A stretch of 64,000 nucleotides of DNA from Pseudoalteromonas viridis (GTDB taxonomy: Bacteria > Pseudomonadota > Gammaproteobacteria > Enterobacterales > Alteromonadaceae). The stretch spans positions 2,418,001 to 2,482,000 of the forward strand of contig NZ_CP072425.1 of assembly GCF_017742995.1 (NCBI RefSeq). Direction: 5' to 3'. Shown here one piece after another: positions 1 through 64,000 of the stretch; within the stretch, counting starts at the first letter, position 1; every line of letters begins with the position of its first letter. The position numbers were made by a program, and so were the translations under genes. A model generated the notes under the pieces. It was not told the origin of the DNA. It searched no databases and worked only from the letters and a program-made list of their open reading frames with translations.

Positions 1-35
1 ATCGCGAATTACGTAACTAACCAAAGGAAATTAAA

Positions 36-194
36 ATGTTACTTAAACTAAGCAAAAAGACGGTTAAAAACCTTAACACCACTTCTGCTAAACTTAACCT
101 ACAGCAAACCCCACAGGTTGCTGGTGGTACTAACCTGGACACGCTTATGTGTCTGAAAACCATGCAGTGCCCGCAAACCTGGCAGTGCGCTTAA
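36..194 (+). CDS. Putative RiPP-type precursor peptide, double-glycine leader
   Basis: This 52-residue peptide begins at an ATG with a good ribosome site (AAAGGAAA, about 6 nt upstream). It has a basic leader (MLLKLSKKTVKNL), a TPQVAGG segment at residues 25-31, and a short C-terminal part with three cysteines (C39, C45, C51) containing CPQT. The gene at 58808-58969 (minus) has the same start, TPQVAGG at the same residues, and a different three-Cys tail with CPGT. A conserved leader with a GG cut site and a variable Cys core is the pattern of bacteriocin and RiPP precursors exported by C39-peptidase ABC transporters. The product and its modification are unknown. No maturation enzyme or transporter is visible here, though genes left of the window cannot be seen. 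A hairpin follows at 282-305. Confidence 0.72.
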   Translation: MLLKLSKKTVKNLNTTSAKLNLQQTPQVAGGTNLDTLMCLKTMQCPQTWQCA

Positions 195-281
195 TTGCTA
201 TTGTATGACCTGAACAGGCGCCCGACTGGGTAACCTGATAAGGTGATATTTTTAGTTTCTTGCTAGACAATGTTGTTGATC

Positions 282-307
282 GTAGGCCAGTTTACTGGCC
301 TGCTTTA
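282..307 (+). terminator. Probable rho-independent terminator after the peptide gene
   Basis: AGGCCAG at 284-290 and CTGGCCT at 295-301 form a 7-bp stem with a TTTA loop, extended by a G-U and a G-C pair. A T-containing stretch (TTTATT) follows. It lies about 90 nt past the peptide stop. Confidence 0.55.
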
Positions 308-506
308 TTGTATGCAGAGTCATATTCTGCGTGTTTAGAATGACACCGGGCAATTCCTATTTCAGTCTATTTACCTGCCACATTTACTCATACGCAAATA
401 CCTGCTATTCGATATTCCATGCTCACCTGAAGCCCCTATGTTGCAATGCCTGCAATGTGCGACTATTACTTTAGAGGTACTTTTACCGCGAAAGATGCAG
501 GCAGAT

Positions 507-2819
507 ATGCTACGCAGTGCGACAAAAAAAATGATGCCTTTGATGTGTATGTTGGCGTCAACGGTTTCGGGTGCAAATGAAGCTGACTCAGGCCTGTTTG
601 CGCTGGAGCTGGACGACTTGCTCGAATTGACGGTCACGTCCGGCTCTAACCGGGCGGAGCAGTTTCGCCACACACCCGCATCAATACAAGTGATCACTGA
701 ACAGGATATTAAACAACGTGGTTACACCTCATTCAGTGAAGTCATTGCGGACTTATCGGGGTTTGACCTGAATACCTCCTACGGGGTCGACCATAGCCTG
801 TTTTATCAGCGGGGTTATCGTACCCCCAGTAATCAGCGCACGCTGGTCATGGTGAATGGGGTGATAAATAATCAGCTTTGGGGGCATGACTTTTCTGCCA
901 ACAGGCAAACGCCTTTAACCATGATTGAGCGGATTGAAGTGCTGTCGGGTCCTGCCGGGGCGGTTTATGGCCCGAACGCATTTCTTGGCGTAATTAACAT
1001 CATCACCAAAAAAGGGAAAGCGCTGCAGCAGGACGGCCATAAGGTGAGCGCACAGGCACAACTGGCCGACTTTGGCAGTAAAGCGCTGGACTTAAATTTA
1101 TTGGGTAAGGCAGGGCACTGGAGCTACTGGCTGGGTATTAAGCAGTTCAAAAGTGATGGTCCCGGAGTCGATGATTTTGCCCGGTGGGACTTTGTTGATG
1201 AACAGTATCTCTCGGATCCTCGCTTTTGGGGACCGGTGCTGAATTATGGCCATGATGGTGTGCCATATGGTCAGTATGTCTCTAAAGATGATGAGAGTGG
1301 CGTGTTTGGAGAGGTCAGTTTTGATACCCTGACCCTGGGGGTCAATAACTGGATCACGCACAATGGCTATGGGTTGCAGTTCGCCTTCGACAGGGGCCAG
1401 CCCAATGCGCGCTGGAGTCGGCGCACCAGCTCCTATTACCTCAGGCATGAAACCCCTTTGTTTGACAAAGGGACGTTAAAGCATTTTATTCGCTATCGTT
1501 CAGAGCAACGTTATGGCGACTGGGCTGAGGCCAGTCCGGATCCGCTAAGTGCGCAATCACGTAACTCTTATGTGACTATTTCCGACTGGAACTCGACCAG
1601 CAGCTCGTCGAAAGTGCGCCAGGACTATGAGTATCAATACAACTCAGAAGTGCACCTGGCGGCAGGGCTAAAATACGAGCGTAAGGAACTCACCTCGGCG
1701 TATGAGATCTGCGGGTACTTTGCCTCTGCGTACTGTACATTTGAAGATCCGGCAGATCTAGGTCCTTATGGGCTGGGCAAAGGTGTGTACTATTCAACCG
1801 ACCCGGATATGCAGGTAATACGCTATCAGCTCAAAGATATGCCGGATGAAAACCTGGTGACAACCACAGACAAGGGCGTATATTTTCGAGCCAGCTACAA
1901 GCAAGCTGACTGGTCGCTGAGTGGCGCGATACGCTGGGATAACAACTCAGTGTACGGCACGTTTATCAAGCCGCGCGTTGCACTGACCTATGACATTAAT
2001 GCCACTAATACAGTGAAGGCCATTTATGCTACGGCGTTTCAGGAACCTGCCCCGGTGCAATTATACGGCGGGTGGAACGGGCGTAATGCCAACCCAGAGC
2101 TGGCCCCGGAAGAAGTCAAAGACTTAACCCTTATCTGGATGAATCAAAGCGGGGCCTGGTTTAGCGATCTGTCGGTTTATTACAGTCGCTACAATAACGT
2201 TATTAAAGAAGAAGCGAATAATGCCGGTGAGCGCGATGTGCTGGGAGCAGAATGGCGGTTGCGTTATGAGGCCGAAAATCCCTGGTTTGATGCGCCTCAG
2301 ATAAGCGCCTACATGAATTACACTTATACCAAAACCACCAGCCATATTAACTTTGACCATCAATTGGGTGTGTGGGTAGGGGATGACACGCCAGCGTGCG
2401 AGGACGATGCTGGCGCATGCGGACATTACCGGGTCGACCTGGGCGACATTGCGCCCCATAAGCTGAACTTGGGTTTGAATCTGCCATTAAGTACCCGGTT
2501 GAGTATTAATACTCGCCTGAACTACGTCTCTGAAAAATCGCTTTACCTGCGCAATCCGCTGCGTGAGCAAGGCACCAAACTCGGGGACTATTTAGTGACC
2601 AATATGAGTCTGGTCTGGCAGCAGGATGCATTGAGTGTGCATCTGAAAGTGAAAAACCTGTTCGACAGCCAGGTGTATCATGCCGGGAGCGAACAGGGCA
2701 GCTCAGGCAACCAGTTCCGCGATGAGGACGGCGATTTACTGCGTTCTCAGGGGTTCTACAACTCTATTTTTCCTCAGGTAGGGCGTAACTGGGAGCTGGG
2801 CGTGACCGTGGTGTTTTAA
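507..2819 (+). CDS. TonB-dependent outer-membrane receptor
   Basis: This is an outer-membrane active-transport receptor of about 770 residues. A Met-rich hydrophobic signal peptide (residues 1-23) is followed by a TonB-box-like LTVTSGS at about 41-47. A plug domain then carries the typical VMVNGV, IERIEVLSGPAGAVYGPNA and GVINIITKK signatures, and a long beta-barrel ends in the outer-membrane terminal Phe (GVTVVF). The ligand cannot be read; the plug resembles the colicin-I/siderophore receptor group. The frame is open from 438 with further ATGs at 495 and 507. I chose 507 because it gives a compact signal peptide and has AGG 5 nt upstream, but the start is uncertain. It is preceded by a Cys-containing peptide gene on the same strand, which may or may not be related. 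Confidence 0.88.
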   Translation: MLRSATKKMMPLMCMLASTVSGANEADSGLFALELDDLLELTVTSGSNRAEQFRHTPASIQVITEQDIKQRGYTSFSEVIADLSGFDLNTSYGVDHSLFYQRGYRTPSNQRTLVMVNGVINNQLWGHDFSANRQTPLTMIERIEVLSGPAGAVYGPNAFLGVINIITKKGKALQQDGHKVSAQAQLADFGSKALDLNLLGKAGHWSYWLGIKQFKSDGPGVDDFARWDFVDEQYLSDPRFWGPVLNYGHDGVPYGQYVSKDDESGVFGEVSFDTLTLGVNNWITHNGYGLQFAFDRGQPNARWSRRTSSYYLRHETPLFDKGTLKHFIRYRSEQRYGDWAEASPDPLSAQSRNSYVTISDWNSTSSSSKVRQDYEYQYNSEVHLAAGLKYERKELTSAYEICGYFASAYCTFEDPADLGPYGLGKGVYYSTDPDMQVIRYQLKDMPDENLVTTTDKGVYFRASYKQADWSLSGAIRWDNNSVYGTFIKPRVALTYDINATNTVKAIYATAFQEPAPVQLYGGWNGRNANPELAPEEVKDLTLIWMNQSGAWFSDLSVYYSRYNNVIKEEANNAGERDVLGAEWRLRYEAENPWFDAPQISAYMNYTYTKTTSHINFDHQLGVWVGDDTPACEDDAGACGHYRVDLGDIAPHKLNLGLNLPLSTRLSINTRLNYVSEKSLYLRNPLREQGTKLGDYLVTNMSLVWQQDALSVHLKVKNLFDSQVYHAGSEQGSSGNQFRDEDGDLLRSQGFYNSIFPQVGRNWELGVTVVF

Positions 2820-2897
2820 ATTTTGCCCGGTTGGCACATTTTATAGCGTCCTGTATTCAAGTCTGAATTATGCAGTGTGGGTAGAATAGCGTATTAC

Positions 2898-3134
2898 TTA
2901 GCTACCTTTATGTTCTTTGGGCCGTTCCTTGCGAGAGTTTAGAATAACAATGGCGATATAGACCAGGGTGACATAAAAATTCACGAATGGGATCAGTGAG
3001 GCGATCAGCGCCACTTTTTTACTGTAGTGGTATTTATGTGCAATGGTTAAGTTCACGATAACAAACAAAATAGCCTGAGCTACCAATACAAAGGGGGCAA
3101 GCGATAACTCGCCATTTCTGAGCATGTCTAACAT
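2898..3134 (-). CDS. Small two-helix inner-membrane protein, unknown
   Basis: This 78-residue protein has two hydrophobic segments (about 14-33 and 41-65) and a basic, charged C-terminus (RKERPKEHKGS). That suggests an inner-membrane protein with a cytoplasmic tail. It lies 27 nt downstream of the secreted-protein gene at 3162-3839 on the same strand, so the two may be co-transcribed. No family is recognised and the ribosome site is weak. Confidence 0.5.
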   Translation of the reverse strand: MLDMLRNGELSLAPFVLVAQAILFVIVNLTIAHKYHYSKKVALIASLIPFVNFYVTLVYIAIVILNSRKERPKEHKGS

Positions 3135-3161
3135 AGTAAGGTCTTCATTCTTATAATGGTT

Positions 3162-3839
3162 TTAATTGATGGGCGTGATTTCAATACGCAGATGCTGCGC
3201 CGTGTTATCCAGGTGTCTCACCCTGAAATCTGAATGATACTCAGCCGCTTTTTCCAGAAACTGTTGCTGCCTGGTGCGCGAAGAAAACGCATAGATGCCC
3301 TGCAAAGTCGTGCCTGCATCAGCAATTGGGTTGCCGTCTGCGTCTGACGCACTGCCGGGCACATAACTGAATCTCAGTTTGGCAGTGGCAAGCGTTGGGG
3401 CTTTCATCAAAATATGAGAGCCGTCTGCAAATTCAAACCGCAATTCCATGCCTGCCAAATCGATGAATGGATTTAATGCGCCAAACATACTATCCATGAT
3501 AGACGTGATTTGAGTGCCATAATATGTAACTGTCTCATTGTCTTTTATCCAGTCGTCAAATCTTTGCCGGCTGCTGGGGTTTCGTGCCAGCTCCCACGCT
3601 GAATTAAACGGGTAATATCCGGGTCCCGCACTGGCATTACCCGGCACCTTGATTTTAGAGACCATCCGAAGGTTATTGTCTGTGCGGGCATTGGGCGTAG
3701 TTGCCGTCATAACAACCGGGGCGTTTATGCCTGCGGTATTGTGCTCAGACGCGGCAACAGGGCCTGCAAGTGAGAGCATGACAAGCACGGGGAGTATGTT
3801 CAAAATCATCGTTGCTTTTTTTAGTATTCTTAGTGGCAT
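3162..3839 (-). CDS. Secreted protein of unknown function
   Basis: This protein of up to 225 residues has an N-terminal signal peptide: basic MPLRILKK, hydrophobic ILNILPVLVMLSLAGPV, and an ASE-type cleavage region near residue 31. The mature part has no motif I recognise. An internal ATG at 3809 would still leave a complete signal peptide, and neither start has a clear Shine-Dalgarno sequence. It is followed on the same strand by the small membrane protein at 2898-3134. Confidence 0.6.
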   Translation of the reverse strand: MPLRILKKATMILNILPVLVMLSLAGPVAASEHNTAGINAPVVMTATTPNARTDNNLRMVSKIKVPGNASAGPGYYPFNSAWELARNPSSRQRFDDWIKDNETVTYYGTQITSIMDSMFGALNPFIDLAGMELRFEFADGSHILMKAPTLATAKLRFSYVPGSASDADGNPIADAGTTLQGIYAFSSRTRQQQFLEKAAEYHSDFRVRHLDNTAQHLRIEITPIN

Positions 3840-3944
3840 ATTAACGGGTAATGTTACTGGCTTGTACCAAAAACATCAAAGACCATCGCTCGCCGTTTCG
3901 AGCTGTGGCTTGTGGCGTATTATTTGACTGATGGAGGAGAGTGT

Positions 3945-3969
3945 GGGGCACGCACAAAAGCCGTGCCCC
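3945..3969. terminator. GC-rich hairpin 3' of rapA
   Basis: GGGGCACG (3945-3952) pairs perfectly with CGTGCCCC (3962-3969) around a 9-nt loop, between the end of rapA and the divergent gene region. A T-run (TTTTTT) follows on the plus side only, so its role as a rapA terminator is uncertain. Confidence 0.4.
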
Positions 3970-3993
3970 GGATGGTTTTTTAAAGGCTATGCC

Positions 3994-6888
3994 TTAGTGC
4001 GCTACTACAATCAGGCGAATGGCGTCCAGTTTAACCTGCGCTTTGCTGATGTGCTCGCTCAGTGCGCTGCGCTGTTTGTCGAATACCTGAATTTCTTCGT
4101 CGCGGATATTCGGGTTAACGGCTTTCAGTGCCTGCAGGCGGGCCTGTTCATCACCCAGACGAGTTTCCATTTGTGCCTGTGCCGCTTGTTGCAGCTCAGC
4201 CATCTGTGCTTTGGCCTGCTCTTCGGCTTTGCTGATCAGCGGGTGAATACCTGATTGCAGGGCATTGGCCAGCTTACTGGCGGTTTGTCTGCCAACCGCA
4301 GAAAGCTGGTTGTTAAAGGCATCAAAGGCCACGTTCTGTGCCAGGTCGTTACCGCTTTTGTCCATCAGTACTCGGATAGGCGTTGGCGGCAGGAAGCGAC
4401 CAATTTGCAGTGATTTAGGCGCAGAAGTTTCGGCCACAAAGATCAGCTCAACAAAGAAAGTACCCACCGGCAGCTTGTTGTTTTTCAACAAAGCAACGGA
4501 TGCACAACCAAAGTCGTCGTCACAGATCATGTCCATTACGCCTTCAACCATAGGGTGGTCCCAGCTGATAAACTGTGCATCTTCTTGTGACAGTGAGGTG
4601 CCACGGTCAAAGGTCACGGTAATGCCATCGTCTTTCAGACAGGGGAACGATGGGTTCAGCATATGCTCTGTCGGTTTCAGGATGATGGTGTTTTCGCCTT
4701 TGTCTTCCTGATTGACACCAAAGATGTCGAATACATTGATCATGTAAGTTGGCAGTACCACGTCGTCGTCCAGCGTTTCTATTTCTTCAACGATACTGTC
4801 CGCTTTGCCCATGCCGCTTGAGTGCAGTTCCAGCAGGCGGTCACGGCCTTGCTCCATTTTGGCACGTAGTACCGTGTTTTGCTTGGCAACCTGCTCAAGT
4901 AGCGGGTCGAGCGCTTCTTCGTCGCAGTTATGCGCTGCTACCAGCTCCAGCAAGTCGTCTGAGAACTCTTTGTACAGTAACTGGCCGGTGGTGCTGGTGG
5001 TTTCGAAGGCATCCAGCGCTTCGTCGTACCAGCGCAGTAACACTTCCTGTGCGGTATTTTCGAAGTAAGGCACGTGAATGTTCACATCCTGTTGCTGACC
5101 AATGCGGTCCAGGCGACCAATACGTTGCTCCAGCAGATCCGGGTTGAGTGGCAAGTCAAACAGCACCAGGTGATGGGCAAACTGGAAGTTACGACCTTCC
5201 GAGCCAATTTCTGAACATAACAGCACCTGGGCAGAGTCATACTCGTCAGCAAAGTAGGCCGCCGCTCGGTCACGCTCTATGATCGACATTCCCTCGTGGA
5301 ACACCGCCGACTTAATGCCTTCGCGCTCGCGCAGGGTTTGCTCCAGATTGATGGCGGTTTGTGCTTCAGCACAGATCAGCAACACTTTTTGCTGTTTCAG
5401 CTCTTTAAGTTTGTCGATCAGCCAGGCAACGCGCGGGTCAAACTGCGTCCAGCTGGCGCTTTCGCCTTCAAACTCCTGGAAGATTTTTTCCGGGAACAGG
5501 GCACGCAGGGCACTTTTTTCAGCGCTCTGAATACCGCCAATGTTACCCATCACAGAAATGGCGGTTTTGTACTGCTTTGGCATTTCTACCGGGCAGGCGT
5601 GCAATTTACGGCTTGGGTAGCCGTCGATGCCACTGCGGCTGTTACGGAACAAAATACGGCCCGTACCGTGTCTGTCTAACAGGTTGTTCAGCAGTGTCTG
5701 CTTGGCTGTCTCTTCGCCTTGTTCAACCTGACTCAGCAGGTCGCTGATGTCGGTTTCTTTTAGCAGCTCACTCAAAGTTGCCTTGGCTTTGTCGTCAAGT
5801 TTGCCATCCTGAAGCAGTTTATTGGCGGCATCGGCGACTTCTTTGTAGTGGCTTTCTTCTTCAACAAAGGCGTCGTAATCGTAGAATCGGTCCGGGTCCA
5901 GCAATTGCAGACGCGCAAAGTGGCTGCGGTGACCAAGCTGATCCGGTGTGGCGGTAAGCAGGATAAGGCCGGCAATGTCCTGGCTCAGCTCAGCAATGCG
6001 CTGATATTCTGTGCTGGGTTTGTCTTTTTCTACCGTCAGGTGGTGGGCTTCATCCACAACCAACAGATCCCAGTCGGCCAGCGTGGCTTGCTCAAACCAG
6101 CGGCGTTTCTTGGTGATAAACTCCAGGCTGACCAACACCAGTTGCTCGGTTTCAAACACGTTGGGAGAATCCGCGAAAGCTTCGTCGCAACGGTCTTCAT
6201 CAAAAATAGAAAAGTGCAGGTTAAAGCGGCGCAGCATTTCAACCAGCCACTGGTGTTGCAGGCTCTCTGGCACCACAATCAGTACCCGGCTGGCACGGCC
6301 AGTGAGGATCTGTTGATGTAAGATCATACCCGCTTCGATGGTTTTACCTAAGCCTACTTCGTCCGACAGCAACACCCGTGGCGCGAAACGTTTACCCACT
6401 TCGTCGGCAATATAAAGCTGGTGTGGGATCAGGCTGGCGCGCTGACCTATTAACCCTTTTAAATGAGACTGCTGGCGGCTGAACTGGTGCTGCCAGGTTT
6501 GATAGCGCAGGGTGTAGCGGTCAAAGCGGTCAACCTGGCCTGCAAATAAGCGATCCTGTGGCTTATTAAACTTAATGAAGTGATCCAGAAAGGTCTCTTT
6601 TAGCGTGACCGGCTCTTCCGTATCCAGGCGTTCGCCGTGGTAGCATAGCAGGTCGCCTTGTTCTTCAACCTTTTCAACACGCATTTCCCATTCGTCAACA
6701 CAGCGGATCACATCACCGGGATTAAAAATCACGCGGGTAACCGGGGCTTCCTGCACAGAATATACGCGGTTTTCACCGCTGGCGGGAAACAATATAGTCA
6801 TCTGGCGACCTTCCAGTGCCACTATGGTGCCCAATCCTAAATCTGATTCAGTATCACTGATCCAGCGCTGACCTAAGGAAAAATTCAT
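3994..6888 (-). CDS. rapA: RNA polymerase recycling ATPase RapA (HepA), Swi2/Snf2 family
   Basis: RapA binds RNA polymerase and uses ATP to help recycle it after termination. The protein starts MNFSLGQRWISDTESDLGLG, which matches the RapA N-terminus. That is why I place the start at 6888 and not at the in-frame ATG 60 nt upstream. Walker A (DEVGLGKT) is near residue 175 and the DEAH box (VVDEAHHL) near 277. The helicase C-terminal motifs include SEIGSEGRNFQ and QRIGRLDRIGQ, and the C-terminus ends LDAIRLIVVAH. At 964 residues it is close to the E. coli protein (968). It is monocistronic; a CRP-like dyad lies about 95 nt upstream. Confidence 0.96.
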   Translation of the reverse strand: MNFSLGQRWISDTESDLGLGTIVALEGRQMTILFPASGENRVYSVQEAPVTRVIFNPGDVIRCVDEWEMRVEKVEEQGDLLCYHGERLDTEEPVTLKETFLDHFIKFNKPQDRLFAGQVDRFDRYTLRYQTWQHQFSRQQSHLKGLIGQRASLIPHQLYIADEVGKRFAPRVLLSDEVGLGKTIEAGMILHQQILTGRASRVLIVVPESLQHQWLVEMLRRFNLHFSIFDEDRCDEAFADSPNVFETEQLVLVSLEFITKKRRWFEQATLADWDLLVVDEAHHLTVEKDKPSTEYQRIAELSQDIAGLILLTATPDQLGHRSHFARLQLLDPDRFYDYDAFVEEESHYKEVADAANKLLQDGKLDDKAKATLSELLKETDISDLLSQVEQGEETAKQTLLNNLLDRHGTGRILFRNSRSGIDGYPSRKLHACPVEMPKQYKTAISVMGNIGGIQSAEKSALRALFPEKIFQEFEGESASWTQFDPRVAWLIDKLKELKQQKVLLICAEAQTAINLEQTLREREGIKSAVFHEGMSIIERDRAAAYFADEYDSAQVLLCSEIGSEGRNFQFAHHLVLFDLPLNPDLLEQRIGRLDRIGQQQDVNIHVPYFENTAQEVLLRWYDEALDAFETTSTTGQLLYKEFSDDLLELVAAHNCDEEALDPLLEQVAKQNTVLRAKMEQGRDRLLELHSSGMGKADSIVEEIETLDDDVVLPTYMINVFDIFGVNQEDKGENTIILKPTEHMLNPSFPCLKDDGITVTFDRGTSLSQEDAQFISWDHPMVEGVMDMICDDDFGCASVALLKNNKLPVGTFFVELIFVAETSAPKSLQIGRFLPPTPIRVLMDKSGNDLAQNVAFDAFNNQLSAVGRQTASKLANALQSGIHPLISKAEEQAKAQMAELQQAAQAQMETRLGDEQARLQALKAVNPNIRDEEIQVFDKQRSALSEHISKAQVKLDAIRLIVVAH

Positions 6889-7274
6889 GCTTGTCTCGTC
6901 TCGCGGAAAAAAGGCGGCCATGTTACCGAGAAGCACCGCCTTGTTCAAGGTTGTGAGAGGACGAGAAACGTGCTTAAAGTGTGATTTTTTTCACTTTAAG
7001 CTATTGACCTGCGCGATTGTTTCAGCAGGGGAGATGTATGGTCCTGTTTAGCGCTATTTTGGCCAAGTGTGTTTACGTCTTCACAGCAAAAAATAAGCAT
7101 AGCTCAGTTGCTCAAAATTGACGTATTTAACTCAAACCGTCATCCCCGGTGCTTAACCTGGCTGTCATAAAAACGACTTTTGTGACAAATAGACTAAACT
7201 TAAGGTAAGGACACAGGCTTGCGTGGCGACCAAGTCTTTGTTCAGTAGTAGTTTTCACTAAATAGGAACGCACT
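6889..7274. promoter_or_regulatory. Intergenic region between divergent rapA and phoH-like genes, with a CRP-like dyad
   Basis: These 386 nt must hold the promoters of rapA (minus) and the PhoH-family gene (plus). A 10-bp inverted repeat lies at 6972-7001. Its centre reads TGTGA-N6-TCACT (6980-6995), close to the CRP/Fnr-type consensus TGTGA-N6-TCACA. The PhoH-like gene has TAGGAACG as a plausible ribosome site just before 7275. I see no other gene. Confidence 0.45.
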
Positions 7275-8675
7275 ATGGGAAATGATGACCTCGACCGGAA
7301 AATGTATGTGTTAGATACCAACGTACTCCTTCACGAACCCCTCGCTTTCTTTTCATTTCAGGAACACGACGTAGTAATCCCCATGACAGTTCTGGAAGAA
7401 CTGGACCACATAAAAGACAGAAAACGCGATGTCAGCAGCGATGCCAGGGTGGCGATTCGCAGTCTTGACGACGTGTTACGTGATGCATCACCCGAGCAAA
7501 TGCTCGAAGGCGTTGCCCTGCCAAAAGTGCAGCGCGACACCCATAAACCCGCCAGCAGTGGCAAGCTCATTGTGATTAATGATCACTTGTATCCCGATAG
7601 CATCTCCGGGTTGCCGGGCAACGAAAACGACCACCGCATTATTAACTGCGCCATACAGTTACAAAAGCAATATTCAGACAAAAAAGTGGTGCTGGTCACC
7701 AAAGACATCAATATGCGCCTGAAGGCCAAAGGGGCCGGGCTCAAGTTTGTTGAAGATTATCGTACCGATCAGTTGATCGACGACATTAATCTGCTGACCT
7801 CAGGATACAACAAATTTACCGGCGATTTTTGGGCCAATGTAGGCGAGTGTCAAACCGAGCAGCAGGGGCGTTACACCTTGCACCAGGTGCCCGCCAAGCT
7901 GATGCCCGAAGTGTTTGTTAATGAATACCTGATAGACGAGGGAGAGCATTTTGCTGCCCGTGTGACGGGTTACGACGCAGAGCACGTTACACTCAAGGAC
8001 ATCAGTGTAGAGCGCCTGATGCACCAGCAGGCCTGGGGCGTTTCTCCTAAGAATGTGTATCAGGGCATGGCTCTCGATGCGCTGCTTGATCCCAACATTG
8101 AACTGGTGATCCTGACCGGTCCGGCGGGCTGTGGCAAAACGCTATTGGCTTTGGCCAGTGCACTTGAAATGATCATTGAAAAGGGCGTCTATGACAAAGT
8201 AATTGTAACGCGTAATACCCCGGAAATTGCAGAAAGCATTGGCTTTTTACCGGGCACGGAAGAAGAAAAAATGGCCCCGTGGCTGGCTGCGATCACAGAC
8301 ACCCTGGAGGTGCTCCACAAGCACGATGAGAGCCCCATTTCGAGTCGTAATTACATTATGGAAAAGGCTAACATTCAGTTTAAGTCGGTCAACTTTATGC
8401 GCGGGCGCAGCATTCAGAATGCCGTGGTGATCCTGGATGAAAGCCAGAATCTCACTGCCTCGCAACTGAAAACCATTATTACCCGCTGTGGTGAAGGCAC
8501 CAAACTCATCTGTACCGGCAACCTGGCACAGATAGACAGCAACTACCTCACCCCGGTTACCTCCGGGCTGACCTACATAGTGGAGCGCTTTAAGGACTTT
8601 GAAGGCTCAGCCACCATTAACCTTAACGGCGTGGTAAGAAGTCGTCTGGCTTCATTTGCCGAGCAAAATTTATAA
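7275..8675 (+). CDS. PIN domain plus PhoH-like ATPase (PhoH2 type)
   Basis: This 466-residue two-domain protein has an N-terminal PIN ribonuclease domain (about 10-150) with the acidic motifs VLDTNVLLHEP and VLEELD. A C-terminal PhoH ATPase follows, with Walker A GPAGCGKT near 280 and Walker B VVILDESQN near 383. PIN-PhoH fusions are described as ATP-dependent RNA unwinding and cleaving enzymes. The N-terminal sequence, domain order and length fit the family found across Vibrio, Shewanella and Pseudoalteromonas. The gene stands alone and is followed by a strong terminator. Confidence 0.92.
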   Translation: MGNDDLDRKMYVLDTNVLLHEPLAFFSFQEHDVVIPMTVLEELDHIKDRKRDVSSDARVAIRSLDDVLRDASPEQMLEGVALPKVQRDTHKPASSGKLIVINDHLYPDSISGLPGNENDHRIINCAIQLQKQYSDKKVVLVTKDINMRLKAKGAGLKFVEDYRTDQLIDDINLLTSGYNKFTGDFWANVGECQTEQQGRYTLHQVPAKLMPEVFVNEYLIDEGEHFAARVTGYDAEHVTLKDISVERLMHQQAWGVSPKNVYQGMALDALLDPNIELVILTGPAGCGKTLLALASALEMIIEKGVYDKVIVTRNTPEIAESIGFLPGTEEEKMAPWLAAITDTLEVLHKHDESPISSRNYIMEKANIQFKSVNFMRGRSIQNAVVILDESQNLTASQLKTIITRCGEGTKLICTGNLAQIDSNYLTPVTSGLTYIVERFKDFEGSATINLNGVVRSRLASFAEQNL

Positions 8676-8681
8676 CACCGG

Positions 8682-8706
8682 GCGGGCCAGAGTGGCCCGC
8701 TTTTTT
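8682..8706 (+). terminator. Rho-independent terminator
   Basis: An 8-bp perfect stem GCGGGCCA/TGGCCCGC with a 3-nt loop is followed by TTTTTT, directly after the PhoH-like gene. Confidence 0.9.
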
Positions 8707-8792
8707 CGCTTTATGGCGAACCAAACTCACTTGAAAGATTGGCAACTGCTCGTTACTCTTGCTAAAACAAGGAACTAACGTCGAGCTGCTGC

Positions 8793-11700
8793 GTGCCGCA
8801 ATTTCTCCCTCTTAAGAACTATCGTAAGGCGATCAGTGTTGCCTTGCTGGTACCTATGTTGCTGGCCGTGGTACTGTGCTTTCACCTTTATCAGGTTAAG
8901 CTTGAGCGCCAGTATCAGGTCTATCAGGCGCAGTTTTTTGTGCTTGCCGGACAAGTTGAGCAGGAAACACTGGCCGCACAAACCGTGATCACCAGTATTC
9001 GTAACAGCCTGGCAGAGCCTATCCGCTATGAGCTGGATGCCGACTGGCAGCAGAACATTCGCCAGCAGGCCGGTTATTTTTATCGTCAGTTGCCCGACAA
9101 TGGCGGCGAGGTGGTCGGGCTTGGCCGCTTTGTCCCAACCCCGGAGCTGGTTGCGCAGTGGCAGCAGATCATGGCGCTGGGCCCCAGTTTTAACACGGCA
9201 CTGGCACTGATCGACGAACTCGAAGCGGTTGTTTTTGTTCAGGACAATGGGTTTGCCTTTGTGAAGCGTCGTGATACCAGTCAGAGCAATCTACTGACGG
9301 CCATTGTCGAGTCGCGCTTCACACCGCAATTCAGTCAGGGGATCACCGCCACCAGCATGCCAACCCGGGTTTTTGGTAAGCGCTATTTTGCACTGGGTCA
9401 GCGTCTGGCCAGTGGCTCGCTGTCGCAAATTTTGCTGATTTACGATGTAGATAAATTGGCAGGTCGGTTGCAACATATGGCTTTTGGCGGCGGAGGGTTG
9501 GCGTTAAAGGGCACCCAGCCGGGCGTGGTACTGGCCACCAGCAAAGACTACCGGGAGATTGAAGAAGCTGAGGTACGCGCAGCAAAATTGCCCTGGGACG
9601 GTGGTGTGCAGTTTAGTTATCGTCCTGCGGCTCAGCCGTTCACCCTGAACTTTGCACAGGACGAAGCCAGTTTTTCTGCACCGGCTCGATACGAAGCGCT
9701 GCTGGAGCTGGGCTTTCTGATCCTGTTTATTGTGTTCACGTTCGCCGCCTACGTGTGGCTTAATGCGCAGGTGTTTATTCGGCCATTGAAGCATTTTGTC
9801 CAATATCTGACCTATCAGGAGAATACTCCCCAAGCGACCATGAACTATGCAATCCCTAAAGACTGGCAACCCTGGTTTTTAGAGATAAAGCGGGTCGTGA
9901 CACAAAAGCGCGATGCGCTGCAACAGCTGCAGGACAACAATGCAAAGCTGGATGAGCAGGTGCAGCAGCAGAAGAAAGCCCTGTCACGTAGTTTAGAAGC
10001 CAAAGAGCGCCAGGCGGCTTTACTGAAAACCGTACTCAACTCAGTGCCTGATCTGGTTTACTACAAGAATATCGATGGCTCTTTTATCGGCTGTAACGAG
10101 GCCTTTGAGCGCTTTATCGGGGTTTCTCAGGTTGACCTGGTGGCCCGTGAACATCAGGAAGTGACTGAGCGACATCTGGCTTTGCTGGATCTGGAACAGA
10201 CCATGAATCGTCAGGGACAGAGCCTGACCGATACTTTGGAGCTGGAGGGCAGTAGTTACCTGATCACGGTGTCGCCTTTGTTTAATGACTTGCGCAAGCG
10301 CATTGGTACTTTGGGGGTTGCGCGAGATATCAGCGAGCAGCAGCAGGCTTTGACTGCGTTGCGGGCATCGGAACAGAATTTTAAAGCCGCGATTGAGTAT
10401 GCGCCTAATGGGGTGATCTTATTGTCTGTCGATCGCCTGGTGCTTGAACTGAATCGGGCGGCGCGCAAGTTATTCACGCGCGTTGATATTGGCAGCAGCC
10501 TGTATAGCGTATTCGAGGATGCCGATGTGGAGGCGCTCAATGATGTGCTGGATCATTGCCTGCAGGAGCGCCAGGGCGCCAGTGAGTTGAGCCTGGCTCA
10601 GCAAGATCCCAAACGCTGGTTGCATCTGAGTGTCTCTCTGGTTTGGGATAAGCAAAAGAATCCTAAATATTTTGTGATCCACATTCAGAACGTCACCGCA
10701 CTGATCCGCGCCCGACTGGATGCCGAGCGGGCCAACCATGCCAAAAGTCGTTTTATTGCCAATATCAGCCACGAGATCCGCACACCCATCAATGCCATTT
10801 TAGGCATGGTGAGCATTCTAAAAAGCGAGCTGGAGGCCAGTCAAGAGCAGCAGAAACTGGAGCAAATAGAGCGCGCCGCCCAGCAATTATTGGCGATGCT
10901 CAATGATATTCTGAATTTTGCCCGGCTCGAAAGTGGTCAGGGTAAGCCCAACAACCAGCCGTTTTGTCTGGTCGACTTGGTAACCAGCCTGAGTGGCTTT
11001 ATTACCCCGCTGAGTAGTGCCAAACAACTGGCGTTTGAGATAGAAGTAGACCCGTTTATCTGGCCAAGGCTGATTGGTGATGAAGCGCGTATCAAGCTGG
11101 TGTTGATGAACCTGCTGGGCAATGCGGTGAAGTTTACTGAGCATGGCCGGGTTGGAGTAAGCCTGTCCTTACAGCCTGATTTACAAGCGTCCGGGCAGGC
11201 CATTAAATTTTGCGTCTGGGATACTGGCCCAGGGATCAGCGAGCGCGACCAGGCGCGCTTGTTCGATGCCTTTACACAGGGCAATGAAAGTAGCTCGCGA
11301 ACTCATGAAGGGATCGGACTTGGTCTGGCGATAGTGAAGCAGGTGATCCAGCTATTGGGAGGGGAAATTACGCTATGCAGCAAGCCCGAGGTTGGCAGCC
11401 GCTTTGAGTTTACCCTGCAACTGGAGCGCGCCGCATTGCCCGATTATGAACATCAAAAGTCCTTGTTTGTGATCTCAGACGAGCAGGCACCTTTGCCCTA
11501 CCTGACACATCAGGGGATCCGTCAGGGCAGTGTGGCTGATTTCAAAGCGCTCAGCGCAGCGGCTTCAGTTCACTACCTGGCCTGTGACAATCCTGCTCAT
11601 ATAGCGGCATTGAGTCAGCCAGAGTTCGGCCTGAATGCACGCTGGCTGGTGCCCGACACCGCCGCATGCACTGACGTTTTGCCAGCAAACACCGACGCTC

Positions 11701-12497
11701 TGAGGTTATTTGCGCCGGTGTTCTATCAAAGCCTGAGTACCTGTTCACTGGAAGCGCCCAGAGCGGCGCTGCCAGAACCCTGCTTGTTATCACCTTTGCT
11801 GTGTATTGTGGTCGACGACAACCCGGTGAATTTGGATATCAGTACCACAGTTTTGCAGCAGCGCGGTGCAACTGTGGTTGCGCTGGGCAATGCAGAGCAA
11901 ATAGTCGACATTTGCCAGAAGCTGCGCCCCGATGTGGTGCTGATGGATTTATACATGCCCAATATTGATGGTTATGAAGCCAGCCGCCAGCTGCGTCGCC
12001 ACTTTGACCGCGACACTTTGCCCATTATCGCCTTGACTGCCAATGCCCATGAACAGGAAAAACAACAGGCCATGGCGACCGGCCTAAATGGCTTCCTGGT
12101 CAAGCCTGTGACCCCTGCGGACTTGTGTGCGGCGCTACAGGAATATGTGCCGGACAGCGAGATTGTCTTTGATCACCCCTTTGCACTGGCCCAAATGATG
12201 GGGAAAGAAGCGCTGGTACGCACTATGCTGGAAAAGTTTGCTAAGCTTTGTGAAGAGTACGTGACCACTTTGCACAACACACACAGTGCGCCTGAACTCG
12301 TTAGTCTGGCACATACCATTAAAGGCTCGGCAGCCGGACTGGGGCTGTGTCGTTTAGCCGCTCAGGCGCGGGAGTGCGAAACTGCTGCAAAGCAAGCGCA
12401 GCAAGCGGCATTTGAGCAGGTGTCTGATGAACAAGCGCGGTTGCTGGCAGCCGCAGAACAAACTTTGTGTTTTATTTCGTTTTGGTTAAAAGGATAA
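8793..12497 (+). CDS. Hybrid sensor histidine kinase (PAS-HisKA-HATPase-REC-Hpt)
   Basis: This membrane phosphorelay kinase has 1234 residues and a GTG start. A first transmembrane helix (about 14-31) is followed by a periplasmic sensor of about 270 residues and a second helix (about 303-325). A coiled coil (about 365-410) precedes two PAS-like regions (about 412-520 and 525-645). HisKA follows with the phospho-His at H660 (ISHEIRTP), then HATPase_c with [16 protein letters not shown] and [10 protein letters not shown] receiver domain has phospho-Asp D1052 (VLMDLYMPN), and a terminal Hpt has H1174 ([11 protein letters not shown]). All phosphorelay residues are present, so signals likely pass H660 to D1052 to H1174 and on to a separate regulator. 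The obvious candidate is the gene that starts 4 nt after its stop. Confidence 0.93.
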
Positions 12498-12501
12498 GAA
12501 A

Positions 12502-13404
12502 ATGCACAAATCGGCCCATATTCTGGTCTTAGATCCGGACCCTCTCAATCGGGTAGTGCTGCAAAATACCCTGGAAGAAACTTACCTGGTGACGCTGAGC
12601 GCAACACCAGAGCAGGCCCTGACTCAGCTTAGGGGCGCAGGTGTTGATTTGATCATCATGGATAATCAACAACTGGGCGATGCTGCTGAGGTTTTTTTGC
12701 AGGCGTTAAAAGCCAATGCAGAGACTGCTCAACTGCCTGTGATAGTGATCTCTGCAAGTGCCAGTTTTTTAGATGAAGCGCAGAGCCTTCAGCAGGGCGC
12801 TGTCGACTATATTACTAAGCCGTTTAACCCCAATATCGTAAAAGCGCGGGTAAAAATTCATCTGGCCATCAAGCAGCGTAACGATCAGCTCAGCCAGCAG
12901 GCACTGATCGATGGCATGACATCACTGCCCAATCGTCGGGCACTGGATCAAACCCTGGCAGCCTTCTGGCGACAGTGTGCGTCGGGTGTTCGGCCGCTGG
13001 CGGTATTTGTGCTGGGGGTAGATCACTTTGAGCGATACAACCAGCTGTTTGGCCATATCCGGGGCGATGAATGCCTGTATAAGATTGCGCAGGTTGTTGC
13101 CGGGCTTATCAGTAATATGGATGGGTTTACGGCCCGTTATGATGGTGGACGCTTTGTTGCATTGCTGCGTGATATCAGTGAAACAGAAGCGCAAGAGGTC
13201 GCAGAGGCCATGCACAAAGCGGTGGCAGCGCTGGCTATTCGCCATCCTCAATCGCCAATTTGTGCGCATGTGACTGTGAGTGTCGGGATTTGCTACACCA
13301 AAGCAGACTTCTCAAGAGCACACCGGGATCCGCTTGATTTGGCCGCAGCCGCACTGAACGAAGCGCGCGAACGGCAACAAAAAGCGGTGCTCAGCGTGGT
13401 GTGA
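12502..13404 (+). CDS. Response regulator with degenerate GGDEF domain
   Basis: This 300-residue protein is co-transcribed with the hybrid kinase (4-nt gap). An N-terminal receiver (1-125) has phospho-acceptor D54 (IIMDN) and the KPF motif. A C-terminal GGDEF-fold domain (about 135-300) begins DGMTSLPNRRAL. The signature reads DGGRF at 214-218, where an active enzyme has GG(D/E)EF, and the usual first metal Asp before DHF is Gly (VLGVDHF). I infer loss of diguanylate cyclase activity, leaving a regulatory or GTP/c-di-GMP-sensing role. Overall fold assignment is confident; inactivity is inference. Confidence 0.88.
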   Translation: MHKSAHILVLDPDPLNRVVLQNTLEETYLVTLSATPEQALTQLRGAGVDLIIMDNQQLGDAAEVFLQALKANAETAQLPVIVISASASFLDEAQSLQQGAVDYITKPFNPNIVKARVKIHLAIKQRNDQLSQQALIDGMTSLPNRRALDQTLAAFWRQCASGVRPLAVFVLGVDHFERYNQLFGHIRGDECLYKIAQVVAGLISNMDGFTARYDGGRFVALLRDISETEAQEVAEAMHKAVAALAIRHPQSPICAHVTVSVGICYTKADFSRAHRDPLDLAAAALNEARERQQKAVLSVV

Positions 13405-13435
13405 GCGGTTCAGAGCGCATGTACTCTAGAACCGC
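13405..13435 (+). terminator. Hairpin after the signalling operon
   Basis: GCGGTTC (13405-13411) pairs with GAACCGC (13429-13435) with a nested GAG/CTC. It sits between convergent genes, with no strong T-run. Confidence 0.4.
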
Positions 13436-13448
13436 CAGGCGATTTAGG

Positions 13449-13811
13449 TTACAGCAAGTGTGCCAGTGCTGTATCGCCAAATCCAACGAGTTTGCTGTCT
13501 TTAAACAGTAAAGGTGTACACTCATCTTTAGTAACAACACCGTCTGAGTGTTTGCTATTGGTGGCAAAGTAAAGTACCTGATAAACGGTATCTCCCTTCG
13601 ACACCATGTCTGTGTATTCAGGTGTGCCCAGCTTGTTCAGCACGCTCTGGTATTCAGTGCCGATTTTTAGTTGGCTGATCTTTTCGCGGTTTTCTCTTTG
13701 TTCTTTCTTCCAGCTGTGGTGACCGTTATATTCGCCATCTGTGACCGCAACGACACAGCCTGTCAGTGCGGTTGAACTTAAAAGCGCAGTTGCGAGTAGT
13801 AGTTTTTTCAT
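13449..13811 (-). CDS. DUF3192-type lipoprotein
   Basis: This 120-residue lipoprotein has a signal peptide ending in the lipobox LTGC (Cys19). The mature part contains ISQLKIGTEYQSVLNKLGTPEYTD and a final LVGFGDTAL. That pattern fits the DUF3192 family of small gammaproteobacterial lipoproteins, which resemble the SmpA/BamE fold. Its function is not established. It is convergent with the preceding signalling operon. Confidence 0.75.
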   Translation of the reverse strand: MKKLLLATALLSSTALTGCVVAVTDGEYNGHHSWKKEQRENREKISQLKIGTEYQSVLNKLGTPEYTDMVSKGDTVYQVLYFATNSKHSDGVVTKDECTPLLFKDSKLVGFGDTALAHLL

Positions 13812-13979
13812 TTTTATATCCCAGGCTTAGCCGTCTTTATTTTCTTTGAATTATAGTTAGCAAAGAGTTTGCCATATTTTAAATTATTATAAATCAATAT
13901 CTTACACTTTGCGACAAAGTGGTAACTAATATATGGCACTAAATTTTGAATAAATTAACCATTAGTTAGTTAAAAGCAC

Positions 13980-14247
13980 GAAGTGGTCACCGCATCTTAT
14001 TACGCTCGCGATGCGGGAACTATTAACAGGCGACGTGTTGCCTAAAAAATATACCTGCGCTGGATTCAAATAGTTCCCGGCTCGAAGGCCGGGATGACGG
14101 AGTGTGGGCATGCGGATTAGTAGAGATAATAGGTAGGGCTATAAGTGGGCCTTGCGACTCAATGCTGCCTATAAGCTACAACTCTCCCATCCGACTCAGG
14201 AGTGACGCCAATCGCATCTATTCTCACATACGCCGTACGTCACCGGG
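13980..14247. repeat. Solitary copy of the dispersed repeat seen at 23201-24125
   Basis: This stretch carries, in order, GATGCGGGAACTATTAACAG, the palindrome TTCCCGGCTCGAAGGCCGGG, GACTCAATGCTG and GACTCAGGAGTGACGCCAAT. The same blocks in the same order make up the long repeat units downstream of visC. No gene is evident. The region 13812-13979 upstream is AT-rich and holds the presumed promoter of the lipoprotein. Confidence 0.75.
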
Positions 14248-15195
14248 CTACACCAGGCGATTGTGCTCGCGCCCCTTTAAAAAGCTATCAATATTCTCGG
14301 CAATACCCTGGATCAGGCGGGTGATCGACTCCTGACTGGCCCAGGCCGTGTGCGGGGTCAGTAACAAGTTGTTGCCCTGATACTGCTCCAACGGGTTATC
14401 CGCAGCAGCCGGCTCCACGCTGAGGACATCCACACCGGCGCCGAGCAGCTGTTGGTTGGCCAGTGCATCTGCCAGTGCCTGTTCATTGACAATGCCGCCG
14501 CGCGCCGTATTCAGTAAGATGGCATGTGCCGGAAGCAGTGCCAGTGTGTCGGCATCAAACAAGTCGCGGGTGGTGTCGGTCAGCGGACAGTGAACAGAGA
14601 CGATATCGGCACTGCGCAGCGCCTCGGTAAATTCAACGCGTTCGGCACGTACAGTCTCTTGCCCCGGGCGCTCTGCAATCACGACTTCGGCGCCAAAGGC
14701 GCTGGCGACCTTAGCGACCGCCTGGCCAAGGTTACCATAACCGACTATGACAAAGCGTTTGCCCGACAGGTCGTGAATTGGGTAGTCCAGACGACAAAAC
14801 AGGTTGCTGCGTTGCCAGGCACCATTGGCACAATCCTGCGTATAGCGGTGAATATTACTCATCAGGTTGCCAAGCAGTGTAAATGTATGCAAAACCACAG
14901 ATGGCGTAGAATAGCCAGCCACATTGGTCACCGCGATATTGTGGGCACGTGCAGCCTCCAGGTCGATATTATTGGTGCCGGTTGCGGCCACGCAGATCAA
15001 TCTGAGGCTCGGCAGTTGGCTCAGCGCATCGGCATTGAGCACCACCTTGTTGGTCACAACCACTTCAGCGCTCCGTATACGTGGCATCAGCTGCTCAGCT
15101 GAGGTGGTATGGTACTCGGTGACTGTACCAAATTTTCTGAGCGGATCCAGGCTAACACCCGCCAGCGTGGCGGCATCTAAAACAACAATATTCAT
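14248..15195 (-). CDS. D-2-hydroxyacid dehydrogenase (glycerate dehydrogenase-like)
   Basis: This is an NAD(P)-dependent oxidoreductase of the D-isomer 2-hydroxyacid dehydrogenase family, 315 residues. The start MNIVVLDAATLAG at 15195 is preceded by AAGGAATG. The nucleotide-binding GYGNLG motif lies mid-protein. The active-site Arg is in NTARGG and the catalytic His in LTPHTAWAS, with the family's acidic residue (VDVLSVEP) between them. It resembles HprA-type hydroxypyruvate/glycerate dehydrogenases, but the substrate cannot be fixed by eye. It is divergent from the MerR-type regulator gene. Confidence 0.88.
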   Translation of the reverse strand: MNIVVLDAATLAGVSLDPLRKFGTVTEYHTTSAEQLMPRIRSAEVVVTNKVVLNADALSQLPSLRLICVAATGTNNIDLEAARAHNIAVTNVAGYSTPSVVLHTFTLLGNLMSNIHRYTQDCANGAWQRSNLFCRLDYPIHDLSGKRFVIVGYGNLGQAVAKVASAFGAEVVIAERPGQETVRAERVEFTEALRSADIVSVHCPLTDTTRDLFDADTLALLPAHAILLNTARGGIVNEQALADALANQQLLGAGVDVLSVEPAAADNPLEQYQGNNLLLTPHTAWASQESITRLIQGIAENIDSFLKGREHNRLV

Positions 15196-15267
15196 GGTGA
15201 GCAAACATTCCTTACTAACAGATGGCGCCGAGTGTATCATTTTTATTGGCAAAGTTTATCTTTGTGC

Positions 15268-15299
15268 TTGACCTTGAACTCAACTCTAAGGTTTATACT
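15268..15299 (+). promoter_or_regulatory. MerR-type promoter/operator of the metal-efflux operon
   Basis: A -35 (TTGACC, 15268-15273) and a -10 (TATACT, 15294-15299) are separated by 20 bp, the lengthened spacer typical of MerR-family targets. An imperfect dyad, ACCTT (15271-15275) and AAGGT (15288-15292), fills the spacer. It lies about 35 nt before the regulator gene it would autoregulate. Confidence 0.75.
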
Positions 15300-15333
15300 G
15301 TGATCAGATTCATAAAGGACGGCAAAACTGACT

Positions 15334-15747
15334 ATGTATAAGATTGGCTATATTGCAAAACAATTGAATGTGTCTACCGACACACTGCGTTATTATGAGC
15401 GTCAGGGCCTGTTGCAGGCCTGTGTTCGCAGCCCGGCAGGTTACCGGTTATATGACGATAGCGCGCTTGAGCAGATGCGTTTTATTGTGCGGGCAAAGGC
15501 GGTGGGCTTCAGTCTTAAAGATATTCAGGAACTGCTGACCATTAAAATTGATAAACACAATCACAGCTGTGAAGAAGTGAAATCACTGACGTTACAGAAG
15601 CTGGCACAAACCCGGCAAAGAATTGAAGAGTTACTGAAATTCGAGCGCTCTTTGAGCGTGCTGGCCGAGCGGTGTTGTGGCGGCGAAGAAAGTGCTGATG
15701 ATTGTTCTATCTTAACCGCGTTGGAGGATGTAGATGGCTCTGCTTGA
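15334..15747 (+). CDS. MerR-family metal-responsive regulator, ZntR-like
   Basis: This 137-residue protein has an N-terminal MerR winged helix (YKIGYIAKQLNVSTDTLRYY) and a dimerisation helix. Metal-site cysteines fall at C79 (HSCEE) and C114, C115 and C124 (CCGGEESADDC). These match the C79/C114/C115/C124 positions of E. coli ZntR, while ZntR's H119 is Glu here. It likely senses Zn(II) or related divalent ions, and possibly Cu given its partner. Its end overlaps the exporter gene by 14 nt, so the two are co-transcribed. Confidence 0.88.
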   Translation: MYKIGYIAKQLNVSTDTLRYYERQGLLQACVRSPAGYRLYDDSALEQMRFIVRAKAVGFSLKDIQELLTIKIDKHNHSCEEVKSLTLQKLAQTRQRIEELLKFERSLSVLAERCCGGEESADDCSILTALEDVDGSA

Positions 15748-16954
15748 TAATTTTTGGCAACTCTTTTTGGTTTCAGCGCCCTGGCTGATGCTCGGCCTGT
15801 TACTTGCTGGTTTGCTTAACGTATTTATTCCTAAAGACTTCTTACAAAAGCATCTGGGAAAAGAAGGGCTCTGGACGACTATCAAAGCGGCTCTGATAGG
15901 AGCGCCTATGCCGCTATGTTCCTGTGGCGTAATCCCGGCTGCCATCGGGTTGCGTCGTGCCGGCGGGTCCAAAAGTGCCACGACTGCCTTTTTGGTATCC
16001 ACACCCGAAACAGGGGTCGACTCCATCTCGGTTTCTTACGCGCTGCTTGGGCCTTTTATGGCCGTGATCCGGCCCATCGCCGCAGTAGCCAGTGCGATCA
16101 CCGCCGGTGTGCTGGTTGGTAAAGACGAGGGCAACGCACAACCAGCTGCGTCAGACGTATCAGACAGTGGGTGCTGTGGCAGCTCAGCCAAAAAAGCAGA
16201 GGCAGAAAAAAGCAGTTGCTGTGCCACTGAGCCTAAACCAGCGTCAGTGCAATCCAGCAGTTGTTGCGCAAGCCAACCACAGGCAGATCCTGCGCCGCAA
16301 AGCAGCTGTTGCGATAGTCAGCCTGTGCAAAAGCCCGAGGAGCAGGCCACGTCTTGCTGTGCCTCAGCGCAAGCCAAGCCTGGGTTGTGGCAAAAGCTAG
16401 TGTCTGCTGTGCAATTTAGCTGTAACAAATTATTAGCCGATACTATGCAATGGCTACTGATTGGTCTATTCTTTGCCGCCTTAGTACAAACCTATGTTCC
16501 CGAAGCCTTTTTGGCTCAGTGGGGCAATGGCATTCTGGCCATGATAGTGGTTATTTTGGTCAGTATTCCGATGTACATTTGTGCCACAGCGTCAACGCCC
16601 ATTGCGGCCGGTTTATTGCTGGCGGGTGTGTCTCCCGGTGCGGTGCTGGTCTTTATGCTGGCAGGTCCCGCCACCAACGTTGCTACCATTGGCGTGGTGG
16701 CCAAAGAGCTGGGTCGTCGCGCGGTGTTTGCTTATCTTGGCGCGGTGATTGGTGTGGCAATTATTTTTGGATTTTTGACCGACTGGCTGGTGGCGCAGTT
16801 TGGCTTTACGGTGGCGCCTATGATGGGGCACGACCATGAAGTGCTGCCATACTGGCTGACATTGAGCAGTGGTGTTGTACTGGCTCTGCTGATGGCAAGG
16901 TTGATGCTGCTGGGTATTAAACAACGCTTTATGCCCGCTCAGGCATCGGCATAA
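15734..16954 (+). CDS. SO_0444-family Cu/Zn efflux permease
   Basis: This 406-residue inner-membrane permease has two DUF318/ArsP-type halves. The first contains APMPLCSCGVIPAAIGL and the second IPMYICATASTPIAAGLL. Between them is a hydrophilic, Cys-rich loop (about 138-215) with five CC pairs in SSCCA-like repeats. It matches the SO_0444 Cu/Zn exporter type of Shewanella in architecture and in its link to a MerR regulator. The CC loop probably collects metal. It is translationally overlapped with the ZntR-like gene. Confidence 0.9.
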   Translation: MALLDNFWQLFLVSAPWLMLGLLLAGLLNVFIPKDFLQKHLGKEGLWTTIKAALIGAPMPLCSCGVIPAAIGLRRAGGSKSATTAFLVSTPETGVDSISVSYALLGPFMAVIRPIAAVASAITAGVLVGKDEGNAQPAASDVSDSGCCGSSAKKAEAEKSSCCATEPKPASVQSSSCCASQPQADPAPQSSCCDSQPVQKPEEQATSCCASAQAKPGLWQKLVSAVQFSCNKLLADTMQWLLIGLFFAALVQTYVPEAFLAQWGNGILAMIVVILVSIPMYICATASTPIAAGLLLAGVSPGAVLVFMLAGPATNVATIGVVAKELGRRAVFAYLGAVIGVAIIFGFLTDWLVAQFGFTVAPMMGHDHEVLPYWLTLSSGVVLALLMARLMLLGIKQRFMPAQASA

Positions 16955-16961
16955 CCTCAGG

Positions 16962-16991
16962 TGCCTGCATTACACCGCAAGTGATGCAGGT
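16962..16991 (+). terminator. Hairpin after the efflux operon
   Basis: CCTGCAT and ATGCAGG form a 7-bp stem around a 13-nt loop, just past the permease stop. There is no long T-run. Confidence 0.35.
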
Positions 16992-17087
16992 ACTTCTGGT
17001 CAGACTTGATATTCTTAGCTTCCGATCAGGGGGCACGATAGAATAAGACGTTTTGATGACAACCACCCAATAATAAAGAGTAGTTTA

Positions 17088-18185
17088 GTGGATAAATACG
17101 CAGATATCAGACCTTACAATGACGATGAAGTCCCCGCAGCTTTGCAGCGTTTGCTGGACGATGATCAGTTTATTGATGTGATTGCGGAGCATAACCTGCC
17201 CAAATGGCTGGCAGGGTGGAACCTGATATCCCGGTCACTGGTGCGTAGCCGATTGAAGAAAAAATGGCGGTCAGTCACTAATGTTGAAGCGGTTCAGAAT
17301 GAAGTAGCCGGTTATCTGTCTATGCTGATTGAGCGTACCACCGCCAAGGTAACCTATTCCGGCCTGGATAAGCTCGACAAGCAGGGGGCGTATCTGTTTA
17401 TCTCTAACCACAGAGACATAGTGCTGGATCCGGCACTGGTCAACTGGGGTCTGCATCAGCAAAAAATGCAAACTGTGCGCATTGCCATTGGCGATAACCT
17501 GCTTCAGGTGCCTTATATCACAGAGCTGATGCGCTTAAATAAGAGCTTTATTGTGAAGCGTTCGGCCAAAGCACCAAAAGAAATGCTGCGTGCCTTGTCT
17601 CAGCTGTCTGCGTATATTTATGACTCGCTGGATGAGGGCAACTCAATCTGGATTGCGCAAAAAGAAGGTCGTGCTAAAGATGGCGTCGACTTTACCGATC
17701 CGGCATTGCTGAAAATGTTGCAGTTGAATGGGCGTAAGCTAAAACTGCCGTTTGCCGAATATGTGCGCCAGCTCAAGATTGTCCCTGTGTCGATTTCTTA
17801 TCAGTATGAACCGTGTGCCGTGTCAAAAGCCCGCGAGCTGTATCATAAACAGCAGTTCGGTGAATATGTGAAAGCCGAAGGCGAAGACATCAGCAGCATC
17901 ATCGAAGGGTTTAGCAGCGATAAGGGTCATGTACATGTGGCGTTTGGCTCACCCATAGACGAAGAATTCGAAACGCCGGAGCAGCTGGCCGAAATCATCG
18001 ATCAGCAGATTGTCAGCAACTACTATCTGCATTCGAGCAACTACCTGGCCGCCGGCGATGAAAGCAAGAGCAGCGAGCTGGAGAAGAACCGTTTTATGGA
18101 AGCGCTGGAGCAAGTACCGGAAGAGTTACGTCAGCTGGTGCTATCTATCTACGCACAGCCTGCCAAACGCAAGTTGTCGCAGTAG
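17088..18185 (+). CDS. 1-acyl-sn-glycerol-3-phosphate acyltransferase-like protein (PlsC family)
   Basis: This 365-residue protein has a GTG start. A PlsC-type domain lies at about 95-260 with the active-site region SNHRDIVLD (H108) and the substrate-binding KEGRAKDG block. The N-terminus is soluble, unlike short PlsC enzymes, which marks a distinct subgroup of phospholipid-type acyltransferases. The exact acceptor is unknown. The gene stands alone and is followed by a MITE-like element and a terminator. Confidence 0.8.
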   Translation: MDKYADIRPYNDDEVPAALQRLLDDDQFIDVIAEHNLPKWLAGWNLISRSLVRSRLKKKWRSVTNVEAVQNEVAGYLSMLIERTTAKVTYSGLDKLDKQGAYLFISNHRDIVLDPALVNWGLHQQKMQTVRIAIGDNLLQVPYITELMRLNKSFIVKRSAKAPKEMLRALSQLSAYIYDSLDEGNSIWIAQKEGRAKDGVDFTDPALLKMLQLNGRKLKLPFAEYVRQLKIVPVSISYQYEPCAVSKARELYHKQQFGEYVKAEGEDISSIIEGFSSDKGHVHVAFGSPIDEEFETPEQLAEIIDQQIVSNYYLHSSNYLAAGDESKSSELEKNRFMEALEQVPEELRQLVLSIYAQPAKRKLSQ

Positions 18186-18187
18186 TA

Positions 18188-18360
18188 ATACCAATTTCAC
18201 TTAATACCTGTTCAATTTGACGGAGCAAATATGACGCTAACGGCGTTAAAAATTTCTTATTTAGAACCTTTACCTAAGGTATGAGTTCGCAAATTTTTGC
18301 CTAGTTATCGAACATATTTTCTCGCCTCAAAATAGAACACTTAATTAAGCAAATTGGTAT
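18188..18360. repeat. MITE-like element with terminal inverted repeats
   Basis: The 173-bp element is bounded by ATACCAATTTCACTTAAT (18188-18205) and TTAATTAAGCAAATTGGTAT (18341-18360), which are imperfect inverted copies (ATACCAATTT...AAATTGGTAT). It has no coding capacity. Termini of this kind are familiar in Pseudoalteromonas and Shewanella intergenic repeats. No clear target duplication is seen. Confidence 0.7.
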
Positions 18361-18365
18361 AATCT

Positions 18366-18391
18366 AAAGCGCCTTTCGGGGCGTTTTTTTA
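18366..18391 (+). terminator. Rho-independent terminator
   Basis: AAGCGCC-TTTC-GGGGCGTT is followed by TTTTT. It lies past the MITE-like element and would terminate transcription from the acyltransferase gene. Confidence 0.75.
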
Positions 18392-18460
18392 TGCCTGGCT
18401 ATTTTTATGTTTGATTGATGGTGCAAGGAGTGGCGGTGCTTTTGCGGCAAAAGGAAAAGG

Positions 18461-18641
18461 TGTCCCCGGCAACGCGGATGCAGATGTCAGTCCTTGAACC
18501 CTAAGGTTCAAGGCGGAAAGCAACAGCCTACCGTAGGCTTCTCGGTACCTGCCGAGCCTGCGCAATAGTAAGCAAACTGCGTTCCTAAGAAAAAGTTATC
18601 GGCTCAGGGACATCATCCACTGTCCAACGTGCTAGGGAACG
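18461..18641 (-). ncRNA. ssrS: 6S RNA
   Basis: The minus strand reads CCCTGAGCCGATA near the 5' end, GAGAAGCCT in the middle and CCTTGAACC...GGTTCAAGG towards the 3' end. These are the conserved blocks of E. coli 6S RNA in the same order. The two ends pair (GUCC near the 5' side with GGAC near the 3' side, and UCCC with GGGA), giving the long closed rod. A TATACT -10 (18647-18652 on the complement) places the 5' end near 18641. Length of about 180 nt matches the family. 6S RNA binds sigma-70 RNA polymerase in stationary phase. Position next to ygfB is conserved in gammaproteobacteria, but zapA, its usual neighbour, is not here. Confidence 0.88.
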
Positions 18642-18861
18642 ATTTCAGTATATAAGACCAAACCGCATCTAGAAACCTTTATTGGCAAATATCCGTAAAA
18701 AGTCGTCCGACTGGCGGTGATTTATGCACTTTTTGTATGGCATCTGAACAACGTAAAAAAGTGCGTAGATTATTTGTACACAAACCGACAAGTCGTTGCT
18801 GTTGCTATACTTCGGGTGGTAGCATTAACTAAGCAGATCAAAGCAAACGAGAACATTATCC

Positions 18862-19419
18862 ATGAGTGAATTAAGAGATTATCAGCAAGCACAGCTACTG
18901 CTGGAACAACACGATATCTACATTGCCCCGGCTGAAGTGCACGGTACCATCAGCGGCTTACTGGCATGTGGCCTGAATATCGAAGAGCAGGAGTACCTGG
19001 GGCTGCTGAGCGATGTCTTTAACGATGGTCAGAAGTTTGCTGCGCCACTGAAAGAATTTTTTGCCGAGCTATATAAACTGGTCGTTGCACATTTTAATGA
19101 TCCAGAGCACCTGTTTGAGCTGTATTTACCCATGGAAGAAAGCCTGAGCGATCAGGCCAATGCCTTGGTGGCCTGGGTGTCTGGGTTTTTACTGGGCTTT
19201 GGCCTCAAGCAAAAAGACTATGGTAAGTTTTCGGCCGACGTAAAGGAAGTGATTGGTGACTTTAGCGAAATCACTAAACTAGATACCCATTTTGACGAAA
19301 GTGAAGAAGACAAACAGGCACTGCATGAGGTGATTGAATACATCCGCGTGTCGGCCCTGTTGTGTTTTGCTGAGCTAGGCAAAGACGCCGCTTCACCGAC
19401 CTCTAAAACAGTGCATTAA
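18862..19419 (+). CDS. ygfB: UPF0149 family protein YgfB
   Basis: This 185-residue acidic cytoplasmic protein of the YecA/YgfB family begins MSELRDYQQAQLLLEQHDIY. It contains the family's SGLLACG and WVSGFLLGFGL segments. It heads a tight operon: pepP starts 3 nt after its stop, followed by ubiH and visC, the classical gammaproteobacterial order. Its biochemical role is not settled. Confidence 0.92.
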   Translation: MSELRDYQQAQLLLEQHDIYIAPAEVHGTISGLLACGLNIEEQEYLGLLSDVFNDGQKFAAPLKEFFAELYKLVVAHFNDPEHLFELYLPMEESLSDQANALVAWVSGFLLGFGLKQKDYGKFSADVKEVIGDFSEITKLDTHFDESEEDKQALHEVIEYIRVSALLCFAELGKDAASPTSKTVH

Positions 19420-19421
19420 TT

Positions 19422-20741
19422 ATGATGATAGCCAACCAGGAATTTGTAACACGCCGCACTGAGCTGCTGGCGCAAATGGATAACAATGCGGTGGCGGTGA
19501 TCCCCGCTGCCGTTGAGTTGACCCGCAGCCGTGATACTGAGTATCCGTTTCGCCAGGACAGCGACTTTTTCTACCTGACCGGGTTTAAAGAGCCCGATGC
19601 GGTGCTGGTGCTTTGCAAAGACAAAGACGGCACCCCACAACAAACGCTGTTTTGTCGTAATAAAGACAAGCTAGCCGAGATCTGGCACGGCCGCCGCATG
19701 GGTCACGAAAAAGCCAAAACCGCTTTAGAGCTGGACCAGACCTTTCCTTTGAGTGAACTGGATGAGGAGTTGCTGAACCTGGTTAATGGCCGTAAGGCAC
19801 TTTACTATGGTCAGGGCACATATACCGCGTTTGACGATAAAATCTGGGCCTTACTTGGCACTTTGCGTGGCGCGCCGAAAAAAGGCTACCGGGCACCAGA
19901 AATCATCAAAGATGTGCGCCCGTTACTACACGAGATGCGCTTGTTTAAGTCAGACGCTGAAATAGCGGTGATGCGCAAAGCGGGCGAGATCAGTGCAGAT
20001 GCCCACAAGCGTGCCATGCAGTTTGCAAAGCCCGGTGCCACCGAGTTCCAGCTGGAAGCCGAAATTCACCACCATTACGCCATGAATGGCGCCCGCCATC
20101 CGGCCTATGGCACCATAGTGGGCTCGGGTAACAACGCCAATATTTTGCACTATACCGACAATTGCGACGAATTAACCGATGGTGATTTGATCCTGATCGA
20201 CTCAGGCTGTGAACTTGAAGGGTATGCTGCCGACATTACGCGTACTTTCCCGGTAAATGGTCGCTTTAGCGCGCCGCAAAAAGCCGTGTATGAACTGGTA
20301 CTGGCCTCTCAGCAGGCCGCTTTTGAACAGGTTAAACCAGGCGGCACTTTGGTCAAAGCCAATGAAGCCGCAATGCGGGTGATGACCGAAGGGCTGATTG
20401 AGCTGGGTATTTTGGCCGGTGAAGTCGATGAATTGCTCGACAAGCAAGCCTGCAAAGCCTTTTATATGCATGGCCTGGGCCACTGGCTGGGGCTGGATGT
20501 GCACGATGTGGGCGAATACAAGCTGGATGAAGCCGACAGACCATTTGAGCCGGGTATGGTGCTGACCATAGAGCCGGGCCTGTACTTTGACGAAGATGCC
20601 GAAGTACCCGAACAATTTAAGGGCATTGGCGTGCGCATTGAAGATGACTTGCTGATCACCGCGGATGGCTTTGAAAACCTCACCGCTGGGGTGCCTAAAA
20701 CCATTGCTGAGATTGAAGCCTTAATGCGCTCAGGCGAATAA
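19422..20741 (+). CDS. pepP: Xaa-Pro aminopeptidase P
   Basis: This M24-family metallopeptidase of 439 residues removes N-terminal residues preceding proline. The N-terminal creatinase-like domain starts TRRTELLAQMDNNAV and has the typical QDSDFFYLTGF. The C-terminal pita-bread fold carries the metal ligands in LIDSGCELEGYAADITRTF, HGLGHWLGLDVHD, TIEPGLY and GIGVRIEDD. It is the second gene of the ygfB-pepP-ubiH-visC operon. Confidence 0.95.
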   Translation: MMIANQEFVTRRTELLAQMDNNAVAVIPAAVELTRSRDTEYPFRQDSDFFYLTGFKEPDAVLVLCKDKDGTPQQTLFCRNKDKLAEIWHGRRMGHEKAKTALELDQTFPLSELDEELLNLVNGRKALYYGQGTYTAFDDKIWALLGTLRGAPKKGYRAPEIIKDVRPLLHEMRLFKSDAEIAVMRKAGEISADAHKRAMQFAKPGATEFQLEAEIHHHYAMNGARHPAYGTIVGSGNNANILHYTDNCDELTDGDLILIDSGCELEGYAADITRTFPVNGRFSAPQKAVYELVLASQQAAFEQVKPGGTLVKANEAAMRVMTEGLIELGILAGEVDELLDKQACKAFYMHGLGHWLGLDVHDVGEYKLDEADRPFEPGMVLTIEPGLYFDEDAEVPEQFKGIGVRIEDDLLITADGFENLTAGVPKTIAEIEALMRSGE

Positions 20742-20760
20742 ATACAAGCAGGAGCAACAC

Positions 20761-21933
20761 TTGCAACACTTTGATGTGTTAATCGTGGGTGGTGGTATGG
20801 CCGGTGCCACCGCTGCCGTCACGATCAAAAAACAGCTTCCCGACAGCCGCATCGCGGTGATCGAAGCCTTTGAGCCCAAAACAGCTCATCACCCCAGCTT
20901 TGACGACCGCAGTCTGGCACTGGCCGAGCAGTCGGTCTCTTACTTGCGTACACTCGGGTTATTTGACCCGCACTGGGATTTTGCAGAGCCAATTACTCAG
21001 GTGCATGTTTCAGACCGCGGCCACTTTGGCAAAACCACCATCACCTGTGAAGAGTTTGCGGTAGAGGCGCTGGGTTATGTGGTTGAAGTGAATCCTTACG
21101 GCGCGTATTTGCATCAGCAACTGAGCAAGCTGGATATCGCCCTGTATTGCCCGGCCAAAATAACTGGTTTGCATCAGCAGCAGACACAGGTCGATGTAGA
21201 GCTCGACAGCGGTGAAACGCTGACGGGTAAGCTATTGGTGGTGGCCGATGGTGCGCAATCGCCGACCCGCAGCAAGCTGAATATTGGCTTTGACAGTGTG
21301 GCTTATGAACAGGGCGCCCTGATAGCCAATGTGCAGATAAGCGATAAGCATCAGGGGCAGGCGTTTGAGCGTTTTACCGAGCATGGCCCGATGGCCCTGC
21401 TGCCGATGAGCAACAACCGCTACTCTCTGGTGTGGTGTATGCCGCAGCAGGAACTCGATACGTTGCGAGAATGCGATGATGCAAAGTTTCTGGCGCGTTT
21501 GCAAAGCGCATTTGGCTATCGCGCCGGGATGTTTGAACGGGTTGGCAGGCGCACCAGTTATCCGCTGATTTTAGGCCGCGTTGAGCAGCTGGTGCATCAT
21601 CGCTGTGTGCTCATTGGCAACGCCGCGCATGCCATTCATCCCATTGCCGGGCAGGGCTTTAATCTGGGATTACGCGACATTCAGGCGCTGGTTGCGCAGC
21701 TGCAACAGACAGACCGCGAGCAGTGGGGCAGTCATGCGTTCACACAAGGCTACAAAACTGCGCGCGAGTCAGACATAAACCGTGTCATGACACTGACTGA
21801 CTCTTTGGTCAGACTGTTTTCCAATGATTCCCGTATGCTGGCACTGGGACGCAGTTGTGGCCTGCTGTCGATGAGCCTGTTCTCACAACTGAAAGCGCCA
21901 CTGGCGCGACAACTCATGGGACGAACCCTGTAA
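20761..21933 (+). CDS. ubiH: 2-octaprenyl-6-methoxyphenol hydroxylase (UbiH)
   Basis: This FAD-dependent aromatic hydroxylase of ubiquinone biosynthesis has 390 residues and a TTG start preceded by AGGAG. The dinucleotide motif VGGGMAGA is at the N-terminus, the DG motif in VADGAQSP, and the second FAD motif reads LIGNAAHAIHPIAGQGFNLG. The GNAAH form and HPIAGQGFN are typical of UbiH. It is in operon with pepP and visC, 19 nt after pepP. Confidence 0.93.
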   Translation: MQHFDVLIVGGGMAGATAAVTIKKQLPDSRIAVIEAFEPKTAHHPSFDDRSLALAEQSVSYLRTLGLFDPHWDFAEPITQVHVSDRGHFGKTTITCEEFAVEALGYVVEVNPYGAYLHQQLSKLDIALYCPAKITGLHQQQTQVDVELDSGETLTGKLLVVADGAQSPTRSKLNIGFDSVAYEQGALIANVQISDKHQGQAFERFTEHGPMALLPMSNNRYSLVWCMPQQELDTLRECDDAKFLARLQSAFGYRAGMFERVGRRTSYPLILGRVEQLVHHRCVLIGNAAHAIHPIAGQGFNLGLRDIQALVAQLQQTDREQWGSHAFTQGYKTARESDINRVMTLTDSLVRLFSNDSRMLALGRSCGLLSMSLFSQLKAPLARQLMGRTL

Positions 21934-21942
21934 GGAATAATC

Positions 21943-23109
21943 ATGCAGCAAGTACAAGTGTGCATAGTCGGTGGTGGGTGTGTCGGCCTGGCTTTAGCGC
22001 TGGGTCTGGCAAAGAACAATATCTCGGTGATGGTGCTGGATGCCGGTCCTGAACCTCAACCACTGAGCGAGGCCTATGGCGCGCGGGTCAGTGCCATCAG
22101 TTTGGCCAGCCAGAGCCTGTTTGAGTCCTTAGGCGTGTGGGATGCCATAAAGGCGCAGCGAGCCACAGCTTATCGTAAAATGTCGGTATGCGACGCCGAC
22201 AGCTTTGGCCGCATTCAGTTTAACGCGCAGCAGCTGGCCTTGCCCGAACTTGGCCATATTATCGAAAACGATGCTATTCGTTTTGCCCTATATCAGGCCT
22301 TGCAGCAGCACAGCCAGGCGAGTTTATTGTTTGGCAGTCGTTATCAGTCTATCCACCAGACTGACAGCGATGTGTTGATCACGCTGGAGCAGGGCACGCC
22401 CGTGATGGCCAAATTGCTGGTTGCAGCAGACGGTGCTAACTCAGGGGTACGTAGCCAGTTTAACTTGCCGATCAGCTTCTGGGATTATGATCATCACGCC
22501 ATTGTGGCCACCATCAAAACCGAGCAACCGCACGATGCCACAGCGCGTCAGGTGTTTTTGCCGGATGGTCCGCTGGCGTTGCTGCCTTTATCTGACTCCC
22601 ACACCCAGTCAATCGTCTGGTCCACCGCACCTGAACACGCCCGCGAGTTGATGGCCATGGATGAGCAGAACTTCAATAAAGCCTTGAGCGCGGCCAGCGA
22701 CCTGCAATGCGGATTATGTAAGGTGCAGGGCGAGCGCGCTGTATTCCCGCTGACCATGCGTTACGCACAGCAGTGGCTGACCGGCAAAGTGGTGTTAATG
22801 GGCGATGCCGCACACACCATCCACCCGCTTGCCGGGTTGGGGATGAACCTGGGCCTTAAAGATGCTGCACATCTGATCAACGCACTCTGCGAAGACAGTG
22901 AGGAGTTTGCCGCTCACCGTACATTGCGCGAGTACGAACGCACCCGCAAACTCGATGCACAAAAACACATTGCCATGATGCAGGGCTTAAAAGAATTGTT
23001 CAGCGGCAGTCACCCACTGAAAAAGTTAGTCCGTGGTGTGGGTTTGAATGTGGTAGATAACCTCGGCCCCATTAAAGACCTGTTTGTACAACAAGCCATC
23101 GGCGAATAA
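21943..23109 (+). CDS. visC: FAD-dependent hydroxylase of the UbiH/UbiF/VisC family (UbiI-like)
   Basis: This paralogue of the preceding gene (388 residues) has the same FAD architecture: VGGGCVGLALALGL, VAADGANSGVRSQF, and MGDAAHTIHPLAGLGMNLG. VisC/UbiI performs C5 hydroxylation in ubiquinone synthesis. Its position, last in ygfB-pepP-ubiH-visC, supports this assignment over UbiF. The start at 21943 follows a GTAAGGAATAATC ribosome site. Confidence 0.9.
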   Translation: MQQVQVCIVGGGCVGLALALGLAKNNISVMVLDAGPEPQPLSEAYGARVSAISLASQSLFESLGVWDAIKAQRATAYRKMSVCDADSFGRIQFNAQQLALPELGHIIENDAIRFALYQALQQHSQASLLFGSRYQSIHQTDSDVLITLEQGTPVMAKLLVAADGANSGVRSQFNLPISFWDYDHHAIVATIKTEQPHDATARQVFLPDGPLALLPLSDSHTQSIVWSTAPEHARELMAMDEQNFNKALSAASDLQCGLCKVQGERAVFPLTMRYAQQWLTGKVVLMGDAAHTIHPLAGLGMNLGLKDAAHLINALCEDSEEFAAHRTLREYERTRKLDAQKHIAMMQGLKELFSGSHPLKKLVRGVGLNVVDNLGPIKDLFVQQAIGE

Positions 23110-23200
23110 CCATTACAGATGGGCTGCTTTGTGCCAAACAAGCAGCCCGCTTACACCTGCAGGGTTGAGCATCAAACACAACTTTTGAAACTCAACTCCC

Positions 23201-24125
23201 GTCATCCCACATTCGATGCGGGAACTTCCAACAGGCGATTTGGTGGCAAAAAATACACCTGCGCTGAACTCAAATAGTTCCCGGCTCGGGGGCCGGGATG
23301 ACGGTGTGTAGGCATGCCTATTGGGACCCATAATAGACAGAGTGTAAAGCGGCTAGGCAACTCAGGAGTGACACCAATTACACCTATTCCCACATTCACA
23401 GCCTGTCATCCCGCACTCGATGCGGGATCTGCTAACAGGCTACTCAGGAGTGACACCAATAACACCCATTCCCAAATACATAGCCTGTCATCCCGCACTT
23501 GATGCGGGATCTACCAGCAGGCGACCTGGTGGCTAAAAAATGCGCTTAAGCTGAATTCAAATAGTTCCCGGCTCGGGGGCCGGGATGACGGCGTGTAGGC
23601 ACACCGATTAGGAGTGATAATCGAGGGATCAGGCGACTCAATACTGCTTGTAAGTACCAACTCTCGCATCCATCCTTAGTCATCCCGCACTCAATGCGGG
23701 ATCTGCTAACAGGCGACTCAGGAGTGACACCATTAACACCCATTCCCACATACACACCCCGTCATCCCGCACTTGATGCGGGACCTACTAACAGGCGACT
23801 CAGGAGTGACACCAATAACACCCATTCCCAAATGCACAGCCTGTCACCCGCACTTGATGCGGGAACTACCAGCAGGCGACCTGGTGGCTAAAAAATGCGC
23901 TTAAGCTGAATTCAAATAGTTCCCGGCTCGGGGCCGGGATGACGGCGTGTAGGCACACCGATTAGGAGTGATAATAGAGGGGCCAGGCGACTCAATACTG
24001 CCTGTAAGCACCAACTCTCGCATCCATCCTTAGTCATCCCGCACTCGATGCGGGATCTGCTAACAGGTGACTCAGGAGTGACACCAATAACACCCATTCC
24101 CACATACGCCACCCGTCATCCCGCA
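23201..24125. repeat. Array of 82-bp and about 190-204-bp related repeats
   Basis: Units begin GTCATCCCGCACTNGATGCG. Short units start at 23405, 23679, 23761 and 24033, and each is followed by the next unit exactly 82 bp later. Long units start at 23201, 23487 and 23843 (204, 192 and 190 bp) and add the palindrome TTCCCGGCTCGGGGGCCGGG. The order is long-short-long-short-short-long-short, with a truncated start at 24115. There are no unique spacers and no gene. It fills the space between visC and the LysR gene. Confidence 0.85.
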
Positions 24126-24142
24126 GTTCTCAAAAGCAGTGC

Positions 24143-24988
24143 TTACCCCAAGCGCAGTGCAATAAACTCGGCCAGCTTATTCACCGCGTGGGCGGATTCC
24201 TGAGTATTTTTCACCAGGCTGATCCCAATCTGGCCAAGCTCGGGCAAAAACGCTGTCTGGGCCTGGTAACTGAGCGTAGCCGGCACGGTGCTTTTAGCCA
24301 GCACTGTAATGCCCAGGCCTTCTCTAAGCGCGGCCGTCAGCCCCGTTAAATCGGCATTACTATACACAATGCGGTATTGCAGCCCGGCTTGTTGTAGCGC
24401 CTCAATGGCACGGCGGCGATAAATGCAGCCCTCCGGCGCCGTGACTAAAGTGACTATCTGTTGTTGTGCCAGAGACAGGTCGCCCACCCATACCAGCTGG
24501 TCCTGCATAAACACTGGATAATTCGACGAATTGAGATCTTCGTTCAGTGCCAGCACCAAATCGAACTGGTCCTGCCTTGAGACCGACAATAGATGTTTAC
24601 TGAGCCGGGATTTCACCTCCAGCGCCACGTCCGGATATAAAGACACAAAGTCGCCGATGATGGCGGGCAGAATGCGCGCGGCAAACTCACTGGGAATGCC
24701 CAGACGCACCCGGCCGGTAACGCTCTCTGAGGTAAATTGCTGAATGATCCCATCGTTGAATTGCAGCATTTGCTTGGCCTGAGGCAGCAGCAGCTCGCCA
24801 TACTGGTTGAGCACCTGTCGCTGGCCCTGCTTTTTAAACAGTTTACAGCCCAGCTGCTCTTCAAGGCGTTTTATCTGCAAGCTCACCGCTGGCTGAGACA
24901 GGCCCAGCAGCTCGCCAGCCTTGGCAAAACCACCCACTTCAACCACAGTTACCAGGGTGCGCAGACCATCAATCGATAAGTTTTTCAT
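24143..24988 (-). CDS. LysR-family transcriptional regulator
   Basis: This 281-residue protein has an N-terminal winged helix (IDGLRTLVTVVEVGGFAKAGELLGLSQPAVSLQIKRLEEQLG) and a substrate-binding domain. The N-terminus resembles the LrhA/PecT-like group more than GcvA. It is divergent from the GcvT-like gene and gcvT-gcvH, with a palindrome (25030-25047) between them, so it could control that operon. This is inference from position. Confidence 0.88.
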   Translation of the reverse strand: MKNLSIDGLRTLVTVVEVGGFAKAGELLGLSQPAVSLQIKRLEEQLGCKLFKKQGQRQVLNQYGELLLPQAKQMLQFNDGIIQQFTSESVTGRVRLGIPSEFAARILPAIIGDFVSLYPDVALEVKSRLSKHLLSVSRQDQFDLVLALNEDLNSSNYPVFMQDQLVWVGDLSLAQQQIVTLVTAPEGCIYRRRAIEALQQAGLQYRIVYSNADLTGLTAALREGLGITVLAKSTVPATLSYQAQTAFLPELGQIGISLVKNTQESAHAVNKLAEFIALRLG

Positions 24989-25029
24989 ATTAATAAAATC
25001 AATTTATAAAACCCAAATACATTAATATT

Positions 25030-25047
25030 ATTTATCAAACGATAAAT
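25030..25047. promoter_or_regulatory. Palindrome, candidate LysR operator
   Basis: ATTTATC-AAAC-GATAAAT is a perfect 7-bp inverted repeat with a 4-nt centre between the divergent LysR and GcvT-like genes. It lies 10-27 nt upstream of the -35 at 25057, a usual place for a LysR site. Confidence 0.5.
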
Positions 25048-25056
25048 AAATACAAT

Positions 25057-25085
25057 TTGTTGTTGCGATAGCGGATCCCTATACT
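25057..25085 (+). promoter_or_regulatory. Sigma-70 type promoter of the GcvT-like/gcv operon
   Basis: TTGTTG (25057-25062) and TATACT (25080-25085) are separated by 17 bp, about 33 nt before the first start codon. Confidence 0.55.
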
Positions 25086-25117
25086 TTTGGGCATCTTAAT
25101 TTCATCAGGATAGTCGC

Positions 25118-25708
25118 ATGATGAGCACGCCAATCATCTTCGCTAAGCACCGTTTAGGTACGGTGGCGGCGGAAAATCGCATTTTCTCGCCACAGGATCT
25201 GGTTGTACTGGATTTCAGCGGATTTGAAACCACACCTTTTTTAAATCAGGAGCTGGGGCTGAACCTCAACAAACTGATGGCACCCGGACTGGGTGTACAG
25301 GGTCTGCTGGCAGGCGGCCAGTCATTTGCTGTGTATTACTTCAGCGAAACAGCCTACCGTTTTGTGCTGAGCGAAGACGCTGCACAAGCACTCACTGCGC
25401 TGGTAAGTAAACACGACAGCGACTACGACATTGAATTAGTGCGCCGCAGCGACTTAGCCATTACGCAATTGAGCGGTGAGGCTGCGCTTGAGACAGTGCT
25501 GAGCAGCTTTTCACTGACGCCGGGTCTGCAAATTTCCGACTTGCAGGCCTGCTATGGTAAACAAAGTGGTGAGGTGTTCGTCACCACGTTAGTCCAGCAG
25601 GATCAGCAGCAGTATCAGCTAATCGCACAACAAGACACACTGAGCCTGTGGCAGGCAAAACTGGCTGAGCAGGGTTTTGCTCATTCAGACGAACACGCAC
25701 CAAATTAA
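25118..25708 (+). CDS. Short GcvT-like paralogue of unknown function
   Basis: This 196-residue protein is encoded just upstream of gcvT. Read against the GcvT below, several blocks line up in order. They are VLDFSGFETTPFL with Gcv[30 protein letters not shown] with [17 protein letters not shown], and YYFSETAYRFVLS with [34 protein letters not shown] block also lines up with [20 protein letters not shown]. It stops before the GcvT C-terminal barrel. It could be a SoxG- or YgfZ-like folate-binding remnant serving glycine or sarcosine metabolism. Homology is my reading; function is unknown. Confidence 0.7.
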   Translation: MMSTPIIFAKHRLGTVAAENRIFSPQDLVVLDFSGFETTPFLNQELGLNLNKLMAPGLGVQGLLAGGQSFAVYYFSETAYRFVLSEDAAQALTALVSKHDSDYDIELVRRSDLAITQLSGEAALETVLSSFSLTPGLQISDLQACYGKQSGEVFVTTLVQQDQQQYQLIAQQDTLSLWQAKLAEQGFAHSDEHAPN

Positions 25709-25788
25709 CCCCACTCACCGGTGTTGCATCGGTGAACACGCATCCGGAAGAAACTGGATGGGTGATGACAATAAAGTGAAGGAAGAGT

Positions 25789-26871
25789 ATGACTTCTAAA
25801 ACAGTACTGCATGCCAAGCACCTAGAAGCTGGCGCGAAAATGGTCGATTTCCACGGTTGGGAAATGCCAATCAACTATGGCTCGCAAATCGAAGAGCACA
25901 ACGCCGTGCGTCAAGACGCAGGTATGTTTGACGTGTCTCACATGACCATTGTCGATGTAAAAGGTGCCGATGCCCAGGCATTCTTGCGCAAGCTGGTTGC
26001 CAATGATGTGGCAAAACTGAAAGTAGCAGGTAAAGCGCTTTACACTGGCATGCTGAACGAGCAGGGTGGTGTGATTGATGATTTGATCATCTACTTCTTC
26101 ACAGAAACTGAGTATCGTCTGGTTGTAAACTCTGCAACGCGCGAAAAAGACTTAGCACACATGAACGCGGTTGCTGCCGACTTTGATGTGGCCATCACTG
26201 AGCGTCCTGAGTACGCGATGATTGCGGTACAGGGTCCAAATGCCAAAGCCAAAACAGCCACTATCCTGAGCGATGTACAAAACGCAGCAGTAGAAGGCAT
26301 GAAGCCGTTCTTTGGCGTACAAGCCGAAGAGCTGTTCATTGCCACCACGGGCTACACAGGTGAAGACGGCTATGAAATCGTTGTACACAATGATGATGCA
26401 GCGCAACTGTGGCAAAAATTATTAGACGCGGGCGTGAGTCCGGCTGGCCTAGGTGCACGTGATACGCTACGTTTAGAAGCGGGCATGAACCTTTACGGCT
26501 CAGATATGGATGAAAGCGTTTCTCCACTGGCTGCTAACATGGCGTGGACCATTGCGTGGGAGCCGGCAGAGCGTGACTTTATCGGTCGTAAAGTGATTGA
26601 GCAGCAACGTGCTGACAAGAGCACTGACAAGCTGGTTGGCCTGGTACTTGAGAGCAAAGGCGTGCTGCGCGGTGGCTCTAAAGTTATCGTAGAAGGTGGC
26701 GAAGGTGTTATCACTTCTGGTACATTCTCGCCAACGTTAGGCTTTAGCGTAGCTTTGGCCCGTGTGCCTCGCTCTACGGGTGACACCGCTCAGGTTGAAA
26801 TGCGCAAAAAGCTGGTAGACGTTAAAGTGGTTAAACCTTGCTTTGTACGCAATGGTAAGTCGGTTCTGTAA
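25789..26871 (+). CDS. gcvT: Glycine cleavage system T protein (aminomethyltransferase)
   Basis: GcvT transfers the aminomethyl carbon from lipoyl-GcvH to tetrahydrofolate, releasing ammonia. This 360-residue protein opens with [24 protein letters not shown] and DVSHM. The folate-binding region ([15 protein letters not shown]) and the [19 protein letters not shown] motif are present. It has a strong ribosome site (GAAGGAAG), with gcvH 62 nt downstream. Confidence 0.96.
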
Positions 26872-26933
26872 CGCACAGAGCACAATAGAATAACGGGCGA
26901 TGGCCCACATAAATCGACCAAAGGAACAATAAA

Positions 26934-27323
26934 ATGAGCAACATTCCTAGCGAGTTAAAGTACGCAACGTCTCACGAGTGGGTTCGCGCTGAAGGCGACG
27001 GCACTTACACTGTTGGCATCACTGAGCATGCGCAGGAACTTTTGGGTGACATGGTATTCGTTGACCTGCCTGACGTAGGTGACGAAGTTGACGCTGGTGA
27101 AGACTGCGCGGTTGCTGAGTCTGTAAAAGCCGCTTCTGACATCTACGCGCCAATCGGCGGCGAGATCGTGGCTATCAACGAAGAGCTTGAAGACTCTCCT
27201 GAATCAGTCAACAACGACCCTTACGGTGACGGCTGGTTGTTCCGTGTTAAAGCGTCTGACGAAAGCGAACTTGAAAACCTGCTTGACGCAGAAGGCTACG
27301 AAGCCAACATCGACGAAGACTAA
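26934..27323 (+). CDS. gcvH: Glycine cleavage system H protein (lipoyl carrier)
   Basis: This 129-residue carrier shuttles the aminomethyl group between GcvP and GcvT. The lipoylated Lys is K65 in [12 protein letters not shown]. It begins with the usual YATSHEWVR and ends with the family's DGWLF and EYE-like region. It is followed by a perfect terminator before gcvP. Confidence 0.96.
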
Positions 27324-27340
27324 TTCGTTGTAGATACCAT

Positions 27341-27364
27341 AAAAGCCCCCTGCGTGGGGCTTTT
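27341..27364 (+). terminator. Rho-independent terminator between gcvH and gcvP
   Basis: AAAAGCCCC (27341-27349) pairs with GGGGCTTTT (27356-27364) around a short loop, giving a perfect 9-bp stem ending in a T-run. It would split gcvT-gcvH from gcvP or attenuate read-through. Confidence 0.85.
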
Positions 27365-27512
27365 ATAGTTGCGCCACGACGTTAAGGCGTGGCAACACCG
27401 TTAAACTCTGTGACTGTTACCAAGGTATTTTCGTCGCACTGCGCATTAAGGTGCAGGTCGTCGAGCAACAGTGACACCCCCATTTTTACTTGGATCATAG
27501 GAATCTGGACAC

Positions 27513-30410
27513 ATGTCAAACGCCAAATCTCTTGAACAACTAGAGCAAAAGCAAGACTTTATTCGTCGCCATATCGGCCCGAGCCCGGCTCAGGTGAGTG
27601 ACATGCTTGCTGCGCTTGGAGTATCGAGTGTTGAAGAGCTGATCGGTCAGACAGTACCTAGCTCAATCCGTTTAGAGCAAGGCCTGCAAATTGGTGAAAG
27701 CCGTACCGAAGTAGAAACGCTGAGCTACCTGAAATCAGTAGCAAGCAAAAACAAAGTCTTCAAATCTTACATCGGTCAGGGTTACCACCCGACACACGTG
27801 CCTAACGTTATCTTGCGTAATGTACTGGAAAACCCAGGCTGGTATACAGCTTATACGCCGTATCAGCCAGAGATTGCACAAGGCCGTCTTGAGTCTTTGC
27901 TTAACTTCCAGACTATGACCATGGACATCACCGGTCTTGACCTGGCCAGTGCGTCACTGCTTGACGAATCAACCGCAGCAGCCGAAGCCATGGCGCTGGC
28001 TAAGCGTGTGTCTAAAGCGAAAAAAGCGAACCTGTTCTTCATTGCTGAAGACGTACACACACAAACCATCGACGTCGTCACAACCCGTGCCGAGCAGTTT
28101 GGTTTTGAAGTGGTCGTTGGCCCGGCAAGCGAAGCAGCAAACCACGAGATCTTCGGTGCCCTGTTCCAGTACCCAACCACATCAGGTGAAGTGGTTGACA
28201 TCACAGACATCATCGCACAAGTACAAAGCAAAAAAGCGATTGCCTGTGTGGCCGCTGATATTATGAGCTTAATGCTGCTGAAAGCGCCGGGTAAACTGGG
28301 TGCAGACGTGGTACTGGGCTCTGCACAGCGCTTTGGTGTTCCTATGGGCTACGGTGGTCCACACGCTGCGTTCTTCGCAACACGCGATGCCTACAAGCGT
28401 TCACTGCCAGGGCGTATCATCGGTGTATCAAAAGACCGTTTAGGTAACGACGCACTGCGTATGGCAATGCAAACACGCGAGCAGCACATCCGCCGCGAAA
28501 AAGCCAACTCAAACATTTGTACAGCGCAGGTACTGCTGGCCAACATGGCTGCATTCTATGCGGTGTACCACGGTCCACAGGGCCTGAAAACCATTGCCGA
28601 GCGCATTAACCGTTTCGCCAGCATTCTGGCAACCGGCCTGAAAGCCAAAGGCGTGGCACTGAAGCACGACACCTGGTTTGACACCATCACAGTGGTTGCT
28701 GACGACGCAGACAAAGACGCAGTCGTCGCGCGCGCCGTTGCAAACGAAGTCAACTTTGCCATCAACCACGCTGGCGAGTACTCGATTGCGCTGAACGAAA
28801 CGACGACTCGCGGTGACATCGCTGAACTGTTCGACATCATCCTGGGTGAAGGCCATGGCTTAGATGTGGCTGCGCTGGACAGCGAAGTTGCTGCAAACAA
28901 CATCACAGGTATTCCGGCAAGCCTGGTACGTGATGACGAAGTACTGACGCACGACAACTTCAACAGCTACCATAGCGAAACTGAGATGCTGCGTTACATC
29001 AAGCGTCTTGAAAACAAAGATCTGGCACTGAACCACTCTATGATCTCACTGGGTTCTTGTACCATGAAGCTGAACGCGACCGCTGAAATGATCCCGGTCA
29101 CCTGGCCTGAGTTCGCTGAACTACACCCATTCTGCCCACTAGAGCAGGCACAGGGTTATCAGGTCATGATGACTGAGCTGCACGACTGGTTGGTTAACAT
29201 CACAGGCTATGACGCAGTATCACTACAACCTAACTCAGGTGCTCAGGGTGAATACGCGGGTCTTATCGCCATTCGTAAATACCACGAGTCACGCGGCGAA
29301 GGTCACCGTAACGTGTGTCTGATCCCAAGCTCTGCGCACGGTACTAACCCGGCGTCGGCGCAAATGGCCAGCATGAAAGTAGTTGTGGTTGGTTGTGATA
29401 AAGACGGTAACATCGACCTGGATGACCTGCGCGCGAAGGCAGAAGACGTATCTGAGAACCTGTCTTGTATCATGGTTACTTACCCGTCTACCCACGGTGT
29501 ATACGAAGAAGCCATCCGTGAAGTGTGTGACATCGTTCACCAGCACGGCGGCCAGGTTTACATGGACGGCGCGAACATGAACGCACAGGTTGGTGTAACC
29601 AGCCCGGGCTCAATTGGTTCTGACGTATCGCACCTGAACCTGCATAAAACATTCTGTATCCCGCACGGCGGTGGTGGCCCGGGTGTTGGTCCTATCGGTG
29701 TTAAATCGCACCTTGCGCCATTTATGCCTAACCACAGCGTGATCAAAGTAGCGGGCACCAACGAAGGTAACGGCGCAGTTTCTGCGGCACCTTACGGCTC
29801 AGCAGCCATCCTGCCAATCTCATGGGCGTACATTGCCATGATGGGCAGCGAAGGTCTGAAGCAGGCTACTGAAATGGCCATCGTGAACGCCAACTACCTG
29901 ACGGAGCAACTGAGCAAGCACTACCCGGTACTTTACCGTGGCCGCAACGACCGCGTTGCCCACGAGTGTATTATCGACCTGCGCCCGCTTAAAGAAGCCT
30001 CTGGCATCACAGAAATGGACGTTGCTAAGCGCCTGATGGACTACGGTTTCCACGCACCGACTATGTCATTCCCGGTTGCCGGCACGCTGATGATCGAGCC
30101 AACGGAATCTGAGTCTAAGGTAGAAATCGACCGCTTCATCGAAGCCATGATCTCTATCCGCGCTGAAATCGCCAAAGTAGAAAACGGCGAATGGTCAGTA
30201 GAAAACAACCCACTGGTGTTCGCACCACACACCCAGGCAGACGTACTGGGCAACGAGTGGGATCGCGCCTACGACCGCTTCTACGCAGCATTCCCGGTTG
30301 CATCAGTTGCTAAAGACAAGTTCTGGCCAACGGTAACCCGTATCGACGACGTATACGGCGATCGTAACCTGATCTGCTCTTGCCCGGCTGTAGAGACTTA
30401 TGCTGAGTAA
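27513..30410 (+). CDS. gcvP: Glycine dehydrogenase (decarboxylating), P protein
   Basis: This PLP enzyme decarboxylates glycine and loads the aminomethyl group onto GcvH. The 965 residues match the fused P protein of gammaproteobacteria (E. coli 957). It begins FIRRHIGP and carries the PLP lysine K712 in [16 protein letters not shown], with the downstream [17 protein letters not shown] terminator separates it from gcvH, so it may use its own promoter in the 27365-27512 gap. A diverged copy of codons around residues 793-845 lies at 34499-34667. Confidence 0.96.
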
Positions 30411-31059
30411 GTGATGTTTACTTATCGGGGGCAGTCCCGATACAGGTTTTGATTTGAAAACCGCCTTTTTAGAGAGGCGGTTTTTTGTGGTTGGGATTTG
30501 AGGCCGTCATTCTGAACTTGTTTCAGAATTATGTGATGCTTCAGTATCAGCCTCCAATTTTCCCCTTTGTCGACGGCAACAAAAGGGGAGCAGCTTTCGA
30601 CCGCCCTCTTTATTCCCACTACGTCTCTCCATCAACTTAAGTCTATAAATAATGTAATTTATGTGAACGTAAACGGCTGAATCGTCCATCCATGGACCAA
30701 GTCAACCTTGCAACGCATTAATGCTCTTACATTACTCATTAACATATTATTTTCTACCGATATAGAAGGGGATTGGGGGTTGTCTGTTGGTTTAGTGTTT
30801 AAATTTGCACAATGAAAGACCGGAAGTTGAAAGACCGGACACCCGCTCTTGTTTGGGCAATTGGGGTAGGCTCGAGAAATAAAGGGAAGTTGGTGTTTTA
30901 TTAAGCGTGATTTCTGTCTTCATGAAAAAGGTAATGCCTCTCAATTTATTTTCGGTGTGATTTTTGTGTAAGCAATAGTGGTGTTCTTATTTCTTTAATG
31001 TTGATTAATTGTGTTTTTTGTGTGATATTTGTAGGGTGTAGACTAAGATAAAGTATTGT
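30411..31059. other. Intergenic region between gcvP and the AT-rich island
   Basis: It holds the gcvP terminator (30457-30486) and an ATTCTGAA...TTCAGAAT palindrome near 30509. After about 30900 the composition becomes strongly AT-rich, marking the left side of the helicase island. I see no gene. Confidence 0.5.
30457..30486 (+). terminator. Rho-independent terminator of gcvP
   Basis: AAAACCGCCT pairs with AGGCGGTTTT and is followed by further Ts, 47 nt after the gcvP stop. Confidence 0.9.
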
Positions 31060-31815
31060 ATGAGAAAGTTAGTTACTGAGGCCGCATTTACTCAGGGGGC
31101 CATTTTTAATGGATTGAAAGTCACTGATAGTTTAACCTCCCGCGGTATAGTTATTTCTGCTCGTTGCGATTTAGAAAGAACAAAATCAAGGTATGTACTT
31201 TGCTTGCCTGTTTTTAGTTTGAAACAATGGATCGAGTATTATGGAAATGATTTAATTTTTAGTCAAAAAGTTAAAGGTCTTTTGAGTGAAATAGAGAAAA
31301 AGAGTAAAGGACTAAATATTGATAAGAATGTACTAGATACTTTCCCTTTCGAGAGCTTCAAGAGAATGAACGGTTCGAATGAAGAGTTGTTGAAATTGGT
31401 TAAGTGTTATAAGAGAAAAAAGTGTGATTTTAGTATAAGCTTTATGAAAAAAGAAAGGGATAATCTTCTAGATAAGGTTTTTGATAATAGGGAATTGTCA
31501 TTTTTCTTCTTGGAAAGAATCCATGATAAGGGAGATTTAAACCCACACATTATTGATGTTTCAAACCCTATATCTATACCTACTAACGTAGCTTTAGATA
31601 TATCACGTAAGATAAATAGAAGAAAATACAATGAATGCGATTTGATTAAAAGCTACTTAGACTTTGATGGGGATATAATAGGGATTGAGTCAACTTTATT
31701 ATCACCTTATGTAGAGTTTCTTTTGCAGAAGTTCTCAAGTTATTACTCAAGAATTGGTGTTGAAGATATTTCAAGTGAAACAAAGAAAGATTTGAAAGAG
31801 TTTTATAATGAATAA
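31060..31815 (+). CDS. Unknown protein, first gene of an AT-rich two-gene module
   Basis: This 251-residue protein is not recognised. It is rich in Lys, Asn, Ile and Phe, unlike neighbouring housekeeping genes, which matches its low-GC DNA and suggests horizontal transfer. The N-terminal part contains SRGIVISARCDLER followed by YVLCLPVFSL. A C-D motif after a hydrophobic strand of this kind is one I associate loosely with small proteins of conflict loci, without naming a family. There is no signal peptide or membrane helix. The last 8 nt overlap the helicase gene, so the two are translationally coupled and likely work together. Confidence 0.72.
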   Translation: MRKLVTEAAFTQGAIFNGLKVTDSLTSRGIVISARCDLERTKSRYVLCLPVFSLKQWIEYYGNDLIFSQKVKGLLSEIEKKSKGLNIDKNVLDTFPFESFKRMNGSNEELLKLVKCYKRKKCDFSISFMKKERDNLLDKVFDNRELSFFFLERIHDKGDLNPHIIDVSNPISIPTNVALDISRKINRRKYNECDLIKSYLDFDGDIIGIESTLLSPYVEFLLQKFSSYYSRIGVEDISSETKKDLKEFYNE

Positions 31816-34099
31816 AGTTGACTTTGTGACTATTAGTGAAGAAGCGTGTAAGCATATTATTCAATCAAGGAAGCTGCAAAGTTTGGATTTCAAGGATTCA
31901 AAGTTCATTCTTGATATTGCCGAAGGCTTAGTAAGTGGCGAAAGTGGAGTTAGTGATCTTGACGTTAAAATTTTTATAGATAACAAAGGTGTAATTCTAT
32001 TCGGTGGTAAAGAAGTTTATTCTTCTATTAAGAATACTATAACTTTTGACTTTAGCCAGTTGGATTATAGTTCAATTAAAGATAATATGAAAGTTACTGT
32101 AATTCAAAAGACATTAAGGTTTTGCATTAAATATTGGGGAAAGCTAGGGCATAATAGTTCAGAGATAATTCCGTTAGACTCTACTAAGGGTGTTATCTTC
32201 CCTTTTTCTAACTCTAATGGTGGACAGTATAGACAGGTTATAGAACTTCAACCTTTCCAGCTAAAAGAAAATAAGCAAAGAAAGTTCAAAGGTAACCACC
32301 TTTTAGCTTATAAGTTTAGCGATTCACCTGGGGCAGGAAACAAAGAAATACCAAAAGTCAATGTTTTATCAAAAGCTTTAGATACTGTCTTTACTGTAGA
32401 AACATATAAAGAGCAATTTGAGAACGTGAAGCAAGATAATTGTCGTTCATCCATTGTGCTGGATGAAGACAATATAATAAATACTACAAACTTGCTTGGC
32501 CAGAAAAACCCAGAGAATCAACTTTCTGATAATCAATTAGAGTTTTTTAATTCTGATTGGAAGCACCCTTCGCGTATAAAAGGCGCAGCGGGTACAGGTA
32601 AGACGATATGCTTAGTATTAAAAGCTTTAAAAGTTAGCTATGAAAATCAGGGGGCATTCAAGGTTTTATTTATAGTTCCGAGTATATCTATTAGAAATAC
32701 TGTTGAGTACTTTTTAAAAGTGAATTGTGATGCTTCAGATATATACGATGAGGACACATTTAATAGAATTAATGTGAGGACGATTCATCAAGTTTGTATT
32801 GATATTTTGGGTGAGTGTCATGTTAATGATACAGAGTTGCTACATGAAGATAGTTATGAGGCTAAACAGCAGCAGCTACTATATATAATGGAAATTGTCG
32901 AATCTTTCAAAGGTAAAATAAATAGTTATAAAGGGTATATAAATGATGAGTTATATAGTTTGATGCTAAATGAGGACTCGTTGGCTCTTTCAGAAATATT
33001 GATACATGAATTTGGTATAGCAATTAAAGGTCGATGTTTTGGTGAAAAAGAAGAGTATATAAAAGATGAAGTGCTAGCGTACAGCTTGCCAACAAAAACA
33101 GAAAATGATAGATATTTTATATATGATATTTATCAGCAATACCAGAAACAATTAGATGACTTAGGGGTTTTCGATCCAGATGATATTGCTTTGGAATCTG
33201 CTGGAAGATTAATATCCCCTTTCTGGAGAAGAAGAAGGCAAAGTGATGGGTATAACTTTATTTTAGTGGATGAATTACATCTATTGAATTTTAATGAGTT
33301 AAGTCTAATTCATTACCTTACAAAAGATAGTACCATCGCTCCAATATCATTTGCGGTAGATGCTACTCAGGCTATAGGTGATATTGCATGGAAAAATGAA
33401 TCAATACTGAGCTATTTAAAATTAAATGAATTTCAAGAAGAAGAAGAAACAACAGATTTAACAGCGATGTTCAGGTGTTCAGAAAGTATTACTAAGCTTG
33501 CTTCTTTAATTACTAGCTCTGGAGCTGGTTTATTTACAAATTTTGAAGACCCGCTGAGAATTAGTTCAGATGTGCAAACAGATTTGGAATCTCATACACC
33601 TTTGTATGTTTTGAAAGATTTAACTAATGATTGTATTCATTCAATAGCAATGGAGTTAGCCGAAAAAACCAGAACAGAATTGAATTGTTTGAAGCATAAA
33701 GTTGTTTTAATTTATTTTGATAGGATTTTATTTGAGGAAGCAAAGGAAGCTTTCAAAAATAAATCTGTGAGCTGTTTGCTTGAGCGAGGTGATATTTCCG
33801 TTTTGGAAAAAGCAAAGAACAATAATGACTTTATAATCGCGATGGCAGATTATGTTGGTGGTCTTGAATTTGAAGCTGTTGTACTAGTCGGAGTTGATAA
33901 AGGGAGGTTGCCAGTTGAAGGTGCTCATTCATCCAGAGCTAATGAGATCTTCCAGAGTTATACGGCTCACAATAAAATTTATGTTGCTATCACTAGGGCC
34001 ACTAAAATGGTTAAAATTTTAGGTGATAAGCGACGAGGGTGCTCGCCTCTGTTGGTATATGCTGACGAACAAAAAGCATTGAAAAAAATAGAAAGTTAG
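31808..34099 (+). CDS. UvrD-like superfamily 1 helicase with unknown N-terminal domain
   Basis: This 763-residue protein has an N-terminal region of about 240 residues with no motif I recognise. SF1A helicase motifs follow: a Q-motif-like DNQLEFF, Walker A GAAGTGKT near 262, and Walker B ILVDELHLL near 490. Next come MFRCSESITKL (motif IV area), VGGLEFEAVVLVGVD (motif V) and YVAITRATKMV (motif VI). All catalytic positions appear intact. It overlaps the unknown upstream gene by 8 nt. AT-rich composition, a partner of unknown function and a flanking gcvP duplication suggest a mobile defence or nucleic-acid-processing module. That role is inference. Confidence 0.82.
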   Translation: MNKVDFVTISEEACKHIIQSRKLQSLDFKDSKFILDIAEGLVSGESGVSDLDVKIFIDNKGVILFGGKEVYSSIKNTITFDFSQLDYSSIKDNMKVTVIQKTLRFCIKYWGKLGHNSSEIIPLDSTKGVIFPFSNSNGGQYRQVIELQPFQLKENKQRKFKGNHLLAYKFSDSPGAGNKEIPKVNVLSKALDTVFTVETYKEQFENVKQDNCRSSIVLDEDNIINTTNLLGQKNPENQLSDNQLEFFNSDWKHPSRIKGAAGTGKTICLVLKALKVSYENQGAFKVLFIVPSISIRNTVEYFLKVNCDASDIYDEDTFNRINVRTIHQVCIDILGECHVNDTELLHEDSYEAKQQQLLYIMEIVESFKGKINSYKGYINDELYSLMLNEDSLALSEILIHEFGIAIKGRCFGEKEEYIKDEVLAYSLPTKTENDRYFIYDIYQQYQKQLDDLGVFDPDDIALESAGRLISPFWRRRRQSDGYNFILVDELHLLNFNELSLIHYLTKDSTIAPISFAVDATQAIGDIAWKNESILSYLKLNEFQEEEETTDLTAMFRCSESITKLASLITSSGAGLFTNFEDPLRISSDVQTDLESHTPLYVLKDLTNDCIHSIAMELAEKTRTELNCLKHKVVLIYFDRILFEEAKEAFKNKSVSCLLERGDISVLEKAKNNNDFIIAMADYVGGLEFEAVVLVGVDKGRLPVEGAHSSRANEIFQSYTAHNKIYVAITRATKMVKILGDKRRGCSPLLVYADEQKALKKIES

Positions 34100-34498
34100 G
34101 ATTCAATCGGACGTTTAGAATTTTGGAAGACATATATGGACGCTCCAGCGATGTCAAGCCGAGAAGGCCTGCGAGATAGCGAGTTTTCGTTATCTCGTTC
34201 GTTATTTTACCCGTGTTGCCATGCTTGATGTTTGGTCCAGTCCGCTATAAATGTGTTGCTCTGACATATATCCGGGCTTAACTGATTGTTCAGCGCCCCA
34301 AATGAGTTCCGAGCCTGCACACCCTAGAATTTATACACCCACTCGGTCTGTAACGACCGTGCCGTCGTCGGGTTTTGCGCAGGCAGGGTTGGACCTTTTT
34401 TCATCGTACTTTGGCATAGCAATTTTGAAAGACACCCACCGAAATCTGTACCTTTTCTGTGGGGGAAAGTCGTAACTTCGAATGGGGGTCTTTAATTT
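34100..34498. other. Non-coding right flank of the helicase island
   Basis: It contains a hairpin GAGATAGCGA/TCGTTATCTC (34173-34196) and two repeat motifs: GAATTTTGGAAGACATA near 34109 and TTTTGAAAGACACCCACC near 34427. The short open frame at 34251-34475 has no ribosome site or family signature, and I do not call it. Base composition returns to the genome average. Confidence 0.45.
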
Positions 34499-34667
34499 TT
34501 ACTAACTACCTGACAGAGCAACTGAGCAAGCACTACCCGTTACTTTGCCGTGGCTGCAACGACCGCGTTGCCCACGAATGTATTATCGACCTGGGCCCGC
34601 TTAAAGAAGCCTCTGGCATCACAGTAAATGGACGTAACGAAGCACCTGATGGACTATGGTTTCCAAG
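34499..34667 (+). pseudogene. Fragment of gcvP (decayed duplicate)
   Basis: About 165 bp match gcvP positions roughly 29889-30049 at about 90 % identity by eye. The reading ACTACCTGAC..GAGCAACTGA, then [12 protein letters not shown] and [12 protein letters not shown], is still recognisable. A one-base change in phase after GGCATCACAG breaks the frame. It lies about 4.1 kb beyond the end of the intact gcvP, on the far side of the AT-rich helicase module, in the same orientation. Confidence 0.85.
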
Positions 34668-35011
34668 AAAATTGTGGGAGACACGCATCGTTATCTGTAA
34701 CTGTTTTGTGGGTAAAAGTGGCAATTTTGAATGGGTGATTGAATTTTGGAAGACACCCACGGAAAACTTTGAAAGACACCCACCATTGTTCGTACCTTTT
34801 CTAGCGGAAATCACATCAGAAATCATTTCTCTACACTGCATTTAGACATTTGCCAGCTAGATAAAAGTACCCAACACCCAAGAGCAGCTTCACATTAGAC
34901 CTGTAAGTAGCACAGTCCTACCGGGACAAGTCTCTTTTTGGTTGAGAAATAAAGAGTTTGAAAATTGTTCTATCCTTACAAACAGAATGTCTGTGTACTG
35001 TGGGGTCGTCC
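34668..35011. repeat. Repeat-bearing spacer before the chemoreceptor
   Basis: It carries two GACACCC motif copies (GAATTTTGGAAGACACCC near 34742 and CTTTGAAAGACACCCACC near 34768) of the family scattered from 34 to 54 kb. The remainder presumably holds the promoter of the chemoreceptor. No gene is evident. Confidence 0.5.
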
Positions 35012-36652
35012 ATGAAAAGCTCCTTAAAAGTTAAGCTGTTAGTACCAATGTCTGCAATGTTAGCCATATTTGCTATTGTTGTTCTTGCTATGTTGTTTAC
35101 CCTGAATACGCTCGAATCTCAATTTGTAGAGCTCAAAGACAGGAATATACATGCAGCTAATCAGGGGCGGTTGGCGTTGTCGCTGTTTAAAACACAGGTG
35201 CAGGAATGGAAAAATGTACTTATCCGCTCTAAGTCGGTCGAAGAGCGAAATAAATATTGGCAACGTTTTTTAAACTCAGAAAATGAGGTAACTGGTGTGC
35301 TCGAAAACATTGCACAATCAGAACAGCATTCGAAAACGGTTAAAACACTTATCGCCAAGATATTAAAAGACTATGGTGATGCCACACAAAAATACAAAGC
35401 AGGCTATGATATTTTTCTGTCTTCCGGATTAAATATAGAAAAGGCTGATCAACACGTGAAAGGTATCGACAGAGCCTTAAGCGACTCGCTAGTAGAGCTT
35501 GTTCAAAAGATAGATGAGAGCGTAGATAGTGATTTTGCAAATTTAAAGCGGTTTTCATCACGTACTAGCTATACGGTGAGTTTGATTAGTATGCTGACTG
35601 CGATTATTGGGGTTGTGTTTGTTCTTCTATATATTAAAAAAGTGATTATCAGGCCTATTGGCGATCTCAATGAAGTATTAAAAGCGATTGCAGAAGGGGA
35701 TTACACAAAGAGTATCTCGTATCAATCAAGTGATGAGATAGGAGAGTTGGTTAAAAGTGCGCGATATATGCAGGAAAAGCTGTCAGACAGTGTTGGGCTA
35801 ATTAATTTAGTAAACCATGAAGTGAGCACCGCTTTTGCTAAGCTATCTGAAATCTCCGATGAAATTGGTAATAGCTCAGTATCTCAAAGCGAAATCGTCG
35901 ATAGTTTAAATCAAGCCACAGCACGCTTATCCAAGATTGCTGAGCAGAATAAAATGGACTCACAGCAAGCGTTCGATTCGTTTAAATCAACCAGCGAAGC
36001 GACAGCGCAATGTGCAGCTTCTTTAGACTTAGCAGATAAAGGTATGGGTGAGCTGGTTGATGAAATGCAAGCAATTGCAGGTAATATTGAGCAGCTAGAA
36101 AACCGGTCTTCTGAAATTGTTAACGTGCTGCAGGTTATTCAAAATATTGCGGAACAAACGAATTTACTGGCACTCAATGCCGCAATAGAAGCGGCCAGAG
36201 CTGGTGAGCAAGGGCGAGGGTTTGCCGTGGTTGCCGATGAAGTAAGAAGCCTTGCTACACGCACCCAAAACTCAACGCTTGAAATAAAGGAGATTATCGA
36301 CGGCACTTTACTCAGCTCTAAACAAGCCGTGAGTGCCATACAATCCGGCCTGTCTAAAACAACACAAACCGCGCAATCAGTTGCGCAAGTGAGCAGTGTA
36401 CTGAGCCAAACCTCAACGTCATTTGATAGTCTGATCACGGTGACCCACTCAGTGGATGACAATGCGGTGCAGCAACAAGATATTTCGCAAAGTATTGTTG
36501 AGGACGTCGCGCAAATGCTGGTGATCTCTGAAACGTTGGAAAAAATGGCACAAAGCGATGAGGTTTCCGTTGCTGTAAATAAAGCGTCGGTTGATTTGCA
36601 GTCATTGGTTGAAAGACTATCAACCAATCAGAGTGATGTAAGCTTGTTTTAA
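35012..36652 (+). CDS. Methyl-accepting chemotaxis protein
   Basis: This 546-residue receptor has a first transmembrane helix (about 9-31), a mostly helical periplasmic domain of about 155 residues and a second helix (about 188-211). A HAMP region ([19 protein letters not shown]) and a long signalling coiled coil follow. The conserved hairpin tip ([20 protein letters not shown], about residue 384 on) binds CheA/CheW. An upstream in-frame TTG at 34958 exists, but the ATG at 35012 gives a normal N-terminus. The ligand is unknown. No che genes are nearby. Confidence 0.93.
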
Positions 36653-36955
36653 GGGACAATTTTGGGGTTAGTAATTACAACAATTACAGGACAAAAGAAA
36701 TTACAAGAAAGAAATTACAAGGACAGCCACTTAAAGCAGCCAACCAAAGAAAAGCAATTACAAGGACGGCCACTTAAAACAGCCAACCAAAGAAGCTGGC
36801 TATGTTCTCAATTGAAGTGAAGAATTACAATATATTGGTTTTGGAGAGCCAGGGCTAGTACAACTGAGCCATAACACAGCTAATTCCATGCCAAATTAAG
36901 CAACTTAAGTCTTGCAGTAGTTACAGGATTAATTTGAAGTCAGATATGAGCCTTT
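36653..36955. repeat. Spacer with 39-bp direct repeat, downstream of the RAYT gene
   Basis: Two 39-bp copies at 36713-36751 and 36756-36794 differ at two positions and share AATTACAAGGAC, GGCCACTTAAA/AGCCACTTAAA and CAGCCAACCAAAGAA. Partial AATTACA repeats precede them. They lie immediately 3' of the transposase gene. No gene. Confidence 0.75.
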
Positions 36956-37936
36956 TTACCCTAGCAAGCGTTCGCAATTAGCCAAGTTGGTACGTCGCTT
37001 TTTTTGCAGATGAGTACAGTACTTAGTAACAGCATGACACCTTCCAGCTGCACCATGAAAGACTTTGGTAAATTGTGTGGTGAGTTTTAGCCAGTTTTCA
37101 GGCTCTATTTGTAATCTAGCGAGGATAGGTTGGGCATCGTAGATGTGGCCTCGCTTGTCTGCTCGAATGCATCGGCCCGTGAGCTCAACGAGCTCAATGT
37201 AGTACTCAAGTTCAAAGGGTAATCCTTTTGGCATGTTTTGTCTTGGATTCCCGGCAAAGCGCAGAAGGCTTTTGGGTTGTTTGCCATGTTGTGCGTGTTC
37301 AATGCGCTTTTTGATACTGGTGAACTCGGAAGTTTCTGGTGTGCCGGCCATTTTGGCTCTGATAGGGTTAAGGTCAACGTAGGCCATGCAGGCAGCCAGG
37401 GCGGCTTCATCGAGCAATGCTTGAGACTTAAACCTGCCTTCCCAGAACCGGCCTTTGCAGCCATCCTCCTTATTGGCACGACGGGCAATGTCTTCGTTCA
37501 GTACACGCATAAACCAGCTGATACTGGCCAGTCTTTCCCGGTAATTGTCGACAATCTCATCGAGCATAATTCGCTCGGATGGATTGAGTTCGTGACCTTC
37601 GATGAATTTGTGCGTCAGCCAGTTTCCCTTAAATAGCTTATGCCAGCGGATGACGATGGCTTCGTCAGACAGTCGATAGGCTTTTTTATCATCCACATGC
37701 AAAACAATGTGAGTATGGTTGCTCATTACGGCATAGGCGCAAATATCAATACAGAAAATACTTGCCAGCAGGAGTAATTTTTCTTCAACCCATTCACGGC
37801 GATGTTCATAGGATTGTCCTGTCAATGGGTCTTCACCGCATAAAAAGGCCCGCCTTACACAGCGAGATATGCAGTGGTAGTACTTGGTATCCATTAAACT
37901 AATCTGGTTCTTCCTTGCTGTTGGCATCATACTCAT
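36956..37936 (-). CDS. REP-associated tyrosine transposase (RAYT, Y1_Tnp/IS200-like family)
   Basis: This 326-residue single-strand-DNA transposase relative has the HUH motif in SNHTHIVLHVD and the family's KYYHCISRCVRRAFLCG start. It also has RFWEGRFKSQALLDEAALAACMAYVDLNPIRA, typical of the long Y1 proteins of Shewanella and Pseudoalteromonas. The catalytic Tyr is probably in the AYVDLNP helix. There are no IS ends; RAYTs are usually single genes that mobilise nearby REP palindromes. GGGTGTC elements cluster on both sides within about 17 kb. Confidence 0.85.
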   Translation of the reverse strand: MSMMPTARKNQISLMDTKYYHCISRCVRRAFLCGEDPLTGQSYEHRREWVEEKLLLLASIFCIDICAYAVMSNHTHIVLHVDDKKAYRLSDEAIVIRWHKLFKGNWLTHKFIEGHELNPSERIMLDEIVDNYRERLASISWFMRVLNEDIARRANKEDGCKGRFWEGRFKSQALLDEAALAACMAYVDLNPIRAKMAGTPETSEFTSIKKRIEHAQHGKQPKSLLRFAGNPRQNMPKGLPFELEYYIELVELTGRCIRADKRGHIYDAQPILARLQIEPENWLKLTTQFTKVFHGAAGRCHAVTKYCTHLQKKRRTNLANCERLLG

Positions 37937-38257
37937 CCTTATCCTTGGATCAGATTAAAAGCATAGATGGCGGAGGTTTAGTAGACAAGTTTTGAAATGG
38001 GTGTCATGTAAGCTTTCAAATATCTTTGCCTTTTTGTAACTAAATGTTCAATTTATACGCCGAGAATATCTCGTTAGTGGTGACAGTTAAAGGCTGCTGA
38101 AAGCACTCAAGGCGGATTCCGCAACGATGAATAGCTCGAAAGAAACGGCTAAATTTCTTCTTATAAATCATGGGTATGATTAGCGCATGGCTTTGCCTGA
38201 GTGCAGCCAAACATCAACGCACTCCAAACAAGCCTTATGAACCAACGGAGGAAAGCT
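37937..38257. other. Intergenic region upstream of RAYT and cupin genes
   Basis: It contains one GGGTGTC motif (TTTTGAAATGGGTGTCATG, near 37989) close to the transposase start, and otherwise no gene. The cupin ribosome site GGAGGAAAGC ends just before 38258. Confidence 0.45.
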
Positions 38258-46871: not shown

Positions 46872-47705
46872 ATGTATTCTCAATTTAAACTCATTATGTG
46901 CCTTTTCCTTTGTGTTTTGGCAATCAATCTGGCCGCCTGTGGTGGCGGTTCGGATACAGGCACTGCACCGCAGGGATCATCTGAACAATCCGCACAGCCA
47001 TTTTTGCCAGGTGAGCGATTACAGCTAGACGCGTTTTCTTCGGACTATACCGGCGTGTCGTATCCGCTAAAGATTTATCTGCCGCAAAACCGTGCCGCCA
47101 ACAAACGCTATCCGGTGATCTATGTATTAGATGCTGAGTGGCGTTTTGATACCATTGCCGACAGCCTGGATGATAATAAAATGGCGGTGATCTTGGTCGG
47201 GATAGAAAATTATGTTGATGAAGGTTATCAGCATCGGGAGACATACTCGCAGTGGCCGCTGGCCAAGGACTACTTCGACTTTATTCGCAAAGAGCTGGCG
47301 GTGGAGGTAGAAGCCCGTTACCCGATAGACCAATCCGACAGAACGATTATGGGCCACTCTAACACAGGTTTGTTTGTCGGCCTGGCATTATTAATGGATG
47401 ATCCGCAGCAGCCATTCTTTCATCGTCATGTCTCATTTGATGGTAGCTTCTGGGCACATACCGACACCACCTCTCAGCTGATAGATGACAGACGGGCACA
47501 GAGTTCAACATTAAAGAGCCGTACTATTTTGGTTGGAGCCAATGGCAAAATCGGTAATGTACTGTATGTGCGCGAATTTGACGCGCAACTTACACGTGCC
47601 AATTTTGCTCAGCTGGATATGACCTATCTGGAATATAAACAAGACCATATTCCGGTAGTCGCCCATTCGGTAGATGAGGTGCTGAGCGCTTTATATAGGG
47701 ATTGA
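46872..47705 (+). CDS. Lipoprotein esterase of the alpha/beta-hydrolase fold
   Basis: This 277-residue protein has a lipoprotein signal (lipobox LAAC) and then a Fes/EstD-type esterase domain. It carries YPVIYVLDAEWRF, a nucleophile elbow GHSNTG and a C-terminal DHIPVVAHS with the catalytic His. It is probably anchored in the outer membrane and may cleave siderophore or other esters. The substrate is unknown. The ATG at 46872 has AGGA about 10 nt upstream and is preferred over the in-frame TTG before it. Confidence 0.8.
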   Translation: MYSQFKLIMCLFLCVLAINLAACGGGSDTGTAPQGSSEQSAQPFLPGERLQLDAFSSDYTGVSYPLKIYLPQNRAANKRYPVIYVLDAEWRFDTIADSLDDNKMAVILVGIENYVDEGYQHRETYSQWPLAKDYFDFIRKELAVEVEARYPIDQSDRTIMGHSNTGLFVGLALLMDDPQQPFFHRHVSFDGSFWAHTDTTSQLIDDRRAQSSTLKSRTILVGANGKIGNVLYVREFDAQLTRANFAQLDMTYLEYKQDHIPVVAHSVDEVLSALYRD

Positions 47706-47883
47706 GTATTACGCCTGACGTGAGTCTGAAAAATAAGCAGTAAGTTAATGCTAACATCTTATTTTTAAGTAGTTTATATAGTTCCACCTTGCTATTGTTG
47801 GGTCCAGTATTTTCCCTGCGGCGCTAGTCTAATAACCACAATCTTGTCAAGACATGCGCTGCGTTTTCAATCAAGGAGTGGGT

Positions 47884-48501
47884 ATGGCATTTTGGCAGTT
47901 ACTCTTGTTTATTCCGGCCTGTTTTGCACTGAATATGGCGCCCGGTCCAAATAACTTATTGAGCCTGAATAATGCGCGCTGTTACGGTTTTCGTTCAGCG
48001 CTGTTTGCCGGTTTTGGGCGGATAGCAGCCTTTTCAGTGATGATTGCGCTGGTGGCTTCTGGCCTGGCGGTGATTTTATTTGCGTCCGAAACGGTGTTTT
48101 TTGCTATTAAACTGGCAGGGGCTGGCTATTTACTTTGGCTTGCGATTACACTGTGGCACTCTGAGGCCAGTCCGGTGGCTGAGGTAAGCTCAGGTAAGAG
48201 CTTGCTTTGGCTTGCCAGGCAGGAATTTATGCTGGCCGCGGGCAATCCAAAAGCCATTCTAATTTTTACCGCATTTCTTCCACAGTTTGTAGATAATACA
48301 GGTCCGGTCAGTACCCAGTTTTTTACGTTGGGCGCGACGTTTCTGGTGCTGGAGCTAGGTGCCATTGCCATTTATGCCCTGTTTGGCATATATCTCAGAC
48401 AATGGTTTTGCAAACCGAGCAGGGTGAGACGTTTTAACCAGGCATGTGCGGCATTTTTGGCTGTATCCGGACTTAACCTGCTGTTTAGTAAGCAGTCCTA
48501 G
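47884..48501 (+). CDS. LysE/RhtB-family amino-acid exporter
   Basis: This 205-residue inner-membrane protein has about six hydrophobic segments and the family's N-terminal ALNMAPGPNNLLSLNNARCYGF. The middle AAGNPKAILIFTAFLPQF is also typical. It would export amino acids or derivatives. The start at 47884 follows AAGGAG; the frame extends further upstream without a better start. Confidence 0.88.
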   Translation: MAFWQLLLFIPACFALNMAPGPNNLLSLNNARCYGFRSALFAGFGRIAAFSVMIALVASGLAVILFASETVFFAIKLAGAGYLLWLAITLWHSEASPVAEVSSGKSLLWLARQEFMLAAGNPKAILIFTAFLPQFVDNTGPVSTQFFTLGATFLVLELGAIAIYALFGIYLRQWFCKPSRVRRFNQACAAFLAVSGLNLLFSKQS

Positions 48502-48513
48502 TGCACTGTTTAT

Positions 48514-48744
48514 TCACTCCGTCCAGCCAGCCTGTAGACATTTTGAATTGAGTAAGGGCCTGGTCATCGTTATCGCCAGTTCGGTGACGCCGACAGCCAG
48601 TATAGTGGCACTGAATTTGAAAATAACAAAGGGAGTGAAGGCCAGGATCAGTGCCATGTTAATCAAACAAAGTACGGCAACCAGCCACACCATTGCAATT
48701 TGTTCTACATGAGTTTTGTTTGTTTCTAATGTGTTAAACATCAT
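48514..48744 (-). CDS. Small two-helix membrane protein
   Basis: This 76-residue protein has two hydrophobic segments (about 17-36 and 41-60). Its start follows GGGAG at the usual distance. It is convergent with the exporter gene and 12 nt from its stop. Its family is not recognised. Confidence 0.5.
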   Translation of the reverse strand: MMFNTLETNKTHVEQIAMVWLVAVLCLINMALILAFTPFVIFKFSATILAVGVTELAITMTRPLLNSKCLQAGWTE

Positions 48745-49113
48745 TTTCTCCCGATTGTGTACCGTTTTAATTTTGAAATCAGGGAGATTAGTCGGGGTGG
48801 AAGGGCGGTTATTACAATATATTTTATCTTTTCTTATCTAATTGATTAATAATGAGTTGTTTTTTCTTTCTATATGCTCAAAGGCGGAGTTAGAAAATTA
48901 GTGAGATTTTTTGTAATGAACTGAGAATTGCTCCGACTAACAGGGAAAGAGCAACTTAAAGAGCCGCTTTGGCAAGGTTAAATGGCTGCCGTTAGCCTTA
49001 TGTTTCTTTTGGCTTATCTAATCGCCCGGCTCAATAGGGGCCAACAAGCAGGCTGAGCAGGTGTTCGCATTGCTAACCCGCTCGAAGACATCTATTACAC
49101 AGGTTTATTGTCA
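48745..49113. other. Intergenic region, nothing identified
   Basis: These 369 nt lie between divergent genes, AT-rich near 48820-48910. It should contain the ECF sigma promoter, but I cannot mark one with confidence. Confidence 0.4.
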
Positions 49114-49632
49114 ATGGAGCAGCATACAGTGACTGAGCAAATCAAGGAGCTGGACAGACAGCAAGTTGTTGAAGCGTTCTGGCCGCAGATCAGGCGTGCG
49201 GCAAAGGGCTATGAGCAACGCGCTGCGCTGTGTGAAGAACTGTCACAGGATATGTCCTTTGCACTATGGCGGGCGCTGGACAAGTTTGATGGACAATGCA
49301 AATTAAACACTTATGTATACCGAGTGATCCATAACGTGGCGGTTGACCACATTCGCAAATACAGCAGACAAAATGAAGATGAGCTGGCTGATGAGCTTGC
49401 CCACAGCCCGGATTCACCCGAGTCAAATATGCAACAGCAGCAACAACAGCAACGGCTGGAAAGGGCCATTCATCAGCTTCCTTTGAGTCTTAGACAGGTG
49501 ATAATGCTCAAGCTTGAGGGCATAGACACGGCCGAGATCAGCGACGTTTTGGGGATCAGTGAAGCCAATGTGGGTATCCGGCTACACCGTGCCAAAACAC
49601 AACTTACCGAACAATTGATGGAGAAACATTAA
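49114..49632 (+). CDS. ECF-type RNA polymerase sigma factor
   Basis: This 172-residue protein has sigma region 2 (LSQDMSFALWRALDKFDG, then VYRVIHNVAVDHIRKYSR) and region 4 (LPLSLRQVIMLKLEGIDTAE, then ISEANVGIRLHRAK), joined by a Gln-rich linker. No region 3 is present, so it is an ECF sigma. Its stop overlaps the next gene by one base. That gene's membrane protein is the likely anti-sigma or signal partner. Confidence 0.9.
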   Translation: MEQHTVTEQIKELDRQQVVEAFWPQIRRAAKGYEQRAALCEELSQDMSFALWRALDKFDGQCKLNTYVYRVIHNVAVDHIRKYSRQNEDELADELAHSPDSPESNMQQQQQQQRLERAIHQLPLSLRQVIMLKLEGIDTAEISDVLGISEANVGIRLHRAKTQLTEQLMEKH

Positions 49633-50180
49633 TGGATAATCAAGAGTTTTCGGACTTGGCGCAGCTATGGCAGTCGACGCCTGCATCACCACCACCAGTA
49701 TTAGAGCAGTGCATACAGCGCCATAGAAAGCAACGGCTTAGGCTCCTTGTGGGGATTACCATCGAAACCCTGATCATGCTGCTAGTGAGTGTCTGGTTTG
49801 TACAGGCTTTATTTGAGCCTGCCCCTTTGGTGACACAACTTTGGCTTGGCTTTGGTTGCGTGTGGGGCACGAGCATGTATGCACTGGTGAATAGGAGTCG
49901 CATTACCAGTTTACGCATATTAAAAAATCAGCAACTATCACTTGCGCTGGAGGCACATCAGCAGCTGCTCAGACAAGAGATCTGGCGTTGGGAGCTGAGC
50001 ATAAAAGCCACTTTGCTATTTGCGTTGGTGCTCGTGCTTTTTATTCTGGTTCAGTACGCAATGAGCTCGATATTCTTAATTAATGGCTTGTTAGGCTTGC
50101 TGGTCGTGGCCATCCTGTTACCTGTGTTTAAGGCCAAAAAGCGCCGGGCACGGGAGGTGTTGAAAACATTGAGTGAGTAA
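49632..50180 (+). CDS. Membrane protein, putative anti-sigma partner
   Basis: This 182-residue protein has a short soluble N-terminus (residues 1-35) and about four hydrophobic segments (about 37-55, 66-85, 122-142 and 147-165). It ends in a basic tail. Translational coupling to the ECF sigma gene is the only basis for an anti-sigma role. There is no zinc-binding HxxxCxxC motif, so it is not a ZAS-type anti-sigma. It could sense an envelope signal. Confidence 0.6.
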   Translation: MDNQEFSDLAQLWQSTPASPPPVLEQCIQRHRKQRLRLLVGITIETLIMLLVSVWFVQALFEPAPLVTQLWLGFGCVWGTSMYALVNRSRITSLRILKNQQLSLALEAHQQLLRQEIWRWELSIKATLLFALVLVLFILVQYAMSSIFLINGLLGLLVVAILLPVFKAKKRRAREVLKTLSE

Positions 50181-50312
50181 TCACTCAATGTGCCTCGTTG
50201 TGTATCTCAAGGGTGTATAGCAGCTCCTTTGGCCAATTTCGTGGAGCTGCGATATTGTAACCTACTTTTGTTTAATTAACTTTGGCTGGGCGTTTACGTA
50301 TCTGGTCAGTAT

Positions 50313-50834
50313 TTAGTCGCCGACTTCATAAACAAATAAGTCTACGGGCACGTCGGGAATAAACGCCACATTGACGGTTTTTTCCTTTTTAAAGCCAAAC
50401 TTTGACAGGACTTTTTTAGAGGCTTGGTTGTCAGGGTGAATGCATCCTACCAAACGGGTACAGTGTTTTTCTTCCAGTGCCCAGTCGAGGACGGTTTTGA
50501 CAGCTTCGGTTGCTAATCCTTTGCCCCAGAACGCGGGTAAAAACCGATACCCAATTTCAATTTCATCGATCTCATCCATATACTTTAATCCGCAAAAACC
50601 AATCAGCTGGTTAGACTTTTTATCAACACATGCCAGTCTGCCAAAGCCGGTTTCCCGGTAGTCGTTAAGAGGGTGAGTTTTTAAGTAGTTTTCAGCGTCA
50701 GCTAAATGTTTAAACGGTGTATTACCGACATATTGAATGATCTGGGGCATAGAGCCGAGCAGGTACATATCGGGTGCGTCTGCTAATTCAAAAGGCCTTA
50801 AAATCATTCTGTCGGTTTCTAACGTTTTTACCAT
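50313..50834 (-). CDS. GNAT-family N-acetyltransferase (RimJ/RimL-like)
   Basis: This 173-residue protein has the acetyltransferase core: LETDRMILRPFELADAPDMY at the start, GYRFLPAFWGKGLATEAV (acetyl-CoA pyrophosphate site) and ASKKVLSKFGF at the end. It resembles ribosomal-protein or small-molecule acetyltransferases. The start at 50834 follows AGGAACC; the frame upstream is unlikely to be translated. Confidence 0.85.
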   Translation of the reverse strand: MVKTLETDRMILRPFELADAPDMYLLGSMPQIIQYVGNTPFKHLADAENYLKTHPLNDYRETGFGRLACVDKKSNQLIGFCGLKYMDEIDEIEIGYRFLPAFWGKGLATEAVKTVLDWALEEKHCTRLVGCIHPDNQASKKVLSKFGFKKEKTVNVAFIPDVPVDLFVYEVGD

Positions 50835-51017
50835 GAGGGTTCCTAATTTATATATCTTATTATTTTTTATCACTAATTTGCTTGGCCTGCTGGAAAACCT
50901 AAAGTGAGTGAGTAGCAGCAATCACATGTGGGGGTAGGCAAATTCCTAAGCTGGCCGATCCAAGGTACTCAGGTTTTTTAAACTAAGCAGGGGGTCTCTG
51001 ATCTTCTCTGTCCGTAT

Positions 51018-51662
51018 TTAATGCGCGGGCACCTTGCTGCGTTGATTTTGCGAATTTATCTGTTCTGCCGATTGAATCGTTGTGGCTATCAGCTCCTCAA
51101 ACAAGGCTAGCTGCCCTGCGGGTATCAATTGATTTTGTATGGCTTTGCGCTTGCTTGAGTCAAACAGCCGCTCGGCCAGCCAACCTATTAAATACATTAA
51201 CGAAAGACAGCCACCAGCCGTTGCTATATTGCCTTCTATTACGAGCGGAGTGTCCTGAACATCTCCGCCTAAACTTTGCAGAGCAGTCTTAGCATCTGGG
51301 TTTGTTGTCAAGGGTTTGCCCTTCAGTAAACCAAGTTCATGAAGGATAAATGAACCCGCACAAATTGAACCAATGAGCTGCTTTTTCGGGTCAAGGGTCA
51401 ATGCCGACATAAATTCAGTATTCTTCATGGCCGCTGGAATACCGCGTTTGCCGCTTGTGATAAGCACGACATCTTGCTCAGCCACCGCACAAATGTGTCC
51501 GTCCGTTTTAACTTTTATACCAAGGTGGGAGCGATGTTCAGGTTGAGTGCCCAGTATGCTAACCGTCCAGCTATCGGCTGAGCGACCTAACAAGTCATAC
51601 ATCAAAAAGAAGTCCACATCCGTAAAATCATCAAACAAAACAATCCCAACTTTATACATCAT
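51018..51662 (-). CDS. DJ-1/PfpI-family protein
   Basis: This 214-residue cysteine-hydrolase-like protein has the nucleophile elbow GSICAGSFIL (C101), LVIEGNIATAGGCLS and the N-terminal YKVGIVLFDDFTDVDFF. It is close to the ThiJ/InhA-like class (isonitrile hydratase type or chaperone/deglycase-like). The start at 51662 follows AAGGGAG. It is adjacent to a small membrane protein gene on the same strand (23-nt gap). Confidence 0.82.
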   Translation of the reverse strand: MMYKVGIVLFDDFTDVDFFLMYDLLGRSADSWTVSILGTQPEHRSHLGIKVKTDGHICAVAEQDVVLITSGKRGIPAAMKNTEFMSALTLDPKKQLIGSICAGSFILHELGLLKGKPLTTNPDAKTALQSLGGDVQDTPLVIEGNIATAGGCLSLMYLIGWLAERLFDSSKRKAIQNQLIPAGQLALFEELIATTIQSAEQINSQNQRSKVPAH

Positions 51663-51685
51663 ACTTGCTCCCTTGCTGTGCCTTG

Positions 51686-52096
51686 TTATGTATTTACTGA
51701 CCAGGCCGCTATTACAAAGCAAGCCGAGGAGACTAAAATACCCGTGAACGGTACTTTAAACCAATATTTTTTTGCCAACAGGAGATAACTAACACTTACA
51801 ACCGATGGCAGAATTGAAAACCAGAGAGTGCCCGCGACAACATCAAAGTGGTTGATGCATAAAGGAATGTAAAAGGCGGCAAAAAACAACGCGCCAAGGC
51901 TATGGCTGGCATTAAAGCCTACCCAGGCTTGCCACACACTGGTTTGTTTTGTGATTCTGGGAGAGGTGTTAAGCATGGCTTCTTTCACTGCCAGGTTGTA
52001 GGGGTCGAACTTTTTAGAGAAGAAGGTGTAAATCAAGTGGAGCAGTCCCAAAAAACCAAAAAGTGATGCACCGATAATAAATAGTATTTTTTCCAT
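51686..52096 (-). CDS. Four-helix membrane protein, LIC_13387-like
   Basis: This 136-residue protein has four hydrophobic segments. It contains TSVWQAWVGFNASHSLGALFF and LLLAKKYWFKVPFTG, a pattern I associate with the LIC_13387 family of unknown function. GGGGAA precedes the start. It is probably co-transcribed with the DJ-1 type gene. Confidence 0.6.
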   Translation of the reverse strand: MEKILFIIGASLFGFLGLLHLIYTFFSKKFDPYNLAVKEAMLNTSPRITKQTSVWQAWVGFNASHSLGALFFAAFYIPLCINHFDVVAGTLWFSILPSVVSVSYLLLAKKYWFKVPFTGILVSSACFVIAAWSVNT

Positions 52097-52549
52097 AACT
52101 TATTGTTCCCCTTGCGCACAACACTTTGCTCCGAGGCACTCCCTCAGAGGTTTGTATCTTAAATCAAGATGATGGACACACGCGGCTTGGTTTAAGCGAA
52201 GTTTATTTCGCCAAAACTCGCTTAGCAACGGCACCAAGCGTGATGCCACTATCCTACAGGATATGCTCAGAAAAAATTGTCCCAAATCCAGAGATATGTT
52301 GCTGGTAGGGATCTGTAACGTCCCGCTATGTTCTTCAATCTTAGGATGGGTGTCCTGCAAAATTTACCGGGTAATTTACTCTATGATCCGGGGCTTCAAA
52401 ATGTCGATTCGGCGGATGTGGTAAGCCTTACGAGCAAATTTCGCAAGATACCCACCTTCATCTAATTTTAGGGTGGGTGTCCACCAAACTGCTCCATATT
52501 CATTATTGCTCCCCGAATGCTCTCTGGTCAGGCACATATTTTATAGAAG
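52097..52549. repeat. Spacer with GGGTGTC repeats
   Basis: It contains a palindrome arm GGATGGGTGTCCTGCAAAAT near 52345 and a full hairpin at 52439-52490. Another short open frame lies across this repeat (52100-52360) but lacks a family signature. Confidence 0.55.
52439..52490. repeat. REP-like palindrome, copy 1
   Basis: CGCAAGATACCCACC and GGGTGGGTGTCCACC form an imperfect hairpin around TTCATCTAATTTTA. It is the same element as 53052-53103 and in the same orientation. Confidence 0.7.
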
Positions 52550-52912
52550 TTAGACTTGGCTGTTTCCCTTAAGCTCTGGAACTAGCTTATTTTTAAATTT
52601 TACAATTAATTTAGGTAAAAAATACCACCAAAGAGAACCAACCACTCCGAAATATATGGCGGGAAGCCAGAAGTTATTAATATCACGAAAAATACTATGG
52701 ATGCCGTTAGAGTCCCTTGGGTTTAGTAAAATATTCCCATCTAGTAGGTAACTGATTGGAAATAGTCCTAAGGATATAGGGAAATCCATAGGGATAAAAA
52801 GTAGCCAAGCGTTAACCGCTGCGGAATCGGAAGACGTAGCAATGAGATATGCTATATAGATAACAAAGCAAAAGTGGGTGGAGCCCAAAGTTAGCGAGAT
52901 TAATTTAGCCAT
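52550..52912 (-). CDS. Small membrane protein, unknown
   Basis: This 120-residue protein has three to four hydrophobic segments (about 7-25, 33-55 and 78-100). The start at 52912 follows AAAGG. It is flanked on both sides by REP-like palindromes in the same orientation. Its family is not recognised. Confidence 0.55.
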   Translation of the reverse strand: MAKLISLTLGSTHFCFVIYIAYLIATSSDSAAVNAWLLFIPMDFPISLGLFPISYLLDGNILLNPRDSNGIHSIFRDINNFWLPAIYFGVVGSLWWYFLPKLIVKFKNKLVPELKGNSQV

Positions 52913-53632
52913 ATTTTTCAAACCTTTGCCGGAATAACGTAACGCTTGTCTATAATGAACAAGCGAAGCGCACAAGCCAACTATTTTTGTCTACCTTTAA
53001 ATGCTCTCTGGCTTAACATCGCTGGATCGTCCGTATATTTCCTACAGCAAATTTCGCAGGACACCCTCCTTCATCTAATTTTAGGGTGGGTGTCCTGCAA
53101 ACTGTCTCCTTATCCCATATAAGAACCAATTCAGGCCGGGGCTAATTGTAGAGCATATTGGCGATTGGGTGACTATCAAAACACTCCATGCAGAATAACT
53201 AAGAAGCGGCCCAAGCCGCTTCTTTAATGCTCACAACCCGCCTTAACACAAAATATATAGCCTAATCAAAATTTTTTTTAAAAAAGCAAAAAATCGACTG
53301 TCGTGAGTTGATTTATTTTTGCTTACAGCCCTATTGAATGGCAAGAAGTTAGTGAAGACTTACATAGGCATTTTATCCCGTCGTTATCCACAATCCATAG
53401 AAAGTTGTGCTATTGCAAAATTGAACGGACCGCCCTATCTTAGTGACTTATAGCGATATTTGTTCTTCGGGAAGTTCGGAGGGCAAAGAAAAAGCACCAT
53501 GCGCCAACATGGTGCTTTCGCGAAAAGGGTGTTGCAGTTTGCAATTGGTTTTCGCAGTTTGGACAAAACAAAGCGTATAACAAACCGATTCAGACAGCAA
53601 TATGTGTTCAATCAAATTTGATGGAGGGCGTT
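52913..53632. other. Intergenic region rich in hairpins
   Basis: It contains the REP-like palindrome at 53052-53103 and a perfect 10-bp hairpin AAGAAGCGGC/GCCGCTTCTT at 53201-53224. Further on is a perfect 11-bp hairpin AAAGCACCATG/CATGGTGCTTT at 53491-53518. A TTATCCACA sequence lies at 53384-53392. The two hairpins look like terminators or small-RNA ends. No protein gene is visible before 53633. Confidence 0.5.
53052..53103. repeat. REP-like palindrome, copy 2 (best conserved)
   Basis: TTTCGCAGGACACCCTCC and GGGTGGGTGTCCTGCAAA are near-perfect inverted repeats around a 14-nt loop. It is the clearest member of the dispersed GGGTGTC family. Confidence 0.8.
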
Positions 53633-53725
53633 ATGAAAATTAATGTCTCGATTGAAATTTCAGACGCTGTTGCTGCCGGGTTTATCAACCTAGCCGTTGC
53701 TGTGATTGGAATGATAAGTCTGTAA
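53633..53725 (+). CDS. Candidate 30-residue hydrophobic peptide
   Basis: This short frame begins after a good ribosome site (GGAGG, 6 nt before the ATG). It encodes MKINVSIEIS followed by a hydrophobic helix (AVAAGFINLAVAVIGMISL). A perfect terminator (53729-53752) follows 4 nt after the stop. A strong start signal and adjacent terminator support a real small gene, perhaps a membrane peptide or type-I-toxin-like product. No homologue is known to me. Confidence 0.55.
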   Translation: MKINVSIEISDAVAAGFINLAVAVIGMISL

Positions 53726-53728
53726 GAG

Positions 53729-53752
53729 AAAGGGGCCTGTTGGCCCCTTTCT
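53729..53752 (+). terminator. Rho-independent terminator
   Basis: AAAGGGGCC-TGTT-GGCCCCTTT is a perfect 9-bp stem followed by CTTCTTT, directly after the 30-residue peptide gene. Confidence 0.85.
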
Positions 53753-53785
53753 TCTTTAGTCATAGTTACTAAGGTGTGTGCAACC

Positions 53786-54004
53786 TCAAGCTTGTAGCTT
53801 GATATCTTTATTGGCCATGTAGTGCGCCATACGTTCGCTGTACTTTGGATAGGTATCATCTAACTCTGTTATAGCTGCTTCTATTCGCTCAAACCCTTCT
53901 ATTAGCTTTTGGACACGGGCATTGGTTATGTCGATTTTGTCGTGCTGCACTTTCATGTTTGGGTGGTTGAAGGGACATCCAAGATTTCCCCTGACATCCA
54001 CCAC
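53786..54004 (-). CDS. Small hypothetical protein
   Basis: This frame of up to 72 residues has a helical, acidic middle (VQKLIEGFERIEAAITELDD) and an ending YSERMAHYMANKDIKLQA. Heptad-like hydrophobic spacing suggests a real helical protein. The ribosome site is poor at both possible starts (54004 and 53956), so the call is tentative. Confidence 0.4.
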   Translation of the reverse strand: MVDVRGNLGCPFNHPNMKVQHDKIDITNARVQKLIEGFERIEAAITELDDTYPKYSERMAHYMANKDIKLQA

Positions 54005-54019
54005 AGCTGAGTTTGACGA

Positions 54020-54082
54020 GTTAGGCGAGTTAGTCGAGTTAGGCGGACACCCACCAGGCGAGTTAGGCGGACACCCACCACA
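54020..54082. repeat. Short direct repeat with GGACACCCACCA
   Basis: GCGAGTTAGGCGGACACCCACCA-type units occur about 25 bp apart (54048 and 54072), preceded by GAGTTAGNCGAGTTAG copies. The GACACCC core belongs to the dispersed family. Confidence 0.6.
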
Positions 54083-54194
54083 TTATAGATAAGCAGCTGT
54101 TTGGTATTTTCGGATTTGGCTGCATGCTTAACTGAGTTCGAGGCTAGAAGCAGTCGGGTTCAGCGAGTGCTGGATACGCAGAGTGAATGACGCT

Positions 54195-55661
54195 TCACTC
54201 AGCGCCACGCACAGCAAACACAAACTCGCTGCCTTCACCGAGTTGACTGTTGACCTTAATGTCTGACTTGAGCAGCTGTAATAACCTGGCTGTAATTGCC
54301 AGGCCGAGCCCGGCATGGGTTTTCTTGCAGCCTTTGCTGTTACTGGCCTGGTAACGTGCTTCAAAGATATACGGCAGCTCTTTTTGGCTGATCCCAACCC
54401 CGGTGTCCTGCACCGCAATGTCGAAGTTGCCTGCTTTGGGCGTCACAACAATCGCAATAGAACCACCAGCGGGGGTATGGCGCAGCGCGTTTTCCAGCAG
54501 GTTACTCAGCACTCTTTCCAGCTTGGCGATATCTGAGTACACCACAAAGTCGCATTCGGTGGGTGTCACTTGTAACGTTATTTCAGCCTGTTGCGCCCTG
54601 AGTGCAAATTTGGCGAGCACGTCGTAAATAAGCTCCCCCATATTGAAGGTTTCAAAGTGCACCTGGGTGTGCCCGGACTCCAGATGGGCCAGTTCAAAGA
54701 TCTGGTCAATAAGGTTTTTCAGTTGTGTGCAGTTTTTTAAAGCGATATCCATGTAGCGCTGCATGTCGCCCGATGCGTCGCATTGGCGCTCAACCAGCTC
54801 AAGATAGCCCTGTAAAGAGGCCAGAGGCGTGCGCAGGTCGTGCGATAGGTGTGCCAGTAGCTGGCGGCGTTGTTCATCTACCGCTGTCAGCTGTGACATT
54901 TGCTGATTGATGGTTTGTAGCATGGCGTTGATGCCGTTGCCCAGCTGATGAATTTCGTTGTTGTGTTGTTGCCAGCTCAGCAGTGGCACTTGCTGAATAT
55001 CAAATTTATGCTGCTCCGTGCTGCGAATATACTGAGTAAGGCGCTTTAAGGGCTGAGTCATAAAGCGGAATAACAGGAGCAAAGTAATAAACAGCAGGAG
55101 CAGAAAAACGCCCAGCCACATAGCCTGTTTGACCAGCTGATCAGAGCTGTTAAGTTGCGCCACTATGGAGTCGTAAATAGAAGAGCCAATAATGACATAC
55201 AGGTAGCCCTGTAATTTTTGTTCGTTGTACACCGGGGCAACAGAAAATATTTTCTTGCCGTCAGGCGAGCGAGGATCGTCTCCGTATACCGGGAGTTTAG
55301 TTGGCGTTTTAATCAGTTGCACCAGTGGGCCCAAGTCAATTGACGCGCGTTTGACGGCGCCGGGTTTGGCCGAGTAAGTCAGCAACTTGCCGCCGGGGTC
55401 AACAAAATAAAACTCAAACGCCGGGCCCAGAACCATCAAAGTATGAAACAGGTTTTCCAGCGCTTCATAGTCATAAACACCCTGTTGTAACAGTGGATTA
55501 TCCTGGGCCAGATGCGCCGCCAGACCAATGTGCAGTTGTTGCTCCGCCTGGGCGCGCGAGACTGAGGAGAGGTTTTGCGTCCACCAGACGAACACCGAAA
55601 CGATGAGCATAAACATAGCCGTGATTGTAAGCGCCAGGCGATGATAAAGAGACAGTGTCAT
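54195..55661 (-). CDS. Sensor histidine kinase
   Basis: This 488-residue membrane kinase has transmembrane helices at about 7-29 and 177-200 around a periplasmic sensor of about 145 residues. HAMP and HisKA follow with phospho-His H274 (LSHDLRTPLASL), then HATPase_c with NLLENALRHTPAG, DTGVGIS and THAGLGLAI. Its ATG overlaps the regulator's stop by 4 nt (ATGA), so the two are coupled. It belongs to the operon that starts with two spondin-domain genes. Confidence 0.92.
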   Translation of the reverse strand: MTLSLYHRLALTITAMFMLIVSVFVWWTQNLSSVSRAQAEQQLHIGLAAHLAQDNPLLQQGVYDYEALENLFHTLMVLGPAFEFYFVDPGGKLLTYSAKPGAVKRASIDLGPLVQLIKTPTKLPVYGDDPRSPDGKKIFSVAPVYNEQKLQGYLYVIIGSSIYDSIVAQLNSSDQLVKQAMWLGVFLLLLFITLLLLFRFMTQPLKRLTQYIRSTEQHKFDIQQVPLLSWQQHNNEIHQLGNGINAMLQTINQQMSQLTAVDEQRRQLLAHLSHDLRTPLASLQGYLELVERQCDASGDMQRYMDIALKNCTQLKNLIDQIFELAHLESGHTQVHFETFNMGELIYDVLAKFALRAQQAEITLQVTPTECDFVVYSDIAKLERVLSNLLENALRHTPAGGSIAIVVTPKAGNFDIAVQDTGVGISQKELPYIFEARYQASNSKGCKKTHAGLGLAITARLLQLLKSDIKVNSQLGEGSEFVFAVRGAE

Positions 55662-56383
55662 TGCATTTCCTGCTGAAGTGGTTTGGCATTGAGCTTGTAG
55701 CCCACGCCCCACACGGTTTCTATGATGGTGTGTTCGGTGATCTGCTCAAACTTATTGCGAATGCGATTGATATGGGAGTTAACTGTGTGCTCATAGCCGA
55801 GATGATCATAGCCCCAGACTGACTCCAGCAGCTGAGCCCGGGAAAACACCTGATTGGGATGACGGGCAAAAAACAACACTAAATCAAATTCCGTGGCAGT
55901 CAGGTCCACCGGCGTTTGTTTGAGTGTCAGCTCATGAAAATGCGGATCAATTTGCAACTGACCAATTACCACCGGGCTGGCTGTGGTTGCCGTTTGTGGT
56001 TGTGGCTCGTGCAGTAGTTTGATGTGCCTGAGCTGAGCCTTCACTCTGGCCTGAAACTCTCTGTAACTAAATGGTTTGCAGATGTAATCGTCGGCGCCCA
56101 TTTCGAGGCCAATGATGCGGTCCATTTCACTGCTTTTTGAGGTCATCATGATCACACTGATTTTGGGGTAACGGGTTTTAATCTCCCGACACAGTGTCAG
56201 GCCGTCGACTTCAGGCAGCATAATATCGAGTATCACAATGGCATAATGCTGGTGGGTCAGTTGTGGCATAACCTTGTCTCCACTTCCAAGGTGATCAACG
56301 TCGAGATCTAACTCGTTCAGATGAACGCGTAGCAGATCGGCAATATCGGCATCGTCTTCAACGATAAGCACTTTTTGCTGCAT
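55658..56383 (-). CDS. OmpR-family response regulator
   Basis: This 241-residue protein has a receiver domain with phospho-acceptor D53 (VILDIMLPE) and acidic EDD at 9-11. A winged-helix DNA-binding domain has VDLTATEFDLVLFFARHPNQ and VNSHINRIRNKFE. The start at 56383 follows GGAGACC. It is paired with the overlapping kinase and lies downstream of the spondin genes. Confidence 0.93.
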   Translation of the reverse strand: MQQKVLIVEDDADIADLLRVHLNELDLDVDHLGSGDKVMPQLTHQHYAIVILDIMLPEVDGLTLCREIKTRYPKISVIMMTSKSSEMDRIIGLEMGADDYICKPFSYREFQARVKAQLRHIKLLHEPQPQTATTASPVVIGQLQIDPHFHELTLKQTPVDLTATEFDLVLFFARHPNQVFSRAQLLESVWGYDHLGYEHTVNSHINRIRNKFEQITEHTIIETVWGVGYKLNAKPLQQEMQ

Positions 56384-56459
56384 AGCAGGTCTCCGCACCG
56401 GTATGGATTACCGGCTGTTGTTGCTCCGTCACCACAACGGTCACGGAGCGGCTCGGAGA

Positions 56460-57257
56460 CTACTTGGTTCTGGTTATGGTAACCGTCATCAATGGGTTGT
56501 CGAATTTATGGCTGTTCGTCAGTACCGACGTTGCCAGCCCATCGTCCACGCCAACCACACCCGGGTGCATGGCTACCTTGTTTAACGCTTCTCTTTCAGC
56601 ACTAAACCCTGTGCCACCATCAGCCGGACCAGGGATCGTACCTTGAGCTTCACTATTGGCTTCTGTGCCTGCGTCATAGGCATGTGTCGTGTAGGTCATC
56701 GCCTGACCCACAGTCATTGCAGACACATCCAAAGCATTAAGACCGGTAAAGCCGTCGTTTGTATTCACCATCATGGAAATCAATGACAACTTTTGTCCAT
56801 CCAGGGAGTCATGGGTCAGGGTCAGCTGGGTTTTTTGCCCCGGCGCTAAAGGCGCCGCAGCAGAGGTCTGGCTTTGCACTACATCCAGTGCGAGCAAACC
56901 ACTGTTGTCGCCACCTTCAGCCAGTACTTCTAATGCATCGCTTGCAGGGGTGCCCAGTTGCCAGAACTGTCCTTCCTGATGCAGCGCTACAGCAATGGGA
57001 GACAGCGGCTGAGCGTAAGTCAGATTCGTTGCTGTGATCATTAACTCCACAGTGGTTGGCGTGGGGTCGGTCGGATCCGTTGGATCAGTTGGGTCAGTTG
57101 GAGCCGGGTCCGCAGGATCTGGATCAGCAGGAGCCGGCTCATCAACCATGCTCATATCATCATCGGGCATTGTGATTGGCATGTTATCGTCGTTATCGCT
57201 GCCACAGGCGGCCAGTACTAAGCAAGCCGCAGGCAGGGTGAGTCTGAATAATTTCAT
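56460..57257 (-). CDS. Spondin-domain lipoprotein
   Basis: This 265-residue protein has a lipobox (LVLAAC, Cys18) and a Pro/Asp/Thr-rich linker with DPT repeats (about 38-66). A spondin-N-like domain follows: VELMITATNLTYAQPLSPIA, LSLISMMVNTNDGFTGLNAL and YDAGTEANSEAQG. It is probably anchored at the cell surface. The neighbour at 57268-57969 is a paralogue without the linker. The ligand is unknown. Confidence 0.82.
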   Translation of the reverse strand: MKLFRLTLPAACLVLAACGSDNDDNMPITMPDDDMSMVDEPAPADPDPADPAPTDPTDPTDPTDPTPTTVELMITATNLTYAQPLSPIAVALHQEGQFWQLGTPASDALEVLAEGGDNSGLLALDVVQSQTSAAAPLAPGQKTQLTLTHDSLDGQKLSLISMMVNTNDGFTGLNALDVSAMTVGQAMTYTTHAYDAGTEANSEAQGTIPGPADGGTGFSAEREALNKVAMHPGVVGVDDGLATSVLTNSHKFDNPLMTVTITRTK

Positions 57258-57267
57258 GGCAGGCCCC

Positions 57268-57969
57268 TTACTTAACGGTTACGGTAACTTTGGCAACGGG
57301 GTTCAACCAGCGATGGACCGTATTGTGCAGGTCGCTTTTTCCACCGATCTGTTCATCATCGCCCAGATTTCCGCGATGAATATGTACGTTTGTATTTTCT
57401 TCCATCTCTGTCACGCCCATACCCTGAGTACCTGGTGCAACGCCAGGCGATGCGGGTATCCCTGGTGTGCCCGGCGCGCCGGAACCTTCTACAACCAACT
57501 CATTATTCGCTTCAGTACCTGCATCATAGGCATTCAGGTAGATATGATATGTGCCTGGTGCAGTAGGGATAGGCCAGCTGTTCAGACCAACAAAGCCATC
57601 ATTGGTGGGTAGCATCATGGCCACAATAGATAAGCGGTCATTACCTGCGTCGGTTTCCAGGCTGGTCATGGTCGAGGTTACCGGTGCGAGTAAACCACCA
57701 GCCGGGTTTTCCATGGTGTTCGCATTAATGCCTGTGAGTATTTCGCTCAAGCCAGTCAATGATCCGCCTTCTGCCATAGCGGTAAGTGCGCTTGAGGCTT
57801 TTTCGCCAGCCTGAAACAACATGGCGTCGCTGGTATGCGCGGTCACCAGTAAAGGGGTAAAGTAGATCCCCTGTGTCAGATTGGTTACTTTCACATCAAG
57901 TGATGCAGCGCTGACTGTACCGGATGTCAATAAAATACCTGTGATGAAGGGGATGATGCGTGTTTTCAT
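57268..57969 (-). CDS. Secreted spondin-domain protein
   Basis: This 233-residue protein has a signal peptide (cleaved after TVSAA) and a spondin-N domain. It shares VTNLTQGIYFTPLLV, LSIVAMMLPTNDGFVGLN and YDAGTEANNELV with its downstream paralogue. A Gly/Pro-rich loop (GAPGTPGIPASPGVAPGTQG) follows the domain. It is first in an operon with the second spondin gene (10-nt gap) and the two-component pair, so it may be part of a surface-sensing unit. Confidence 0.82.
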   Translation of the reverse strand: MKTRIIPFITGILLTSGTVSAASLDVKVTNLTQGIYFTPLLVTAHTSDAMLFQAGEKASSALTAMAEGGSLTGLSEILTGINANTMENPAGGLLAPVTSTMTSLETDAGNDRLSIVAMMLPTNDGFVGLNSWPIPTAPGTYHIYLNAYDAGTEANNELVVEGSGAPGTPGIPASPGVAPGTQGMGVTEMEENTNVHIHRGNLGDDEQIGGKSDLHNTVHRWLNPVAKVTVTVK

Positions 57970-58219
57970 AATTTACTCTTGTTGTTTGGATTTGACCCTG
58001 ACAAGCATGCAGGTAAATTATTGAGGAAGGCTCGCGTATTTATCACGAAATCATCACAAGAGCGTGACGTTTTATTCCCGGGTATTGTTTCTTGCCAAAA
58101 CGAGCCAGTGTAAGACTCTGCTCTTTTGAGTTTTCAGCGAGTTTTTTTCACTCAGCTGTTAAAGAGTGGTCCTGAGTAGCCAGAGACATAAAGTGAGTCA
58201 GGCTCTGGCTGGTGTGTGG

Positions 58220-58594
58220 TTAAAGTGTGATGGTGTTACTTAAATCATAATATTCGGACTTCCACTGTGCGCTGTAAGTCTTGCTGCCGGTGTGTTGGTA
58301 GACACCGATGACATTGGCAGCGTTAAAAGTGTCGTCTTCAATAAAAAATAAGGTGCAGGTTTTGCCGGTGCCGAATTTGCCTGCCGAGACATGGTAAAGC
58401 CGGTAGGTCTTGCCTTTCTCCTGAATATCGCTCACATAAATGTCGGTGACAATGCCCGTTACTGTGGGGCCGGTCCAGCTGGTCATCTTGTCAATGTCGT
58501 TCAGGCACTGGCTTACCTGTGTTTTATTTTGATCATCAAAAACCCCGTTGATCCATTCTTCAGCATGTTTTCTTCCGCCTCTGACTTCCATCAT
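58220..58594 (-). CDS. Hypothetical protein next to a double-glycine peptide gene
   Basis: This 124-residue soluble protein has a strong ribosome site (AGGAGCGAT). It contains WINGVFDDQNKTQVSQCLND, VTGIVTDIYVSDIQEKGKTY and CTLFFIEDDTF, suggesting a small mixed alpha-beta or beta-barrel domain. It is on the same strand as, and about 210 nt downstream of, the RiPP-like precursor at 58808-58969, so the two may form a unit. I recognise no family. Confidence 0.62.
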   Translation of the reverse strand: MMEVRGGRKHAEEWINGVFDDQNKTQVSQCLNDIDKMTSWTGPTVTGIVTDIYVSDIQEKGKTYRLYHVSAGKFGTGKTCTLFFIEDDTFNAANVIGVYQHTGSKTYSAQWKSEYYDLSNTITL

Positions 58595-58807
58595 ATCGCT
58601 CCTGTTTAGGTTGAATTCAGGGTTACAATACTGGATCTACACGGGCATGAATCGGGGTAACAGCGCAGCTAGTCGGTGATATCGTGTTTACGAAAACTGC
58701 AGACGTCATTCTATCTGGTCGGGCAGGGAAAGCTCAGTGCATGGAGTGATGATGTACAAGCCCGCTCAGCGAAAGTCAATTCAGCGGGCAAGGGCTTTAT
58801 CGGGTGC

Positions 58808-58969
58808 TTAGCACGCCCGCGATGTTAGTGTGCCCGGACAGCGAGCATCTGACCAACAGTAGTAAGTTTTTTCTACACCACCGGCTACTTGGGGTGTCAT
58901 GTTTGCAGGTACGCCTGCTTTGTCGTTAGATAGGGCTTTCAATGGTTTCTTTTTCAGTTTTAGTAACAT
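58808..58969 (-). CDS. Putative RiPP-type precursor peptide, second member
   Basis: This 53-residue peptide has a strong ribosome site (AAAGGAG, 8 nt before the ATG). It begins MLLKLKKKPLKALS and has TPQVAGG at 25-31, matching the peptide at 36-194 without a gap. The tail has three cysteines (C38, C44, C53) and CPGT. The core otherwise differs. This is a conserved-leader, variable-core pair in the same genome. No modifying enzyme is in the window. The annotated function is unknown; a peptide secreted after double-glycine cleavage is my inference. Confidence 0.74.
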   Translation of the reverse strand: MLLKLKKKPLKALSNDKAGVPANMTPQVAGGVEKTYYCWSDARCPGTLTSRAC

Positions 58970-59304
58970 AGTTATCTCCTTTGGTTGTTACATTAACTAA
59001 CCTAGCACAGGCCAAAAGTAAAAATAAAGTAAAATATTCCCTTTAATCTAAAGAGAATGACTAGGCTATTTCACCACAACGATCCCAAAACGACATTCTG
59101 CCAGGCTTGACGGTCATAACAACGGCGTCAACGTGATGGATATTGTTTATGGTTGCGATGGTTGCGATGGTTGCAATGGCTGGGTAAGGCACAAAGAAAA
59201 TGGCGTGTTCTGGAACTTTAGATCAAGTGAACAGAGAGCAGCTCAGTGCTCTGGTGCACACAAGGATGTAAAGCCACCCTTGTGCAACTTTGCGTGCGTG
59301 GGGC
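58970..59304. other. Upstream region of the peptide gene
   Basis: It is AT-rich near 58985-59055, the likely promoter of the peptide gene. It also contains short GGTTGCGAT repeats at 59152-59175. A plus-strand open frame there is repeat-driven and not called. Confidence 0.45.
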
Positions 59305-59667
59305 TTAGTCGTGCAGTAGCAGTTGCTCCAGGTCGCGGTGCAGTACGTCGTCGTCTCCCAGGTTCAGCTCAATCAGGCGCTTGAGGTGGGTCACACTGTC
59401 CAAATCTATCTGATTGCAGTGCACGCCAAGGTGGCCTTCTTCTATATGACGAACCTGAACCTCCATAGCGATTTGAATATCGCTTTGCGGTAAGGCAAAG
59501 CGCAAACTGGCTGGCTCATCTTTGAGGGGCACATACCCCACAGGTAACGTCAGCAGGGCGCCATTGAGTGAAAGGTCAATCACTTCGCATTTGTAGTCGC
59601 CACTGGCCGTCATAAGCACGGCCGGGTTCGAAAACAGGACGCGTGAAAATCGTCTACGTTCTTTCAT
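59305..59667 (-). CDS. PilZ-domain protein
   Basis: This 120-residue single-domain c-di-GMP receptor has the two signature motifs, RRRFSR (residues 4-9) and DLSLNG (about 32-37). It could respond to c-di-GMP in motility or surface behaviour. It lies upstream of no obvious partner; ettA is transcribed separately, towards it. Confidence 0.85.
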   Translation of the reverse strand: MKERRRFSRVLFSNPAVLMTASGDYKCEVIDLSLNGALLTLPVGYVPLKDEPASLRFALPQSDIQIAMEVQVRHIEEGHLGVHCNQIDLDSVTHLKRLIELNLGDDDVLHRDLEQLLLHD

Positions 59668-59754
59668 CTGTATTCTCTTAGCTTGTTTCTTATAGCTTAG
59701 CCAGTTTTTTGCTGTCTCTCCACTTTGCAGAGCAAAATTCAGTTCAGAGCAGGT

Positions 59755-59784
59755 ATAAAAAAGCCCCGAAAATCAGGGCTTTTA
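59755..59784 (-). terminator. Rho-independent terminator of ettA
   Basis: On the minus strand AAAAGCCC and GGGCTTTT form the stem and a run of Ts follows, just past the ettA stop. Confidence 0.85.
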
Positions 59785-59801
59785 TCTGGCGTTATCGGTG
59801 A

Positions 59802-61466
59802 TTAACCAATTTTCTTGTATTTAATACGCTTTGGTTCAGCGGCTTCGGCGCCATAGGTCTTTTTCAGCCACTCTTCGTATTCAGTGTAGTTACCGTCGAA
59901 GAAGTTCACCTGACCTTCGTCACGGTAGTCCAGAATGTGTGTCGCGATCCGGTCGAGGAACCAACGGTCGTGCGAGATACACATAACGCAGCCCGGGAAT
60001 TCCAGAATGGCGTTTTCCAGTGCTCGAAGAGTTTCTACATCCAGGTCATTGGTAGGCTCATCCAGCAGGATCACGTTACCACCTGCTTTTAGCAGCTTAG
60101 CCAGGTGCAATCGGTTACGCTCACCACCGGAAAGCTCTTTTACGAACTTCTGCTGATCGTTGCCCTTAAAGTTAAAGCGGCCCACATACGCACGGCTTGG
60201 TACTTCAAAGTTACCAATTTTCAGAATGTCCTGACCATCAGACACTTCCTGGAATACGGTATTATTGCCGTCCATGTCATCACGGAACTGCTCCACGGTG
60301 GCCAGCTGCACGGTCTCGCCCAGCACAATCTCACCGCTGTCTGGCTGATGCTCACCACTGAGCATTCTGAACAGGGTAGATTTACCCGCGCCGTTGGCAC
60401 CGATAATGCCGACGATTGCGCCTTTAGGCACAGAGAAGCTTAAGTTGTCAATCAGCATGCGATCGCCAAAGCTCTTGGTCAGATTATTGACTTCAATAAC
60501 CTGATCGCCCAGACGCGGACCAGGTGGAATAAACAGCTCGTTGGTTTCGTTACGCTTCTGGTAGTCCGTTTGTTGCAGCTCACTGAACTGTGCCATACGG
60601 GCCTTGGATTTAGCCTGGCGGCCTTTGGGATTAGAGCGCACCCATTCAAGTTCTTTTTCAATTGACTTCTGGCGGGCCTTTTCCGATTTCTCTTCTTGCT
60701 TCAGACGGGCATCTTTTTGCTCCAGCCATGAAGAGTAGTTACCTTCCCACGGAATACCATGGCCACGGTCCAGCTCCAGGATCCAGCCTGCCACGTTATC
60801 GAGGAAGTAACGGTCGTGGGTAATGGCAACCACAGTGCCTTCGTAATCGTGTAAGAAGCGCTCTAACCAGGCAACCGACTCGGCATCCAGGTGGTTGGTC
60901 GGTTCGTCCAGTAATAGCATGTCTGGCTTTTCAAGCAACAGACGACAAATGGCAACCCGGCGACGTTCACCCCCTGACAGGTGCTCAATTTTGGCATCCC
61001 ACTCTGGTAAACGCAGTGCATCGGCAGCGCGCTCCAGGGCGTTGTCCAGGTTATGGCCATCGTGTGCCTGGATAATGGCTTCCAGTTCGCCTTGCTCTTT
61101 GGCTAATGCATCAAAGTCGGCATCTTCCATTGCGTACTCAGCGTAAACTTCGTCCAGGCGGCTCAGTGCGCGTTTTACTTCACCCACTGCTTCTTCAATG
61201 GTTTCGCGCACGGTTTTGCTTTCATCCAGCACCGGCTCCTGCGGCAGGTAGCCAATTTTAGTGCCAGGTTGCGGACGTGCTTCCCCTTCAAACTCGGTAT
61301 CGACCCCGGCCATAATGCGTAACAGGGTTGATTTACCCGCACCGTTCAGACCGAGCACACCGATTTTGGCACCCGGGAAAAAGCACAGAGAAATATCTTT
61401 TAGGATTGTGCGTTTGGGTGGCACTACTTTACTCACCCGCGACATTGTATAGATATATTGAGCCAT
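59802..61466 (-). CDS. ettA: Energy-dependent translational throttle protein EttA (ABC-F)
   Basis: This 554-residue soluble ABC-F ATPase binds the ribosomal E site and gates translation by ADP/ATP level. Two ABC domains each have Walker A (GLNGAGKST, GANGAGKST), the signature LSGGERRR or LSGGERNR, and Walker B LLLDEPTNHLD or LLDEPTNDLD. The linker between them contains the EttA arm (SNPKGRQAKSKARM). The start MAQYIYTMSRVSKV at 61466 matches E. coli EttA (555 residues). Confidence 0.96.
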   Translation of the reverse strand: MAQYIYTMSRVSKVVPPKRTILKDISLCFFPGAKIGVLGLNGAGKSTLLRIMAGVDTEFEGEARPQPGTKIGYLPQEPVLDESKTVRETIEEAVGEVKRALSRLDEVYAEYAMEDADFDALAKEQGELEAIIQAHDGHNLDNALERAADALRLPEWDAKIEHLSGGERRRVAICRLLLEKPDMLLLDEPTNHLDAESVAWLERFLHDYEGTVVAITHDRYFLDNVAGWILELDRGHGIPWEGNYSSWLEQKDARLKQEEKSEKARQKSIEKELEWVRSNPKGRQAKSKARMAQFSELQQTDYQKRNETNELFIPPGPRLGDQVIEVNNLTKSFGDRMLIDNLSFSVPKGAIVGIIGANGAGKSTLFRMLSGEHQPDSGEIVLGETVQLATVEQFRDDMDGNNTVFQEVSDGQDILKIGNFEVPSRAYVGRFNFKGNDQQKFVKELSGGERNRLHLAKLLKAGGNVILLDEPTNDLDVETLRALENAILEFPGCVMCISHDRWFLDRIATHILDYRDEGQVNFFDGNYTEYEEWLKKTYGAEAAEPKRIKYKKIG

Positions 61467-61999
61467 GAATTTTGCTTCTCTTTGTTTAGATGTGGTTATT
61501 TTAGTGAATGCGATGCATGGGGGCAATGTTTGTCTGGCATACAAGCCACTTTGTGAAGAATGCCCTGCTTAAATTTACAATTGTTAATGTCCTTTGCTTC
61601 TCTCAAGAACTGCAGTTAAGTTTCTATAGAGATCTTAGATGAATTTTAACTTTATAATTGTTAGGGCATTTTTGACCTGTTTAGCACCGAAGAAAAAGGT
61701 ATTATAGCCCTAAGCTTGATAAAGCTATGACATGGAGTTGTAAACATGTGATGCGGTTTTTGCATCAGCGCACTTTTCCTTCAATCCCTGCGCCAGCACA
61801 CTTATAACAGCGGATGTTACAGGGAGTGAGTGAACAACCTACCTGGTTCACTGACGGATCCGTTTAATTTAATGACCAGAAACATGAACAGTGACCGCTG
61901 TTGCTTGTGATTGCTTATCACATCAAGTGCACAATGCGAAGTCCTGCATACAGGGTGCTGTTTTGTCTGTCGAATGACTTCAAAAGTATAAGGAAAACG
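61467..61999. other. Intergenic region between ettA and the phage-like module
   Basis: These 533 nt include the divergent promoters and a GTGAAC...GTTCAC inverted repeat at 61832-61853, a possible operator. No gene or att-like duplication is visible. Confidence 0.45.
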
Positions 62000-62275
62000 A
62001 TGAAGCAATTTATACATGCAAAGCCGCGACTCACAGCGCAGCGAAAAACACCATTAGGTGCCGACATTCTGAGGTTTGCTCGCCATATCAGAGGCTATAC
62101 ACAGGCAGAATCGGCCGCGCACTATGGTGTTGAAGAGCGTACATTGAGACGTTGGGAAAACAAAGAGTACAGCCCCAGGTGGAACGACGTAGTCGGTCTG
62201 GTGGAGGATGTTTACTCGCTCGATATTCTAGAAGTAATAGGAAAGATCAATGATGATGACACAACCAACCATTAA
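62000..62275 (+). CDS. HTH regulator of the phage-like module
   Basis: This 91-residue protein has a helix-turn-helix of the Cro/CI-like type (AESAAHYGVEERTLRRWENK). The ATG at 62000 follows AAGGAAAACG, and the longer frame from 61901 is not needed. It overlaps the next gene by 26 nt, starting a compact plus-strand operon that leads to lysis and baseplate genes. It could be an activator of late genes. Confidence 0.75.
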   Translation: MKQFIHAKPRLTAQRKTPLGADILRFARHIRGYTQAESAAHYGVEERTLRRWENKEYSPRWNDVVGLVEDVYSLDILEVIGKINDDDTTNH

Positions 62276-62612
62276 GCAACTGCGCACCGCCTTGAAGCGC
62301 TGGGGTCGATTCTGGCGTGCCAAAGAGCTGGGTAAAGGGTTTAGCCGACAGGCTGTAACTGAGCGGATAGGGGATTCTGGTGCAGGCTACATCAGCAGCG
62401 ACATGATGACGGTGCCTGAAGAAATTGAAACTCTGACTCAGTGCATAGCCAGGCTGCGACCTGAGTGTATTCGGGCGCTGCGAGGCAAATACCTGGTTGA
62501 GGGGGATATTGCCCTGGTTGCCAAAACACTGGGGTTTGACTCCAAGCGGTCGATGGAGTTTTGGCTGGTAAAAGCAGAAAGAAGCTTGCTCCAGAGTTTA
62601 TGCCATCCATAA
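62250..62612 (+). CDS. Phage late-regulator-like protein (Q-like), tentative
   Basis: This 120-residue basic protein overlaps the preceding gene. The C-terminal half (LRPECIRALRGKYLVEGDIA, then VAKTLGFDSKRSMEFWLVKAE) looks like a sigma-region-4-type helix-turn-helix, as in phage antiterminator or late activator proteins. There is no direct evidence for function. The position before the endolysin fits a late regulator. Confidence 0.55.
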   Translation: MMMTQPTIKQLRTALKRWGRFWRAKELGKGFSRQAVTERIGDSGAGYISSDMMTVPEEIETLTQCIARLRPECIRALRGKYLVEGDIALVAKTLGFDSKRSMEFWLVKAERSLLQSLCHP

Positions 62613-62621
62613 GGAGCGAAT

Positions 62622-63041
62622 ATGACCATTATGAACACGGTTGAACAGTTAAAGAAGCATGAAGGGTTTCGCCGTTTCCCTTACTACTGCACAGCGGGCA
62701 AGCTGACCATAGGGTATGGCAGAAACCTGGAACAGAACGGCATTGCAGAGGAAGAAGCGGAACAGTTGCTGGCACAGGATGTGGCTAACGCACAGGCCGG
62801 TGTGCGGCGCCGCATAGACATTGTGCACTGTAATGAGGCCAGGCAGGCGGTACTGACCAATATGGCGTTTAATTTGGGGATGCAGGGATTGCTGGGCTTC
62901 AAAAAGATGCTTGAGGCAGTGCAAAGTGGCGATTTTGAGCGTGCTGCACTGGAAATGCTGGACAGCCGCTGGGCTCGCCAGGTGCCTGAGCGGGCGCAGG
63001 AGCTGGCTCAGCAAATGCTCAGTGGCCAGTGGCAGTCTTAA
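62622..63041 (+). CDS. Phage endolysin, T4-type lysozyme with E-C-T triad
   Basis: This 139-residue glycoside hydrolase 24 protein cleaves peptidoglycan. The catalytic pattern E14-8aa-C23-5aa-T29 (HEGFRRFPYYCTAGKLTIGYG) has Cys where T4 lysozyme has Asp20. A Cys there occurs naturally in related phage endolysins and is active in engineered T4 lysozyme. No signal-anchor is present, so a holin is needed. The ATG at 62622 follows AAGGAG. Confidence 0.9.
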   Translation: MTIMNTVEQLKKHEGFRRFPYYCTAGKLTIGYGRNLEQNGIAEEEAEQLLAQDVANAQAGVRRRIDIVHCNEARQAVLTNMAFNLGMQGLLGFKKMLEAVQSGDFERAALEMLDSRWARQVPERAQELAQQMLSGQWQS

Positions 63042-63080
63042 ATTGCTGGGGGTAACTATGAATGAGGAGGTGGCCAAACC

Positions 63081-63326
63081 ATGCAAGCCGATCAATGGCA
63101 AATGAAAAAGGAGCTGAATCTGGCTCATATCCTGACCACCATTGCATTAGTGGTGTCGGGCATTTTATATCTGAACGATCTGGATAAACGGATCACCACA
63201 AACTCACAGGAGCTGGCACATCTAAAGCAGATCCGCAAAGAGGACCAGAAGCGCATCGAAAAGCGTCTGGATTCTATCGACAAAAAGCTCGACGCCCTGT
63301 TGAGTGCAAAACGCAATAACGGCTAG
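63081..63326 (+). CDS. Small membrane/coiled-coil phage protein
   Basis: This 81-residue protein has a hydrophobic segment (about 14-31) and a long charged coiled coil (about 33-76, DLDKRITTNSQELAHLKQIR onward). It follows the endolysin and has AGGAGG upstream. It could be the holin or a spanin-like protein of the lysis cassette; the topology of one helix plus a coiled coil fits several such proteins. Confidence 0.65.
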   Translation: MQADQWQMKKELNLAHILTTIALVVSGILYLNDLDKRITTNSQELAHLKQIRKEDQKRIEKRLDSIDKKLDALLSAKRNNG

Positions 63327-63458
63327 CTAAGGGCACAGTCGATGCAGCACATCTGCATCAGGTTACACCGTCAAAGCAATCTGCCTCGTCCTTTTAATGA
63401 CTGAATTGACCTGAACAGTATTGTCCGGGCGGGACGATTTTGCCTGAGGAATTGATCT

Positions 63459-64000: not shown

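Follow-up and report, generated by a model that had tools for sequence, protein, structure and literature searches.

A dispersed family of predicted class I lanthipeptide precursors and one distant LanB/LanC/C39 operon in Pseudoalteromonas

Leader-sharing peptide genes in the window and across the genome

The window, that is, the whole 64-kb stretch of DNA analyzed here (positions 2418001 to 2482000 of contig C1, in a genome of 5.55 Mb and two contigs), carries two small genes with a common leader. Their parts and the signals around the first of them are as follows.

25..28, plus strand: AGGA, Shine-Dalgarno-like, ahead of precursor ORF 36-194 (read from the sequence)
36..194, plus strand: precursor ORF of 52 codons (52 aa), predicted to be LanA-like and class I; one of 31 leader-sharing copies
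36..128, plus strand: leader, residues 1 to 31, with an LxLxKx5L-type region and the TPQVAGG cleavage end (alignment of copies)
129..191, plus strand: core TNLDTLMCLKTMQCPQTWQCA, with predicted rings T-L-M-C, T-M-Q-C, and T-W-Q-C (Ser/Thr-Cys spacing in orthologues)
282..303, plus strand: terminator-like hairpin of 9 pairs and a T-rich tail (by consensus match)
58808..58969, minus strand: second precursor, 53 aa, with the leader layout of ORF 36-194
58877..58969, minus strand: its leader, MLLKLKKKPLKAL plus TPQVAGG at the same residue numbers as in ORF 36-194
58811..58876, minus strand: its core, VEKTYYCWSDARCPGTLTSRAC (sequence read)

The initial annotation had described the first gene as 52 residues long, with a leader (MLLKLSKKTVKNL), TPQVAGG at residues 25 to 31, cysteines at residues 39, 45, and 51, and a CPQT motif, and reading of the ORF confirmed each of these elements. 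The same holds for its second gene, found on the minus strand at 58808 to 58969, which shares the leader and has TPQVAGG at the same residue numbers. In the core of ORF 36-194, a Thr stands at position −3 of every Cys (TLMC, TMQC, and TWQC), and the computed [M+H]+ of the unmodified core is 2429.08. The two window peptides match each other at an E value of 2.3e-5 (search within the genome); by this value, the spacing of AGGA, and the low dN/dS values given below, their likeness is more than chance.

Terminator-like hairpins around ORF 36-194 numbered 3, versus 1.9 (standard deviation, 1.3) in shuffles, and a sigma-70 scan of the surroundings found none, with 2.2 expected from shuffles. The 64-kb window showed no lan gene, in keeping with the earlier remark that no linked maturation enzyme was in view; the maturation genes are found 1.2 Mb from it. 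A link of ORF 36-194 to a TonB receptor (438 to 2819) was dropped because the best downstream aligned piece was just 114 nt in the relative G051 and 65 nt in the relative G007. For the two window peptides, the Pfam matches to LdpA_C (E 0.014) and Tail_spike_N (E 0.16) were rejected as below the curated cutoffs, and the plasmids searched gave no match to the ORF 36-194 peptide. Near the window end (61901 to 63326) there are small genes that, by eye, resemble a prophage remnant (helix-turn-helix, phage-type lysozyme).

The further copies guessed at in the initial annotation do exist. A whole-genome search with a profile of 30 copies recovered 31 leader-sharing copies at E ≤ 1.3e-7 (the next match had an E value of 1.01), occupying 27 places on both contigs; when each window peptide was used as the query instead, the counts at E ≤ 10 were 26 and 27, with chance matches among them. 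An ATG-started frame is present in 30 of the 31, and the remaining one (C1:2547545-2547679) has decayed and lost its start codon, with intact relatives in G007 and G051. It was excluded from alignment A1, which holds the other 30 and in which the row for C2:173272 starts two codons late. The precursor at C1:1237160 has no Cys. Leaders are alike across the copies (in this alignment K11, L13, and T25 are invariant and K7 and G30 nearly so), and the cores vary widely, from 14 to 47 residues in the 30 copies. The LxLxKx5L motif is found in its relaxed form in 26 of the 31 copies and in its strict form in 14, and AGGA begins 10 to 13 nt ahead of the start codon in 29. The 150 nt ahead of the copies were also searched for a common promoter motif, and the ribosome-binding AAGGAAAT alone stood out. 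A mobile-cassette origin was considered and rejected, since comparing all 31 copies with one another over their 600-nt flanks revealed no common flanking repeat; shared flank pieces came solely from three neighboring copy pairs (overlapping flanks plus one 33-bp match within one pair).

Few of the 30 copies scanned matched any NCBIfam leader model at E ≤ 1. The best match was to TIGR04149, named as a radical-SAM-modified family (1 of the 30 copies; E 1.1e-4), with the class I leader model NF038158 behind it (3 of the 30; best E 0.0011); ORF 36-194 scores 13 bits with the NCBIfam class I leader model, for which the cutoff is 22. The Nif11 model appeared neither among the NCBIfam matches of 30 of the 31 copies nor among the Pfam matches of the two window peptides. 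Most of the named proteins among 99 profile homologues are called hypothetical or uncharacterized, and one (P0073, from Thalassomonas viridans) is named a class I lanthipeptide by one source.

A LanB/LanC/C39 operon and its distribution among relatives

The genome has a single C39 peptidase match, at C1:1215895. A C39 ABC transporter, HlyD, LanC, and LanB form one operon, 1.2 Mb from the window precursors (coordinates on locus L054).

16369-17613, minus strand: HlyD (domain search)
14194-16338, minus strand: C39 ABC transporter (domain search)
12796-14016, minus strand: LanC, 406 aa (PF05147, E 1.6e-37, 129.4 bits)
9639-12788, minus strand: LanB, 1049 aa, full-length (PF04738, E 2e-135, 452.9 bits; PF14028, E 8.3e-63, 213.4 bits)

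This is the one full-length LanB match in the genome, with both its glutamylation and its elimination domains. The motif RPTPFG of LanB and the Q-x5-C of C39, with its H and D, are all there, and the LanC motifs WCYG (at 267) and CHG (at 317) align with the equivalent motifs in two LanC-like chains of solved structure. We take the WCYG/CHG residues to be the Cys-Cys-His zinc ligands, and the named residues of all three proteins are presumably the functional ones. LanB matches the solved structures of NisB (4wd9) and of a “Lantibiotic dehydratase” (5ehk) and is 98% identical to the LanB of Pseudoalteromonas rubra S2471, which suggests a host of the P. rubra group. Of the maturation loci that the initial annotation had proposed to look for in the genome, LanB and ABC-C39 turned out to stand in one operon together with LanC and HlyD, and there is no LanM, the sole LANC_like match being a 413-residue frame within the LanB operon. 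The 31 copies and the single C39 match also bear out the earlier idea of many variable-core, double-glycine precursors of RiPP type in a C39-bearing genome. The term “undescribed family” could not be upheld, given this LanB/LANC_like/C39 operon and the class I lanthipeptides of the genus described in PMC9993889 and PMC12819058.

Copy C1:1219353, 1.7 kb beyond HlyD, is the sole one near the operon. Another lies 19.5 kb away, and the other 29 are at least 155 kb off or on the second contig; 30 of the 31 copies are at least 19 kb from the operon, and none stands between the transporter gene and lanC. A precursor gene adjoining lanB or lanC is a mark of class I systems, and the window precursors adjoin neither. 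This is no strict bar to class I, since prochlorosins show unlinked precursors. In the same region of the contig, C1:1224490-1232045 (L055:4490-12045) holds genes for an S8 subtilase, a PPDK-like protein, a 312-aa unassigned protein, and an M16-like protein (under Pfam cutoffs), as well as, by eye, ABC permeases and an ATPase, adjoining a 277-aa protein of VDVDAQGKIIIITAEREEALKSLAG repeats. This set may be a second peptide system.

Across 108 genomes of the genus, the leader family occurs in 51 and LanB in the identical 51, own genome included, in counts that take genomes singly and ignore shared ancestry. Homologues in related genomes, whose absence was to have spoken against the initial annotation, are found in these same 51. 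LANC_like tracks the 51 genomes as well, except for G001, which has LanB and two leader copies and no LANC_like match, and G017, where the match is weak. ORF 36-194 itself is matched in 22 of the 108 genomes and the second precursor (58808 to 58969) in 15, own genome included in both (E ≤ 1e-10). Precursors per strain range from 1 to at least 59, with six genomes at 59 or more and 42 of the 51 leader-bearing genus genomes having ten or more. In the 395 genomes of the taxonomic family, the leader was found at E ≤ 1e-5 in 33, all 33 of which have LanB; 10 of the 43 family genomes with a LanB match show no leader among the matches listed, and G361 and G404 have LanB at E values below 1e-100 with no leader among the matches listed.

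In 12 of 37 named LanB loci, a profile of the peptides of our genome found leader ORFs no more than 1 kb ahead of lanC (L165, L171, L175, L178, L179, L180, L184, L186, L187, L188, L189, and L192); two of the 37, L167 and L185, do not reach far enough to reveal what precedes lanC. This indicates that the cluster precursor of other species shares its leader with the dispersed copies. In the P. rubra loci L157, L174, and L176, the stretch covered has no leader ORF near lanC.

These distributions bear on the possibility that the peptides are unmodified, disulfide-bonded double-glycine bacteriocins similar to class II microcins, exported by C39 and untouched by LanB and LanC. A double-glycine leader, Cys-rich cores, and one C39 transporter with HlyD are indeed what such bacteriocins would have. 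We regard this reading as very unlikely, as the leader tracks a core-modifying enzyme, LanB, through an identical set of genomes and the same leader recurs near lanC in a third of the named loci.

The same leader also precedes Cys-free, mostly Ser/Thr-rich cores at L159, L160, L163, L164, L166, L173, L179, and L186, some of which consist of tandem NTDTVTQ units or contain SSDTSVT. Such precursors could give linear dehydrated peptides. Relatives also have LanC domains in open frames of 890 to 931 residues (G007:C2:466813, G052:C2:175119, G094:C22:184694, and others), about the size of class II LanM.

Ser/Thr-Cys spacing and conservation of the cores

We collected 181 sequences (30 own copies, 99 profile homologues, and 52 from named LanB loci), of which four are without the leader-end pattern; the 177 cores were reduced to 127 nonredundant ones, 115 of them with Cys. 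In these 115 cores, Ser/Thr was found at −3 of Cys 142 times versus 67.5 in shuffles (z, 10.3) and at −5 121 times versus 63.0 (z, 8.4), z-scores that are generous because related sequences remain in the set. Ser/Thr 3 to 7 residues before Cys amounted to 470 and after Cys to 268, and seven other residue classes showed no enrichment before Cys in the same cores (z at most 0.74). The peptides thus pair a leader with a core in which Ser/Thr precedes Cys, a mark of class I precursors. Ser/Thr was also enriched at +2 of Cys (105 versus 69.9) and depleted at +1 and −2 in the 115 cores. Within the 30 copies of our genome, the excess at −3 was modest (26 versus 16.5; z, 2.7) and that at +2 stronger (33 versus 17.0; z, 4.6).

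A sharper view comes from the orthologues of ORF 36-194, 20 of which could be aligned (the other two of the 22 have no locus) and were 59 to 100% identical. All 20 have Ser/Thr at −3 of all three Cys, with Ser replacing Thr in 5 at the first Cys and in 10 at the third, and a fourth Cys, present in nine orthologues, has Ser/Thr at −3 in every case. Orthologues of the second peptide were aligned and left uncounted (12 of the 15 ORFs were recovered, one in the wrong frame). Retention of Ser/Thr at −3 through Thr-Ser swaps is what (methyl)lanthionine rings require and disulfides would not, which again argues against microcin-like peptides. The number of cysteines can be read both ways: three is the commonest count (34 of 127 cores), as might suit Cys-rich bacteriocins, and an odd number in 59 of the 127 does not favor disulfides.

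Another reading retains the dispersed precursors and changes their chemistry: the LanB-like protein would be thiopeptide-like or perform dehydration only, or another enzyme (e.g., a radical-SAM one) would act, and no lanthionine bridges would form. In its favor are the name that NCBIfam gives to the C-terminal region of LanB (“thiopeptide-type bacteriocin biosynthesis protein”), the 12 of 127 cores that are Cys-free, including Ser/Thr-rich ones behind the same leader in relatives, the one copy that matches a radical-SAM-target leader family, and the title of the pseudorosin paper, which mentions a dethiolation activity of the dehydratase. Against it stand a LanC with WCYG and CHG in the operon and the maintained Ser/Thr-Cys spacing, and we attach a low probability to it.

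Copy sets were compared with those of G051 and G007, which have 43 and 41 copies and gave 23 and 19 flank-matched pairs with our genome, respectively. Judged by flanks, our genome lacks a counterpart for 21 of the 43 copies in G051 and for 24 of the 41 in G007; conversely, 7 and 11 of our own 31 copies are without one in G051 and G007. These counts overstate copy turnover, since some cores recur in other surroundings, which the rough pairing misses, and some neighboring copies were mispaired. The dN/dS values were 0.06 for the leader and 0.16 for the core with G051 (17 of the 23 pairs) and 0.06 and 0.09 with G007 (9 of the 19), in pairs whose members have the same length and are no less than 60% alike, a selection that biases dN/dS downwards. 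The core of ORF 36-194 is identical at 21 of 21 residues in both relatives. Cores that differ among copies are thus kept among orthologues, which suggests a definite product for each such copy. This is relevant to the idea that a few precursors are the real substrates and that most of the dispersed copies arose by duplication of an ancestral cluster precursor and are now decaying, an idea that overlaps with the class I explanation and does not exclude it. The copy without a start codon, the one without Cys, and the different (if overstated) copy sets of relatives would fit such decay. We find it hard to reconcile with the low dN/dS of both leader and core, selected pairs as they are, with AGGA ahead of the start in nearly all copies, and with the identical ORF 36-194 core in two relatives, and consider it improbable.

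A proposed shared maturation route and its known counterparts

In the class I route, LanB glutamylates Ser/Thr with Glu-tRNA and then carries out the elimination, and LanC adds Cys. Taking together the directly computed genes, family, co-occurrence, enzyme motifs, Ser/Thr-Cys pattern, and low dN/dS, we consider it highly probable that the product of ORF 36-194 is processed to a secreted class I lanthipeptide and that this precursor is one of about 30 dispersed ones sharing one distant LanB/LanC/C39 set. Speaking against this are the window without lan genes, the leader score under the class I cutoff and the better match to TIGR04149, the modest −3 and stronger +2 excess within our own copies, the copies that lack Cys or a start codon, G001 with LanB and no LANC_like match, and the family genomes that have LanB and no leader among the matches listed. 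We infer the action of this set on the dispersed peptides, the ring topology, and the export as follows. The single LanB would read the leader of ORF 36-194 and, with Glu-tRNA, dehydrate core Thr/Ser by glutamylation and then elimination; the single LanC would join each Cys to the dehydrated residue at its −3 position, so that three small rings (TLMC, TMQC, and TWQC) form. During export through HlyD and a channel in the outer membrane (presumably TolC), the C39 domain of the transporter would cut after AGG. This one enzyme set, 1.2 Mb from the window, would serve about 30 precursors, which are spread over 27 places and each have a different core. Their role is most likely that of a strain-specific repertoire of antagonistic or signaling peptides. 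The wider proposal, that one LanB/LanC/C39 set handles many unlinked precursors per strain, Cys-free cores included, in Pseudoalteromonas and other genera, is one toward which we lean with less assurance.

One-enzyme, many-precursor lanthipeptide making has been described for the bifunctional LanM (PMC12328550). If the same is true of LanB/LanC, the class I version would use a tRNA-dependent dehydratase and a separate cyclase, and Pseudoalteromonas, with its published genome-editing system (PMC12819058), would be a genus in which to ask why dozens of different lanthipeptides are retained. Mining of cyclase neighborhoods would miss nearly all precursors of this genome, given their distances from the operon; the survey of Walker (2020) covered seven genes either side of a LanC-domain gene (PMC7268733).

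Several known systems resemble the present one in part. Pseudorosins A to C, from Pseudoalteromonas flavipulchra S16 (cited in PMC12819058), share with our system the genus, the class I type of lanthipeptide, and a LanB-type dehydratase (PsfB). At locus L179, from another P. flavipulchra strain, LanB is 62% identical to ours and a leader-family ORF adjoins lanC, and these may well be the psf genes; in the present genome, the interval from the transporter gene to lanC holds no copy. PciA of Pseudoalteromonas citrea DSM 8771, likened here by description and not by sequence, is also class I and of the same genus; its precursor was modified in Escherichia coli without an extra tRNA plasmid, and it is shown as a gene cluster (PMC9993889), whereas the window precursors are unlinked. 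Bacteroidetes class I precursors have an LxLxKx5L leader, many with a GG end and a C39 protease (Walker 2020, PMC7268733), and are thus similar to ours in leader motif, GG end, and C39 processing. The present precursor differs from them in being gammaproteobacterial, under the NCBIfam class I leader cutoff, and unlinked.

The closest counterpart in gene arrangement is found in marine cyanobacteria, in the prochlorosins (ProcM/ProcA) and SyncM/SyncA (PMC12328550, PMC7268733, PMC9872173, and PMC10783134). As proposed here, one enzyme there serves many precursors, many of them at a distance from its gene, with a kept leader and variable cores, in a marine organism. Our genome has numerous unlinked precursors whose leader is shared and whose cores vary, and has neither a single LanM nor a Nif11 leader: the cyanobacterial systems have a bifunctional class II LanM and Nif11-type leaders, whereas here LanB and LanC are separate and the leader is of the LxLxKx5L type. 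Our literature search, which did not extend to the pseudorosin paper itself, returned no description of a large unlinked class I repertoire. We read the system as the likely class I equivalent of the prochlorosins, in a genus for which lanthipeptides of this class are already known.
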